Shown here one piece after another: positions 1-64,000 of a DNA stretch of 64,000 bases. This DNA is from Arenicola marina (lineage: Eukaryota; Annelida; Polychaeta; Arenicolidae). The notes beneath the pieces were generated by a model. It did no database searches. It had not been told where the DNA came from and saw only the letters and a program-made list of their open reading frames with translations. The first letter of the stretch is position 1. Every line of letters starts with the position of its first letter. The DNA lies in the NCBI GenBank assembly GCA_964019135.1, contig OZ025258.1, forward strand, positions 6,095,961 through 6,159,960, given 5' to 3'. A program made the position numbers and the translations under genes.

Positions 1-286
1 AAATATTTGCTTATGTATATGAATGAAAGGTATGTATTTATCAATACTATACTGTATAGGACCTGAAGACACCCAGGTTCGAGCGTGACACACTAACATA
101 AGGCGAACAGAAGCCTTTATAAATTGAAACTTGTTGATCAGTTGATAGTCCACTCACCCCCCCCCCTCCCTCCCTCACCGACATCTGTCACAGTGTCAGT
201 TGATTTACGGCGCCTGTGCAGCCACTGGCACACCATCTACACTACAGTACAGTAACCCCAAACGCCGGAGGGAGTAGGGTTCGACC

Positions 287-327
287 CACAGGCCCCGGCC
301 TGTGTCAGTCGATCTGCAGCGCCTGTG
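287..327. mobile_element. 41-bp hAT-like mini-insertion with 8-bp target duplication
   Basis: The segment starts cacaggcc and ends gcctgtg. It is bordered on both sides by the same 8 bases, gttcgacc (279-286 and 328-335). Copy B of the surrounding repeat lacks it. The inner motif tgtgtcagtcgat is shared with the elements at 53238 and 53530. An 8-bp duplication with CA..TG termini fits hAT-type transposition. The element is a tiny internally deleted remnant. Confidence 0.6.
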
Positions 328-1206
328 GTTCGACCTGCCCCACCCCCCTCCCTCTCTGGAGTTTGTGCCCCCATATGGTGTGTATGAACCTTCGCACAAC
401 TGTACAAAGATTGTGATTCCTGTATGTCTTGTGCATTCTTCTCGTTAACATCTTGTTTAAAGGATACTTTGTTTGTTCCTTGGTATATGGGTCTATGGGT
501 GCCTCAACCAACCCTGTTGCATGCCTCCCCCCAATTATTTAGTGGTGTCTGTGTGGGGAGGTTGAAGGCCTACCTTTTGTTGCACAGGGTATCTTTCAAT
601 GGCTCAGGGAAAAATCGGGGAACTGTCTTTATGTTTCATGTGGGAACTCTATACTACGGTATAGTCTTGTTTTCAGGCTATACTGTTTACAACATTATCT
701 TTGGTATTTGTTTTGCTTCCTGCATAATATACTGGGGTAATAATAAATATAGTACAAAGTTTTGTAAGATAGCTTTCTAACATTTTATCACCCATGTCTT
801 ACAATGTTAAACAGCATTGGTGAATGATAATTTACTGACGATAAGTGTATCCTTTTTTGCAGGTCAAGTCAGGTGAGAATTTCCTGGCAATGACGTAAAT
901 GAAATTTGCATGCTAATGCGAAAGAAGATCAGCCACGTTGTAAGGGCTGGATAATAAGAAGAAAAACTGAGGGATCTACTTGTTTTACAAGTTAAAATGA
1001 ATATATTTGTATAAAGGATTATTTATAAGCTTATATGTAATGTGCATTGAATAGTAGTTTTAAAGTTAAGTAGTAGTTATGTAGTAGATGCGAAGTACTG
1101 GATGGTAGTGCATCTCATTTTAGGGTGGAATTTGTATCTGTTACAAAAAAAGAGAGAATACTTTATCAATTCAATTATAAGTCATTTCTTGTATATGAGT
1201 TAGAGT

Positions 1207-2036
1207 CACAGGCACAGTAAATCAGTGGAGGGAGGAGGCCGGGGGGGGGGGAGGGGGGGGGTAGGGGGCCCCACAACGCATACTAAACACACAAGGTGTC
1301 CAACTCCCGCTGGAACTGAGCGACAGGCACCCGCTTCAAATCCCAATATCGCACCTTTACCGCGCTTGACGGGCCCCATAGATGCCTAAGTCCGATATCT
1401 AAGTAAATTATTTATTTCATCAGTAAGTAAACGAGACCTGTACTGCCGTGTAGTCGCGACATATAAAGAATTATGCAACCACAACAACCAACTCCGGAAC
1501 AGATTGAGCAAAAATGGCTGACATCAGTCAGCGAGATGAATCTGATTCAAACTTCTGCAACTTCAAAATTTGTTGAATCGGGACGAACATTAGCATAGCA
1601 TCTCCCTATGATGTGATTAATCAAAATGACAGATTTTAGGAGTACCTGTCCACATGAGCGTCATGTGAAAGCTGACCAATCGTCATATCGTGCACTGTGC
1701 CTGAGATCTCGCAGGCGAATTCTCGCGATGTCAGCCATTTTTGCTCAATCTGTTCCGGAGTTGGTTGTTGTCGTTGCCTAATTCTTTATTTGTCGCGGCT
1801 AGACGGCAGTACAGATCTCATTTACTTTTTGATGAAATAAATAAATTACTTAGAAATCGGACTTAGGCATTTACGGGGCCCGTCAAGCGCGATAAAGGTG
1901 CGATATTGGGGGTTGAAGCGGGTGCCTGTCGCTCAGTTCCAGCGGGAGTTGGACACCTTGTGTGTTTAGTATGCGTTGTGGGGCCCCCTACCCCCCCCCC
2001 CCGGCCTCCCCCCTCCACTGATTTACTGTGCCTGTG
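1207..2036. mobile_element. hAT-like MITE with ~330-bp terminal inverted repeats
   Basis: The termini read cacaggcacagtaaatcagt on the left and the reverse complement on the right. The match between arms continues inward for roughly 330 bp, through oligo-G/oligo-C blocks and the motif ggtgtccaactcccgc, around a short centre. The 8-base target duplication is gttagagt (1199-1206 and 2037-2044). Copy B lacks the insertion. There is no transposase frame, so it is non-autonomous. The 8-bp duplication and terminal CACAGG point to the hAT superfamily by family rules; the superfamily is an inference. Confidence 0.8.
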
Positions 2037-2702
2037 GTTAGAGTATACATTATTTGAAATAGTTGAATAATAAGCTGGTTTTTATGTCGTATATATACAC
2101 GTGATTTTATTGTGCATATAATGACTGGACAAAATTCCATGATGGCATTTTGTTTTCAATTCGTTCAAATGTATAAGCTGTGAAATGAACAATATTTTAT
2201 TTAATATCAATATATGAATCATTCAAACGAGCATTGTTTTAATTTGGAAAGATCCTGGCACTTTTTAGAAGTGAAATTTAAATTTGAAGGTGTGTGACTA
2301 TGATGCTGCTATATGGTGTATCTTAATATTATCTGTTGATTTAATTATGTCAATATGCATATAAGCAATGAAATTTTTTTCACATAATAGTAGCTTGTTT
2401 TCCTAATATATCCATACAGCTAGAATGTGTATATTATATAAATCTTTTGGAATTTTTGTCATTTATGTGACAGGTAACCTTTAGTTAATTATGTGTGTAT
2501 AATGCGCGTATGTCACAGGTTCACACACTGCATCGTTTTATTGCAATACATATATATGAAAGTGGATTGTAAATCGTTGTATTCTTTACTCTTGTATTTT
2601 TCAGACTTGCATAGTAAATTACCATGGTATACCTGTTTCAAAATACCTAGGTAAATTCATCATGGTATACCATGGTAATCTCATGGTAGTTTTTCGTTAG
2701 GG

Positions 2703-3197
2703 ACAATTCCAATGTGATATGATAGTCTGACAGGCTATAGGTGAACTATAGTCATACTATTACATAATCAACTATAGTATGACTACAGTAGTGCCACTAA
2801 TATTACTATAGTATAACTATACATTAGTACAACTGTAGTAGTATTGCAGTATAACTGCAGTCTTACGACTAATATTACTATAGTATAACTACAGTAGTAC
2901 CACTAACATTACTGTTATAAAACTATAGTATTACTGTAGTAAAACTATAGCAAACTATGGTATTACTGTAGTAAAACTATAGTATTACTGTAGTAAAACT
3001 AGCAAACTATGGTATTACTGTAGTAAAACTATAGTATTACTGTAGAAAAACTATAGCAAACTATGGTATTACTCTAGTAAAACTATAGTAATACTGTAGT
3101 ACAAAATACTACAGTGGCGAAAATACCACAAAATAACTATAGTCAAAATTACTATAGTTTTATCATAGTTACACTGTAGTAAATTTCCATAAGGGTT
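2703..3197. repeat. AT-rich palindromic tandem array (ctatagta...tactgtagt)
   Basis: From about 2740 to 3185 the sequence is an imperfect tandem array mixing actatagt, tactgtagt and caaactatggtatt. Its right end is ttccataaggg (3186-3196). The same terminus type, tttttcataaggg, closes the ATGGTATACC arrays at 9233 and 22228. Both are probably variants of one palindrome-bearing transposable element family. No gene is present. Confidence 0.6.
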
Positions 3198-3739
3198 GTA
3201 ACAGCGGTTAAATGTTGGCCACCTGATTCAACCGCTACTCGTTTGGCGACGCAGATTATACACTATTTCTCATAGGCAAAGGAGACCTGGAATTTTGTCT
3301 AACCCTGCTCTTGACACATTCTGAACTGTAATGGCCTACCTCTTGACAACTATAACAGGTGACTCTCCGTTTTGGACTTCCGGGCGGTGTTGTTTTGTGT
3401 ACTTTGGTTTTAGCCTCATTCTTTTGTCTCACTTGAAGGGTGGGGATGATTTCCTTCAAAGTATCATGCACTGCTGACCATTCTTTCGTCATGGATGATA
3501 TCTTATCTTCCAACGATTGCATTTGTTTCTCAGTTTTGCTTAACACAACTGTCCTCACTTTGTAGTCGGGACATGGCAATTCTTCTTGGTAGCTGTCTGA
3601 CACAAAGTGTACATGTCTGTGCAGCTGTCTAATTCTAGATTCTCTGTGCTTTGTATTTCCAAGCAATACTCTTTGGTTACTGACTGAGTTTTTTACAATT
3701 TGTACAGCATTATCTAGACTTTTCGGTTGTTTGTCCATA

Positions 3740-4372
3740 GCCGTAATGAATAGACTGAAATATTCTCTGCCAAAACATGCCCTCTTAACGATATATAATA
3801 CTCTAATTCTTCCGCATATAAACTATGGTATACTGGCTTGGGGATACTGTGGGGAGCGAATCTATCAATTGCAAAAAAGAGCAGTGAGAATAATAAGTCT
3901 AAGTAGATTCAATGATCACAGTGAACCACTTTTCAAACAGCTAAACCTACTAAAGTTAGATGACATTTACCGTTTGCAAATACTAAAGTTCTATCACAAA
4001 TTAAAGAATAATAATCTTCCCACGTATTTTTCGCAGATTCCCATAACACATGCATACGAGATACACGCATACAACACCAGACATAAGGCACTGGTCCGTA
4101 CCAATAGAGCACACCACGACTATGCCGCACAATGCATCAGACACTCCCTAATTGAAACTGTGAACACAGAGCCTGCAAGTATATTAGATAAAATCAATAC
4201 ACACAGCCTGATAGGATTTTCCAAGTATTTAAAAGATGATATCATAAGTAATTATTCCGAGCATTGCACTGTACAAAATTGCTATTCATGTCAAAGGTAA
4301 AGTAGTGCCTCTCCCATGGTTGGCCCTTAAATTATATTAAATTAAACTAAATTAAATTAAATTAAATTAAAA
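3740..4372 (+). mobile_element. CR1/Jockey-like LINE, 3' fragment
   Basis: An open frame (3731-4300) encodes the end of a non-LTR reverse transcriptase. Typical motifs of that region are TIYNTLILPHINYGILAWG (residues 21-39 of the frame), followed by LQKRAVRIIS. The catalytic YxDD core is missing because the copy is 5'-truncated. The 3' end is a (taaat)n-type tail (4335-4372) rather than poly(A), as in many CR1-related lineages. The insertion lies inside the gag fossil. A short direct repeat atagc (3737-3741 and 4372-4376) may mark the target duplication. The clade assignment is by resemblance only. Confidence 0.7.
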
Positions 4373-4597
4373 TAGCTGGATTGAAGCGCTTACACTCAAT
4401 TGTGTTCTAATCTATCTTTCATTTATCACATATGTATGACACATATTGTTTGGTGTTGGAAACGTTTAGTTCTGTGTCTGTTCTGTTCTGTTCGGTTTCC
4501 ATTACTTACCATCATATAATATTCTGTTTACCACAAACATATAGGTGGCTCTGATGCTAGTGGTTCATACCTTAATCAGAGTCTCCTGCGTCGAGCA

Positions 4598-4688
4598 TTT
4601 TTTTTTTTTTTTTTTTTTTCTATAATGTGCCAAATGAAATGTTTGCTTTGACGGAATAAATGAGATTGAATCTGAATCTGAATCTGCC
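4598..4688. mobile_element. Short retroposed tail inside the gag fossil
   Basis: A run of about 22 T is followed by about 45 bp that ends in aataaatgagattg and three gaatct repeats. This looks like a heavily 5'-truncated LINE or SINE end with a hexanucleotide tail, inserted into the gag fossil. Family and orientation are uncertain. Confidence 0.35.
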
Positions 4689-5410
4689 AGTTTCTCATTG
4701 CAACCTTTGAGAAAAGCATCAGTGGCTATTGTCTCTAACACCTCATTATTGCTATCTGGGTAGCCATTTCCTGCCAATTCAAAAGCTCTTTCAGCGAACT
4801 CCTTTAGGTCTTCATCCTCATGTTGTTTTAGGTCCTGAATTACTCTTCGTGCAGTGACAGGAGCATCTTTCTTGCCAAACCTTCTGTTCAACTTGACCAT
4901 CAGCAAGTCATAGTCACCAGTAATTGTATTGGGAAGAGTGCCAAAGAATTTTAAAGCCCGGTCTGTCAGACACTCAATTAATCTATCAAGTCTCTCTTCA
5001 TTATGCCAATCATACCGTTTTGCTATACGTTCAAATTGAACTTCAAAAAACTTCCAATCCCCTTTTTCATCAAAAGTTGGCATTCTGGAGTATGGGCCCT
5101 CATTGATATGGCATGTTTTTTCTAGCTTTAGAAACATGGTTGGGGTTGCTTTCTGGTCTTCTCGCTGACAGAAAGTCGCCTAACCCTCTTTGCCTTCCCC
5201 TTGATGTCCGTCTAGTACCACGTCTTGCTAAAACCAGAGTTCCATTTGCGATTCACTACAGAGACATGCTCTACCATTTCCCTGTGTTTCTGTCTCACAT
5301 CTTTTTGTTCTCCCTTAATAATAAAGATACCAGAAACTGGTTTTTGATTTTGCTCCTTTAGCATCAAAAGAAATCTCTGTCAGATCATCTAATCTTCTAT
5401 TTATTCTAAG

Positions 5411-7422
5411 ACGACTTCGAAAAAGCTTTTGATACGATAGATTGGGAGTACATATCCAAAACACTTGAGGTATATAATTTTGGTGAAAAATTTATACAAT
5501 GTTTTAAGCTTTTGTACACGGACGCTGAGAGCTGTGTGATAAATAACGGCCATTTTTCTAAATTTTTCGGGTTAGGTAGAGGATGTCGACAAGGGGACCC
5601 CTTATCCCCGTATATTTTTATACTTGCAGTTGAACCGCTTGCTGAGGAGTTAAGAAAAAACAAATTCATAGAGGGTATTGAAATAGGTGAAACCACAGTG
5701 CTACTCGGGCAATATGCTGACGACACTTTTTTATTGATGAAGGATGATGAAAGGTCGCTAACGGAAGCTTTAAAAACGTTTAGACTATTTTATTTGTGTT
5801 CCGGCTTGCGAATTAACATGGAAAAGACCCAAGCAGTTTGGCTGGGTAGTAAAAAACTTTCGCTGAAGCCGATTTGGTCCAAAATACCCAATTAAATGGG
5901 TTACTTCCTTCAGACTATTGGGTATAGAATTTGATGTTAACATGGAGCATATGTTAGAGAAAAACATAGAGGGCAAGCTGGGCGATATCAAAAAGACCTT
6001 GCGTCTTTATAAATCAAAAAGTTTATCCTTAATCGGCAAGGCTACGGTCATCAAAACGTTGGTAATTCCTAAGATTATACATATTTTTTCCGTACTCCCA
6101 TCGCAAGATGCTCTAATCACGCGCATGCAAAGGGAGATAGATAATTTTATGTGGGATGGGAAACGCTCTAAGATATCGAGGATGCAACTTGCACAGAAGT
6201 ATTCGGATGGGGGTATTCAACTAACATGCGTTTACCTTTTTATTAAAGCACTTCGTTTATCGTGGATAAAGCGACTGAAAACATCGGTCGGAAACTGGCA
6301 GAGTGTTGCAAAACATGCCTTAGGTGAAAAGAACAGCATTTTGTTATGGCAGTTAGATCCGAAGTCGTTAATCGCATTGTCTAAAAAAACATTCAGCAGC
6401 TTTTGGAAAATAATCATAAGTGACCGGGGAAAGTATAAACGACAAGACTACTTGTATGGTAACGAAATGAAGTATACCTTTTGAAATTCACAGTATCTTA
6501 GACATAGTAATATTATAGCCTTTAAGAATCATCTTGTTGCCAACAACTGTACTCTAATAATGGATTTGTTTGATGATCAGGGGAAACCTCTGACACAAGA
6601 GAGTTTCAATATGAGGTATAATATTAATTTAAACTTTTTGGATTATCAGTGCCTCAAGCAACAGGTCATCAGTCATTGGTGTAAACGTGATTGTTACCCA
6701 AAAGTGCCAACTGATAGAAACTTAGATATATGTGTGACAGAACTGATGGATGCGCAACGCTGCTGTAATTTTGCATATTGGAAGTTAGCAACGAAAGTCG
6801 AGTTAAATCAAGGGAGAAGAAATAAGTGAGAAGAAACCCTGCACGAGACAATAGATAACTTACTGTGGGAAAAGATCTACCTACTACCTTATAGAGTAAC
6901 TACTGAAACAAGGGCTAGAAGTTTCCAATATCGATTTTTGCAACGTATTTTACCTACAAATAAGTACCTGAAAATGTGTGGTATAGCTGAAAGCGAATTG
7001 TGTTATTTTTGCAGTTCTCACATAGAAACCATCGGGCATTTGTTCTGGCGCTGTAAACATGTAGAATAATTTTGGCAAAAGATTATCACAGTCCTACAGC
7101 CTGGGTTAGACTTTGACTTCAAATCTTTAATTACAGAAAAAAAATTCTTGCTGGGAGTCACTGAGAAAACAACAGCAGTAATAAACCACGTGATACTGTT
7201 AATTAAACAATATATTTACGCCACCAAATGTAAAAACGGAACTCTCAGTGTAGCAGGTGCCTTAAGCAAAATTAGACAAATATACATGATAGAAAATTGG
7301 TCAACTTGTGTGCAGAATTCTAACGCGAAATGGAGTAGTTTCATAGGGATTTTCAACCGCGTATGAGTTTCATGTATTGCATTGCCAGTTTTTCCTGAAA
7401 AAAAAATAAAAAAAAATAAAAA
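5411..7422 (+). mobile_element. L1/Tx1-like LINE, 5'-truncated, degenerate
   Basis: The fragment starts inside the reverse transcriptase at DFEKAFDTIDWEY. It shows GCRQGDPLSPYIF near 5581-5620, the catalytic QYADD near 5710-5725, a thumb/connection region (5918-6484) and a C-terminal zinc-knuckle-like CxxC...H...C (CYFCSSHIETIGHLFWRC, near 7003-7056). Part of the region is closed by frame changes and stops (for example between 5895 and 5918, and after 7065). It ends in an A-rich tail (7397-7420). A direct repeat tattctaag (5402-5410 and 7423-7431) fits a target-site duplication. It inserted into the gag fossil. It is not active. Confidence 0.85.
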
Positions 7423-7431
7423 TATTCTAAG

Positions 7432-7761
7432 TTCTTCTTGTCTATTCTGTTCTGATTTGTTAAAGTCATCTCTTATTTAATCTAACAAGTTTCTATTTCT
7501 GTAATGTTCATCACTGAGGTTTTTAATCATATTGATAAGGGAAGCTTCTAATTTACTGAATCTATCAACTAAACCTTTACTCACTCCCTGTATGTCTCTG
7601 ATTTCAAGGCTTATCAAACCATCCTGCAGTATTTGAGTTCCATTTTGTTGACTTCTTTTAAGAAATCTTCTTCTGTAACTACTCCTTTTCCAGCTAATTT
7701 TTTCTTGCACATTTTTGTGTGAGCCCTGTTTTTTCAAGTTCCTGCAGTGAAACCCCTTCAT
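7432..7761 (-). mobile_element. Flank of the gag fossil, minus strand, possible coiled coil
   Basis: A 94-residue minus-strand frame rich in K, R, Q and L could form a coiled coil (for example GLVDRFSKLEASLINMIKNL). Before the LINE at 5411-7422 landed, this sequence lay directly next to the gag fossil at 5137-5395, so it may be that element's leader or 5' region. There is no recognisable domain. Confidence 0.3.
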
Positions 7762-8371
7762 TTAAATAACAGTACTCATCTCAAGTGATGATTATCAATC
7801 GGCATTCATAAAAATGGTCAAAGTATGAAATACTTGTAATCTAAAGTATTAATTTCAAACTCAAATCATAAATAAAATATGTTGATTCAGCAATATCTTA
7901 TAGGGAAGTATCTGAGGCCTTCTACAATGTGTTTGACAGACAATATATAAAGTAACATTTAATATCTAAATCTCAACAAAGTCCCAAGCCTACATCTAAA
8001 AAAGAAAAGAAGTCTTCGTCTGTGGTCTAATCAGAGCACAAAAGTTGTCTGTCAAAGAAGCCGTATTAGTATACAATAAAAGGTAGTGTGCACCTATAGA
8101 AAATAGACCTCATCAACCATAGCCAAAAAAATTAACAGGCCAGTATTAGCATTATAGCAGAAATGACCATGTGGACTGAGTATTGCAATTCCTATAAAGC
8201 TTATCTGTACTCAAAATAATCAACAGATTTTTATTGTATTTAAATCATGTAATCATTTGAATCATTGCACACCGGGGCGATTTACATCATGCAACAATTC
8301 GATCAAATCAGGTTAGGTTCGCAGTACTTTGATTTGTGTCATGTAGTAATCCGCATTAAATCACGTGAGAT
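7762..8371. other. No gene seen
   Basis: AT-rich unique-looking sequence with no long frame. From about 8240 a short region has scattered taat/attcg motifs resembling 23150-23290. Both stretches border a GAACGTTC element, so the surrounding sequence may be part of one larger repeat. Confidence 0.5.
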
Positions 8372-8680
8372 ATCCCAGCAAACACCGAACGTTCAGCGAA
8401 CCGTTCGCTGGGGGTTATATTTTGGTTACGTTAGCGTTTAGCCTTCTGCGAACGTTCAATGAACGCTACGGCCTGATTCGGTTCGAGAGATACCTTCCGG
8501 GAACGTTCCTGGAATATTTAGATTTTAGTTCCCTCTGTTGAAAGCTACAGGGAACGTTCCCTAAACTGAAACACTGAGCGTAAAATTAACCGTTGATTAA
8601 TGGGATGTAAAGCTACCTTATGGGAACGTTCTCCGAACGGTCGTGCATATAGCTACCTTCCGGGAACGTTCCTCGAAGGG
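8372..8680. mobile_element. GAACGTTC palindrome-rich MITE-like element
   Basis: It begins cccagcaaacacc and repeats palindromes of the type GGGAACGTTCC and GCGAACGTTC at irregular spacing (for example near 8390, 8450, 8500, 8545, 8625 and 8660). A related copy at 22930-23138 ends in the complementary terminus ttagctggga. The element is non-coding. The repeated palindromes are presumably subterminal binding sites for a transposase. The superfamily is not identified. Confidence 0.55.
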
Positions 8681-8689
8681 CCGTATATC

Positions 8690-9232
8690 ATTGCATTTTA
8701 TTTCTAATTAGATTATCATTATATGCTATAGGCCTAGCGTTCTCGATCCAAAATAATGTGGCCAACGTAAGGCAACCGTCGAAAACCAGGAAAATTAGGA
8801 GAGACAGAAAAAAAGATTGGACCGTCGACACCCCATGCTTGAAGCACATAATGTGGGATGTCTGCATATTATATTGGGGTGGGGGAGGGGGGGCAGCAGG
8901 GCCGTCAGAAGCAGAGGGCAGTGGGGACATCTGCCCTCGCCCCCCACTTTTTCGGCTGTCTCCAAAAAAATGAACGCTGCGGAATCTGGTTGAGATGCCG
9001 GTCTACGTGTGATTGTTGACAAACATTCGCTCTGCCTGCGCGCAACGCGAGCAGTTCACAACTTCCGCCAAGACAAGCGGCGAGAGGCGGGCGATTCGAA
9101 ATTTGTTGTGTGGGAAAAGATGGACATGTCGTGAAACATCGAGGACTGTTGTAAGATATCAACGGTGCTACCTAGGAACATACCATTTATGGAGTTAAAA
9201 AATACGAGATTTGGCGGTGAGTGTTGCTTAAT
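8690..9232. other. No gene seen
   Basis: Mixed sequence with a G-rich stretch (8875-8900) and a C-rich stretch (8935-8950). Short frames occur on both strands without recognisable domains. Confidence 0.5.
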
Positions 9233-10540
9233 TTCCCTTATGAAAAAACACCATGGTATACCATATATCGTGGTATAGGGCTATAAAGTCTCGTTCGATT
9301 AGACTTCCGGTTTACTCATTTTGGGGACAAACAAACGAAGCACGTGTTCGGAACGAGTTTAGAATCTCTGCGCACACTGGTATCCTGACTATCTGTGACG
9401 CATGGGTGACCTGTATGTTACGCAAAGAGAGAGACTGGGAACCAAACTACTTGCGCAAAAGCCAGGCGCCGAGGGGTGGGTCCATTGCGGAAGCCTAGCG
9501 CGATGATTAAGAATATTTAAGAAATATAGCTTCACAAAACGGATAGATGACATATTTTTTATTCGTTTGCGCCATCACAATGACGAATATTTGTTACGAC
9601 GGGACAATACGACTGAGAAAATAGTTTTTTTTTGCATTTCCTACGAAAACGAGGCATTATGATGTCACATGGATTCTCCCCGGTGACAACGTTGGCGCAA
9701 CGCTTCAAACAGAAAACTTACAAAAATGAAGAGACTTGGTCTTTTCGTGATCCAAAAGTGATACGAAAACATCCAAGTAGTCTTATTTTATCTTTACCAT
9801 GTGGTTTAATGACGCGCCCGTGTGTTGTTACTCCATGCACTGCGCATTTCGACAGCGGAATGGTTAAGTCGATCACTTGCTCTCGCCATTTTTGTTACCG
9901 CGGAGACACGCGAAACGTCACTTTCTGTTTGGTGAACTTGCGAAAGCCCAGGTGCAGGGCTAAATTTAGAATGTTATTTTTAGCTTTCGAGTGTTTTGAA
10001 GACGGATTTTTCCTTGTATATTCCCAAAGTTATGCGCTTCATCGCCTCCAAATCTCCCATAGCCATGTTTAGTGAAATGGTACTCATAATCTTTAGAATA
10101 AACCTGGAAAGAAATTGACTTATAGCTGCCTATACTTCAACATAGAGCACGTGTGTTTGTTTGTCCCCAAAACTGAAGTCTCGCGGCCCGATCGCGAGAA
10201 CTGTATAGCCCTATACCATGATATATCATGGTATACCATAATATATCATGGTATGCCATAATATATCATGGTGTACCATGCCCTACCATGTATGTAGCAT
10301 GGTATATCATGGTAAACCATATCATACCATGGAGGTATATGCATGCATACCATGGTATATCATGGTAAACCATGATATATCACCTCCTACCATGTAATTT
10401 CATGTTAAACCATGCTATACCATGCCCTATCACGGAGGTACCAATGATAAACCATGGTATAGATATATTATGATAAACCATGATACACCATATCCTGCCA
10501 TGGTATATCATGGTACACCATATATACCCTACCATGTATG

Positions 10541-10548
<8 letters not shown>
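9233..10548. mobile_element. Palindromic ATGGTATACCAT element, interrupted by a TIR transposon
   Basis: The left end is cccttatgaaaaaacacc followed by atggtatacc. The right part (10205-10548) is a dense array of catggtatatcatgg and related palindromes. The same end (inverted) closes copy B at 22200-22228. A separate element (9279-10217) splits the array. There is no coding capacity apart from chance frames. Confidence 0.55.
9279..10217. mobile_element. Non-autonomous DNA transposon with ~85-bp TIRs
   Basis: The left end begins tatagggctata and continues through ttttggggacaaacaaac to cacgtg. The right end carries the reverse complement in the same order (10146-10217), with small indels between the arms. 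The interior of about 770 bp has an open 146-residue frame (9632-10072) with no recognised domain. It sits inside the ATGGTATACC array. A TA target duplication is possible but cannot be told apart from the surrounding palindromes. Confidence 0.65.

Positions 10549-10622
<74 letters not shown>
10540..10622. repeat. (TA)n microsatellite
   Basis: About 80 bp of almost pure TA dinucleotides joins the ATGGTA palindrome array to the cttgYgaggtacc region. A second (TA)n tract lies at 18917-18952. Confidence 0.95.
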
Positions 10623-10623
<1 letters not shown>

Positions 10624-10930
10624 CCGTATTTCCTGACTTGCGAGGTACCCTATGTCTATATTATATGCTTGTGAGGTACCCTTTCCTGTGAGGTACTACC
10701 TCGCAAGTAAACATTGCTATAACTCGATTTTCGGGTGATATTTTGCGGCTTGGGAAGAATATTTTTCTGTCATGTGCCAATTAGGTTCACATCAGGCAGT
10801 AATGAACAGTTTGGATTAAGGACCCAAAGTGCCAGGGTCTAATATCAAGAGGTACCTCACAAGTAAACCGGAAGAAAATATATATATGGAAAAAAAGTGT
10901 ACAAATTATATATACCGCTAGAGGGCGCGT
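10623..10930. repeat. Region with scattered cttgYgaggtacc motifs (left)
   Basis: The motif cttgcgaggtacc or its complement occurs near 10640, 10671, 10690-10710 and 10852. It is the core of the 38-bp minisatellite unit found 5.7 kb away (16370-18615) and recurs on the far side at 18805-18880. These look like subterminal motifs of a single large block. Confidence 0.5.
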
Positions 10931-11199
10931 CGAATTTGTATAGGACCGCTATGGATTCATTTTTTTTTCCGAAGTTTATGTCGTTTTAGTTTTTAGAATC
11001 AGAAGGCGACCGAGACCTCCAAAGCGAAGACAATTATAATATGAAGTCATATTTGCGTATTCGTGGCGGGTTTATTTAAAATCCCGACTTGGCATCTTCA
11101 GATCGTTGCGTTGCATTGTAGTGGAGCAGATAAGGGTGTTTTTTTCAGCGAAATCGTTCACATTGTGAGACAAGCACCAAATTTGGCATAGACGTTCCC

Positions 11200-11640
11200 C
11201 TGCGACTAGTTTTCCAAAAAAGCCCGTTAGCCACTTAAAAATACAAAATGGCGGTCATTTTTCAAGATGGCCGCCATTTTTACCGTTTTCGCCGTTAAAG
11301 TTGACTGAGTAGTCCAACTTCAATGATTTTGATGCCGATTTATACGTTTTTGACCACGCCAAAACCGAATTTGGACATCTTAAAATCAAAATGGCGGCCA
11401 TTTTTCAAGATGGCCCCCAATGTCATCATAAAAATACGATTGTCGCCATTAAAGGTGACTGAGTAGTTCGACTTTAATTATTTTGATGTCGATTTATATG
11501 TTTGAAAAATGGCGGCAATTTTTCAAGATGGCCCCCAATGTCATCATAAAAATACGATTGTCGCCATTAAAGGTGACTGAGTAGTCCGACTTTAATTATT
11601 TTGATGTCGATTTATATGTTTTAGACCACGCCCAAACCGT
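11200..11640. repeat. Imperfect ~115-bp tandem units with GATGGCCGCCATTTT motifs
   Basis: Three imperfect copies contain cgccattaaaggtgactg, agtagtccgactt and gatgtcgatttata, plus copies of caagatggc[c/g]gccattttt on one or both strands. The motif aagatggcggcc resembles the YY1 consensus. Copies 2 and 3 (about 11400-11515 and 11516-11635) are nearly identical, so that duplication is recent. The region is non-coding. Confidence 0.6.
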
Positions 11641-11816
11641 ATTTAACCTAATTCTAATACTATAACTCTTCAATACAGGTGGCAATATCGCAATTGCGCG
11701 ATATTGTGGTGGGCCATATGACCCCGATGGGTCATTTTGCCCCATGTTCCCCTACTTAAATTCTACCGCTGGTTACAAATGAGAACATTAAATAATGAGA
11801 GGTAATATTTCTTTGG
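11641..11816. other. Short spacer, nothing recognised
   Basis: About 175 bp of unique-looking sequence lies between the 115-bp tandem units and the 28-bp minisatellite. There is no frame or motif of note. Confidence 0.5.
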
Positions 11817-14800
11817 TGTGAGACGAAGGAGGGGGCCGCGTGATGTGAGAGGAAGAAGGGGGCCGCCGTGGTGGAAGAGAGGGTCGCCGTGGTGTGAGAG
11901 GAAGGAGCCGGCCGCCGTGGTGTGAGAGGAAGGAGGGGGCCGCCACGGTGTTAGAGGAAGGAGGGGGCCGCCGTGGTGTGAGAGGAAGGAGGGGGCCGCC
12001 GTGGTGTGAGAGGAAGGAGCCGGCCGCCGTGGTGTGAGAGGAAGGAGGGGGTCGCCGTGGTGTTAGAGGAAGGAGGGGGCCGCGTGATGTGAGAGGAAGA
12101 AGGGGGCCGCAGTGGTGTAAGAGAGGGTCGCCGTGGTGTGAGAGGAAGGAGGGGGCCGCCATGGTGTGAGAGGAAGGAGGGGGCCGCCGTGGTGTGAGAG
12201 GAAGGAGGGGGCCGCCGTGGTGTGAGAGGAAGGAGGGGGCCGCAGTGGTGTAAGAGAGGGTCGCCGTGGTGTGAGAGGAAGGAGGGGGCCGCAGTGGTGT
12301 GAGAGAGGGTCGCCGTGGTGTGAGAGGAAGGAGGGGGCCGCGTGGTGTGAGAGGAAGGAGGGGGCCGCCGTGGTGTGAGAGGAAGGAGGGGGCCGCCGTG
12401 GTGTGAGAGGAAGGAGGGGGCCGCCGTGGTGTGAGAGGAAGGAGGGGGCCGCCATGGTGTGAGAGGAAGGAGGGGGCCGCCGTGGTGTGAGAGGAAGGAG
12501 GGGGCCGCCGTGGTGTGAGAGGAAGGAGGGAGCCGTCGTCGTGTGCGAGGAAGGAGGGGGTCGCTGTGGTGTGAGAGAGGGCCGCCATGGTGTGAGAGGA
12601 AGGAGGGGGTCGCCGTGGTGTTAGAGGAAGGAGGGGGCCGCGTGCTGTGAGAGGAAGGAGGGGGTCGCAGTGGTGTGAGAGAGGGTCGCCGTGGTGTGAG
12701 AGGAAGGAGGGGGCCGCGTGGTGTGAGAGGAAGGAGTTGGCCGCCATGGTGTGAGAGGAAGGAGGGGGCCGCCATGGTGTGAGAGGAAGGAGGGGGCCGC
12801 CATGGTGTGAGAGGAAGGAGGGGGCCGCCGTGGTGTGAGAGGAAGGAGGGGGCCGCCGTGGTGTGAGAGGAAGGAGGGGGCCGCCGTGGTGTGAGAGGAA
12901 GGAGGGGGCCGCAGTGGTGTAAGAGAGGGTCGCCGTGGTGTGAGAGGAAGGAGGGGGCCGCCGTGGTGTGAGAGGAAGGAGGGAGCCGTCGTCGTGTGCG
13001 CGGAAGGAGGGGGTCGCTGTGGTGTGAGAGAGGGCCGCCATGGTGTGAGAGGAAGGAGGGGGTCGCCGTGGTGTTAGAGGAAGGAGGGGGCCGCGTGCTG
13101 TGAGAGGAAGGAGGGGGCCGCAGTGGTGTGAGAGAGGGTCGCCGTGGTGTGAGCGGAAGGAGGGGGCCGCGTGGTGTGAGAGGAAGGAGGGGGCCGCCAT
13201 GGTGTGAGAGGAAGGAGGGGGCCGCCATGGTGTGAGAGGAAGGAGGGGGCCGCCATGGTGTGAGAGAAAGGAGGGGGCCGCCGTGGTGTGAGAGGAAGGA
13301 GGGGGCCGCCGTGGTGTGAGAGGAAGGAGGGGGCCGCCGTGGTGTGAGAGGAAGGAGGGGGCCGCGTAATGTGAGAGGAAGGAGGGGGCCGCCGTGGTGT
13401 GAGAGGAAAGAGGGGGCCGCGTGGTGTGAGAGGAAGGAGGGGGCCGCCGTGGTGTGAGAGGAAGGAGGGGGCCGCGTGGTGTGAGAGAGGGCCGCCGTGG
13501 TGTGAGAGGAAGGAGGGGGCCGCGTGGTGTGAGAGGAAGGAGGGGGCCGCCGTGGTGTGAGAGGAAGGAGGAGGCCGCCGTGGTGTGAGAGGAAGGAGGG
13601 GGCCGCCGTGGTGTGAGAGGAAAGAGGGAGCCGCGTGGTGTGAGAGGAAGGAGGGGGCCGCCGTGGTGTGAGAGGAAGGAGGAGGCCGCCGTGGTGTGAG
13701 AGGAAGGAGGGGGCCGCCGTGGTGTGAGAGGAAGGAGGGGGCCGCCGTGGTGTGAGAGAGGGCCGCCGTGGTGTGAGAGGAAGGAGGGGGCCGCCGTGGT
13801 GTGAGAGGAAGGAGGGGGCCGCCGTGGTGTGAGAGGAAGGAGGGGGCCGCGTGGTGTGAGAGAGGGCCGTCGTGGTGTGAGAGGAAGGAGAGGGCCGCGT
13901 GGTGTGAGAGGAAGGAGGGGGCCGCGTGGTGTGAGAGGAAGGAGGGGGCCGCCGTAGTGTGAGAGGGGGCCGCGTGGTGTGAGAGGGGGCCGCGTGGTGT
14001 GAGAGGGGGTCGTGTGGTGTGAGAGGGGGCCGCGTGGTGTGAGAGGAAGGATGGGGCCACTGTGGTGTAAGAGGAAGGAGGGGGCCGCCGTGGTGTGAGA
14101 GGAAGGAGGGGGCCGCCGTAGTGCGAGGGGGCCGCGTGGTGTGAGAGGAAGGAAGGGGCCGTCGTAGTGTGAGAGCGAGCCGCCGTGATGTGAGAGGAAG
14201 GAGGGGGCCGCGTAGTGTGAGAGGAAGGAGGGGGCCGCCGTGGTGTGAGAGCGGGCCGCCGTGGCGTGAGACGAAGGAGGGGGCCGCGTAATGTGAGAGG
14301 AAGGAGGGGGCCGCCGTAGTGTGAGAGCGGGCCGCCGTGGCGTGAGAAGAAGGAGGGGGCCGCGTAGTGTGAGAGGAAGGATGGGGCCGCCGTGGTGTGA
14401 GAGGAAGGAGGGGCCGCCGTAGTGTGAGAGCGGGCCGCCGTGGCGTGAGACGAAGGAGGGGGCCGCGTAATGTGAGAGGAAGGAGGGGGCCGCCGTAGTG
14501 TGAGAGCGGGCCGCCGTGGCGTGAGAAGAAGGAGGGGGCCGCGTGGTGTGAGACGAAGGAGGGGGCCGCCGTGGTGTGAGAGGAAGGAGGGGCCGCCATG
14601 GTGTGAGAGGAAGGAGGGAGCCGCGTGGTGTGAGAGGAAGGAGGGGGCCGCCGCAGTGTGAGAGCGGGCCGCCGTGGTGTTAGAGGAGGGGGCCGCGTGC
14701 TGTGAGGAAGGATGGGGCCGCCGTAGAGTGAGAGCGGGCCGCCGTGGCGTGAGACGAAGGAGGGAGCCGCGTGGTGTGAGACGAAGGAGGGGGCCGCCGT

Positions 14801-15260
14801 GGTATGAGAGGAAGGAGGGGCCGCCATGGTGTGAGAGGAAGGAGGGAGCCGCGTGCTGTGAGAGGACGGAGGGGGCCGCCGCAGTGTGAGAGCGGGCCGC
14901 CGTGGTGATAGAGGAAGGAGGGGGCCGCGTGCTGTGAGAGGAAGGATGGAGCCGCGTGGTTTAAGAGAAAGGAGGGAGCCGCCGTGGTGTGAGAGGAAGG
15001 AGGGGGCCGCCATGGTGTGAGAGAAAGCAGGGGGCCGCGTGGTGTGAGAGGAAGGAGGGGGCCGCCGCAGTGTGAGAGCGGGCCGCCGTGGTGTTAGAGG
15101 AAGGAGGGGGCCGCGTGCTGTGAGAGGAAGGATGGAGCCGCGTGGTGTAAGAGAAAGGAGGGAGCCGCCGTGGTGTGAGAGGAAGGAGGGGGCCGCCATG
15201 GTGTGAGAGGAAGGAGGGGCCGCGTGGTGTGAGAGGAAGGAGGGGGCCGCCACAGTGTGA
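11817..15260. repeat. 28-bp GC-rich minisatellite (~120 units)
   Basis: The main unit is about 28 bp: ggaaggagggggccgcc followed by gtggtgtgaga. Common variants are a 26-bp form with ccgcgtgg and a short form missing ggaaggaggg. From about 14100 to 15260 a related variant (agtgtgagagcgggccgcc) dominates. Long minus-strand frames of 470 and 1134 residues (repeats of SHHGGPLLPLTPRRPPPSS type) cross it only because the unit lacks stops; 28 is not a multiple of 3, so all three frames cycle. The array is strongly purine-skewed on the plus strand (G-rich). Confidence 0.95.
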
Positions 15261-16008
15261 GTGCTAACGCCCACTGGACGCGTTTGCGGCGCGGCGACGA
15301 AACTGACGCGGCGCGGAAAAATAGGACAGTTGAGTTGCGCTTGGCTAACGCCCACTGCACGCGTCAGCGGGACGGCACCGCCGCGGTGCCGTCGCGGTAC
15401 CGTCGAGGCTCCGCGGTGAGATAGGACATGTTCTATTTTTCGGTCGTCAGTCGGCGCGCCGTCGACATTTCAGCCAATCCCAAAAAAGAATAAAATTCAG
15501 CGCGATGCCCACTCTCCAACATGGCGACAAAAGCCTTTTGTTCCAGACACAAGGACGCGCGAAAGTTGGTGGAGACATGATACAGGGCTCCCCCAACCAG
15601 ATCCAGCAACTTTTGAAATTGCACTGGCGTCAGTTTGAAGTAAACTCAGGTCCGAAACCTCTCATTGTTTGCAATTTTTAGCTCCTGTATGAGTCTGTGG
15701 TATTCCCCCAGTGCCAGTCTTCTTTGAAGAGTGCGCTGAATCCAACACCTCTTCCTTTTGCGACGTCTTCCCGTTGTTAACAGCATGAGTGCGTCCTCAT
15801 TAGAAGAATTTTTCTTTCATTTGTTTCAAAATACCGCCAAGATCTAAAAATAGCCTAATCCGTTAATTCAGACAGCTGCTATACGGTCACTCACCGCGCG
15901 ACCACCGCGTGCAGTGGGCTATAGGATAACCACCGCGACCGAACCGCGCCGCCGGAACCGAGTCAGTTCCGTCACCGCGCCGCGAACGCGTCCAGTGGGC
16001 GTCAGCAC
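15261..16008 (-). mobile_element. PIF/Harbinger-like element inside the 28-bp minisatellite
   Basis: Terminal inverted repeats of about 45 bp start gtgctaacgcccactgg on the left; the right end reads ccagtgggcgtcagcac. The 3-base flank tga is on both sides (15258-15260 and 16009-16011). Removing the element restores the minisatellite motif cagtgtgagagcggg exactly. A 3-bp duplication is the PIF/Harbinger signature. A minus-strand frame at 15433-15624 (FQKLLDLVG, TNFRASLCLEQK) resembles the N-terminal part of Harbinger nucleases, although their usual motif is only partly matched. A second inverted pair (left near 15342, cccactgcacgcg; right near 15905-15920) suggests a nested relative. The copy is 748 bp and cannot encode a full transposase. 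Confidence 0.8.
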
Positions 16009-16290
16009 TGAGAGCGGGCCTCCGTGGTGTGAGAGGAAGGAGGGGGCCGCATTGCTGTGAGAGAAAGGAGAGGGCCGCTATGCTGTGAGAGGAAGCCGGG
16101 GGCCGCCGTGCTGTGAGCGAAAGGAGGGGGCCGCCCTGGTGTAAGAGGAAGGAGGGGACCGCTGTTGTGTGAGAGGGGGGAGGGGCCCGCCGTGGTGTGC
16201 GTGGGGCCCGCCGTGGGGGTGAGAGGGGCCCGCCCGCGGTGTGAGTGGCGGGAGGGGGCTGCCGCGGTGTGAGAGTGGGCTGAAGCATGT
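16009..16290. repeat. Remaining end of the 28-bp minisatellite
   Basis: Degenerate units of the same minisatellite continue after the Harbinger-like insertion, with more substitutions and altered lengths (for example gtgagaggaagg and ggggcccgccgtggtg). This fits the decay usually seen at array edges. Confidence 0.85.
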
Positions 16291-16369
16291 CTGAACATTT
16301 TGCCGGATAAATTAATTGACCTTTTGCATAGTCAGATACAGTGCCCGTGCCTACTTTTCTATCTTGTGA

Positions 16370-18615
16370 GGTATCAAACATATCTGCCGTTTCTACAGTA
16401 TTTGCGAGGCATCAAATATCTGCCGTTTTTAGAGTACTTGTGATGTATTAAATATTTCTGCCCTTTTTACAGTACTTGTGATGTATTAAATATTTCTGCC
16501 GTTTCTACAGTACTTGTGATGTACCTAACTTGTCTGCACTTTGTAAGTACCTGAGGTACCAAATATGTCTGCAGTTTGTACAGTACTTGTGAGGTATCAA
16601 ATATTTTGCCGTTCTACGGTACTTGTGAGGTACCAAATATGTCTGCCGTTTCTACAGTGCTTGTGAGGTGTCAAATATATCAGCCGTTTTTACAGTACTT
16701 GTGATATATTAAATATTTCTGTCGTTTCTACAGTACTTGTGATGTACCAAACATGCCTGCAGTGTGTACACTACTTGTGAGGTACCAAATATTTCTGCAG
16801 TTTCTACAGTGAGGTACCAAATATGTCTGCAGTTTCTACAGTACTTCTGAGGTACCAAATATATCTTCAGTTTCTACAGTGCTTAGAAAGTATCAAATAT
16901 GACTGCAGTTTTCACAGTACTTGTGAGGTACCAAATATGTCTCCATATTTGGTACCTAACAAGTACTGTACAAACTGCAGACATGTTAGGTACATCACAA
17001 GTACTGTAGAAACTGCACACATGTTTGGTACCTCACAGGCACTGTAGAAACAACGGACATATTTGGTACCCCACAAGTACTGTAGAAACGGCAGAAATAT
17101 TTGACACCTCATAAGTACTGTAGAAACTCCAGACATATTTGGTACCTCACAAATGCTGCTCAAACTGCATATTTGGTGCCTTACAAGTACTGTGCAAACT
17201 GCAGACATATTTGGTACTTCACAAGTACTGTAAAAATTGCAAACATATTTGATACATTCTAAGCACTGTAGAAACTGCAGACATATTGGTACCTTACAAC
17301 TACTGTACAAACTGCAGACATATTTGGTACCTCACAAGTACTGTGCAAACTGCAAACATATTTGGTACCTCACAAATACTGTGAAAACTGCAGACATATT
17401 TGATGCCTTCTAAGCACTGTAGAAACTGCAGACATATTAGGTACCTCACAAGTACTGTACAAACTGCAGACATATTTGGTACCTCACAAGTACTGTAAAA
17501 ACTGCAAACATATTTGATACATTCTAAGCACTTTGGAAACTGCAGACATATTTGGTACCTTACAACTACTGTAGAAACTGCAGACATATTAGGTACCTCA
17601 CAAGTACTGTACAAACTGCAGACATATTTGGTACCTCACAAGTACTGTAAAAACTGCAAACATATTTGATACATTCTAAGCACTTTGGAAACTGCAGACA
17701 TATTTGGTACCTTACAACTACTGTACAAACTGCAGACATATTTGGTACCTCACAAGTACTGTGCAAACTGCAAACATATTTGGTACCTCACAAGTACTGT
17801 GAAAAATGCAGACATATTTGATGCTATCTAAGCACTGTAGAAAGTGCAGACATATTTGGTACCTCACAGGTACTGTACAAACTGCATACATATCTGGCAC
17901 CTCACAAGTACTGTAGAAACAGCGAACATATTTGGTACCTCACAAGTACTGTAGAACGGCAAAAATATTTGATACCTCACAAGTACTGTACAAACTGCAG
18001 ACATACTTGGTATCTCACAAGTACTGTAAACACGGCTGACATATTTGATACCCCACAAGTACTGTAGAAACGGCAGACATCTTAGGTACATCACAAGTAC
18101 TGTAGAAACGGCAGAAATGTTTAATACATCACAAGTACTGTAAAAACGGCAGAAATATATGTCTGCCGTTTGTACAGTACTTGTGAGGTACCAAATATGT
18201 CTGCAGTTTGTACAGTATTTGTGAGGTACCAAATATGTCTGAAGTTACTATAGTACTTAGGAGGTATCAAATATGTCTGCAGTTTCTATAGTACTTGGGA
18301 AGTATCAAATATGTCTGCAGTTTCGACAGTACTTGTGAGGTACCAAATATGTCTGCCGTTTCTACATTACTTGTGAGGTACCAGATATGTCTGCAGTTTG
18401 TACAGTGCCTGTGAGGTACCAATGTGTCTGCCGTTTCTGCAGTACTTGTGAGGCACCAAATATGTCTGCAGTTTCTACAGTACTTGTGAGGTACCAAATA
18501 CGTCCGCAGTTTGCATAGTACTTGTGAGGTACCAAATATGTCTGAAGTTACTATAGTACTTAGGAGGTATCAAATATGTCTGCAGTTTCTATGGTACTTG
18601 GGAGGTATCAAATAT
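16370..18615. repeat. 38-bp minisatellite with an inverted central block
   Basis: The unit is 38 bp: acctcacaagtactgtac followed by aaactgcagacatatttggt. From 16370 to about 16937 and from about 18160 to 18615 the units run in one orientation. From about 16945 to 18155 they run in the other. The switch points are palindromes (ccaaatatgtct/ccatatttgg and agaaatatatgtctgcc). Inside the inverted block a 152-bp (4 x 38) higher-order repeat can be seen (17491 versus 17643). The 60-130-residue frames on this array are by-products. Confidence 0.9.
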
Positions 18616-18917
18616 GTATGCTTAAAGAATACGCCGTTCGCACAGTTAAATACAATACCCGTGGTTTTATTGTATCGAACTGCCATAATGTACAGAAGAA
18701 CACTGTATGTCGCAACGCAAAAGGTCTGGTAATTTATCTGGCAGTGGGTTGCCTTTGTGTTAAAATGCAGAAGGTCATGTACATATCTAGGCCCTATCAT
18801 ATATTTACCTCACAAGTTCGTTTTAGAAACCGCTGTAATGGGCACTTACGAGGTACTGTTTGTACCTCACAAGGGCGCCTTCACAAGTTAGGGTTGTAGC
18901 CGTCGCAATCTTGTGTC

Positions 18918-18949
<32 letters not shown>

Positions 18950-18952
18950 AAT
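18616..18952. repeat. Right flank with cttgtgaggtac motifs and a (TA)n tract
   Basis: The motifs acctcacaag and acgaggtac occur near 18811, 18848 and 18862, mirroring the left flank at 10623-10865. The region ends in (TA)n with one interruption (18917-18952). Directly beyond, the ATGGTA-type palindromes resume (aaattaccatgaaatatt). Confidence 0.5.
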
Positions 18953-19839
18953 TACCATGAAATATTATGGTAAATCATTGTACCACCAGAGTTATACCAT
19001 GGCACGTATCAGCAGAATATTCCATATATACTAAGATGGGCATGATATAACTACACATGACATACCGTACAGAAAACAAGTGACTTCTGAACCAGACGCA
19101 CAATTAAAAGATTAATTGAAAACTAACTATGCAGTTGGGCACTGGTTGAATACTGGAACTTATAGACTTTAATTTTTTTCGGTCGTGCTACTCAACAGTC
19201 AACCGTGAAGCGCGCTCAGAATTAATAAACTAACCATGATACATCATGGTAAACACTACTGTTCTATGATTCCAAATTAGGAGAATCAATCAATACGGGA
19301 ATACGATCGACTACGAAAATAAGTAGGAACACTGGCGCACCGGCTATGCAATATCCCCGGGGGAGGCGCATGCTTATTGCCGGGTTTTCCGTGGGGATTT
19401 TCGCAGTAAAGCCGCCCCCCCACCCCTCACCTTTTGCACCACCAAATTCGGTGGCGGGACTCAAAACATGCGTTCATAGGCCGGGTTTGCCGAGCGGGGT
19501 AAACCGAGCGGCTCCAAGGTAAAAGAAATTTCCCTTCCGAGCGGATATTTTCGCGTTTAAACGTTCGAGCCGATTTTCAAGGTAAAATGTCCCTTACGAG
19601 CGCAACTTGGCGGGGAAGTAGGGGTGCCCCCCTTCCCCTCCACACACACACACACCCCGCCCTAAAACATTAGTGAGATTTGCAGCGTGCCACAGCCCGC
19701 GAAGTGAGTAGTGCGCCACCAGACGGCAGCTGCCGCCTAGCGAAGATACGCAGCGGAGATCGCAAGGCGCATGCGCGAAGTTTCAAAAATGTTGCGGAAA
19801 GGCGAGCGGAGTCCTACGGCATGTCTATACGATTAGCTT
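18953..19839. other. No gene seen; palindromic remnants and GC-rich stretch
   Basis: ATGGTA-type palindrome remnants appear at 18953-19010 and 19230-19258. A C-rich block lies near 19410-19430, and gagcgg-type motifs recur at 19485-19610 (similar motifs occur at 34415-34450). From about 19680 the sequence may be the left part of repeat copy B that copy A lacks because of the window edge. Confidence 0.4.
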
Positions 19840-22228
19840 ATATTCACGAATATTTGCTTATTTATATGAATGAAAGGTATGTATTTATAAATACTATACT
19901 GTATAGAACCTGAAGACGCCCAAATTCGAGCGTGACACCATAACAAAAGGCGAACAGGAGCCTTTATACATTGAAACTTGTTGATGAAATGATAGTCTTG
20001 TTAGGCCTACACGGTGTATGCCCACCTGGGCCGCTGGATGTTTCGGCCGCGGGACATTTCGGCCGCTAGGAAAGGGCGGAGGGTGCGGGCCGGGGGAGGC
20101 GGAGGTTTTTGTGTTGGGGCAGCCACTGACACAGCAGGAACCATCTACACTACAGGACAGGAACCCCAAACACTGGAGGGAGTGGGGGCTAGCCATGAAC
20201 ATGGCTATGGTTGAACAATCATTTCAGCCACACACAGCCTAGGGTTCTGGGCTAGGGCTAGACCCCCGCCCCCCCCCCCCTCCCTCTATCTGGAGTTTGT
20301 GGTTCCTGTACCTACATGCCCCCCTATGCCATACCCATAGCCATGTAGTTCAACAAATTAAACGCGGTCCGCTCCCAACTTGGATATGTCAATTGGCGGC
20401 CACACAGAGTCTATAGTGTAGCTGGACAGCAATAGGCTGTGGTACTGCCACTATGGCACTAGCCTGCAGCCAGTTTCATGAAACTATTGTCTGTTCTTAT
20501 GTGTATGAACCTTCGTACAAAGATTGTGACTCTGTTTAGCAGAGCTGGCCTAGCCTGTGAGTGATGAAGTGGCCTGTCATAAGACTCATGTATGTCCTGT
20601 GCATTCCTCTCGTTAACATATTGTTAAGATACTTTGTTGGTTTCTTTTTACATGTGTCTATGAGTGCCTCAACCCTATAGCCCTGTCACATCGCTCCCCC
20701 TAATTATTTGGTGGTGTCGGTGTGGGGGGGGGGGGGGGGGGGTCGAAGGCCACATGCCTTTCTGTTATTCAGGGAAAAATCAGGTAATTGTTTTTGTATT
20801 TCATGTGGGAACTCTGTACTACAGTATGTTTTCAGGCTATTCTGTTTATAACATTCTCTTTGGTATTTATTTTGCTTCCTGCATACTGTAAAAATAAATG
20901 TGGTACAAAGTTTTGTAAGATAGTCTTCCAACATATTAGTACCCATGTCTTACAATGTTAAACAGCATTGGTAAATGATAATTTACTAAGACGATAAGTG
21001 TATCCTTTGTTACAGATCAAGTTAGGCGAGAATTTCCTGGCAAAGATGTAAAAGAAATTTGCATGTTAATGCGAGAGAAGTTCAGCAACCATGTAAAGGC
21101 TGGATAGTAAGAAGAAAAATTGAAAGATCTACTTGTTTTACAAATTGAAATGAATATATGTGTATAAAGGATTGTTTATATATGTTTTATGCATTGAATA
21201 GTAGTTTTTTTAAAGTTGAGTAGTAGTTATGTAGTAGTTGCGAAGTGCTGCATGGTGATGCATTTCATTTTGATGTGGAATTTGTATCCATTAGAAAAAA
21301 AAACAATACTCTATCAATTCATTTATAACAGTTGATTACTGTATAGTATACATTATTTGGGTAATAATCGAATACAGCTGATTTTTATGTCATGTATATA
21401 CTTTTAGTATGTTTATATACTGTGTGATTTTATTGCTCATATAATGACTAGACAAAATTCCATGATGGCATTTTTTTTCAACTCGCTCAAATGTATAAGC
21501 TGTAAAGTGAACACAATTTATTATAATATATCAATATATTAATCATTCAAACACTTTTTAGATGTGAAATTTAAATTTGAAGGTATGTAACTATGATGTT
21601 GCTATATGGTGTATATTAATATTATTTGTTGATTTAATTTTATGTCAATATGCATATAAGCAATGAACATTTCTTTACATCATGGTAGCTTGTTTTTCTA
21701 ATATATTTATACGGCTAGAATGTGTATATTATATAAATCTTTTGGAATTTGTGTCATTTACGTAACAGGTAACCTTGGGTTAATTATGTGTTTATAATGT
21801 CACATGTTCACATACTGCATTTTTTTATTGTAATACATATATATGAAAGTGGATTGTGAATCTTTCTAGTCTTTATTTTTTTGGTATTTTTTAGACTGGC
21901 ATTATATATATATATCATAGCATTATATTTATATATTGCCATATGTAACGGTGATTAGTAACATAGAATACCATGGTATTCATGTTTTAAAGTACTATGG
22001 TAAATTTTAGCATTCCTGGTACTTGATATACCATTTACTATGGTAATTTACCATGATAATTTACCATGGTAATTTACCATGGTATATCATGGTATACCTG
22101 TTTCAAAACACCATGGTATACCATGTTATATCATGGTTTACCATGGTATACCATGGTAATTTACCATAGTATACCACGGTATACCTGTTTCAAAACACCA
22201 TGGTATACCATGGTGTTTTTTCATAAGG
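19840..22228 (+). repeat. Dispersed repeat, copy B
   Basis: It is collinear with copy A (1-2702) but lacks both hAT-like insertions. It ends in a run of ATGGTATACCATGG palindromes (21955-22215) and the terminus gtgttttttcataaggg, the inverted form of the end at 9233. This suggests copy A/B is the body of the same palindrome-ended element family. No conserved frame is present. Confidence 0.7.
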
Positions 22229-22395
22229 GTTGTTCTACAAAGCTTCTGTTAGACGGCAACCCAAGGCCTTCAGGGCGGATCCAGACTATAGGGGGTGGGG
22301 TGGGGGGGGATTGAATTTCGCGATTACAGTGCTTAGGCAGCGGAAGTGGGGTGGGGGGGCGGCTCTGGCCCTTCGTCAGCATCAGACTGCTGTTC

Positions 22396-22530
22396 CTGGA
22401 CATAGGATAGGTTATTTATTTACAGGGGGGCTTCTGCGGCTTGACCAGGGGGTGGGGGGGGGGGCTTAAGCCACAGTACCCCCCCCCCCACCAGAAAATA
22501 AATAAGCCTATCCCATTATGTCTAGAATTG
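22396..22530. mobile_element. Small foldback element with oligo-G/oligo-C arms
   Basis: The left arm ggacataggataggttattt pairs with the right arm ending gcctatcccattatgtctag. The inner parts of the arms are poly-G and poly-C. The structure matches that of the hAT-like MITEs in the window (TIR plus G/C homopolymers), but the termini differ and no target duplication is clear. Confidence 0.45.
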
Positions 22531-22929
22531 GCACCGAAGTAATTGGCTTCGTTTGCCGGGTGGGAGTTTGATAGGCAGTTTTGCTGGAAGGTAGGGAGAG
22601 GGTAGCAATAATATGATCAATTATGTTAGTAACAAATCTTAATAGCAGTCTAAATGTCTGTATAATCAGGCTATCTAAGATACCAGTAATTTGTGGTCTA
22701 TCATGGGGGTCAATATTAGGTACCCATATTTTTACTGACCACTTTGTTCTTAAGTTTTTTTTGTCGCCCATGCGGACATGTTAACGAGTACTCCACGGCC
22801 AGCGGATTGGAGCGGCCTTCATTATGGCTTGTACTATTAAAGGAAATTATACATCACATGGTTATATCGTTTCGTGACTGGATCGTAATTTGATCGTTTG
22901 TCGCACGTTAGCAGAAAGCGAGGTAACTG
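22531..22929. other. No gene seen
   Basis: Unique-looking AT-rich sequence. A minus-strand frame (22508-22771) has no recognisable domain and is probably chance. Confidence 0.5.
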
Positions 22930-23138
22930 TTTTTTTAAACATTCAGCGAACGTTCGCTTGAAAGTTCAATTAACGTAACAAAAACTTTCCTGGCGAACGT
23001 ACCTCGAACGTTCCATGTAAGGTTCAACTGACGTAAAAAAAACTTTCCTGGCGAACGTACCTCGAACGTTCCATGTGAACGTTCGCGAAACCCTCAGCGA
23101 ACCCTTTATTAACGTTCGCGGAACGTTCAATTTTTAGC
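22930..23138. mobile_element. GAACGTTC palindrome-rich MITE-like element, second copy
   Basis: It contains gcgaacgttcgc and cgaacgtacctcgaacgttc twice in a tandem duplication of about 60 bp (22966-23085), and ends ttcaatttttagctggga. It is the partner of the copy at 8372-8680, whose start cccagc is the complement of this end. Confidence 0.55.
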
Positions 23139-23333
23139 TGGGATGCACCGAACACCAAGTCATGTGTTGTAAATCGATTGTTGTGGTGTAGGCCCTAAAT
23201 GGATTTACAACACGACGCTTGCCGACATGTCACTCAACGTAATTCGGTGTGTCGTGTTGTAATTCGAATTACGTTGAGCAATAAATAATTAGGTACTGAT
23301 TTAAAAATATTTACAATACACCTTGTTGGGTTT
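23139..23333. other. No gene seen; dyad-rich spacer
   Basis: Sequence with several imperfect dyads around tacaacacgac / gtcgtgttgtaa and tacgttgagc. It resembles the sequence beside the other GAACGTTC element (8240-8370). Confidence 0.4.
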
Positions 23334-23660
23334 TTGACGGGCATGCGCTTCCATAGACATAAGGCACGACGGAAGGATTATCGTGTCGGATACCCCATGG
23401 ACAGAGTGGCTATTGACATACTCGGTCCGTTTCCAGTGTCAGATAACGACAATCGCTTCGCTCTCGTTGTCGGTGATATTACTTCACAAAGTGGATGGAA
23501 CATTACGCGCTACCATATTCCACGGCGGCCACAGTGGCCGGGAAGCTGGTTTACGACTTCTTCCCAAGTTTTGGGGTCTCCCCTCGAAATTCATTCAGAT
23601 GTTCACAAGTGACAATCAGAAAGACTGGGGTGAGCAATTGCCCTTTTTAAAATAATTTTT
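23334..23660 (+). mobile_element. Fossil Ty3/gypsy-like integrase fragment
   Basis: The translated motif GYPMDRVAIDILGPFPVS, followed by NRFALVVGD, matches the start of the integrase catalytic core of metazoan Ty3/gypsy (Mag-like) LTR retrotransposons; the D of the first motif residue is visible. Only about 0.3 kb is recognisable, no LTRs are seen nearby, and the copy is broken. It is probably an old fragment unrelated to the gag fossil at 3256. Confidence 0.75.
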
Positions 23661-24110
23661 ACTGTCATTTTTGTTGGGGATAGAACTTTTTTTTCCATAT
23701 TTACTTCCAAATGACTGCGACATGGCGTTGATATGCAACTAATCAAAACCCTTACCTTGTATGGGTTTTGATATCAAAGCTAGCCGGATCTGGGCCCGTC
23801 GCCCCCAAGAAGGACGGTGCGATTGACCAGATGCATGGGCCTCACACACCGGCGCGCGCACAGGGACATCAATGGGCCCGACCGGGCCGGCCGAGGCCCC
23901 ACTCGGGTCCTGATGAGGGACGTCACCGCGGATGGACAGGGATCCGCCCTCCCGACCGCTGGGCCCCAGGATAAGCCCGGTGGCCTTGCTCGCCGGATAG
24001 ACATTTGCTTCATGAAATATCCGACATTATTTTGTGCTATTAATTTAGTCGCTACAGTAGTGTTTTACTATATTTTACTTAGATGCAGTAGTAGAAGAGC
24101 GAATGTAGGT
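23661..24110. other. No gene seen; GC-rich patch
   Basis: A GC-rich patch (23790-23990) gives short frames on both strands with no recognisable domain. The rest is AT-rich. Confidence 0.45.
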
Positions 24111-24114
24111 CATC

Positions 24115-24378
24115 TCTACGTGTAAGTTAATGTCCAAGGAACACGACATTACCGCATAATAATGGAATAGTGTGAAATTTGTCTCGAAACCGAATTCGGT
24201 AGCGTAATTTCTCTTTCCAACTCCGATCAAGGACAAGATTGAAGAGCTATAAGGACGTGGATTTTACATAAGTTAATCTCGGAAAACGACATTACCGAAT
24301 AACATCCTCGGGCTTCGCCCGCGGACCCCCTTATTATCCGGTAATGTCGTGTTCCTTGGAAATTAACTTACACGTAGA
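24115..24378. mobile_element. 264-bp MITE with ~50-bp TIRs
   Basis: The left end tctacgtgtaagttaatg continues with ccaaggaacacgacattacc. The right end is the reverse complement with few mismatches (24325-24378). The flanking bases catc (24111-24114 and 24379-24382) form a candidate 4-bp target duplication, or 5 bp (catct) if the terminal T is excluded. The interior is non-coding. The superfamily is not assigned. Confidence 0.75.
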
Positions 24379-24382
24379 CATC

Positions 24383-24880
24383 TCGCAAAACTCTGAGAAA
24401 TGTTCCATTACCTTGCCACATGCTGGTGTCTGGTCGGGTGAAGACGCCATGTTGGTAATCATTTTAAGACTTGCAGGTAAAACTTGTGTGGTGCACCAGA
24501 TATGAGTTTGACGAACGTTCCCTCCAGCCAGCTATTCGCGCCAATAGGCCTCAGTGGTTCCGCGCTTATGGTCCAAGCCCTTTTATAATTGATGCAAAGG
24601 GCTACATGACCAATAGCAAAGGCCATGGCCGGCAATGCAGATGTCAGACCTCACTCCAGTCCGGTCCAGAGCGATGGGGCTCCGTTGTTGTTAGAGATAC
24701 AGTCCAAGACTCTCTGATCGACGTACATTGTGGGACCATCTGGCTGCTTCAAGGTGACCCCCCACTCACCCCTCCACGTGCAGTGGCCCACCCTCGGCCA
24801 TTCAAGGGGCATACCCTTATACAAGGTATACACCACCTGTATCATGACCATCACCCTTGTGTCACCACGCTCACCCCACT
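24383..24880 (+). other. Unassigned open region
   Basis: A frame without stops runs through 24471-24893 before the minisatellite. Its first 100 residues (for example RANRPQWFRAYGPSPF) look less repetitive than the neighbouring frames, but I recognise no family. It begins at TTG rather than ATG. It could be a degenerate transposon or exon remnant, or chance. Confidence 0.2.
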
Positions 24881-27800
24881 ATCGCCACCCTAGCCCATGT
24901 ATGAACACCCTCGCCCTGTATCATCCCCTGTATCATTTCCCTTGCCCCTTTATCATCTCCTTCGCCCATGTATCATCTCCCTCGCCCCTCTATCATCTTC
25001 CTTGCCCATGTAGCCTCTCCCTCGCCCCTGTAGCCTCTTCCTCGCCCCTATATCATCACCCTCTCCCCTGTAGCCTCGCCCTCGCCCCTGTAGCCTTTCC
25101 CTCGCCCCTGTAGCCTCTCCCTCGCCCCTGTATCATCTCCCTCGCCCCTATATCATCTCTCTCGCCCCTGTAGCATTTCCCTCGCGCCTGCAGCCTCTCC
25201 CTCACCCCTGTAGCCTCTCCCTCGCTCCTGTATCATCGCCCTTGCCCCTATATCATCTCCCTCGCCCCTGTATCATCTCCCTCGCCCCTATATCTTCTCC
25301 CTCGCCCCTGTAGCCTCTCCCTCGCCCCTGTAGCCTCTCCCTCGCCCCTGTATCATCTCCCTTGTCCCTGTATCATCTCCCTCGCCCCTGTAGCCTCTCC
25401 CTCGCCCCTGTATCATCTCCCTCGCCCCTGTATCATCTCCCTTGCCCCTGTATCATCTCCCTCGCCCCTGTAGCCTCTCCCTCGCCCCTGTATCATCTCC
25501 CTCTCCCCTGTAGCCTCGCCCTCGCCCCTGTAGCCTTTCCCTCGCCCCTGTAGCCTCTCCCTCGCCCCTGTATCATCTCCCTCGCCCCTATATCATCTCT
25601 CTCGCCCCTGTAGCATTTCCCTCGCGCCTGCAGCCTCTCCCTCACCCCTGTAGCCTCTCCCTCGCTCCTGTATCATCGCCCTTGCCCCTATATCATCTCC
25701 CTCGCCCCTGTATCATCTCCCTCGCCCCTATATCTTCTCCCTCGCCCCTGTAGCCTCTCCCTCGCCCCTGTAGCCTCTCCCTCGCCCCTGTATCATCTCC
25801 CTTGTCCCTGTATCTCCCTCGCCCCTGTAGCCTCTCCCTCGCCCCTGTATCATCTCCCTCGCCCCTGTATCATCTCCCTTGCCCCTGTATCATCTCCCTC
25901 GCCCCTGTAGCCTCTCCCTCGCCCCTGTATCATCTCCCTCGCCCCTGTAGCCTCTCCCTCGCCCAGGTATCACCACCCTCGCCCCTGTATCAACTCCCTC
26001 GCCCCTGTATCATCTCACTCGCCCCTATATCATCTTCCTCGCCTCGGTAACATCTTTCTCGTCCCGGTATCATATTCTTCGTCCCGGTATCACCACCCTC
26101 CCCTGTAGCCTCTCCCGCACCCCTGTAGCCTCTCCATCGCCAATATCGCCTCTCCCTCGCCCCTGTATCATCTCCCTCGCCCCTGTATCATCTCCCTCGC
26201 CCCTGTATCATCTCCCTCGCCCCTGTATCATCTCCCTCGCCCCTGTATCATCTCCCACGCCCCTACATCATCTCCCTCGCCCCTGTATCATCCCCCTCGC
26301 CCCTGTAGCCTCTCCCTCGCCCGTATAGCCTCTCCCTCGCCCCTGTAGCCTCTCCCTCGCCCCTGTATCATCTCCCGCACCCCAGTAGCCTCTCCCTCGC
26401 CCCTGTAGCCTCTCCCTCGCCCCTGTAGCCTCTCCCTCGCCCCTGTATCATCTCCCGCACCCCAGTAGCCTCTCCCTTGCCCCTATAGCCTCTCCCTCGC
26501 CCCTGTATCCTTTCCCTCGCCCAGGTATCCCCACCCTCGCCCCTGTATCATCTCCATTGCCCGTGTACCATCTCCCTCGCCCCTGTATCATCTCCCCGGC
26601 CCCTGTAGCCTCTCCCTCGCCCCTGTAGCCTCTCCCTCGCCCCTGTATCATCTCCCGCACCCCAGTAGCCTCTCCCTCGCCCCTATAACCTCTCCCTCGC
26701 CCCTGTATCCTCTCCCTCGCCCTTGTATCATCTCCCTCGCGCATGTAGCCTCTCTCTCGCCCAGGTATCACCACCCTCGCCCCTGCCTCATCCCCTCGTC
26801 GAGGTATCATCACTCTCGCCTCTGTATCATCTCCCGCACCCCTGTAGCCTCTCCATTGCCCCTGTATGACCTCCCTCGCCCCTGTATCATCGCCTTCGCC
26901 CATGTGTCATCTCCCTCGCCCCGGTATCATCTCCCTCGCCACTTTATCCTTTCCCTCGCCCTTATAGCATCTTTCTCGCCCCTGTATCATCTTCCTCGCC
27001 CCTGTATCATCTTCCTCGCACCTGTAGCCTCTCTCTCGCCCATGTATCATCTCCCTCGCCCTTGTGTCATCTCCCTTGCCCCTGTATCATCTCCAACGCC
27101 CCTGTGTCATCTCCCTCGCCCCTGTATCATCTCCACCGCCCCTATATTATCTCCCTCGCCACTATATCATCTCCCTGGCCCCTGTAGCCTCTCCCTCGCC
27201 CCTTATCATCTCCTTCGCCAGTGTATCATCTCCCTCGCCCATGTATCATCGCCCTCGCCCCTGTATCATCCCCCTCGCCCCTGTATCATCTTCCTCGCCC
27301 ATGTATCATCTTCCTCGGCCATGTGGCCCCTCCCTCGCAGCTGTATCATCTCCCACGCCCGTGTAGCCTCTCCCTGGCCACTTTTTCCTTTCCCTCGCCC
27401 CTGTAGCCTCTCCCTCGCCCAGGTATCACCACTCTCTCCCCTGCATCAACTCCCTCGACCCAATATCATCACGCTCGACCATTTATCATCTTCCTCGCCC
27501 CGGTATCATATTTCTCGTCCCGGTATCATATTCGTCGTTACCGTATCACCCGGTATCCTTTCCCTCGCCTTTGTAGCCTCTGCCGCGCCAATGTATCATG
27601 TCCCTCGCCCCTATGTCATCTCCCTCACCCCTGTATCATCTCCCTCGCCCCTTTCTCTCGCCCCTGTGTCATCTCCCTCGCCCCTATATCAACTCCCTCG
27701 CCCCTGTATCATCTCTCTCGCCCCTGTATCCTCTCCCTCGCCCCTTTATCATTTCCCTCGCCCCTGTGTCATCTCCCTCGCCCCTATATCAACTCCCTCG

Positions 27801-28300
27801 CCCCTGTATCATCTCTGTCGCCCCTGTAGCCCCTCTCGCGCCCATGTAGCCCCTCCCTCGCCCCTGTATCATCGGCCTTGCTCCTATATCATCTCCCTCA
27901 CCCCTTTATCCTTTCCCTCGCCCCTGTATCATCTCCCTCGCCCCTGTATCATCTCCCTCGCCCTGTATGATCTCCCTTGTCCCTGTATCATCCCCCTCGC
28001 CCCTGTATCATCTCCCTTGCCCCGGTATCATAACCCTCGCCTCTGTATAATCACGTTGGCCCTTACATCGCCAACTTCACCCCTGTATTACGACCCTAGC
28101 CTCATCACAACCTTCGCCCCTACATCAACACCCGCGCCCCTGTATAACCACCCTAGACCCTATATTACCAACCTTGCCCCTGCATCAACACCCTCACCTA
28201 TGTGTTACCACCCTCGCCCCTCTATCCCCACCCTCACTCATGTATCATCTCCCTTGCCCCCGTATCACCACACTCGCTCCTGTATCATCTCCCTCGCCCC
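24881..28300. repeat. 20-bp C-rich minisatellite (~170 units)
   Basis: The unit is tatcatctccctcgcccctg, with a common variant tagcctctccctcgcccctg. A higher-order repeat of 440 bp is seen: 25061 onward recurs at 25501 with the same order of variants until an indel near 25810. Units decay toward the right end (27950-28300). Twenty is not a multiple of 3, so long frames (up to 514 residues) arise without coding meaning. Confidence 0.95.
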
Positions 28301-28310
28301 TATATCATGT

Positions 28311-28410
28311 CCATGTCTGTACCCCCGTTGTAGCCGAGTGTTTGCCGTGACGGCCAGACCCCATGTCTGTACCCCCGTTGTGGCCGAGTGCTGGCCATGA
28401 TGGTCAGAGC
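28311..28410. repeat. 50-bp direct duplication
   Basis: Two adjacent 50-bp copies begin ccatgtctgtacccccgttg, at 28311 and 28361, with about six differences. They lie right beside the 20-bp minisatellite. Confidence 0.8.
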
Positions 28411-28429
28411 CCATATCTAAATACCCTGT

Positions 28430-28870
28430 ACAGGCACAGTTACTGAGGCGCCATACCACTTCCGTCGGGAGCCTGAGCGTACTTAAAGGATCCGGCGGGA
28501 GCTCACTGCGCCTCCACCGCCCCCCCCCCCCCCCCCATCACCACCGCTTCTCTCTGACACTTGCATCCGTGTCACGTGAACGACATCAACGCTAGCACCC
28601 CCCCCCCCCCATCCCACTGGGCCCCCGCCCCCTCTTTCCCATCTCGTCCATCATCCGCAAGGTTAGCCGGCGTCACGTGGCTGATGGAAATAATCGCATG
28701 CAATATGCCATCGAGCCGCGTGGGATTCTTGGCGAGGCCACGCGCCTTCGCTGTGGGCTGACGTTTTGTTGGACAATTGTCACTTCCTCGACATGCTGAC
28801 GCTGTAATAGCTGTAAAAAAACGTCTCCTTGTTTATTTAGGTTTCATGGATGTCCTTTACCATAGGCATG
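28430..28870. other. No gene seen; oligo-C tracts
   Basis: Two C homopolymers (28520-28536 and 28599-28609) lie in GC-rich unique sequence. There is no frame of note. Confidence 0.45.
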
Positions 28871-29274
28871 TTTGTTGAGTCCGCAAATACAAACTTTTTT
28901 CCCTCTAATGTAACAAAACCCTCAAATGTAGTACCTTTTTTCCCACAAATGTAAAACCGCGTTCAAATTAACAAAATATTTCGCTCAAATGTAATATAAC
29001 GTAAACCGCAATTGTAAAACTTTTCGCTTTTTTCCTCTAATGTAATAACTTCTAAACCAGATTTAAATGTGTTCAGAAAACAAATACTACAATAATGTAC
29101 AGGTTGGCTGAGCAAAATGGTGTGTATTGATGCATTAGATCGTCTGTATATGGTTGTATATTCAGGAAGCTTTGACCACTTTTGGTCATATGGCGTCAAT
29201 GGGAGTTTGGAGCCATGCCCCAGGGGTAACCCCCTAATCTTTGCGAAAAAGGACACGGGATCTTTATCCTGCGA

Positions 29275-29384
29275 CCACACATACATGGCCACAGTGCGGT
29301 GCAAACCACCGATACACGTGCCGTTAGGTTCTCAGTGCACTCAATGCGAGGGCTCCAACCAAATGAGCTATCGAGGCGGCCCTT
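29275..29384 (-). mobile_element. tRNA-derived SINE, diverged
   Basis: On the minus strand the segment starts ggccgcctcgatagctca, with an A-box-like gatagctcatttggttgga, and resembles 32569-32685 along its whole length. It is more diverged than that copy. The pol III B box is weak. Confidence 0.65.
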
Positions 29385-29579
29385 TCCGCTGCTTAAAATT
29401 GTTGTAACTTTATATTTCGGGAATTCCCTAGGGGTGTGCGTTGGGATGACAGGTCATGGCCATTGGTGATTTAAGGGATAACAAAATCAACGCGCCGAAG
29501 TGCACCAGTGAAATGGCATGTACCGATGATGCCTCGGGTTGTCATCCACAAATAATGATCCTAAGGTTCCATTCTGGAT

Positions 29580-30265
29580 GCAGGTCTCGCATGGGGATAC
29601 GAGGGACAAATCGGGATCCCATGGGTCGAATCTGGTTTCATGGTATCTTTTATCGATTCGAATCAAGATCTGTGGGTTTGAATCGGGAAAGGGGAGTTGA
29701 AAATTGATTAAAATGATCCAATCATGGTCAGAAGGGTCAAATCAGGATCTGAAGGGTCAAATCAGGATCTGAACGGTCAAATCTGGATTCGAACGCTCAA
29801 TCTGCATCCTAGGGGTCAAATCTCTATCTACCGGCTCCAATCAGGTTCCGAGGCAACAATCTGGATCCGACGTGTCCAATACGGATTTCCTGGGTTAATC
29901 CGGATAATTGGGGTCAAATCTGGATCTCAGAGGTTCAATCTGGATCTCAGGGGTCCAATCTGGATCTCAGAGGTCCAATCTGGATCTAAGAGGTTAAATC
30001 CGGATCTCAAGAACCGAATCGGGATCTGAGGGGTCAATCCCGATCCTGGGGTCAATCCCAATCCTAGGGATCAATCCCAATCTTAGGGGTCAATCCCAAT
30101 CCTAGGGGTCAAATTTGGATCTGAAGGATCAAATCAGGATCATAAGGAGTCAAATCTGGATCTGAGGGGTGAATCGGAATTTGAGGGTCAATCTGGATTC
30201 TAGAGATCGACTCCGGATCATAAGGGTGCAATCCGGCTCTAAGGAATTTAAATCTGAGTCCTAGG
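29580..30265. repeat. ~20-bp degenerate minisatellite (ggggtcaatctggatct)
   Basis: Imperfect units of about 18-22 bp contain ggtcaaatctggatctga and variants (aatcccgatcctagg in the right part). Spacing is irregular, which suggests an old array. Confidence 0.75.
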
Positions 30266-30774
30266 TGTCAAGTCAATACGACCGTGAGAGCTTTAACACA
30301 CAAACAATCCACAATTTAAACAACAAACAATTACACATTTTCAAATCAAACCTAGTATAATACTGACGGTTTTCTAATGTATGCAATTGTCCAAAATTAA
30401 GACACGCGATTAAGAATAAATCCTTGATTAAAACACGTCAGCTGATATTTTAATATGTCTTTCTTAAGGCAGCGGTGGAGGCTTCCGTCTCGGGTCTTTA
30501 CAACAGCACACACATGCCATATGATCTTACAATCTGAAATTTGTTTCCGGAACACTGTTAAATCCCCTTTTCAAAATTGTTACATTAGAGGGAAAAATGG
30601 TTGTTACAATTGTGGTTGACAAAGGCTACTACATTAGAAGGAAAAAGAGTTTTACTTTTGCGGTTAATGTTTTATTACATTAGAGGGCAAAAAGTTGTTA
30701 CATTTGCGGGTGATCACATTAGTTGGACATGTTACAGTTGAGAGCTCAACAATGTTTAATGTGTTGGCTATAGG

Positions 30775-30912
30775 TATGTACCCGGGTAATATGCCAGCCG
30801 TACTCGGGTAATATGCCAGCCGTACTCGGGTAATATGCCAGCCGTACCCGGGTACTATGCCAGCCGTACCCGGGTAACATGCCAGCCGTACCCGGGTAAT
30901 ATGCCAGCCGAA
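30775..30912. repeat. 22-bp minisatellite, six units
   Basis: The unit is ccgggtaatatgccagccgt plus two bases, repeated six times with few substitutions. Confidence 0.9.
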
Positions 30913-31002
30913 CATGCATACTTTAAATAACATATCTTCCGCATGGCACGGTTAAAGATGCATGCTTTCAATTGGAGCTAGCTCTTAGGTCTTTTCAGGA
31001 CG

Positions 31003-32046
31003 TAAGGCAAAGTGGGCTAATCTCGACCCCTTAAGACAAGAAAACGTCTATTTTTTTTAATAATATGAAATGAACTTATTTTTTGTTCAAATAGTAAACC
31101 ATGGTATTCAAATAATATGATTTTATAGAAAAAACGAAAACCTAGGCAGATTGTGGGGAGTGCTCATTTTCTGAAAGGTAGTGGGGGCCATGGTCGAACC
31201 TCGACCCCCGTGGTCGAACCTCGACCCCCTGGGATAGGTTGGTGATTTAATCTGCATATCGTGATTCTTAGTGTGCGAAAGCAACAATATTAATTCACAT
31301 AACTGTGCCTCTTATGCCCAACGATAGATAAAGCAATCGCTTGAAACTATATTTATTAGTCTTATTACACGGGTAATCATAACGCAAAGTTAGAATACTT
31401 CATGGGCCATCATGCCAAGGGAATGTCATTTACGAAGCCAAAATAACTCATTTATGTTACAATACATTTAACTATTAGTCAACGTTAGAATATGGGGAAG
31501 CAGGGCCGGACAGTTATTGTTGCATGTAATTGTGACCATCCACTGCTAAAACATGATATATTTTTATAACATATTGTTAGAAAATGACGTTAAATTAAAA
31601 GAGGGAATCGAGGTTAGACCACGGTCGTGAAAAAGGTGGGGTAACCTCGATCTCTCACAAGGTCAAGGGTGATCTGGGGAAGAACTGTCATGATGTCACA
31701 CATGTTGTAAACATCGTCTGCTGTCACTCTTTTTTACTTAATAAATTATCATCCTCAGTGTTAATCAGGCATACTGCTTGCTTTTGAAACTCATGTATCT
31801 TAACTTTTGAGATAAGCTGCAAAAGTACGTATTAATGTAGGTTGCATGACTTATTTAATTCAAATTGGATAAAAAAAATTACATATCTGTAATCCAGCTT
31901 CTCTGTCTAGTTACCAGGGGCATCTCTAAGATTGTTATCGAAAAATCAAATCGGCGAAAAAACTTGGATTGGTGACATCATCAATAAAAATAGCACATGG
32001 GGGTCGAGGTTACCCAAGGATCGAGATTAGCCCACGTTGCCTTACA
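31003..32046. mobile_element. ~1.04-kb TIR element, non-coding
   Basis: The left end gtaaggcaaagtgggctaat, followed by ctcgacccc, matches the reverse complement of the right end (32017-32046), which also carries ggggtcgaggtt. The motif ctcgaccc recurs inside (31194-31225, 31605-31660). The interior has no long frame. The target duplication is not resolved. Confidence 0.65.
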
Positions 32047-32149
32047 TGAGTCCTACAATTGCGCGTGCACCCTCTAAACACAAAAACTATGCACATCAAC
32101 CCTGAAGGTAATTCAGAAGTTTCCATTGTACTTTGTGTAAGTGCAGTGT

Positions 32150-32830
32150 GTAATACCGTATTAGTGCAGTGTGTACAGCTCTATCAGTGTGGCGTACCGT
32201 GTTAGTGCAGTCTGTACAGCTCTATCCGTGAGGAGTACCGTGTTAGTGCAGTGTGTACAGCTCTATCAGTGAGGAGTACCGTGTTAGTGCAGTGTGTACA
32301 GCTCTACCAGTGTGGAGTATCGTGTTAGTGCAGTGTGTACAGTTCTATCAGTGTGGAGTACCGTGTTAGTGCAGTGTGTACAGCTCTATCAGTGTGAAGT
32401 ACCGTGTTAGTGCAGTGTGTACAGCTCTATCAGTGAGGAGTACCGTGTTAGTGCAGTGTGTACAGCTCTACCAGTGTGGAGTACCCTGTTAGTGCAGTGT
32501 GTACATGTCTACCAGTGTGGAGTACCGTGTTAGTGCAGTGTGTACAGCTCTATCAGTGTGGAGTACCGGACACATGCATGGCCACAGCAGGGCTCAAACA
32601 ACCGATCCACGTGCCGTTAGGCTCTCAGGTGGCCAGAGCACTCAATGCGAGCGCTCTAACGCACTGAGCTATCGCGCCGGCCCCCTATCAGTGTAGAGTA
32701 CCGTGTTAGTGCAATGTGTACAGCTCTATCAGTGTGGAGTACCGTGTTTTAGTGCAATGTGTACAGCTCTATCATTGTGGAGTGCCGTGTTAGTGCAGTG
32801 TGTACATATCTATCAGTGTAGAGTACCGTA
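32150..32830. repeat. 41-bp minisatellite with a SINE inside
   Basis: The unit is about 41 bp: accgtgttagtgcagtgtgt followed by acagctctatcagtgtggagt. About 13 units are split by a SINE at 32569-32685. Confidence 0.9.
32569..32685 (-). mobile_element. tRNA-derived SINE inserted in the 41-bp minisatellite
   Basis: On the minus strand it begins ggccggcgcgatagctcagt, followed by gcgttagagcgc (a good A box). Further on comes ggttgtttgagccc (a B-box-like motif). The flanks tatcagtgtggagtaccg (32551-32568) and tatcagtgtagagtaccg (32686-32703) could be an 18-bp target duplication. The host is tandem, however, so the two flanks might simply be neighbouring units. Confidence 0.75.
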
Positions 32831-32939
32831 TTGCACAGCACCGGTTTGGAACAGACAAAATCTTTAGTCAATAACGGATCCCTCGTTTGCGACCTTCACC
32901 TTGCACAACGCGGGAAATACTCAATCACGCTCTGCCTTC

Positions 32940-33020
32940 GACCCTCTCCGTTAGGGGCGCCGTTATATATCTGAGAGCACTCTCTGCCTTCGACTCACTC
33001 CGCTAGGGCTCCATTATTAT
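32940..33020. repeat. Dispersed repeat shared with 53780-53815
   Basis: ctctgccttcgactcactcc, followed by gctagggctcc, matches in reverse complement at 53780-53815. An imperfect tandem copy lies just before it (ctctgccttcgaccctctcc at 32931). The family is unknown. Confidence 0.5.
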
Positions 33021-33389
33021 CTATACATTCTTTGATCTCTGTCATTCTGTATCTCCGTTGTCGCCTACTTCCTCAATGCATTCTTACACTCGCTCGCCAG
33101 GGCGGCGCTGCGCAAATTGATAGGAAAAATGTGCCGCTAAGAGTTCAGTCACACTTATAACTTTTTTGGAAGGGTACAAGACGTGTTTTGCTGTATTAAA
33201 TACACAGAGCTCGTTATTCTTATGTTTTTTTTCTTGACAATTATAATATTGCAAGAAATTACAGATGATTTGACCGTTTTTCAAAAATCTTAAATTTTTT
33301 CCCCGGCCGACAGCAGCGGAGTTTGCGTATAGCGCCACCGTGCGGGGAGCTAGATCTGAGCGGAGGAACGTAGCTCCACCTGGCAAAGG

Positions 33390-34100
33390 TTTTTTTTTTG
33401 TATAAATTTTATTTATTTAACGAGCTTATCGATAGCGAATACATATCAACGGCCACCTCAACATGTAACAAAATGGTGGTGGTGGAGTACAGGTTAAGTC
33501 ATTAACAAGACGTACAGTTCATCAAATATACAGAAAGTTAAAATTCACCGAATAAGACGAGATTGCAGAGACTGACGAGTTGATTATTAGACGCAGCCGT
33601 AAGATCCAAGATAAAACCATATTCAATAACGAAGGCGATACCATTTAGTAGTTCATTGCGAAGGTTCTTATATGTTGGACAATGTAGTAAGCAGTAGATT
33701 GAATCTTCAGGTTTTTTAGTACAACCGTTTTGACAGTATTTGGTGGGGATATGAAACCATAGTTGTACCTAGGAGCACTATGGCCACTGAGGCCAAGACG
33801 CAGTCTGCAATGTTCGACGGCTGCATAACCCGTAAACATATCATACAGTACATTGCACGAATTGAAAACACGTTCTTTGTATGTAGATTTAAATGACATA
33901 TATGACCCCGACTGCCTCAGCTCAGGCGGCCAGGTATAGATTGAAAGATATAAATCAGTACTTCTGCGGAGCACATACTGAGAAATATCTGAGGTATAAA
34001 TCAGTACTTCTGCGGAGCACATAGTGAGAAATATCTGAGGTCTGGGGTGGAACTATAGAGGAGAGGTAACGCGGGGGGTAGATTGTTAATCATCTTATAG
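33390..34100 (-). mobile_element. LINE 3' end (reverse transcriptase C-terminus)
   Basis: The minus-strand translation contains EHCRLRLGLSGHSAPRYNYG, the conserved motif of the region C-terminal to the reverse transcriptase in several LINE clades. In a shifted frame it is followed by a CTKKPEDSIYCLLHCPTY-type zinc-knuckle region. The frame change lies near 33720-33740. The low-coordinate end is an A-rich tail (T-rich on the plus strand, 33390-33405). A 56-bp direct duplication near 33950-34022 repeats the same peptide. The copy is 5'-truncated and dead. Confidence 0.7.
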
Positions 34101-35700
34101 AGCAAACAAAGACTAAAATAAGTACGTCTGGCAGATAACAGTTAAACACTAGTTTGGGGAGCTTGGGAAAATAGACCTACTCAGATTTTACCTGCACGCT
34201 CAAGGGTGGAGGATGGGATCTTTGGGGTAATCCCAAGCGGTGCGGGGGGTGGGGGCAGATTCGAGGCATGCGCATGTGCGTTTAGATTTTTTCGCCACAC
34301 GTACTCGACTTCATAAGTTGGTTCTCGGTGATGTAGAGTTTCATTGAATATATTTCCCATTTCGTGCGTGAAACAAGAGTATCAATCGGAGCAGATTTGT
34401 GCGATAAAACGCTACTTCCGAGCCGACTTTCCGAGCGGAGGGAGCTTTACCGCGGACCCGCCCGCCCCCCCCCCCCCCCCCCCAATCCAGCAATGTATTA
34501 AGTGCCCCCCCCTCCCCCTCCGTGGTATCATTATTTTAGCCAGCACAGTGACTATATGTGTCAGAATAGATTTTTATAATGTAAATAAACAACATATTAA
34601 TAGATTGTATGTAAGTTTAAATATAGGAGTTATATCACCTCAAAATGCCCAGCAAATATAAAGGAATTTCATCACTTTAAGAACGAGTTTGGGATGAACG
34701 AAGCATGAATACATCACATCAAAAGAAGCGATGCCATAGGTAAAATGAATAGAACGTTAAAAGCCAGTTAAGGTAAGCCCCGTATATTTAGCTTCTGCGA
34801 GTGTCATTGAAAGAGGAATCCCCAACTTGTGACGTCATTCATAGGCCATGTCTTCGAGAATGGCTCTTCGCGATAAATTCGGAAAATCCAAGAAAAAAAC
34901 CCATCTGCGAAGTCGACAAAAAGTGTAAATAGTTCAGAAAACATTTGTGTAGATCATAATTATATCGGAGACCATCATATATGCTCAGGTTTATTGAAAT
35001 GTGAATACGAGACGTAAATTGCTGATATTTGCTGTCAAATAAGCTGTCCGGAGAAAAGTTTGTGAAATAGCCATTTTCAGGACTTGTTTCTAGTTTCTGG
35101 GCAAATTTGCATAGTTACCTATATTTTTCTTCATTTTCATTATACGGGCTATGTCTGTAGAAGTTTTTTTTAAGTGGTTTGGTGTCAATATTTGAATTTG
35201 TGATTAAATCACAGCCAATGTTGTGAAGGTAGTGAATTAGAATTTTCGTGAAAACTGTCCTGATTTTGCATAATTGCCTACTTTTTACATTTTTTTAGAT
35301 TTATTCCTGTATTGTACTAGGTTTTCTCTCCGCAAAGAGGTTATAATGACAATTCTGAGCTGAATTGTAATAAAATTACATATATGTATTAGGTGTCAAG
35401 TTTTGGTCATGTTGTGAAATGGACGTGAGCTTGTAAAGTGAAGACTATTTTTTAACGGCTCGGTAAAGTATCATAAATATTCAACAGAGCTTGTGTAATT
35501 GCCATTACTTTCATAAAATAACAAGAAACGTAAATGAGTTCTTCTACCTTATTATGGGGTGCTTACCTTACACACTGCTCTCCAAAACCAATGTCCTAGG
35601 TCATAACGTACTCAGAGTCACAGGGACGCTCTCTTCAGCTTCGCGCACACAGTACACACGGACCAGGATTTATCGTTGAAAGCAAGGTGAGGACTCGCAA
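34101..35700. other. No gene seen
   Basis: Mostly AT-rich unique-looking sequence, with a G-rich patch (34235-34255) and an oligo-C tract (34467-34482). This is the region downstream of the SDS gene. No second gene is evident. Confidence 0.5.
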
Positions 35701-35707
35701 AGTGACA

Positions 35708-35713
35708 TTTATT
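35708..35713 (-). terminator. Candidate poly(A) signal of the SDS gene
   Basis: The minus strand reads AATAAA, about 170 bases beyond the SDS stop codon, with no further gene between. It is the first perfect hexamer I see downstream. Cleavage position is not determinable from sequence. Confidence 0.5.
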
Positions 35714-35882
35714 ATATTACGAGGGCGCTACAAGACCGACTAATAACTGTTCTCCCATTGCCGGTAATTGGCCTGCGATGGCTGATCACATGGCACCACA
35801 CTCAGCATGCGAACTGACGGTATACATCTACACTACAATAACAGTTGCATAGTCCTTCCACATCTGTTGATGCCGCCCGGAC

Positions 35883-36094
35883 CTACTGAGCCCCATCTGA
35901 CCAGTGAGGGAGACCCAGCTGCTTGCGCCACTCCGCCATCTGGTCCAGGGACACGCAGGCTCCGCCGCACACTATGACCACAACACGCTCCAGTTTTCCA
36001 AGAGTGCCTTGCGTTTGCAACTGTTGGATGACCTTGGCGTAGACGGCCGTCATGGCTGCGCCACAGGCGGGTTCCACCAAGATCCGCTCGTCAT
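35883..36094 (-). CDS. SDS: SDS exon 7 (residues 256-325, stop)
   Basis: The acceptor is ctggctttag at 36095-36104. An ATG lies just upstream in the same frame, but the family alignment (SFL-DDERILVEP) sets the splice site here, where it restores phase. It encodes DDERILVEPACGAAM and VVVIVCGGACVSL and ends at TAG. Confidence 0.92.
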
Positions 36095-39000
36095 CTAAAG
36101 CCAGTACGCGACACATATACTATCAGGTAAAGTAATATATCAATACCAAGTCAAGTTATGCATAAACTTTCGAGTATGCAATCATTGAGCAAGGAAGTTG
36201 TAGGCATTTAGTCACTACTAACGCGTAAACAATTGTTAGATGCCTGTAGACAACGCTGAGCGATGGGCACTGACCGAAGAAGCTGTAACAGGCCTCTAGA
36301 CAACGCTGACCGATGGGCACGGACATTAGAAGCTGTAGCAGGCATCTAGACAACGCTGACCGATGGGTACTGACCTAAGAAGCTGTAGCAGGCCTCTATA
36401 CAACGCTGACCGATTGGTACTGACCGAAGAAGCTGTATCAGGCCTCTAGACAACGTTGACCGATGATTACTACCATAAGAAGCTGTAGCAGGTCTCCAGA
36501 CAATGCTGACCGATGGGCACTGACCGAAGAAGCTGTATCAGGCCTCTAGACAACGTTGACCGATGATTACTACCATAAGAAGCTGTAACAGGCCTCTATA
36601 CAACGATGACCGATGGGTACTGACCTAAGAAGCTGTAGCAGGCCTCTAGACAACGATGACCGATGGGTACTGACCGAAGAATCTGTGACAGGCCTCTAGA
36701 CAACGCTGACTGATAGGCACGGACATTAGAAGCTGTAGCAGGCATCTAGACAACGCTGACCGATTGGTACTGACCGAAGAAGCTGTAACAGGCCTCTAGA
36801 CAACGTTGACCGATGATTACTACCATAAGAAGCTGTAGCAGGCCTCTAGACAACGCTGACCGATGGGCACTGACCTAAGAAGCTGTATCAGGCCTCTAGA
36901 CAACGTTGACCGATGATTACTACCATAAGAAGCTGTAGCAGGCATCTATACAACGCTTACCGATGGGTACTGACCTAAGAAGCTGTAGCAGGCCTCTAGA
37001 CAACGCTGACCGATTGGTACTGACCGAAGAAGCTGTATCAGGCCTCTAGACAACGTTGACCAATGATTACTACCATAAGAAGCTGTAGCAGGTCTCTAGA
37101 CAATGCTGACCGATGGGTACTGACCGAAGAAGCTGTATCAGGCCTCTAGACAACGTTGACCGATGATTACTACCATAAGAAGCTGTAGCAGGTCTCTAGA
37201 CAATGCTGACCGATAAGCACTGACCGAAGAAGCTGTATCAGGCCTCTAGACAACGTTGACCGATGACTACTACCATAAGAAGCTGTAGCAGGTCTCTAGA
37301 CAATGCTGACCGATGGGCACTGACCGAAGAAGCTGTATCAGGCCTCTAGACAACGTTGACCGATGATTACTACCATAAGAAGCTGTAGCAGGCCTCTAGA
37401 CAACGCTGAATGATGGGTACTGACCTGAGAAGCTGTAGCAGGCATCTAGACAACGCTGACCGATGGGTACTGACCTAAGAAGCTGTAGCAGGCATCTAGA
37501 CAACGCTGACCGATGGGCGCTGCCATTAGAAGCTGTAGCAGGCCTCTAGACAACGGTGACCGATGGGCGCTGCCATTAGAAGCTGTAGCAGGCCTCTAGT
37601 CAACGCTCACAGATGGGTACTGACCTAACAAGCTGTAGCAGGCCTCTATACAACGTTGACCGATGGGCACTGACATTAGAAGCTCTAGCAGGCCTCTAGA
37701 CAACGCTGACCGATGGGTACTGACCGAAGAAGCTGTATCAGGCCTCTAGACAACGTTGACCGATGATTACTACCATAAAAAGCCGTAGCAGGCCTCTAGG
37801 CAACGCAGAATGATGGGCACTGACATTAGAAGCTGTAGCAGGTCTCTAGACAACGCTGACCGATGGGCACTGACATTAGAAGCTGTAGCAGGCCTCTAGA
37901 AAACGCTGACCGATGGGTAATGACCGAAGAAGCTGTAACAGGCCTCTAGACAACGCTGACCGATGGGCACTGACCTAAGAAGCTGTATCAGGCCTCTAGA
38001 CAACGCTGAATGATGGGTACTGACCTGAGAAGCTGTATCAGGCATCTAGACAACGACCGATGGGTACTGACATTAGAAGCTGTAGCAGGCCTCTAGACAA
38101 CGCTGACCGATGGGTACTGACCTAAGAAGCTGTAGCAGGCATCTAGACAACGCTGACCGATGGGTACCGACCTAAGAAGCTGTAGCAGGCATCTAGACAA
38201 CGCTGACCGATGGGCGCTGACATTAGAAGCTGTAGCAGGCCTCTAGACAACGCTGACCGATGGGTACTGACCTGAGAAGCTGTAGCAGGCATCTAGACAA
38301 CGCTGACCGATGGGTACCGACCTAAGAAGCTGTAGCAGGCTTCTAGACAACGCTGACCGATGGGTACTGACCTGAGAAGCTGTAGCAGGCATCTAGACAA
38401 CGCTGACCGATGGGTACTGACCTAAGAAGCTGTAGCAGGCTTCTAGACAACGCTGACCGATGGGTACCGACCTAAGAAGCTGTAGCAGGCTTCTAGACAA
38501 CGCTGACCGATGGGTACTGACCTAAGAAGCTGTATCAGCCATCTAGACAACGCTGACCGATGGGCGCTGACATTAGAAGCTGTAGCAGGCCTCTAGACAA
38601 CGATGACCGATGGGTACTGACCTAAGAAGCTGTAGCAGGCTTCTAGACAACGCTGACCGATGGGTACCGACCTAAGAAGCTGTAGCAGGCTTCTAGACAA
38701 CGCTGACCGATGGGTACTGACCTAAGAAGCTGTATCAGCCATCTAGACAACGCTGACCGATGGGCGCTGACATTAGAAGCTGTAGCAGGCTTCTAGACAA
38801 CGATGACCGATGGGTACTGACCTAAGAAGCTGTAGCAGGCTTCTAGACAACGCTGACCGATGGGTACTGACCTAAGAAGCTGTAGCAGGCTTCTAGACAA
38901 CGCTGACCGATGGGTACTGACCTGAGAAGCTGTAGCAGGCATCTAGACAACGCTGACCGATGGGTACTGACCTAAGAAGCTGTATCAGCCATCTAGACAA

Positions 39001-42000
39001 CGCTGACCGATGGGCGCTGACATTAGAAGCTGTAGCAGGCCTCTAGACAACGATGACCGATGGGTACTGACCTAAGAAGCTGTAGCAGGCATCTAGACAA
39101 CGCTGACCGATGGGCACGGACATTAGAAGCTGTAGCAGGCCTCTAGACAACGCTGACCGATGGGTACTGACCTAAGAAACTGTAGCAGGCCTCTAGAAAA
39201 CGCTGACCGATGGGTACTGGCCTAAGAAGTTGCAGCAGGCTTCTAGACAACGCTGACCGATGGGTACCGACCTAAAAAGCTGTAGCAGGCCTCTAGACAA
39301 CGATGACCGATGGGTACTGACCTAAGAAGCTGTAGCAGGTCTCTAGACAACGCTGACCGATGGGCACTGACATTAGAAGCTGTAGCAGGCCTCTAGAAAA
39401 CGCTGACCGATGGGTAATGACCGAAGAAGCTGTAACAGGCCTCTAGACAACGCTGACCGATGGGCACTGACCTAAGAAGCTGTATCAGGCCTCTAGACAA
39501 CGCTGACCGATGGGCACTGACCTGAGAAGCTGTATCAGGCATCTAGACAACGACCGATGGGTACTGACATTAGAAGCTGTAGCAGGCCTCTAGTCAACGC
39601 TGACCGATGGGTACTGACCTGAGAAGCTGTAGCAGGCATCTAGACAACGCTGACCGATGGGTACCGACCTAAGAAGCTGTAGCAGGCATCTAGACAACGC
39701 TGACCGATGGGTACTGACCTAAGAAGCTGTAGCAGGCATCTAGACAACGATGACCGATGGGTACCGACCTAAGAAGCTGTAGCAGGCATCTAGACAACGA
39801 TGACCGATGGGTACTGACCTAAGACGCTGTATCAGCCATCTAGACAACGCTGACCGATGGGCGCTGACATTAGAAGCTGTAGCAGGCCTCTAGACAACGC
39901 TGACCGATGGGTACTGACCTAAGAAACTGTAGCAGGCCTCTAGAAAACGCTGACCGATGGGTACTGGCCTAAGAAGTTGCAGCAGGCTTCTAGACAACGC
40001 TGACCGATGGGTACCGACCTAAAAAGCTGTAGCAGGCCTCTAGACAACGATGACCGATGGGCGCTGACATTAGAAGCTGTAGCAGGCATCTAGACAACGC
40101 TGACCGATGGGTACTGACCTACGAAGCTGTATCAGCCATCTAGACAACGCTGACCGATGGGTACCGACCTAAGAAGCTGTAGCAGGCATCTAGACAACGC
40201 TGACCGATGGGTACTGACCTAAGACGCTGTATCAGCCATCTAGACAACGCTGACCGATGGGCGCTGACATTAGAAGCTGTAGCAGGCTTCTAGACAACGC
40301 TGACCGATGGGTACTGACCTAAGACGCTGTATCAGCCATCTAGACAACGCTGACCGATGGGCGCTGACATTAGAAGCTGTAGCAGGCTTCTAGACAACGC
40401 TGACCGATGGGTACTGACCTAAGACGCTGTATCAGCCATCTAGACAACGCTGACCGATGGGTACTGACATTAGAAGCTGTAGCAGGCCTCTAGTCAACGC
40501 TGACCGATGGGTACTGACCTAAGAAGCTGTAGCAGGCTTCTATACAACGCTGACCGATGGGTACTGACCTAAGACGCTGTATCAGCCATCTAGACAACGC
40601 TGACCGATGGGCGCTGACATTAGAAGCTGTAGCAGGCCTCTAGACAACGATGACCGATGGGTACTGACCTAAGAAGCTGTAGCAGGCATCTAGACAACGC
40701 TGACCGATGGGCACGGACATTAGAAGCTGTAGCAGGCATCTAGACAACGCTGACCGATGGGTACTGACCTAAGAAACTGTAGCAGGCCTCTAGAAAACGC
40801 TGACCGATGGGTACTGACCTAAGAAGCTGTAGCAGGCTTCTAGACAACGCTGACCGATGGGTACCGACCTAAGAAGCTGTAGCAGGCTTCTAGACAACGC
40901 TGACCGATGGGTACTGACCTAAGAAGCTGTATCAGCCATCTAGACAACGCTGACCGATGGGCGCTGACATTAGAAGCTGTAGCAGGCCTCTAGACAACGA
41001 TGACCGATGGGTACTGACCTAAGAAGCTGTAGCAGGCTTCTAGACAACGCTGACCGATGGGTACTGACCTAAGAAGCTGTAGCAGGCTTCTAGACAACGC
41101 TGACCGATGGGTACTGACCTGAGAAGCTGTAGCAGGCATCTAGACAACGCTGACCGATGGGTACTGACCTAAGAAGCTGTATCAGCCATCTAGACAACGC
41201 TGACCGATGGGCGCTGACATTAGAAGCTGTAGCAGGCCTCTAGACAACGATGACCGATGGGTACTGACCTAAGAAGCTGTATCAGGCATCTAGACAACGA
41301 CCGATGGGTACTGACATTAGAAGCTGTAGCAGGCCTCTAGTCAACGCTGACCGATGGGTACTGACCTGAGAAGCTGTAGCAGGCATCTAGACAACGCTGA
41401 CCGATGGGTACCGACCTAAGAAGCTGTAGCAGGCATCTAGACAACGCTGACCGATGGGTACTGACCTAAGAAGCTGTAGCAGGCATCTAGACAACGATGA
41501 CCGATGGGTACCGACCTAAGAAGCTGTAGCAGGCATCTAGACAACGATGACCGATGGGTACTGACCTAAGACGCTGTATCAGCCATCTAGACAACGCTGA
41601 CCGATGGGCGCTGACATTAGAAGCTGTAGCAGGCCTCTAGACAACGCTGACCGATGGGTACTGACCTAAGAAGCTGTAGCAGGCTTCTAGACAACGCTGA
41701 CCGATGGGTACTGACCTAAGAGGCTGTAGCAGGCATCTAGACAACGCTGACCGATGGGCGCTGACATTAGAAGCTGTAGCAGGCATCTAGACAACGCTGA
41801 CCGATGGGTACTGACCTAAGAAGCTGTAGCAGGCCTCTAGACAACGATGACCGATGGGTACTGACCTAAGAAGCTGTAGCAGGCATCTAGACAACGCTGA
41901 CCGATGGGCACGGACATTAGAAGCTGTAGCAGGCCTCTAGACAACGCTGACCGATGGGTACTGACCTAAGAAACTGTAGCAGGCCTCTAGAAAACGCTGA

Positions 42001-45000
42001 CCGATGGGTACTGGCCTAAGAAGTTGCAGCAGGCTTCTAGACAACGCTGACCGATGGGTACCGACCTAAAAAGCTGTAGCAGGCCTCTAGACAACGATGA
42101 CCGATGGGTACTGACCTAAGAAGCTGTAGCAGGCCTCTAGAAAACGCTGACCGATGGGTACTGACCTAAGAAGTTGTAGCAGGCTTCTAGACAACGCTGA
42201 CCGATGGGTACTGACCTAAGAAGCTGTAGCAGGCCTCTAGACAACGATGACCGATTGGTACTGACCGAAGAAGCTGTATCAGGCCTCTAGACAACGTTGA
42301 CCGATGATTACTGACCTAAGAAGTTGTAGCAGGCTTCCAGACAACGCTGACCGATGGGTACTGACCTAAGAAGCTGTAGCAGCCATCTAGACAACGCTGA
42401 CCGATGGGTACTGACCTAAGAAGCTGTAGCAGCCATCTAGACAACGCTGACCGATGGGTACTGACCTAAGAAGCTGTAGCAGGCCTCCAGACACTGCTGG
42501 TCGGTGATGACTTGAGATATGATAGGTCTCTCCTTGTAATATTGCAGAGAACGCTCAGCCACCGTCAGAGCCCCAAGACACTTGGCAATGCTGTCAGCAG
42601 TATTAAAAACCAATAGAATATAATTTCATTTCAATTATTTAAAACTGGCGTGGCCTTGCAAAAGACGAGACGGACGGTAAGACAGACGAACACGTGGATT
42701 CAGAAACGTGACTTTGCAATCCGTCTACAGAAACGAAAGATCCAGCTTGCCTGACCTTTAACAATTCCATGTAATAATTTCGATGCAATTAAAGGTAAGA
42801 AAGGTAAATGCGGATTTTATATGGTGTCGGCCTTAGTTGTAGGTATGGGTATCTGACCTGTAGCTGTAGGGTGTCTGACCTGTGTCTGTAGGGTGTCTGA
42901 CCTGTAGCTGTAGGGTGTCTGACCTGTAATTGTAGGGTGTCTGACCTGTAGCTGTAGGGTGTCTGACCTGTAATTGTAGGGTGTCTGACCTGTAGCTGTA
43001 GGCTGTCTGACCTATAGCTGTAGGCTGTCTGACCTGTAATTGTAGGGTGTTTAACCCATAGCTGTAGGGTGTCTGACCTGTAGCTGTAGGGTGTCTGACC
43101 TGTAATTGTAGGCTGTTTGACCTATTGCGGTAGGGTTCTGACCTGTAGCTGTAGGGTGCCTGACCTGTAACTGTAGGGTGCCTGACCTGTAACTGTAGGG
43201 TGTCTGACCTGTAGCTGTAGGGTGTCTGACCTGTAGCTGTAGGGTGTCTGACCTGTAGCTGTAGGGCGTGACTTGTAGCTGTAGGGTGTCTGACCTGTGT
43301 CTGTAGGGTGTCTGACATATAGCTCTAGGGTGTCTGACCTGTAACTGTAGGGTGTCTGACCTGTAACTGTAGGGCATCTGACCTATAGCTGTAGGGTGTC
43401 TGACCTGTAACTGTAGTGTCTGACCTGTCGCTTTAGGGTGTCTGATTGGTAACCGTGAGGTGTCTGACCTGTAGCAATGGGTAGTAGTCACTGACCTGGT
43501 GATGTCGGGCAATGTGACCAGTCTACCTGCCCGGACCGCCTGATTGTAGGAGTCCGCGCCCGCCGTCTCCATGGCAAGGATGGGTACGGTTTGCCAGCCG
43601 ACCCGCGCCATACCCTGCACCACCCCACACAACAGTCCCCCGCCACCCACTGCCACCACCACCAGGTCCGGGGTGGCACCCTCCAGCTGGACAGACACCT
43701 CCTCCATCATAGAGGCGTGACCCTCCCTGCAACAGACAACAGGTAGTGAGTGCAGTTGTAAAACGTAATCCGGTACAAACGGATTCAGATCGGTAGCTCT
43801 TAAACTTCTAGAGTTTAAGTCAACCAGTTGTTTCCGAAAACTGATTTCAGTTTTACACATACTGTGTACTCCGTGGCACAGCGCATTCGGCTACTGGCGA
43901 GTGAGCCCTCTAGACCAGCCCAAGCCAACCCCACTTGTGTAAAAGTCTATGCTTGGGCAGCATAAAAAGCGTGTGTCTCCCCGTTAGTAGGGGCTTACTC
44001 CCAGCGGGCTAGCTCCTCTCTAACTTGACTATTTTCCACTGTCCCGATATGACAAATGTGACAGCAATAGGCTATCAATACTTTGGACGGGAGACTGCGA
44101 CTGCTAGTAGTGTCGTGTGTATGTGTAGGAGTGTCCGCTCATTAGCATATCGTGGTGTTGTCCACCTATGATTATCAGTTATTTTAGAGGAGTGGTGTTT
44201 GTGTCATGTGTTTGTCCTGTCTGTCCAATCGTCTTGTCCGGATTAGCGTTTTGTGGCCCACCCCAATTAGGGAAGCCCAATAAAAGCAGGCTCGATGCCC
44301 ATGTGTGTGGCATTGTCCGGGTCGTCCCAACACGGGACCAACCTCTGGGGCTGGATGCGGCGGAAGGTATGTCTGTTGTTGCGTATAAGTTGTGTATGAA
44401 TGTGTGTATGAATGTTGTGCTGTCTTTGTATAATTAGATATGTGTATATCTCAACACGAGATGTGTTTAACATGTATCTTTTCTGTCCTAGTCCACTATG
44501 TATGTTTTCGTCTATACAATTTAATAAAATATACGAATGTAGAACCTATACGTCTTATAATTACCGTCAAACTTGGAGCCCGACGTGACACTACTAGCAG
44601 TCGCAGTCTCCCGTCAAAAGTATTGATAGCCTTTTGCTGTCACACATACAAAGGTTAAATTGCCCTACTTAAACCAACCAGTAACACATACAGTATTATT
44701 TCTAAAACGGCTTACCATACGTCCGGGTCGTCAAACGGATGAAGGTACACGTGGCCTGCAATGCACACGATGATCCAATGTTGACAATATTGAAAATACA
44801 AATTTTTAATTCCACCATCCTTGATTACAGGACATTGATCAATGCACATTTTGGCCATGTTGAGTGGGCTACTGATTACTTCCTGTTTAATGATCCAGTT
44901 ATTGGGGTCAGTGAAGGCACATTTTTGTATAATAATTTATGGCAACAAATATGATTCTTTTTGCCTTGCAAGAGTATAATAATGTGATTAAAGACTAAGG

Positions 45001-46310
45001 TTTGCTTCTGCCATTAATTTTTTCCACAACTATAGCAGAATGAGACTTACATTTGGTTAAATCTCACAACTATGAAATCGGTTTGTTGAAGGGCTCTGTT
45101 ACAGCATCACGCAATCTGTGTGCTGGGATAGGAAAAAACATCCCGAACTATCTTTGTGGATGGCTACTTTTGAAAACATTTGATCTCTCAAGGTGATGTT
45201 GACAAACTAAAAATTCCTTATTTAAGAGAAAATACAAGGTATATTGCCTATAGCACGGGACTATCAAAGCAGCGGCCCTGACCTGCGATCTCAATTGGAA
45301 TATAAAATATAATGTAGTCCGATACGCCGTCAGTCCAATACGACAAAATACAGCAAGCCTCTAACGGTGAAACGGACCGACCTGGCTTTTTTGCCTCTTC
45401 CTGGGCTTTGGCGTTGGCGTGGTCCCACACGGTACCTTCAACAACGACGTCCGCACCCTGGGGAACGAAACTATGGCATGGATGATGGCTTTAAATATTA
45501 CGCTTTAAGCTCTGCATATCAGAGGAGCAATGTCTCCGCGAATAAGCCCAGACTCTTTAACAATATTGTTATTCTGCACAAACATGAACATGTGCACGGG
45601 TGTGGCTCGAACCATGCATCCGCCTCTTTGGCTGTCTTAGTAGATTACACTCGACAATGGCCGAACGCGCTAACTACTAGGCCACGGGCGGAGGGCTGTG
45701 ATGCCCCAGCGCCACAAACCACACACAAGTCCTCCACGAATTAAGAGGTCAATAACGCCCTTGATTGTTTACTGGGCGACTAGATCTTAGGTATTCATCA
45801 ATTAAAAAGAACAAGAAGACCATAAGTTACCTGGTCCCGCAGTTTTTCCCTCATGAAGTCGGGTGTGCTGCCCGGCACGTAGATCGTTATTGGCAGCGAC
45901 ATCTTGCGGGCGGCATAGGCAGCGGCGAGTCCGGCGTTGCCGCCAGAGGACGCCACAATCCGGGAGCACCCCTCCTTCTGTCGCTAGTGGTGCGTCAGAA
46001 AGAGAAAATTGTATTGGTATGGTGGCACAGACGGGGCCAAATACAAACTAGTATAAGGGTTACATTATGAAGGGAATCAATCACACAGGGCATCCTTAAG
46101 CACTTACTAATGTAAGTCATATCTACCAAATGATTGAAAACAAACGAAGCTGTGAGGACATACCTTTTGCATCATGTGACTGATTCCACGCAGTTTAAAT
46201 GAGGCGCTGGGTTGAGTGTTCTCCAGCTTCAGGTGGACGGTGCACCCTGCCAGCTTGGAGAGTGCCATGCTCTCAATCAGCGGGGTCTCCACGTACAACC
46301 TTCCCGACAT
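35883..46310 (-). CDS. SDS: L-serine dehydratase / L-threonine deaminase (SDS/SDSL family), 7 exons
   Basis: A PLP-dependent fold-type II cytosolic enzyme that deaminates L-serine to pyruvate and L-threonine to 2-oxobutyrate. Coding exons in order are 46310-46164, 45977-45831, 45457-45382, 44755-44716, 43726-43496, 42590-42466 and 36094-35883. All splice sites are GT-AG and phases are 0, 0, 1, 0/2-compatible, 2 and 1 as joined, giving 978 nt and 325 residues (human SDS about 328 from memory). SFKLRG holds the PLP Schiff-base lysine, K39. SSGGNAG (59-65) is the substrate carboxylate loop. VGGGGL (163-168) is the tetraglycine phosphate loop. EPACGA (263-268) and VCGG (297-300) follow. Glycine at position 61, and stretches such as LVTLPDIT, are closer to SDSL than to SDS. 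Start ATG at 46310 has A at -3 and matches the family N-terminus. The gene looks intact. Confidence 0.93.
36243..42465 (-). repeat. Intron 6: 50-bp minisatellite (~124 units) built from the exon 6 / 5' splice-donor junction
   Basis: On the minus strand one unit is ggcctgctacagcttcttag / gtcagtacccatcggtcagc / gttgtctaga. The first 20 bases equal the last 20 of exon 6 (ggcctgctacagcttcttag), and gtcagt is its real donor. The remainder (cggtcagcgttgtctaga) resembles the preceding exon sequence (cgaccagcagtgtctgga) at most positions. Near the exon (about 38.0-42.46 kb) many units keep ttag/gtcagt. Farther away a 100-bp dimer dominates (36.4-38.0 kb) in which one half reads ttcggtcag and the other ttatggtagt. 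A few units have a 3-bp deletion. Intronic read-through meets TAG within the first unit. Confidence 0.95.
42466..42590 (-). CDS. SDS: SDS exon 6 (residues 214-255)
   Basis: It runs from acceptor gctgacag to donor TTAG/gtcagt, phase 1 at the end. It encodes SIAKCLGALTVAERS and VITDQQCLEACYSFL. Its last ~37 bases and the donor form the template of the 50-bp minisatellite that fills intron 6. Confidence 0.9.
42838..43470 (-). repeat. Intron 5: 22-bp minisatellite starting at the exon 5 donor
   Basis: On the minus strand the unit is ggtcagacaccctacagcta plus ca, about 28 copies. It starts within 27 bases of the exon 5 donor (accag/gtcagt). Each unit contains cag/gtcag, the same hexamer as the donor, and ctacag, an acceptor-like end. 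Variants include attaca for gctaca and a tgtctgtag form. Confidence 0.92.
43496..43726 (-). CDS. SDS: SDS exon 5 (residues 137-213)
   Basis: It encodes EGHASMMEEV, the tetraglycine loop AVGGGGLLCGVVQG, then PILAMETAGADSYN and RLVTLPDIT. Acceptor ctgttgcag, donor ACCAG/gtcagt, phase 2 at the end. The donor adjoins a 22-bp minisatellite that carries the same ggtcag motif. Confidence 0.95.
44057..44645. mobile_element. Non-autonomous TIR transposon in SDS intron 4
   Basis: The left arm tgtgacagcaataggctatc, extending through gactgcgactgctagtagtg, is matched by the right arm in reverse complement over about 60 bp with four or five differences. The interior of about 470 bp has no conserved frame. 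The target duplication is not clear. Long TIRs would suit a Mutator-like or similar family, unproven. Confidence 0.7.
44716..44755 (-). CDS. SDS: SDS exon 4, 40-nt micro-exon (residues 124-136)
   Basis: Only 40 nt long, between acceptor gcattgcag and donor gtaagc. It encodes GHVYLHPFDDPDV; the final two bases start the Trp codon W137. It matches the family motif PPFDDPLIW. Gene finders would easily miss it. Confidence 0.9.
45382..45457 (-). CDS. SDS: SDS exon 3 (residues 99-123 plus one base)
   Basis: The acceptor is cgttccccag and the donor gtcggt, phase 1 at the end. It encodes GADVVVEGTVWDHANAKAQE, which aligns with SDSL around KVWDEANLRAQE. Confidence 0.9.
45598..45690 (-). mobile_element. 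tRNA-derived SINE head in SDS intron 2
   Basis: On the minus strand it reads gcccgtggcctagtagttag (A-box region) and later ggttcgagccac (a good B box). The spacing is longer than in a simple tRNA, as in class II tRNAs or SINE heads. A full cloverleaf does not fold convincingly, so a functional tRNA is unlikely. Confidence 0.5.
45831..45977 (-). CDS. SDS: SDS exon 2 (residues 50-98)
   Basis: It runs from the acceptor gcgacag to the donor gtaact, phase 0 at both ends. It encodes the SSGGNAG loop and the AAAYAARK helix, then IYVPGSTPDFMREKL. Confidence 0.93.
46164..46310 (-). CDS. SDS: SDS exon 1 (residues 1-49)
   Basis: It encodes MSGRLYVETPLIESMALSK onward to the catalytic SASFKLRG (K39) and ends in CAAAAG before gtatgt, phase 0. 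An acceptor-like ctatgcag ends at 46323, 12 bases before the ATG, so transcription may begin in an upstream non-coding exon. Confidence 0.92.
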
Positions 46311-46330
46311 TGTGGCACAGTGCTGCATAG

Positions 46331-48175
46331 AAACAGGTTTGCAGGATCTTCGCAGCAATAAACAGTGTAACTCTACTACAAATCATGCAGAAGGACACAG
46401 GGCTCCCATTCAGTCAAGATAAAGTAACTCATTGCATACACTCAAGTAAATAGAATTCTAAATGTATTATGTCCATACCAATAGCTGCATGGTTGGTAGC
46501 CAATATGATATTAGCGGTAGGGTGGGGGTGGCAATGAACTATGAACAACCAGCAGGGAACGGGGGGTGGTATGGCATGGAAGTATAAATAATGTATCACA
46601 TGTACAGAGGTACCGGTGTCTCAACTGTATGACACCGAGAGGGTACTGGCAAGAAGTTGACTATAGTGGTGTGTAGTTGTTGGGCAATATTGGTTAGTTG
46701 CAATATCATAAGGTAATAACAATAACTATACTCCTAACAAATCAAGTTTTTTCAACCATCTAATCATCCATGCAATTCAAAATTATATTAAACTACATAT
46801 GCCTAAAGCTGCTACTACTAGGAATTGTCTCCTCACATTATGATTTTAATTTTTTGGGGGAGGATTGTCTCGCAAGTTGGGACACATTAGCTGATTGTGT
46901 GAATATTAACTCTGTGTGACCAAGATATATATATATGTTATCATATTTACAAAAAGGCACGTCTTTAATTTATTTTGCAATTGCGACAAATTAGGCTTCC
47001 ACACTGCTAATATCTCTAATGTAATTATCTCTTATGTAATTGACAGCATTACAGACGTACCTTAACCCCCAACCAAATTGACGCTTTAAGCATGCCCTTT
47101 CTCTTAGTTTGTTTGATGGCTGAGGTTTGTGGACAATGGATCGACCTTACACATGAGCAATATTATCTTACAGGAAGAATATCTTACCACAGCAAGGAAA
47201 GTATTGAATTGATTTGGTCCTACTTTCCTTCAGCATGTCTGTAAATTTCAGAGCGTTAATTATAACGCAAATATCAGCAAAAGCAGCTCTGATTTGAAAA
47301 TTGAGTTTGGTAAAGGTTTTTGGGCTTAGTCATAATAACCCATATACAACCCATTGCAACTCACGTGAAAAGGCCGCCATTCAAAAACAAAACATCTAAT
47401 AGGAAAACAGGAGTTGGGGGGGGGATGAGTAGTCCTTGTCAATCTCAGGGGTTAATTTGGGAGAGTATACAGTGTAGTTGGTAGTATGGCCAACCCGTCG
47501 ATAAATCTGTGAATAGCATGGCTTCCTGTCACCTTTTCCTGTGAGTTTACCTTTCCCTTTGGTACCCCCACACCTCCTATTGTTGGTTATTCGAAGAACA
47601 GCCACCTTTCTCTGCAGTTCTAATAACCTATTGTGTATTATTACCGAAAGACTAAACCTTGAACAAAATTTTTGGTGCAAGATTTACCACCTATTTTAAT
47701 CACTTTGTGTCCTTTTGTACAGAAAAAAGAGAAGACATATGACAATGACTTGACAGGCCTATCATCACTTTATGCATAACAACTTGAACGAAAGTCACAA
47801 GGAAATTTTGGTTACTCACATACTTTCTGTGAAGATGGTTTACTGAATGCCAAAATGATTACTAGCTTTCATGCACACAAAGCAGATAAGTTTGGCTATG
47901 GCAACGCCTATTTTGATGTGCACAAAAAGATGTGTCTTTGCGCTATAAAAGGCCGGTGTATACCCAATCTGACAAATTATAATTCAACCGCGTACCATTT
48001 CGACTGCTATCACATTGGGAGGGAGGTGGTGGTTGGAGGAGAAGGAGGATCAACAGGGGGGGGGGGGGTCTCATGGCCGAGTACACCTACCGTTCTATGA
48101 GGCACTGACGGTGACATATACAAACTGCTGGTACCAGTGGCGTCGGCTTGTGTTAAGAACCATGCCCTGCCCCAA
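46331..48175. other. Upstream side of the SDS gene, no gene seen
   Basis: AT-rich sequence with short frames only. A minus-strand frame at 47396-47680 has no recognisable domain. The SDS promoter or a non-coding first exon should lie here, but I see no convincing TATA box or initiator. Confidence 0.4.
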
Positions 48176-49654
48176 CTATGCCTGCTGATGCCGTCCCCAC
48201 CCTGGTCGGGGGCGGGGGCAGGTGCCATCCCGACCCTGGCTATGCCTGCTGATGCCATACCCACCCTGGCAATGCCTGCTAATGCCATCCCCACCCTGCC
48301 CATGCCTGCTGATGCCATCCCCACCCTGGCCATGCCTGCTGATACCATCCCGACCCTGGCCATGTCTGCTGATGCCATCACCACCCCGGCAATGCCTGCT
48401 GATGCCATCCCCACCCTGGCAATGCCTGCTAATGCCATCCTCACCCTGCCCATGCCTGCTGATGCCATCCCCACCCTGGCCATGCCTGCTGATGCCATCT
48501 CCACCCTGGCCATGCCTGCTGATGCCATCCCCACCCTGGCCATGCCTGCTGATGCCATCCCCAACCTGGCCATGCCTGCTAATGCCATCCCCACCCTGCC
48601 CATGCCTGCTGATGCCATCCACACCCTGGCCATGCCTGCTGATGCCATCCCCAACCTGGCCATGCCTGCTGATGCCATCCCCACCCTGGCCATGCCTGCT
48701 GATGCCATCCCCACGCCGGCCATGCCTGCTGATGCCCTCCCCACCCTGGCCATGCCTGCTGATACCATCCCCACCCTGGCCATGCCTGCTGATGCCATCC
48801 CCAACCTGGCCATGCCTGCTGATACCATTCCCACCCTGGCCATGCCTGCTGATGCCATCCCCACCCTGGCCATGCCTGCTGATGCCATCCCCACGCCGGC
48901 CATGCCTGCTGATGCCATCCCCACCCTGGCCATGCCTGCTGATGCCATCCCCACCCTGGCCATGCCTGCTGATGCCATCCCCACCCTGGCCATGCCTGCT
49001 AATGCCATCCCCACCCTGCCCATGCCTGCTGATGCCATCCCCACCCTGGCCATGCCTGCTGATGCCATCCTCAACCTGGCCATGCCTGCTGATGCCATCC
49101 CCACCCTGGCCATGCCTGTTGATGCCATCCCCACCCTGGCCATGCCTGCTAATGCCATCCCGACCCTGGCCATGCCTGCTGATGCCATCCCCACCCTGAC
49201 CATGCCTGCTGATGCCGCCCCCACCCTGGCCATGCCTGCTGATGCCATCCCCAACCGGGCCATGCCTGCTGATGCCATCCCCACCCTGGCCATGCTTGCT
49301 GATGCCATCCCCACCCTGGCCATGCCTGCTAATGCCATCCCGACCCTGGCCATGCCTGCTGATGCCATCCCCACCCTGGCCATGCCTGCTAATGCCATCC
49401 CCACCCTGCCCATGCCTGTTGATGCCAGCCCCAACCTGGCCATGCCTGCTGATGCCATCCCCACGCCGGCCATGCCTGCTGATGCCATCCGCACGCCCGC
49501 TATGCCTGCTGATGCCATCCCCACCCTGGCCATGCCTGCTGATGCCATCTCCACCCTGGCCATGCCTGCTGATGCCATCTCCACCCTGGCCATGCCTGCT
49601 GATGCCATCACCACCCCGGCCATGTCTGCTGATGCCATCCCCACCCTACCTTAG
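48176..49654. repeat. 30-bp minisatellite, 47 units without indels
   Basis: The unit is catgcctgctgatgccatcc followed by ccaccctggc. From 48241 to 49650 every unit is exactly 30 bp; differences are substitutions only. Because 30 is a multiple of 3, long frames open on both strands (505 residues of MPADAIPTLA type plus; 544 of GMASAGMARV type minus), and other frames stay open too. A start, a promoter or splice signals for a gene are not evident. I treat it as a minisatellite about 1.9 kb upstream of the SDS start. Confidence 0.9.
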
Positions 49655-49659
49655 CCTAG

Positions 49660-52600
49660 AGTTGAAACCAGCCTGACCCTGTACTATACTATTATTGTAA
49701 AATTATTGCATATAAAAATATCATACAATAAAAGCAATACATAAACAAAGCTCCATCTGATAGCCTGTCCAAGTAAAAAATATAAATGTAGATAAAGCCA
49801 TTTATTATTGTCTATCCAGAAACTAGAGTGCGTCAGAAACTTAATAAAACAGATATGGTAAAAAATATTAATAAATAAAAAAGTTATAGCACTTTATAGA
49901 TTTTGGTCTCGGTATCCATTTCTGTGATTTCGCAAGGTAAAAAAAGGCCAATTTGTACTCAATTTAGCCCTATTTTGACATTTTCTTTAGACTGGTCTGA
50001 GATAAATCAATAAAACTTGATAAGAGATATGTTTTTGAATAGGTCATGATACAAAATCATTATTACTTTGATAGATGTAATATATTTACATAGATACATA
50101 GGGATTTTTCAATTAAATTTTCAATATTACAAAGAAAAATCTGTAAAAAAATCTTCATGGCTATTTATTCGCTTTAAAAGTCTTTATTATATCAAGGAAT
50201 AATTAGCTTTACTTTATAATGCTTTTAATATATCGCTAATCCCACTTTATATTATTTCTATTATTATGTTAAGTAATATAATAATAAATTTAATTATACC
50301 TAAGATAATACAAAGAAAAATCAGAAAAAAAAGTTCTTGGTAGTTTATGCGCCTAAAAAAATATTCATTGTATCAAGCTATAATTGACATTAAATTATAA
50401 TGCTTTTATTATATGAATAATATCACCATAGATTTTTTTGATAACTATATTAGGTTTAATAAAATATATTACTTAAAATTATACAAATGAATATTACAAT
50501 TGTGTAACATGTAAAAATGTAACTAATTTTACTTCAGAAACATTTTGGAGCATGATATGGCATGTTATTGATTACTACGGTACTACAAAATGACTTTAGT
50601 TATAGTATAAGATTTTATTGCAAAATATTTGTGACATTGAAAATACATTAAAGAGATTGAGGTAAGTGCTCATTTACTTTACACTACGATAACATGCATT
50701 GCTATTTTATCACTATTAGTATATTAGATTGCTATAGCTCTATGCAATTATTTACATATTTGCTTGGCAATAATTATTTTAATATATTTGTTGAATTAAT
50801 TGTTTTAATATATTTGTTGAATTAATTGTTTTAATATATTTGTTGAATTAATTTTTTAATATATTTGTTGAATTAATTGTTTAAATGTATTTGTTGAATT
50901 AATTTATTGTATCACTATTTAAAGTTGATATCTAGCTATTTTGTTAGATGGACACAATCATTTGCGCTTTGTCATCTTACTTTGATTACTTTGATGCTGT
51001 ACATCAAATATATGTGAGTGTTTGGTTGTCTTTTAGGTTCCAAGCTAAAACAGATCCATATTGGAATAGTGCATGTAGAAAAGGCTGGATCATTACCATA
51101 AAACACTAACAATGAATTAAAAAATACATGTAAGAACTGGTACATTCCGTAGCCTTATTTGAATATGAAATTGGGATAAAAGACTACATGGACACCGGTC
51201 TACCTGCATTAATTGCATACCTAGCACTTCCAAACTGTGAATAAAATCTTATTAAGTTAACTGTTGCAGTTAATATGTCTACATGCAGCATACATAAGTA
51301 CAATGACTTTTCACTACATATATAGATTATATAGATAATATACTTTGATCAAAATACACATGGATTAAAATGGATGAAGCAACCTCCCAGAATGATGAAT
51401 GGATGAAGCATACCCCACATTAGGTGCCCAGACCTGGAATTGAACTAACTATACCAGAGAACTGAGAATACATGATGATGCTCCGGTTACACATTCATAG
51501 ATATTAGGACTGCCAACTATACCCTTAATGCATTTCATAAATCATTGGAATTGTATTGGTAATTCCAAATTGTGCACTCACAGAGTCAAGCTTGGCTACT
51601 CACATGGAAACCTTTCAATTTTACAAAGATTATTCATTTATTAACAAAGTAGGGCAATACATCCCTACCTCAGCTTCTTCAGAAACAAAATTCTATGGAG
51701 GCAAGTATTCTTTAAGCTAGAATATTTAGGGAGGGTTGCGTTTGTCACACTAAATCCTTGTATACCTTATATAGTTCATAAAATCACTGCCCTAAGAGTT
51801 GTGTACTGTTCAGAGGTTAACTGGCATAAAAATAGCACTACCGGTAGGTTTATATCTTAGAATGATTAAACTTATCAGAAGCAATATAAGGCCTTTTATT
51901 AAATACTGATTAATTTATCAGTTATATAACATATAGGTATCTCCTGCTCCCAACAATAAATCAGTCCCTGGAAACGTAAAAATAACAGGAATGACTGAAG
52001 TTGATTATTGCACTCTGCCCTCACCCCCCAATATCAAATTTATGAAATATAAAAAAGAAAATATCTTTAGAAGTTTAATTTGAATATTCACATATAAGAT
52101 TGATAATGTGTATGTGTCAGAAAACCTAATGATGGCCTAGTCGCAACAAAGTTATTAACCCATAATTTAAATAAACAAATATAAAATAAGTTTAGTTAAA
52201 ATGAATAAAAAAACATTATAACCAATAATACAAAGCTCTGTTGTTCTTAGTCATCAAAACTAAGTAAAGGTTGATGTGCAATTATTCCAAAGTATGAATA
52301 AATGCATGGCAAATCTATAATTTTAATGATGAAACCAGTCCCACCAAGTTGGAAGTCAAGTTTTAAATAGTTAAAAAAAGTGTAAAATACATCTATATAA
52401 ATAATTTGCATTAAAAGCATGTAATCCACAGACAAGTACCTAATTCTAGGCTAAATATACATTCTGTCATCCCTATTTACGTGCACCATCAATTCAACAG
52501 AAGCCACTTCAATTTTGACATTGATCTCTTACGCAACGCAAAGTCCGTAACAGCTCCTAATATCGCCTGGTCGGAGGATTATATATATACATATGCTACC

Positions 52601-53150
52601 CACATTTTTTTAAATAATCATCCCTAAATGCTGATAAGACTTATACAGACGATCAGCTCTGGTAGACAATATACTTAGTGGATAAAAAAAAAATAGCCAG
52701 GTCTGTATGAATAGACAACTTTTAAGCCCTGAAAATAAAACTGGTGGACGAGGCCAAATTGCCTCTGAGTGGTCAGTTATATCTTCGATGTAAGCTGGCA
52801 GGTCTAAGGAGCACCCCCTTGGCTAGCATAACTGGCCCCAAATGGTCAGATTATGCTGTGGTCATTGACACCCCATCAGCTCATTAGTGAACTTATTTAG
52901 GATGACTCAGGCCTTATGCTGAATCACTGATTGAAGCATATAGTATACCACAGCAGCACACAAGTCAAGTCAATAGCTCTGTCTGGTACCCTCTGTCTCT
53001 ATCCGTCCTGGTCTTCAAAAGCAGTCTGTATCACTTTCCTGTTCATCTTTCCTTTCGCTGATCAGGATCTAGTCCTGCAAGCAAGCCGCTGTGGCTACTG
53101 CCAACAGTAGTTCTGCAACTGGACCCATATCAGCGCGAACTACGTTAAAT
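49660..53150. other. AT-rich region, no gene seen
   Basis: A 3.5-kb AT-rich stretch without long frames or recognisable domains. Imperfect internal similarity exists between 50060-50250 and 50280-50460 (aatacaaagaaaaatc, gcttttattatat). A 26-bp tandem repeat lies at 50772-50905. Confidence 0.5.
50772..50905. repeat. 26-bp AT-rich tandem repeat, five units
   Basis: The unit is aatatatttgttgaattaat plus tgtttt, five times with single-base differences. Confidence 0.9.
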
Positions 53151-53237
53151 CTATGGAACTAATCAGGGTCAAGATTGTTTACTTGTTTATTTGTTTTAAG
53201 TTACACACTGTCAGAGTCACTGTCAGCAGGTTAGTGT

Positions 53238-53463
53238 CACAAAGGAGCCGTAAATCAACTGACACAGGCCAGTGGGGAGGGAAGGGGGAAGCCCTGGTAC
53301 ATGCCTCTCTAACCACGCCCGTTAACGAGCAAGGGTGCCCTTGCTCCATTTACGGGCGTGGTCAAATACCAGGGCTAGGGGGGAGGGTGGGGGGGGTCCC
53401 CCACCTGGCAGGAGGGGGACCCCCCCCCCCCAGCCTGTGTCAGTTGATTTACGGCGCCTGTGG
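53238..53463. mobile_element. hAT-like MITE with a nested hairpin
   Basis: The left end cacaaaggagccgtaaatca, followed by actgacacagg, pairs with the right end ctgtgtcagttgatttacgg, then cgcctgtg. A second hairpin lies inside: ccacgcccgttaacgagcaa and its complement (53316-53361). Oligo-G and oligo-C blocks follow. Relatives are at 287, 1207 and 53530. No matching 8-bp flank was found, so one end may be altered. Confidence 0.6.
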
Positions 53464-53529
53464 CTGTGTTTGGTGTCAATCATCAGATCATCATGACATC
53501 AATGACGGTTATGACCATTCTGTTGACAG

Positions 53530-53678
53530 CACAGGCACAGTAGTCAGTAAATCGACTGACACAGAGGGGGGGGGGGGGGTGCGCACGGCCTACTATTTAG
53601 TAGGCCGTGCGGACCGCCCCTCGCCCCCCCCCCCCCCCCACCCATCCCCTTTGTGTCAGTCGATTTACTGTGCCTGTG
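53530..53678. mobile_element. 149-bp hAT-like MITE with 8-bp target duplication
   Basis: The termini cacaggcacagtagtcagta and tactgtgcctgtg are inverted copies. The centre is a perfect hairpin (cggcctacta and its complement) between oligo-G and oligo-C. The flank gttgacag is present on both sides (53522-53529 and 53679-53686). Confidence 0.8.
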
Positions 53679-53689
53679 GTTGACAGTGA

Positions 53690-54290
53690 ACTTATCCCTA
53701 CAGAAGCTGGACTCTGGACTGGCGGAGTACTGTCAACATATCGTGGCGCTAGGCGGCGCTGAGCTTGCCGCTCTGCTTATAACGGAGCCCTAGCGGAGTG
53801 AGTCGAAGGTAAAAAGAGTCGATAATTTACTTCAGGGAGGTGTTCGTTATTCATATCCCGGATTAAATTCCAAAGAACCTGAAATACAATCAGCGATACA
53901 ACTGTGCCCCTCCCTATTTGCCCAATACTCTGCACTTCAGTTATTATGACGTAAAATCGAAGATTTTACGGCATCTATCACTTCGTTCGTTTGTCTGTCG
54001 AGAAAGTCGCTATAACGTTCACAGTTTTCATTTAATGACGCTGTACATTATGTCACGTATTGAGCCCGTAGGTAACTTGTATTTATAACTCGTCTTTGAA
54101 TTTTGCAAATCGCCTAATTAGTTTGTCTGCAAAAAAATTGCTAAACTTTAACACAAGACAGCCGTAGGCTGAGGTACTGACAGAAGTGACGTCATCTTTG
54201 ACACACACGTCAGTGGCGTCATTTATGCGCCGAAGCTATGGTACAGACGATGAAATGCAGAAACACATATACTATAATCTTCTTCTGTAG
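53690..54290. other. No gene seen
   Basis: Contains the reverse copy of the 32940 repeat (53780-53815) and otherwise unique-looking AT-rich sequence. Confidence 0.45.
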
Positions 54291-54292
54291 CA

Positions 54293-54650
54293 CCTTCAAC
54301 GGGCAATTTGGGCTATATAGCCCCTTTGACGGGCAATTCTGGCTATATATAGCGCGTAGAACGGGTAATTCGGCTTACATAAGGCGTGTAGAACGGGCAA
54401 AATGGGCTATATAGCGCCTTCGATGGGCAATTTGGGCTATATAGCGCCTTCGATGGGCAATTTGGGCTATATAGCGCCTTCGACGGGCAATTTGGGATAT
54501 ATAGAACCTTCAACGGGCAATTTGGCCTACGTAGCGCGTTCAACGGGCAATGCGGGCTATATAGCGCCTAGAACGGGAAATATGGGCTATATAACGCGTT
54601 CAACGGGCAATTCGGGTTAAACAGTGCGTTGAACGGGCACTTCGGCCCAA
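54293..54650. repeat. 30-bp minisatellite, about 12 units
   Basis: The unit is gggcaatttgggctatatag plus cgccttcgac, with decay toward both ends. Thirty bases keep one frame open on each strand (66 and 72 residues); neither looks like a gene. Confidence 0.9.
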
Positions 54651-54879
54651 TGGCACATCCATCGGGTAGTATAGGCCTGATGTAGAGCAATGTGCGCGCG
54701 GCGACTGCTATCTTTAGCAATGGGCGTAATCTATTACCCGATAAGAACGGAATTGGTCGTTAAAGCGTGGATGCGCTCGTGACGTCACTATGACGTCACG
54801 TGACGCACGTTCCGAACGGAAATTCAGTGCCAAATTAGACCTTAAACCAGCATGCATTTTGAAGTCCACAGCGATTCTC

Positions 54880-55670
54880 ACGGTTAAATATTAATGGTAC
54901 TATTAACTTTATCCTTAATATATTGAAGATGCCGTCATCGTGACGTCACATGACGTCATTTGACGATCACAACAATATTCGAGATGGCTTCTATTTTGTT
55001 AAATATGCCTACTTATGAACTCATTGGTGAACTCCTAAACTTATGGGTGATTATAACTATTGCCAAATTAGCTGAACATCAAGCAGGCCCAATCTTTCGT
55101 AGGAGCACATTAGCTATGACGTTGACGCACACTTAGCCCCTTCGCCAGAGGTCTCTGAGGACGACGTGTAACGTAAAACACACCGGGAGTCTCCATACCG
55201 CATAATAGCTGATAGTCTCTTATAGTCTCGCATATGCGAAACAATCGTGCATGTTGTGGTAAAAGCAAGAATTTGGCACACATGTTTGAAATTCATGGCT
55301 AATCAAATTGAGCGATAATGTCCAATCAGATTTGACACCAGACTGCTATCGCGGCCATTCCCAGAGTATCTTGTAAAGTGACAAGAATAAAACTGTTATT
55401 TTGATGTCTATCCATAGTTTTCAGTTTCGAAGTATGCCACGAAATCATTTTGGGTGACTTATTTATCTGTAGCCTAAAGCCTGTATCTATAGCTTAAGCC
55501 TTCTCACTCAGAAGGTTCTGCCTTGTCGCCAGGGAATTTCTCCAATTGCTTTCGATGGCGTTCTACTTGTAGTCACCCCATTACATTTACCCGGAATGAT
55601 GGCGGACGCGGATGATTCTCGATGGGAGAGAAAATCTTTCAGGTTTCCGGTGCAAACTTGACACGCAATG
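54880..55670 (+). repeat. Duplicated ~0.75-kb segment, first copy
   Basis: It matches 58140-58870 in the same orientation through a long series of landmarks: gacgtcatttgacg, gatggcttctattttg, cttatgggtgat, gacgttgacgcacactta, ttggcacacatgtt and ttctgccttgtc. I estimate 80-85% identity by eye. The 2.5 kb between the copies holds a foldback region. Long direct repeats flanking an interior could be the ends of an element, but no primer-binding or coding parts are seen. Confidence 0.65.
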
Positions 55671-56280
55671 AAAGCCTTTGAAAAAAAGATGGCTATCCAT
55701 CCTGAACACGTACACACATGATGCCTCTTGCCTCTTGCCTCTTGCCTCTTGATAACCTATGATCTCGAGTGACCCATTGATATCACAAGGAAATTCATCC
55801 GATGGGGTCCCTGCCCCCTCCTCGGAATCAAATTTCTGGTCTTGAAGACCCATCCCACCAATATCCAACTTATCCGCCATCACAGTAAATACAAATGCCA
55901 ATATATCAAAGTAACCGGGTCACAAATCAATATCACTTCCGCCAATGCCAAGAGTCAACACCGAACACTAGAAATTACCCGAATTCCCCACCATATATGT
56001 TACGACTTGCTAGGGACAAATCTCCCACGGCGATAACACGTGTTAAAAAAAAAAGGTTGACTGCAGATGGTATCGGCGGAAATGATTAACAAGACATGGT
56101 AAAGATTGTCACAGTTTATATCACACTATAAATCCCTACCTCCCCCCTACCAACACAGATTCATACATTTAACGCATAAGCAAAGCAGTAAACAAGTGAC
56201 TTCATAGTCACCTCCAAATGTCATCTCACAGTTAACTCTTACAATGCTCCCTCGTCGATCCTGATGCTCCCACGACGCTT

Positions 56281-56355
56281 TGATGCTCCCACGACGCACT
56301 GATGCTCCCACGACGCACTGATGCTCCCACGACGCACTGATGCTCCCACGACGCA
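56281..56355. repeat. 19-bp tandem repeat, about four units
   Basis: The unit is tgatgctcccacgacgcac, in near-perfect tandem, just before the 144-bp duplication. Confidence 0.85.
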
Positions 56356-56425
56356 CACCAGCCCCGCTGATCAGGCTCCGCCACGTGTCCACGCTTACCA
56401 GCCCGCAAACCAGGTTCCTAAGGCC

Positions 56426-56720
56426 TGTCTCCAGCCACCACGACGACGCCCACAACCACTCCAACCACGCAGCCACGCTTCAACACCTAAAGCCCGGAGA
56501 TCGGCCCTGACCCCGCTGTCACCAGCTATGTCCTCCGCCGTCCATCTCCTCCTGGTGCTGGTCCTGAGTCTTGTGTCGTGTCTCCAGCAACCACGACGAC
56601 GCCCACAACCACGCAACCACGCTTCAACACCTAAAGCCCGGAGATCGGCCCGGACCCCGCTGTCACCAGCTATGTCCTCCGCCGTCCATCTCCTCCTGGT
56701 GTTGGTCCTGAGTCTTGTGT
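56426..56720 (+). repeat. 144-bp in-frame tandem duplication encoding a signal-peptide-like segment
   Basis: Two copies of a segment contain ATG (56528 and 56672) followed by a hydrophobic stretch, MSSAVHLLLVLVLSLVS, preceded by basic QPRRRPQPR and TPKARRSA. The period between the two ATGs is exactly 144 nt (48 codons), so one 220-residue frame (56321-56983) crosses both. The hydrophobic run looks like a secretory signal peptide, but it occurs twice inside one frame and no mature domain follows. It could be a duplicated first exon of an unseen gene, or chance in GC-rich repeat DNA. Confidence 0.4.
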
Positions 56721-56766
56721 CATACCTGTGTCCTGTGGGCTCTGTTATTTATACCAGAGACCACTC

Positions 56767-56976
56767 CCCATGCGTCTCCCAAAAGCTCCTATCCAATGTC
56801 ACGTGTGACTCAGCACTCCCTCGGAATACTCACAAAATCACCATCATTCACTCATCCCGTAGTACTCGCTCAGTCCACCGTATTCACTCACCCACTCACT
56901 CGCCGTATCACTCTTGCCTCTTGCCTCTTGCCTCTTGCTTGCCTCGGGAGCTTCTTCCTGCTGGTGTCGTCGGTCT
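56767..56976 (+). repeat. 210-bp perfect inverted repeat, left arm
   Basis: Identical by eye to the reverse complement of 57229-57438 over all 210 bases, with a spacer of 252 bp. It includes four tandem cttgcct units. Both arms therefore encode the same peptide on opposite strands. Confidence 0.9.
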
Positions 56977-57228
56977 CCGGTAAACTTTTTTTCTTACGGC
57001 CGATATCGTCGGCCTCCTGGTAAGTCTTCTTATTCCGACTGACAGCTGGGGGTTGGTGACGTTGGTCCTTGGTACTAATCTTCCGGGTTACGGCGTGTTT
57101 CGCTTGGTTTGAATGAACAGGCACCTCGTTGGTGAACGCTTGTGAACGGTCAGTGAGACCAATGATGATTGAGTAAATATGACCCTAGACAGGGGTAGGA
57201 TTTGAACCCGCAACCTATTGGTTTAAAT

Positions 57229-57438
57229 AGACCGACGACACCAGCAGGAAGAAGCTCCCGAGGCAAGCAAGAGGCAAGAGGCAAGAGGCAAGAGTGATAC
57301 GGCGAGTGAGTGGGTGAGTGAATACGGTGGACTGAGCGAGTACTACGGGATGAGTGAATGATGGTGATTTTGTGAGTATTCCGAGGGAGTGCTGAGTCAC
57401 ACGTGACATTGGATAGGAGCTTTTGGGAGACGCATGGG
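57229..57438 (-). repeat. 210-bp perfect inverted repeat, right arm
   Basis: Partner of 56767-56976. Its inner flank (57180-57228) carries, on the minus strand, gggttcaaatcc, a perfect pol III B-box-type motif, suggesting a tRNA-derived retroposon at the hairpin loop side. Confidence 0.9.
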
Positions 57439-57439
57439 A

Positions 57440-57512
57440 CTACGGCGGCTTCTGCTGGAGAGCTCGACCGCAGATTAACCTGCGGCGGGTTCAAATCCAC
57501 CTATCGCCTTTT
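57440..57512 (+). mobile_element. tRNA-like sequence with B box and T-run
   Basis: It reads gagagctcgaccgcagatta ... cgggttcaaatccacc, then tatcgcc and eight T. The anticodon-like hairpin ccgca/tgcgg, a perfect B box and a pol III terminator are visible. The 5' half of a tRNA (A box, acceptor strand) is not convincing, so this is probably a SINE head or tRNA pseudogene. Confidence 0.4.
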
Positions 57513-57514
57513 TT

Positions 57515-58139
57515 TTGTGCCAGCACCTGAGGGGTAGTATATCAATTTATTGTTTGTTTGTACTCGTTGCTATACTTCCGGTATATATGTGGATCTGTTA
57601 TAATGTATTATCATTCTTATTATATTGCAATTGTTCAGAGATATGTGCAAATAAGTCATTGAGGATGATAGGGCATGCCATAGCAATGAATATCGCATCT
57701 CGAACAGGCAAGTCAACAAGCATCGCTACCCCGCCTACGTTTGAACATCTCGTCCCTGTCACCAACGAGCGAAATGAACAATCCTGCAGAAGTAGAAATG
57801 CACAACACGGGCTGGCGAGAGAATGGGTGAGTGGTGTCTATGTTCGACTCCCGCGGTACACTCACTCAATAATCGATTTCCTGGGCCAACCACGAAAAGG
57901 CAGGGCACAAATGGGGCCTGATGAATTTTGACTTCACTGTCATACCTCATCATGTGAAAATTGTTTCCTTTCAGTCGTGTTCAGTCCCTCCGCAATATAA
58001 TAACAAGAGATATTCGACCATAGGTCGAGGACGAAAATCCATAAGCACTTTTGGAAGCTGTAATAATGGCGACGTGACGAGTCGTCAGGGCCAAACATCC
58101 AGTTTGAAGCCAAGAGCGCTTCTCTTGAAGCATTATTAA
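57515..58139. other. No gene seen
   Basis: A 138-residue plus-strand frame (57515-57931) has no recognisable domain. The rest is unique-looking. Confidence 0.4.
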
Positions 58140-58870
58140 CGGTACTTTCGTATCTTTTATTTATGATGTCTTCGTGACGTCATTTGACGGTCACGACCAT
58201 ATTCGCGATGGCTTCTATTTTGCAAAATATACTTACTTATGAACTCATGGGTGAACTCATGAACTTATGGGTGATGTTAGCTATTTGCCAAATTAGCTGA
58301 ACGTCAAGCTGGCCCAATCTTTCGTAGGAGAATGTTACCTATGACGTTGACGCACACTTATCACCCTCGCCATAAGGTGTCTCTGAAGACGACGTGTAAC
58401 GTAAAATACACCGGAAGCCACCCTACCGTATAATAGATGATAGTCCCGCGCATATGCAAAACAATCGTGCATGTTGTGGTAAAAGCATGAATTTGGCACA
58501 CATGTTCGAAATTCCACCTTGGCTAATCAAATTGAGCTATAGTGTCAAATCAGATTTGACACCTGACGTCTATGGCGGCAATTTCCATAGTATCTTGGAA
58601 ACTGACAAGGACAAGGATAAAACTGTTATTCTGATGTCTATCCATAGCTTTGCAGGTTCGAAGTATGCCACATGAACCATTATGGATGACTTCTTTCTCT
58701 GTAGCCTAAACCCTGTATCTACAGCCTAAACGTCCTCACTTAGAAGGTTCTGCCTTGTCACCAGAGAGTTTCTCCAATTGGCTGGGATGGCGTTCTACTT
58801 GTAGTTACCCCATTACATTTACTCGTAGTGATGGCGGGCGCGGATGATTGAACTTGACACGCATTTTCGC
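58140..58870 (+). repeat. Duplicated ~0.75-kb segment, second copy
   Basis: Same orientation as 54880-55670 and collinear with it. It includes two extra short duplications (gaactcatgggt) and ends at gaacttgacacgca, as does the first copy near 55655. Confidence 0.65.
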
Positions 58871-59514
58871 GAGCAAAGCTACGAGATACGAGCGAAATGA
58901 ACCTAGATCTCGAAATTTGTAACCTATTGTTTGTAGATCTGTGACCAAGGTACATATGGTTATCCTCACAATGACGCCCCTGCACCTTTTAGATTTCCAG
59001 ATATTGTGTATTATTGTTGGAATAGCCATCATTATGGCAAACTAAAGACGCCTTGCTCTTGAAGACAAGTTGTTGAATTCTTTGACCACGAAAACCAATA
59101 CATAGAGTTAAATAGAGTGATCCCACTTCGTTTTGGAGATGTTGTGTACTGTTACAGACCGTATCCGCCATCTTGGAAAAATGGTAGATGCGTTGCCCCA
59201 ACTTACACAATAGCACTTCTTTATTCCCTAAAAAGTATACATAAACATAAAAATCTTCAGTGTTCATTTTCAAAATATTTAGTATTTTCGTGGTCTTGTC
59301 CGCCATTTTGAAAAAAAATAAAAGTTGCAACAGGATATTCAATAATTACTTTCTTTCGAATTCAGTGACCCCGAAAAAATATGTACAGGTATCAAAATAA
59401 TAGTTCTATCCCTGTTGTTTTCAAGATATTCAGTATTTTGCTGGCCTGATTCGTCATATTGGAAAATGGCGGAGGCGTTGCACCTAGATCCACGAGAAAT
59501 TTGTTCTTTGTTTT
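58871..59514. other. Imperfect repeats around gccatttt / aaaatgg
   Basis: Three loosely similar blocks of about 140 bp contain cgccatcttggaaaaatgg-type dyads followed by cgttgc (59165, 59310 and 59455) and ttcagtattttc. They may be an old tandem triplication. No gene. Confidence 0.4.
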
Positions 59515-59943
59515 CGTTCAGGGGCCTGAGCTAGCTCAGGAGGCTGGCTCAGGCCCAGGGTACTAGCCCATGCCGCTGGCCCAGGGCACCAGCTGAGGCC
59601 CCTAAACCAGGCCTAGCCCTGGCCGCTAGTCCAGGCTGCTGGCTCTGGGCGCTACCCCCGTAAGCTACCCTAGGTTGCTAGCCTAGGCCGATAGCGCAGG
59701 TTTACCCCAGTATGCTAACCCAGGTTTAGCCCAGTATGCTAACCCAGGCCGCTAGCCAGGGCGCCAACCCAGGCGGCTAGCCAGGGCATCAATCTAGGCC
59801 TTGCCAAGGCCGCTACCTCAGGCCGCTAGCCCAGGCCCCTGGCCCAGGCAGCTTTGCCCAGGCTGCTAAGCCAGGCAGCTTTGCCCAGGCTGCTAAGCCA
59901 GGCCGCTAGCTTAAACCGTTAGCCCAAGCTCCTATCCCAGGCA
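59515..59943. repeat. Irregular minisatellite (gctagcccaggcc)
   Basis: Units of about 13-23 bp contain gctagcccaggc, gctaacccagg and ctgctaagccagg. A 40-bp stretch is duplicated exactly near 59845-59900. Confidence 0.85.
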
Positions 59944-60715
59944 GACCGAGGAAGCATTGTGTTAGGGAGGCGGGGGCATGGGGTTGACCAAGCGAGTATT
60001 GTCTTGGGGGGCAGGGGCATGGGGCTGCCGAGGGAGTATTGTCATGGGGGAAGGGGGCATTGGGCTGACCGAGGAAGTATTGTCTTGGGGATGGGCCAGA
60101 CCGAGGGAGTATTGTCATGGGGGGAGGGGGCATGGGCTGACCGAGGAAGTATTTTCATGTGGAGGGAGGGGGCATGGGGCTGACCGAGGAAGTATTGTCA
60201 TGTGGAGGGAGGGGGAACGGGGCTGATCGAGGGAGTATTGCCATGATTGAGGAGAAGAAATGGGCTGACCGAGGGAGCTGTCTCGGGGGGGGGGCGGAAT
60301 GGTGCTGACCGAAGGGGTATTGTCTCGAGGGGGGGGGAGGCTGCCCGAGGGTGTATTGTCTTAGGGATGGGGCAGACCGAGGGAGTATTGTCATGGGGGG
60401 AGGGGGCATGGGGCTGACCGAGGAAGTATTGTCATGAGGAGGGAGGGGGCATGGGGCTGACCGAGGAAGTATTGTCATGCGGAGGGAGGGGGCATGGGGC
60501 TCACCGAGAGCGTATAGCCGTTGGGGGTGGGGCGGGATGAAGCATGGGGCTGATCGAGGGATTATTGTCTTGGAGGGCGGGGGCATGGGGCTGCCCGAGG
60601 GTTTATTGTCGTGGGGATGGGGGGCATGAGGCAGACCGAGGAAGTATTGTCATGGGGGCGGGGGACAATGTTCTGACCGAGGAAGTATTGTCATGAGGAG
60701 GGAAAGCATGAACGT
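59944..60715. repeat. ~45-bp G-rich minisatellite
   Basis: The unit is gctgaccgaggaagtattgt followed by catgaggagggagggggcatgggg in pieces, with lengths of 35-50 bp. It is purine/G-rich on the plus strand. The 143-residue minus-strand frame is a by-product. Confidence 0.9.
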
Positions 60716-60723
60716 TTATTGAC

Positions 60724-62235
60724 TCGTTTCGAGTTTAAAACCTGAATCAGCGTATGTATACCTATGTAGACCCATCGCATAACGGCATTATGAGCCGCAT
60801 AGATCACGTGTTAGTGGCCAGTAAAATGAAAACTCAACTCGGTGACTGTGTGATCAAGCTTGCTCCGACACCCGATCACAAAGGTGTAGTGACCACTCTA
60901 AATCTAGGGACTGAGAATCGTGGTAAGGGATACTGGAAACTCAACTGTATTTTTCTGCCTTGATTATGTTCAAAATATGACAAAGAAACGCTTTATAGGA
61001 TATAACATAACAATGGTGCAAGACGTCATCGACTATTTAGAAGAAAAACGTGAAAGGGGCTATGTCCTCTCCTTAGATTTCAAAAAGGCTTTTGACTCTT
61101 TGGAATGAAACTTTATGTTAAAATCGTTGGAAAAGTTTAATTTTGGTCCAAATTTTGTCAAGGCGATAAGTACGATATATAAAAAACCTGTTATGCAAGT
61201 AAAGAATAACGGGTACCTATCAGAATCGTTCGATATGTCGCGCGGTATACGCCAAGGTTGTCCACTGTCAGCCTTTTGACTCTTTGGAATGAAACTTTAT
61301 GTTAAAATCGTTGGAAAAGTTTAATTTTGGTCCAAATTTTGTCAAGGCGATAAGTACGATATATGAAAAACCTGTTATGCAAGTAAAGAATAACGGGTAC
61401 CTATCAGAATCGTTCGATATGTCGCGCGGTATACGCCAAGGTTGTCCACTGTCAGCCTTTTGACTCTTTGGAATGAAACTTTATGTTAAAATCGTTGGAA
61501 AAGTTTAATTTTGGTCCAAATTTTGTCAAGGCGATAAGTACGATATATGAAAAACCTGTTATGCAAGTAAAGAATAACGGGTACCTATCAGAATCGTTCG
61601 ATATGTCGCGCGGTATACGCCAAGGTTGTCCACTGTCAGCCCTACTGTTCATATATTATCACTTGAAATGATGTCCTTGTCACTAAAACAGGAAGTGACG
61701 GGTGTAACCATAACATATATAAACGAAAGCCGAAATGTTATACTCAGTCAGTATGCAGATGATTGCATTGTCTTCATACAAGATGAGCAAGAGATTCCCC
61801 GCCTCCTGTCAAGTATGGAGAGGTTCGGGGACGTTGCTGGTTTACGTCTAAACATCGATAAGACGATCGGGATTTGTGTAGGACAGGTAACCAGTCAATC
61901 CATAATCAGCGGTATACGGTTCACAAACGAACCGCTAAAATGTCTGGGTATCTTTGTAGGCCAAGATCATTAAAAATGTACAAATTGGGAAAGCAAATTG
62001 AAAGCAATCGATAAAGAAACGAGAACGTCAAGCGTAGCTTGAGAAGGAAGGGAGACGAAAATCTGGGGATAAGTGCAACTGGAATATATATAGCGAGTGC
62101 CGACTATGTACATGCATTACTGACAGAGTATAGGCCGAAATGTCCGCGCGCCGTGAGTCATTTGGCGTATCGAAGCTTTATAATGGGATCGGCCATGTTA
62201 AATGTCTTTGTTTTTTTGCGTGCAAGCACTGGTCT
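60724..62235 (+). mobile_element. L1-like LINE with internal deletion and triplication
   Basis: The first part (60754-60963) is the end of an AP endonuclease: SRIDHVLVASKM, PTPDHKGVVTTL and GKGYWKLN. The next (60960-61108) jumps into the reverse transcriptase (DYLEEKRERGYVLSLDFKKA), so about 300 residues between the two domains are missing. A 184-bp block is then triplicated. The catalytic SQYADDCIVF lies at 61741-61775 and LNIDKTIG follows. The C-terminal part is missing after about 62235. The element is dead. Clade assignment (L1/Tx1 group) rests on motif resemblance. Confidence 0.8.
61089..61640 (+). repeat. 184-bp tandem triplication inside the LINE
   Basis: cttttgactctttggaatga recurs at 61089, 61273 and 61457. 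Copies differ by one base that I can see (tatataaaaaacc versus tatatgaaaaacc). The join has gtcagcc/ttttgac with short homology to ggcttttgac. 184 is not a multiple of 3, so the frame is destroyed. Confidence 0.92.
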
Positions 62236-63205
62236 GATTTGAATGGCATTTGGCACACATGATGTCAGTAATATTGGTACCTATTCCACGACATACAGGA
62301 AGTCTTTCTGCATTTATTTAGGCACAGCGATTTTTCTCCATTTTTATTCGGGTCAAATTTAACCATCCAATAGCTCGAAAGCTATAAATGTGAGGTGAAA
62401 TCTGAGACCACATTTCTTTTGTGCCTCTCTCAGAAGAATACCTTGAGACAACCTGCGGATCTCTAGAGCCAATATTAACGGAGCTACAAAGAAAAACATG
62501 ATTCGTGACCTTGACCTTGTTGTGACCTTGACCTTGGAAGCGTGACCTTAAAAAAATCAATATAGTGCTTTGACCCAAATACTAATGTCATGTCTCACGC
62601 AAGGTGTCGTTTGTCTGACATGTCCCCTTCATGGAGAAATTGGGGAGGTCATTTTCCCGCCAAAATGCTTCTGTAGGGTCCCATGTTAAACTTTGGGAAT
62701 TTTTAGCGCAAAACTATTTGGGCGATTTGCATAAATGAAAGATCATATAGAAGGTACTAATGGGCACAATACGTGAAATAATTTACAGCGTGATTAAATG
62801 GAAACTGCGAACGTTATAGCGATTTTTTCGTGTTTTGGTCCTATCTTTCAATGGTTAAGCGAAGTTTGAAAAATTCCTGTGACCTTGACCTTTGACCTAC
62901 ATTGCCCATCTACAAACATAGCCTGACGGTGGGCCGTGGCATTTTCTGTGCAAGATGCTGTGGCGCCAAAACTTTTTATCCTACGTCAAATCTGATGTCA
63001 GTAACGCGAAAGACTTTGAGGATACTAATTGCGGCTCTCTAGCTACAATATTAAGAGAGTTAGAGCGGAAAATGTGTTTTGGACGAATGACGTCATCGTG
63101 ACCTTGACCTTTGAGTGATATTGCCCATCTACGAACTTGACCTGTCGATGGGCTGTCGGAATGTTTTGGTAAAAGAAGAGAACGATGTCTTTAGTCGAGA
63201 TATAA
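62236..63205. mobile_element. Unclassified repeat carrying tgaccttga motifs
   Basis: The block contains tgaccttga at 62506, 62523, 62880 and 63099. It also has recurring phrases such as tctctag...caatattaacggagctac (62460 and 63036, and again near 63545), aacatgattcgtgacc and gcccatctac. It ends in a (GACA)n tract. This arrangement is typical of a dispersed non-autonomous element in marine invertebrate genomes. There is no frame of note. Confidence 0.5.
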
Positions 63206-63211
63206 TGCTCC

Positions 63212-63254
<43 letters not shown>
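63206..63254. repeat. (GACA)n microsatellite
   Basis: About twelve tandem gaca units, at the end of the preceding repeat. Confidence 0.95.
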
Positions 63255-63258
<4 letters not shown>

Positions 63259-64000
63259 AGTCAGTGAGGACACTGATGATGACGAAAATCGACTTTGGGT
63301 CAAAGAGCGTGTCTTTTGCGACCAGTCCCGACTCTCTAGCGTCGCTATTATACGAACGGCGGCCATCGACGAGTAAGGAGTGTCGGTCGATATCGCCGTC
63401 CGCTCATAATGGGAGCCTCAGCAAAGGGGGGTGCAACTCTTGCGAGCGCTCTAGCGGCCAAACTAAGCGTCCTAGAGCAATTCTATCGCAATTTTCGCTG
63501 GTCAACCTGCCATCTCTCTCTCGCTTCATGCCAAATCTGGGTTCCCTAGCTCAAATATTAACCGAGTTATGGCCCTTGAAACTTCGAAACGCCACAAAAG
63601 TCCCAGAGAGAAATGCCGTCGGCCCTGGAACCGGAAGTAAGATTTTTGACGATTTTTGACGATTTTTGGTAAGTACTAAAAGTGACAGGCTGGTGATTTT
63701 GAATTTTTGATATGCAATGGTGCATATGACTTTCCATAGTGCCTAATTACCGCGTAGTAATGCTATATACCCGCCAATAGTTCCGTTTTCATTGTCTAAT
63801 TACCTAATGACGGGTTCGTTTAGAGCTGGGTTTGAAGCATTAACACTTGCCACCACACGTCGAAGTATCGTCGTGAACATGTTTCGTTGGGGTTTTAGTC
63901 GATATAAAGATTGAGGCGGAAGCGTGGGGTGATGCGGTAGACCTTATGGAAGGCCGATATCAGGATATTGCGGGGAAAACTACATTTTGAAAGCTATACT
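63255..64000. other. No gene seen
   Basis: A 131-residue plus frame (63264-63659) overlaps the repeat phrase gctcaaatattaaccgagtta and has no recognisable domain. From 63650 on the sequence is unique-looking, with a small tgacgatttt tandem (63638-63667). Confidence 0.4.

Follow-up and report, generated by a model that had tools for sequence, protein, structure and literature searches.

Intron 6 of the serine dehydratase (SDS) gene of the polychaete annelid Arenicola marina contains a long minisatellite whose 50-bp unit is a copy of the gene's own exon 6/intron 6 junction, i.e. the end of the exon together with its 5′ splice donor. Arrays of this type are known from amphioxus as mirages, a published term that the preliminary description of this DNA had brought up and that occurs in the excerpts of PMC3087553 and PMC3902484. 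We consider it probable that the array is a mirage-type minisatellite, seeded by tandem duplication, enlarged by unequal exchange and tolerated via the exon-proximal donor. The implied link to amphioxus itself was not supported, the host being an annelid with an SDS protein only 59% identical to that of Branchiostoma belcheri. Its mitochondrial COX1 has polychaete annelids as top-ranked matches, Pilargis wolfi among them at 91%.

The SDS gene and the array of intron 6

The window, the whole stretch of 64,000 nucleotides that was analysed, contains an intact SDS gene of seven exons on the minus strand, with a predicted product of 327 aa whose best PDB relatives are L-serine dehydratases (E about 1e-105). 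The joint between exons 6 and 7 was placed with human SDS residues checked against the PDB relatives, and the exon 6 junction is collinear with SDS homologues (120 aligned, the first 60 viewed row by row). The features are as follows, in window coordinates:

46310-46164, minus strand: SDS exon 1 (gene model)
45983-45831, minus strand: SDS exon 2 (gene model)
45457-45382, minus strand: SDS exon 3 (gene model)
44755-44716, minus strand: SDS exon 4 (gene model)
43496..43726, minus strand: SDS exon 5 (gene model)
42591..43495, minus strand: SDS intron 5, donor CAG/GTCAGT, with a donor-bearing array (gene model)
42847..43475, minus strand: intron 5 array, 22-bp x 28.8 (TRF)
42466..42590, minus strand: SDS exon 6, ending in TTCTTAG, phase 1, its last 28 nt the exonic edge of the array (gene model, TRF edge 42493)
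36095..42465, minus strand: SDS intron 6, 6371 bp, donor TAG/GTCAGT, acceptor GGCTTTAG (gene model)
36242..42493, minus strand: probable mirage minisatellite, 50-bp x ~125, unit made up of the final ~28 nt of exon 6 and the first ~22 nt of the intron (TRF and unit-by-unit parse)
36275..37974, minus strand: distal array section with units 91-124, AG/GT in 7/34, within-block identity lower (unit parse)
35883..36094, minus strand: SDS exon 7 with stop codon (gene model)

TRF placed the array at 36242-42493, with a period of 50 and 125.2 copies, and its edge at 42493 puts 28 nt of exon 6 inside the array. A unit-by-unit count gave 124 full units, of which 121 measure 50 bp and 3 measure 47 bp, together with a single truncated unit, in agreement with the ~124 copies announced in the preliminary description. 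Its account of the unit as the end of exon 6 plus the donor is likewise borne out by the gene model, TRF and the unit parse. The 20 exact exon bases claimed there hold for the consensus, which matches the last 22 bases of exon 6 exactly, plus the donor, but not for the first unit, where only 17 exon bases are matched before a mismatch.

The 124 units comprise 66 different sequences, with pairwise identity averaging 0.889, and are repeated in blocks, with identical consecutive units recurring at lags of 35 (7 units), 56 (5 units) and 44 (5 units). Identity within blocks was 0.90-0.91 vs. 0.85-0.88, respectively, for units 1-80 and units 81-124. On the exon side, the units showed no gradient with distance in their similarity to the final 22 bases of exon 6 (rho 0.03); on the intron side, there was a gradient (rho 0.29). 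All 63 genome-wide junction matches among the matches listed fall at the SDS locus, in a search where one candidate region was scored and very common words were skipped, so that a distant copy may exist.

Decoy donors and their loss

The copied junctions preserve the donor to very different degrees. The exact 9-mer of the real donor (TAG/GTCAGT) is present in 49/124 and AG/GT in 71/124, with identity over -20..+10 in only 6/124. Within the nearest 4 kb, the identical 9-mer was found in 40/80 junctions and AG/GT in 56/80. Many near decoys do equal the real donor by sequence, as had been proposed, but the statement that most units in this region keep ttag/gtcagt was too strong, since half of them have the 9-mer. 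The splice-site matrices and the U1 5′ end used in scoring are approximations; by such a matrix, 58 of the 124 decoys score no lower than the real donor, and 9 decoys with CAG/GTCAGT outscore it. Use of a decoy donor would cut the protein short at 266 aa, as an in-frame TAG lies nine codons past the real donor (GQYPSVSVV, then stop); truncation had been foreseen correctly, but after ten codons. The intact ORF suggests that the mRNA may be normally spliced.

The proportion of junctions with AG/GT falls from 64/90 in the proximal part to 7/34 in the distal part, consistent with the earlier remark that units far from the exon have lost the donor, and the lost forms named there were found. Lost donors take the forms TCGGTCAGT (11 copies), TATGGTAGT (9) and AATGTCCGT (5), as well as AATGTCAGC (13) and AATGTCAGT (8); the last two are also present among proximal units.

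One explanation, the other being relaxed constraint, is that the decoys have been selected to lose donor function, the array being mildly burdensome and broken-donor variants favoured. The nine donor columns are the most variable nine-column window of the unit (rank 1 of 50, 13.0% vs. 5.4%, permutation P 0.04), non-consensus alleles are commoner there (Mann-Whitney P 0.004) and parsimony steps per column are higher (2.9 vs. 1.9 elsewhere, P 0.048), but these column tests were chosen after inspection of the data and are not independent, because alleles are shared among units by block duplication. Loss of the donor in several different ways, together with its proximal and distal frequencies, would also fit such selection. 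Against it, the nearest decoys are the best preserved, though they would be expected to be the most harmful, and the nine CAG/GTCAGT decoys outscore the real donor. We regard selection against decoys as possible, but somewhat doubtful.

Proposed origin and tolerance of the array

The history that we favor for the mirage-type array begins with the tandem duplication of a segment across the exon 6/intron 6 junction. From there the array, in which block repeats are observed, would have expanded block by block through unequal exchange or slippage until it had about 124 units. The intact ORF suggests that selection on the protein keeps the exon copy from changing, so that expansion could only proceed into the intron. 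Since 58/124 decoys equal or surpass the real donor by sequence, we invoke exon definition, in which the spliceosome would pair the exon 6 acceptor with the exon-proximal donor; the array would be tolerated because this donor is the one chosen. More generally, repeats that start across a 5′ splice junction may survive because the first donor still yields normal mRNA, and the same process presumably recurs at other donors of this annelid, in whose sampled genome tandem repeats are plentiful. Counting against this reading are the flat exon-side similarity of the units, the lack of significant donor-motif enrichment among sampled arrays and a rate based on a single hit among 22 donors.

Most work on splice-site choice uses a single engineered competitor of the donor or a small set of them. 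In the intact SDS gene, the real donor is followed by dozens that are nearly identical to it, so that a first-donor rule could be read from ordinary RNA-seq, and its intron 6 is a natural test of both correct splice-signal choice and intron growth.

Tolerance could also be explained if the AG/GT units were recursive splice sites, the AG acting as a 3′ splice site and the GT next to it as a 5′ splice site, with stepwise removal of the intron restoring the exon 6 junction. A juxtaposed acceptor and donor defines the ratchet points described in the excerpts of PMC8605326, and the intron 6 units resemble these in having an AG abutting a GT within an intron. An AG ends 74/124 units, and by an approximate 3′ splice-site matrix 68 of the 74 equal or outscore the weak intron 6 acceptor. 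However, the median unit acceptor ranks only at the 88th percentile among 3953 background AGs, and the intron 6 units differ from ratchet points in being arrayed copies of an exon end in a weak acceptor context, where the pyrimidine run is short and an ACAG 8 nt upstream competes. We think recursive splicing unlikely. The wider proposal that the 5′ splice junctions of this annelid are minisatellite nurseries genome-wide also seems improbable to us; here, recursive units that always regenerate the authentic junction would render the arrays harmless, and introns could lengthen without limit, their arrays later releasing new exons or introns.

An assembly artefact is a very unlikely source of the copy number: arrays of such length are difficult to assemble and only one assembly is concerned, but 66 distinct sequences among 124 units, ordered in blocks, are unlike simple read error. 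The idea that some other satellite or a mobile element inserted here, matching exon 6 by chance in a genome where tandem repeats are abundant (about 41% of 200 kb sampled at random), was rejected as scarcely credible, given the exact match of the consensus to the exon end and donor, a unit seen at the SDS locus only among the matches listed, and a junction-centred design at nine other donors of eight loci.

Arrays at other junctions and comparison with known systems

The intron 6 array is not isolated within the genome. Nine further donors at eight loci pass the same junction-copy test (20-mer across the junction, at most 5 mismatches, 1 kb), with donor positions set by eye from domain-match ends, that of L046 being one base early. 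They belong to a chloride channel, the WASH complex, myosins (three donors), ALDH1L, a tubulin ligase and two ORFs, and seven of the nine are in exons homologous to known proteins. At L028, a 71-bp array at 98% is followed deeper in by 33-bp copies in which that junction has degenerated. Within SDS, the donors of introns 1-4 were negative in the junction-copy test. The intron 5 array starts ~20 nt past the donor, and the intron holds 25 AGGTCAG copies, 20 of these CAG/GTCAGA; the intron 5 donor did not pass the strict form of the test.

Among donors picked irrespective of repeats, a strict mirage was seen in 1/22, an unbiased rate that consists of one case. Donor motifs were not significantly enriched in 60 non-redundant arrays from the random sample and the window (5 observed vs. 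2.8 +/- 1.6 shuffled at a score of at least 5, and 0 vs. 0.2 at a score of at least 8), indicating that most tandem repeats here are not donor-derived. Seven tandem-AGGTAAGT arrays were examined, two of them without an exon and one ambiguous. Self-copies at acceptors were found in 0/26 junction-copy tests, and acceptor-type arrays amounted to five candidate edges, spread over six rows. The contrast between donors and acceptors is not an unbiased count, since tandem donors or long open frames were the reason for selecting several of the loci. The arrays seen in the annelid are all at 5′ boundaries, whereas the excerpts on amphioxus have mirages at both, which weakens this contrast.

In the excerpts of PMC3087553 and PMC3902484, amphioxus mirages are described in Adh and the globin genes BflGb6 and BflGb9, with TnC and PGBD5 as cited in PMC3902484, and mRNA splicing is reported to be normal. 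The intron 6 array shares several of their features, namely short tandem units within a gene, a unit across an exon-intron boundary, AG/GT in many but not all units, and block-wise concerted turnover. Mirages are further marked by length polymorphism or somatic instability, the present array being read from one assembly. It differs in its host, an annelid rather than a cephalochordate, in the presence of donor-bearing arrays in two adjacent introns and of nine other donors in the genome, and in copy number (124 vs. 6 and 3, respectively, in SDS intron 6 and the two BflGb6 haplotypes excerpted from PMC3087553, Adh arrays being outside this comparison). The literature searched yielded no mirages outside cephalochordates. 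The annelid cases, at several genes of a repeat-rich genome, suggest that mirages are not an amphioxus oddity, and they make array-driven intron lengthening, and possibly intron creation, testable at genome scale.

Tandem duplication across AG/GT also creates new splice signals in the Rogers-type model of intron gain by AGGT duplication (excerpts of PMC4974935; discussed in PMC3087553). The donor and acceptor of intron 6 are not both copies of one segment: 147 bp separate the array from the acceptor GGCTTTAG, which does not derive from a unit, and 0 copies of the acceptor junction were found in the preceding 1 kb by the junction-copy test. The array thus lengthened intron 6 and did not supply both of its ends. 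Human segmental duplicates, in the excerpts of PMC2812944, carry variable internal tandem repeats at exon-intron boundaries, and there too minisatellites at exon edges alter gene structure; in that case about four 30-bp units are tied to new introns in recent paralogues, whereas in SDS the junction is fixed and a long array lies behind it.

The SDS gene and its intron 6 array

The serine dehydratase (SDS) gene, on the minus strand, is complete in our gene model, with seven exons, GT/AG introns and a 327-aa product without internal stops. The best solved relatives of this protein are L-serine dehydratases (E about 1e-105 by PDB comparison), and it is 60% identical to its counterpart in Capitella and 59% to that in Branchiostoma belcheri. 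The exon 6/7 joint (...CYSFL-DDERILVEPACG) is collinear with SDS homologues (120 aligned, the first 60 viewed row by row), indicating that the junction was not invented by the repeat.

42590-42466, minus strand: SDS exon 6 (gene model)
36094, minus strand: start of SDS exon 7 (gene model)

Intron 6 measures 6371 bp, about 6.2 kb of which is occupied by a single array of 50-bp units (TRF and gene model). The preliminary description had seen some 124 copies of the intron's own donor here; indeed, reading unit by unit from the donor gave 124 full units plus one truncated. GT is kept in 110 of the 124 copied junctions and AG|GT in 71; the exact 9-mer of the real donor, TAG|GTCAGT, occurs in 49 and a better one, CAG|GTCAGT, in 9. 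By an approximate donor matrix, 58/124 of these copied donors (decoys) equal or outscore the real one, and only 6/124 copies are identical to the real junction over -20..+10. The loss of donors farther from exon 6, noticed earlier, was borne out: AG|GT is kept at 64/90 of junctions 1-90 vs. 7/34 of junctions 91-124, the farther a junction lies from the exon, the lower its donor score (Spearman -0.25, P 0.006, approximate matrix), and U1 pairing energy is also correlated with distance (rho 0.19, P 0.04). Splicing at a decoy would retain the first unit's in-frame TAG in the mRNA; the product computed for 1, 2, 5 or 49 retained units is a 266-aa protein ending in GQYPSVSVV, in agreement with the truncation anticipated in the preliminary description.

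Among the units there are 66 distinct sequences, and identity averages 0.889. Runs of identical consecutive units recur as block repeats (lag 35, seven units; lags 56 and 44, five units each), and within-block identity is 0.90-0.91 in units 1-80 vs. 0.85-0.88 in units 81-124. The nine donor columns form the unit's most variable 9-column window (13.0% vs. 5.4% non-consensus, permutation P 0.04) and take more parsimony steps (2.9 vs. 1.9, P 0.048), which hints at possible selection against decoys; we do not claim such selection, since the units are related through block copying and the test was picked after viewing the data.

Intron 5 carries a 22-bp array (TRF) beginning about 20 nt past its own donor. 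AGGTCAG, the core of that donor, is present in 25 copies within the intron, 20 of them as CAG|GTCAGA; the chance of a given 7-mer in a random 22-bp unit is 0.0013. The array overlaps exon 5 weakly and is therefore negative in the strict junction-copy test described below; we class it as donor-bearing, not as a proven mirage (a minisatellite whose unit spans an exon-intron boundary).

Junction copies elsewhere in the genome

The assembly comprises 867 Mb in 762 contigs. In the junction-copy test, 20 bases (-10..+10) were matched with up to 5 mismatches to the next or previous 1 kb or the shorter flank, donors being placed by eye. It was positive at 10/42 donors, a mixed set, and at 0/26 acceptors. 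Positive cases are called strict mirages. Twenty-two donors were chosen blind to repeats: the PALP loci L033-L035, myosin locus L036 (selected for many exon matches within 10 kb) and ten other myosin donors, L044-L053 (the ten ranked highest among 77 matches, each with only about 200 nt of intron). They yielded one strict mirage (L049); L036 has one more donor-bearing array, with an exon overlap of 4 nt, and at L046 an array begins at the donor, whose GT it does not copy. A mirage rate per donor from these 22 is very uncertain.

We also sampled twenty 10-kb pieces (L012-L031) at fixed positions on contigs C1-C10. TRF arrays cover 40.8% of these bases and 36.7% of the window; L016, L018 and L026 consist of array throughout. 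A donor scan of the arrays, to which annotation of the pieces was limited, placed a mirage next to an exon with homology in 2/20.

L028: chloride-channel exon, 71 bp x 32 (Pfam 1.7e-6; PDB CLC-a 2e-8)
L013: WASH complex subunit 7 exon, 70 bp x 14 (Pfam 5.7e-9; no PDB match)

On the minus strand of L028 (locus positions 5668-5857 and 2-482), the 71-bp mirage is followed by degenerate 33-bp copies of its junction, which lie before the next acceptor and close to it, and another array, of 17 bp, begins directly at a later donor of the chloride-channel gene, GTAGGTCTGCC. Across the 60 arrays from sample and window, donor motifs showed no significant enrichment, which counts against a general rule.

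A further myosin gene (L032) has two mirages; it was picked for the very long open frames of its matches, which is a biased choice. Its minus strand (locus 8414-8649) holds an array in whose 37-bp unit an acceptor (poly-C, CACAG) is separated from a donor (CAG|GTACGT) by a 12-nt micro-exon-like stretch, with mini-introns of about 25 nt. Several short myosin exon matches also lie in open frames of >1000 aa (e.g. C1:64332097, C7:32812561, C20:12500527), which may point to arrays next to exons; the analysis extended to the C7 gene.

Genome-wide, three AGGTAAGT at 20-50-base spacing occur at 7362 places vs. 2773 for the reversed motif, and three AGGTCAGT at 23381 vs. 10075, places not being arrays. 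The first 100 AGGTAAGT places listed fall in 7 arrays within 11.1 Mb of C1, and the first 100 reversed ones in 6 arrays within 19.0 Mb. The flanks of all 7 were examined: in four, an exon-like ORF stops precisely at the first donor, in two the flank shows no exon, and in one the flank lies entirely within the array. Two of the four exons rest on the ORF, with no Pfam match; the others are as follows.

ALDH1L: PDB 2e-25
tubulin-tyrosine ligase: Pfam 6e-15

If this density holds, extrapolation from 7 arrays puts the size of this narrow class at about 300. The exact motif and spacing are found in 0/6 strict mirages reached by other routes, so the total may exceed this figure. In the ALDH1L mirage (L037, from about locus position 984), the 39-bp unit is stop-free in the exon frame (three units read); decoy use would thus add 13-aa repeats rather than truncate.

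Origin and known systems

The SDS unit spans the junction, its array shows block repeats, the ORF is intact, the decoys are strong, and such arrays recur at other donors. The array probably arose by tandem duplication, with the exon-proximal donor probably used via exon definition; duplications would be tolerated at 5' but not at 3' splice sites. Less probably, the intron might be spliced recursively through AG sites of the units, 68/74 of which score at least as high as intron 6's own weak acceptor (approximate 3' matrix).

The name "mirages" for junction-spanning minisatellites of amphioxus, given in the preliminary description, is in print, and the features set out for them there are like those of the SDS array (PMC3087553, PMC3902484). 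In literature on mirages and on junction-spanning and annelid or polychaete minisatellites, mostly outside subscription journals, we found no mirage by name beyond cephalochordates. Earthworm metallothionein has minisatellites in its first intron, with no splice-junction origin given in the part of the source available (PMC12783039), and repeats at exon edges are described in human, in the portion accessible (PMC2812944). An amphioxus host is ruled out: COX1, on a 15,942-bp contig, uses TGA as a sense codon, and its top matches among 8000 candidates scored are polychaetes (Pilargis wolfi, of Phyllodocida, 91%; Namalycastis 90%; Saccocirridae 87%), so that the host is an annelid.

Other repeats in the window

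At 16363-18621, a single 38-bp repeat family forms three abutting blocks, the middle one (16944-18158) inverted (TRF). Upstream of SDS, about 1.9 kb from its start codon, a 30-bp x 47 array lies within two long stop-free frames of 546 and 489 aa (48223-49647, minus strand). Finally, three copies of a 184-bp unit at 61089-61641 share 99% identity (TRF), and this repeat is apparently recent.
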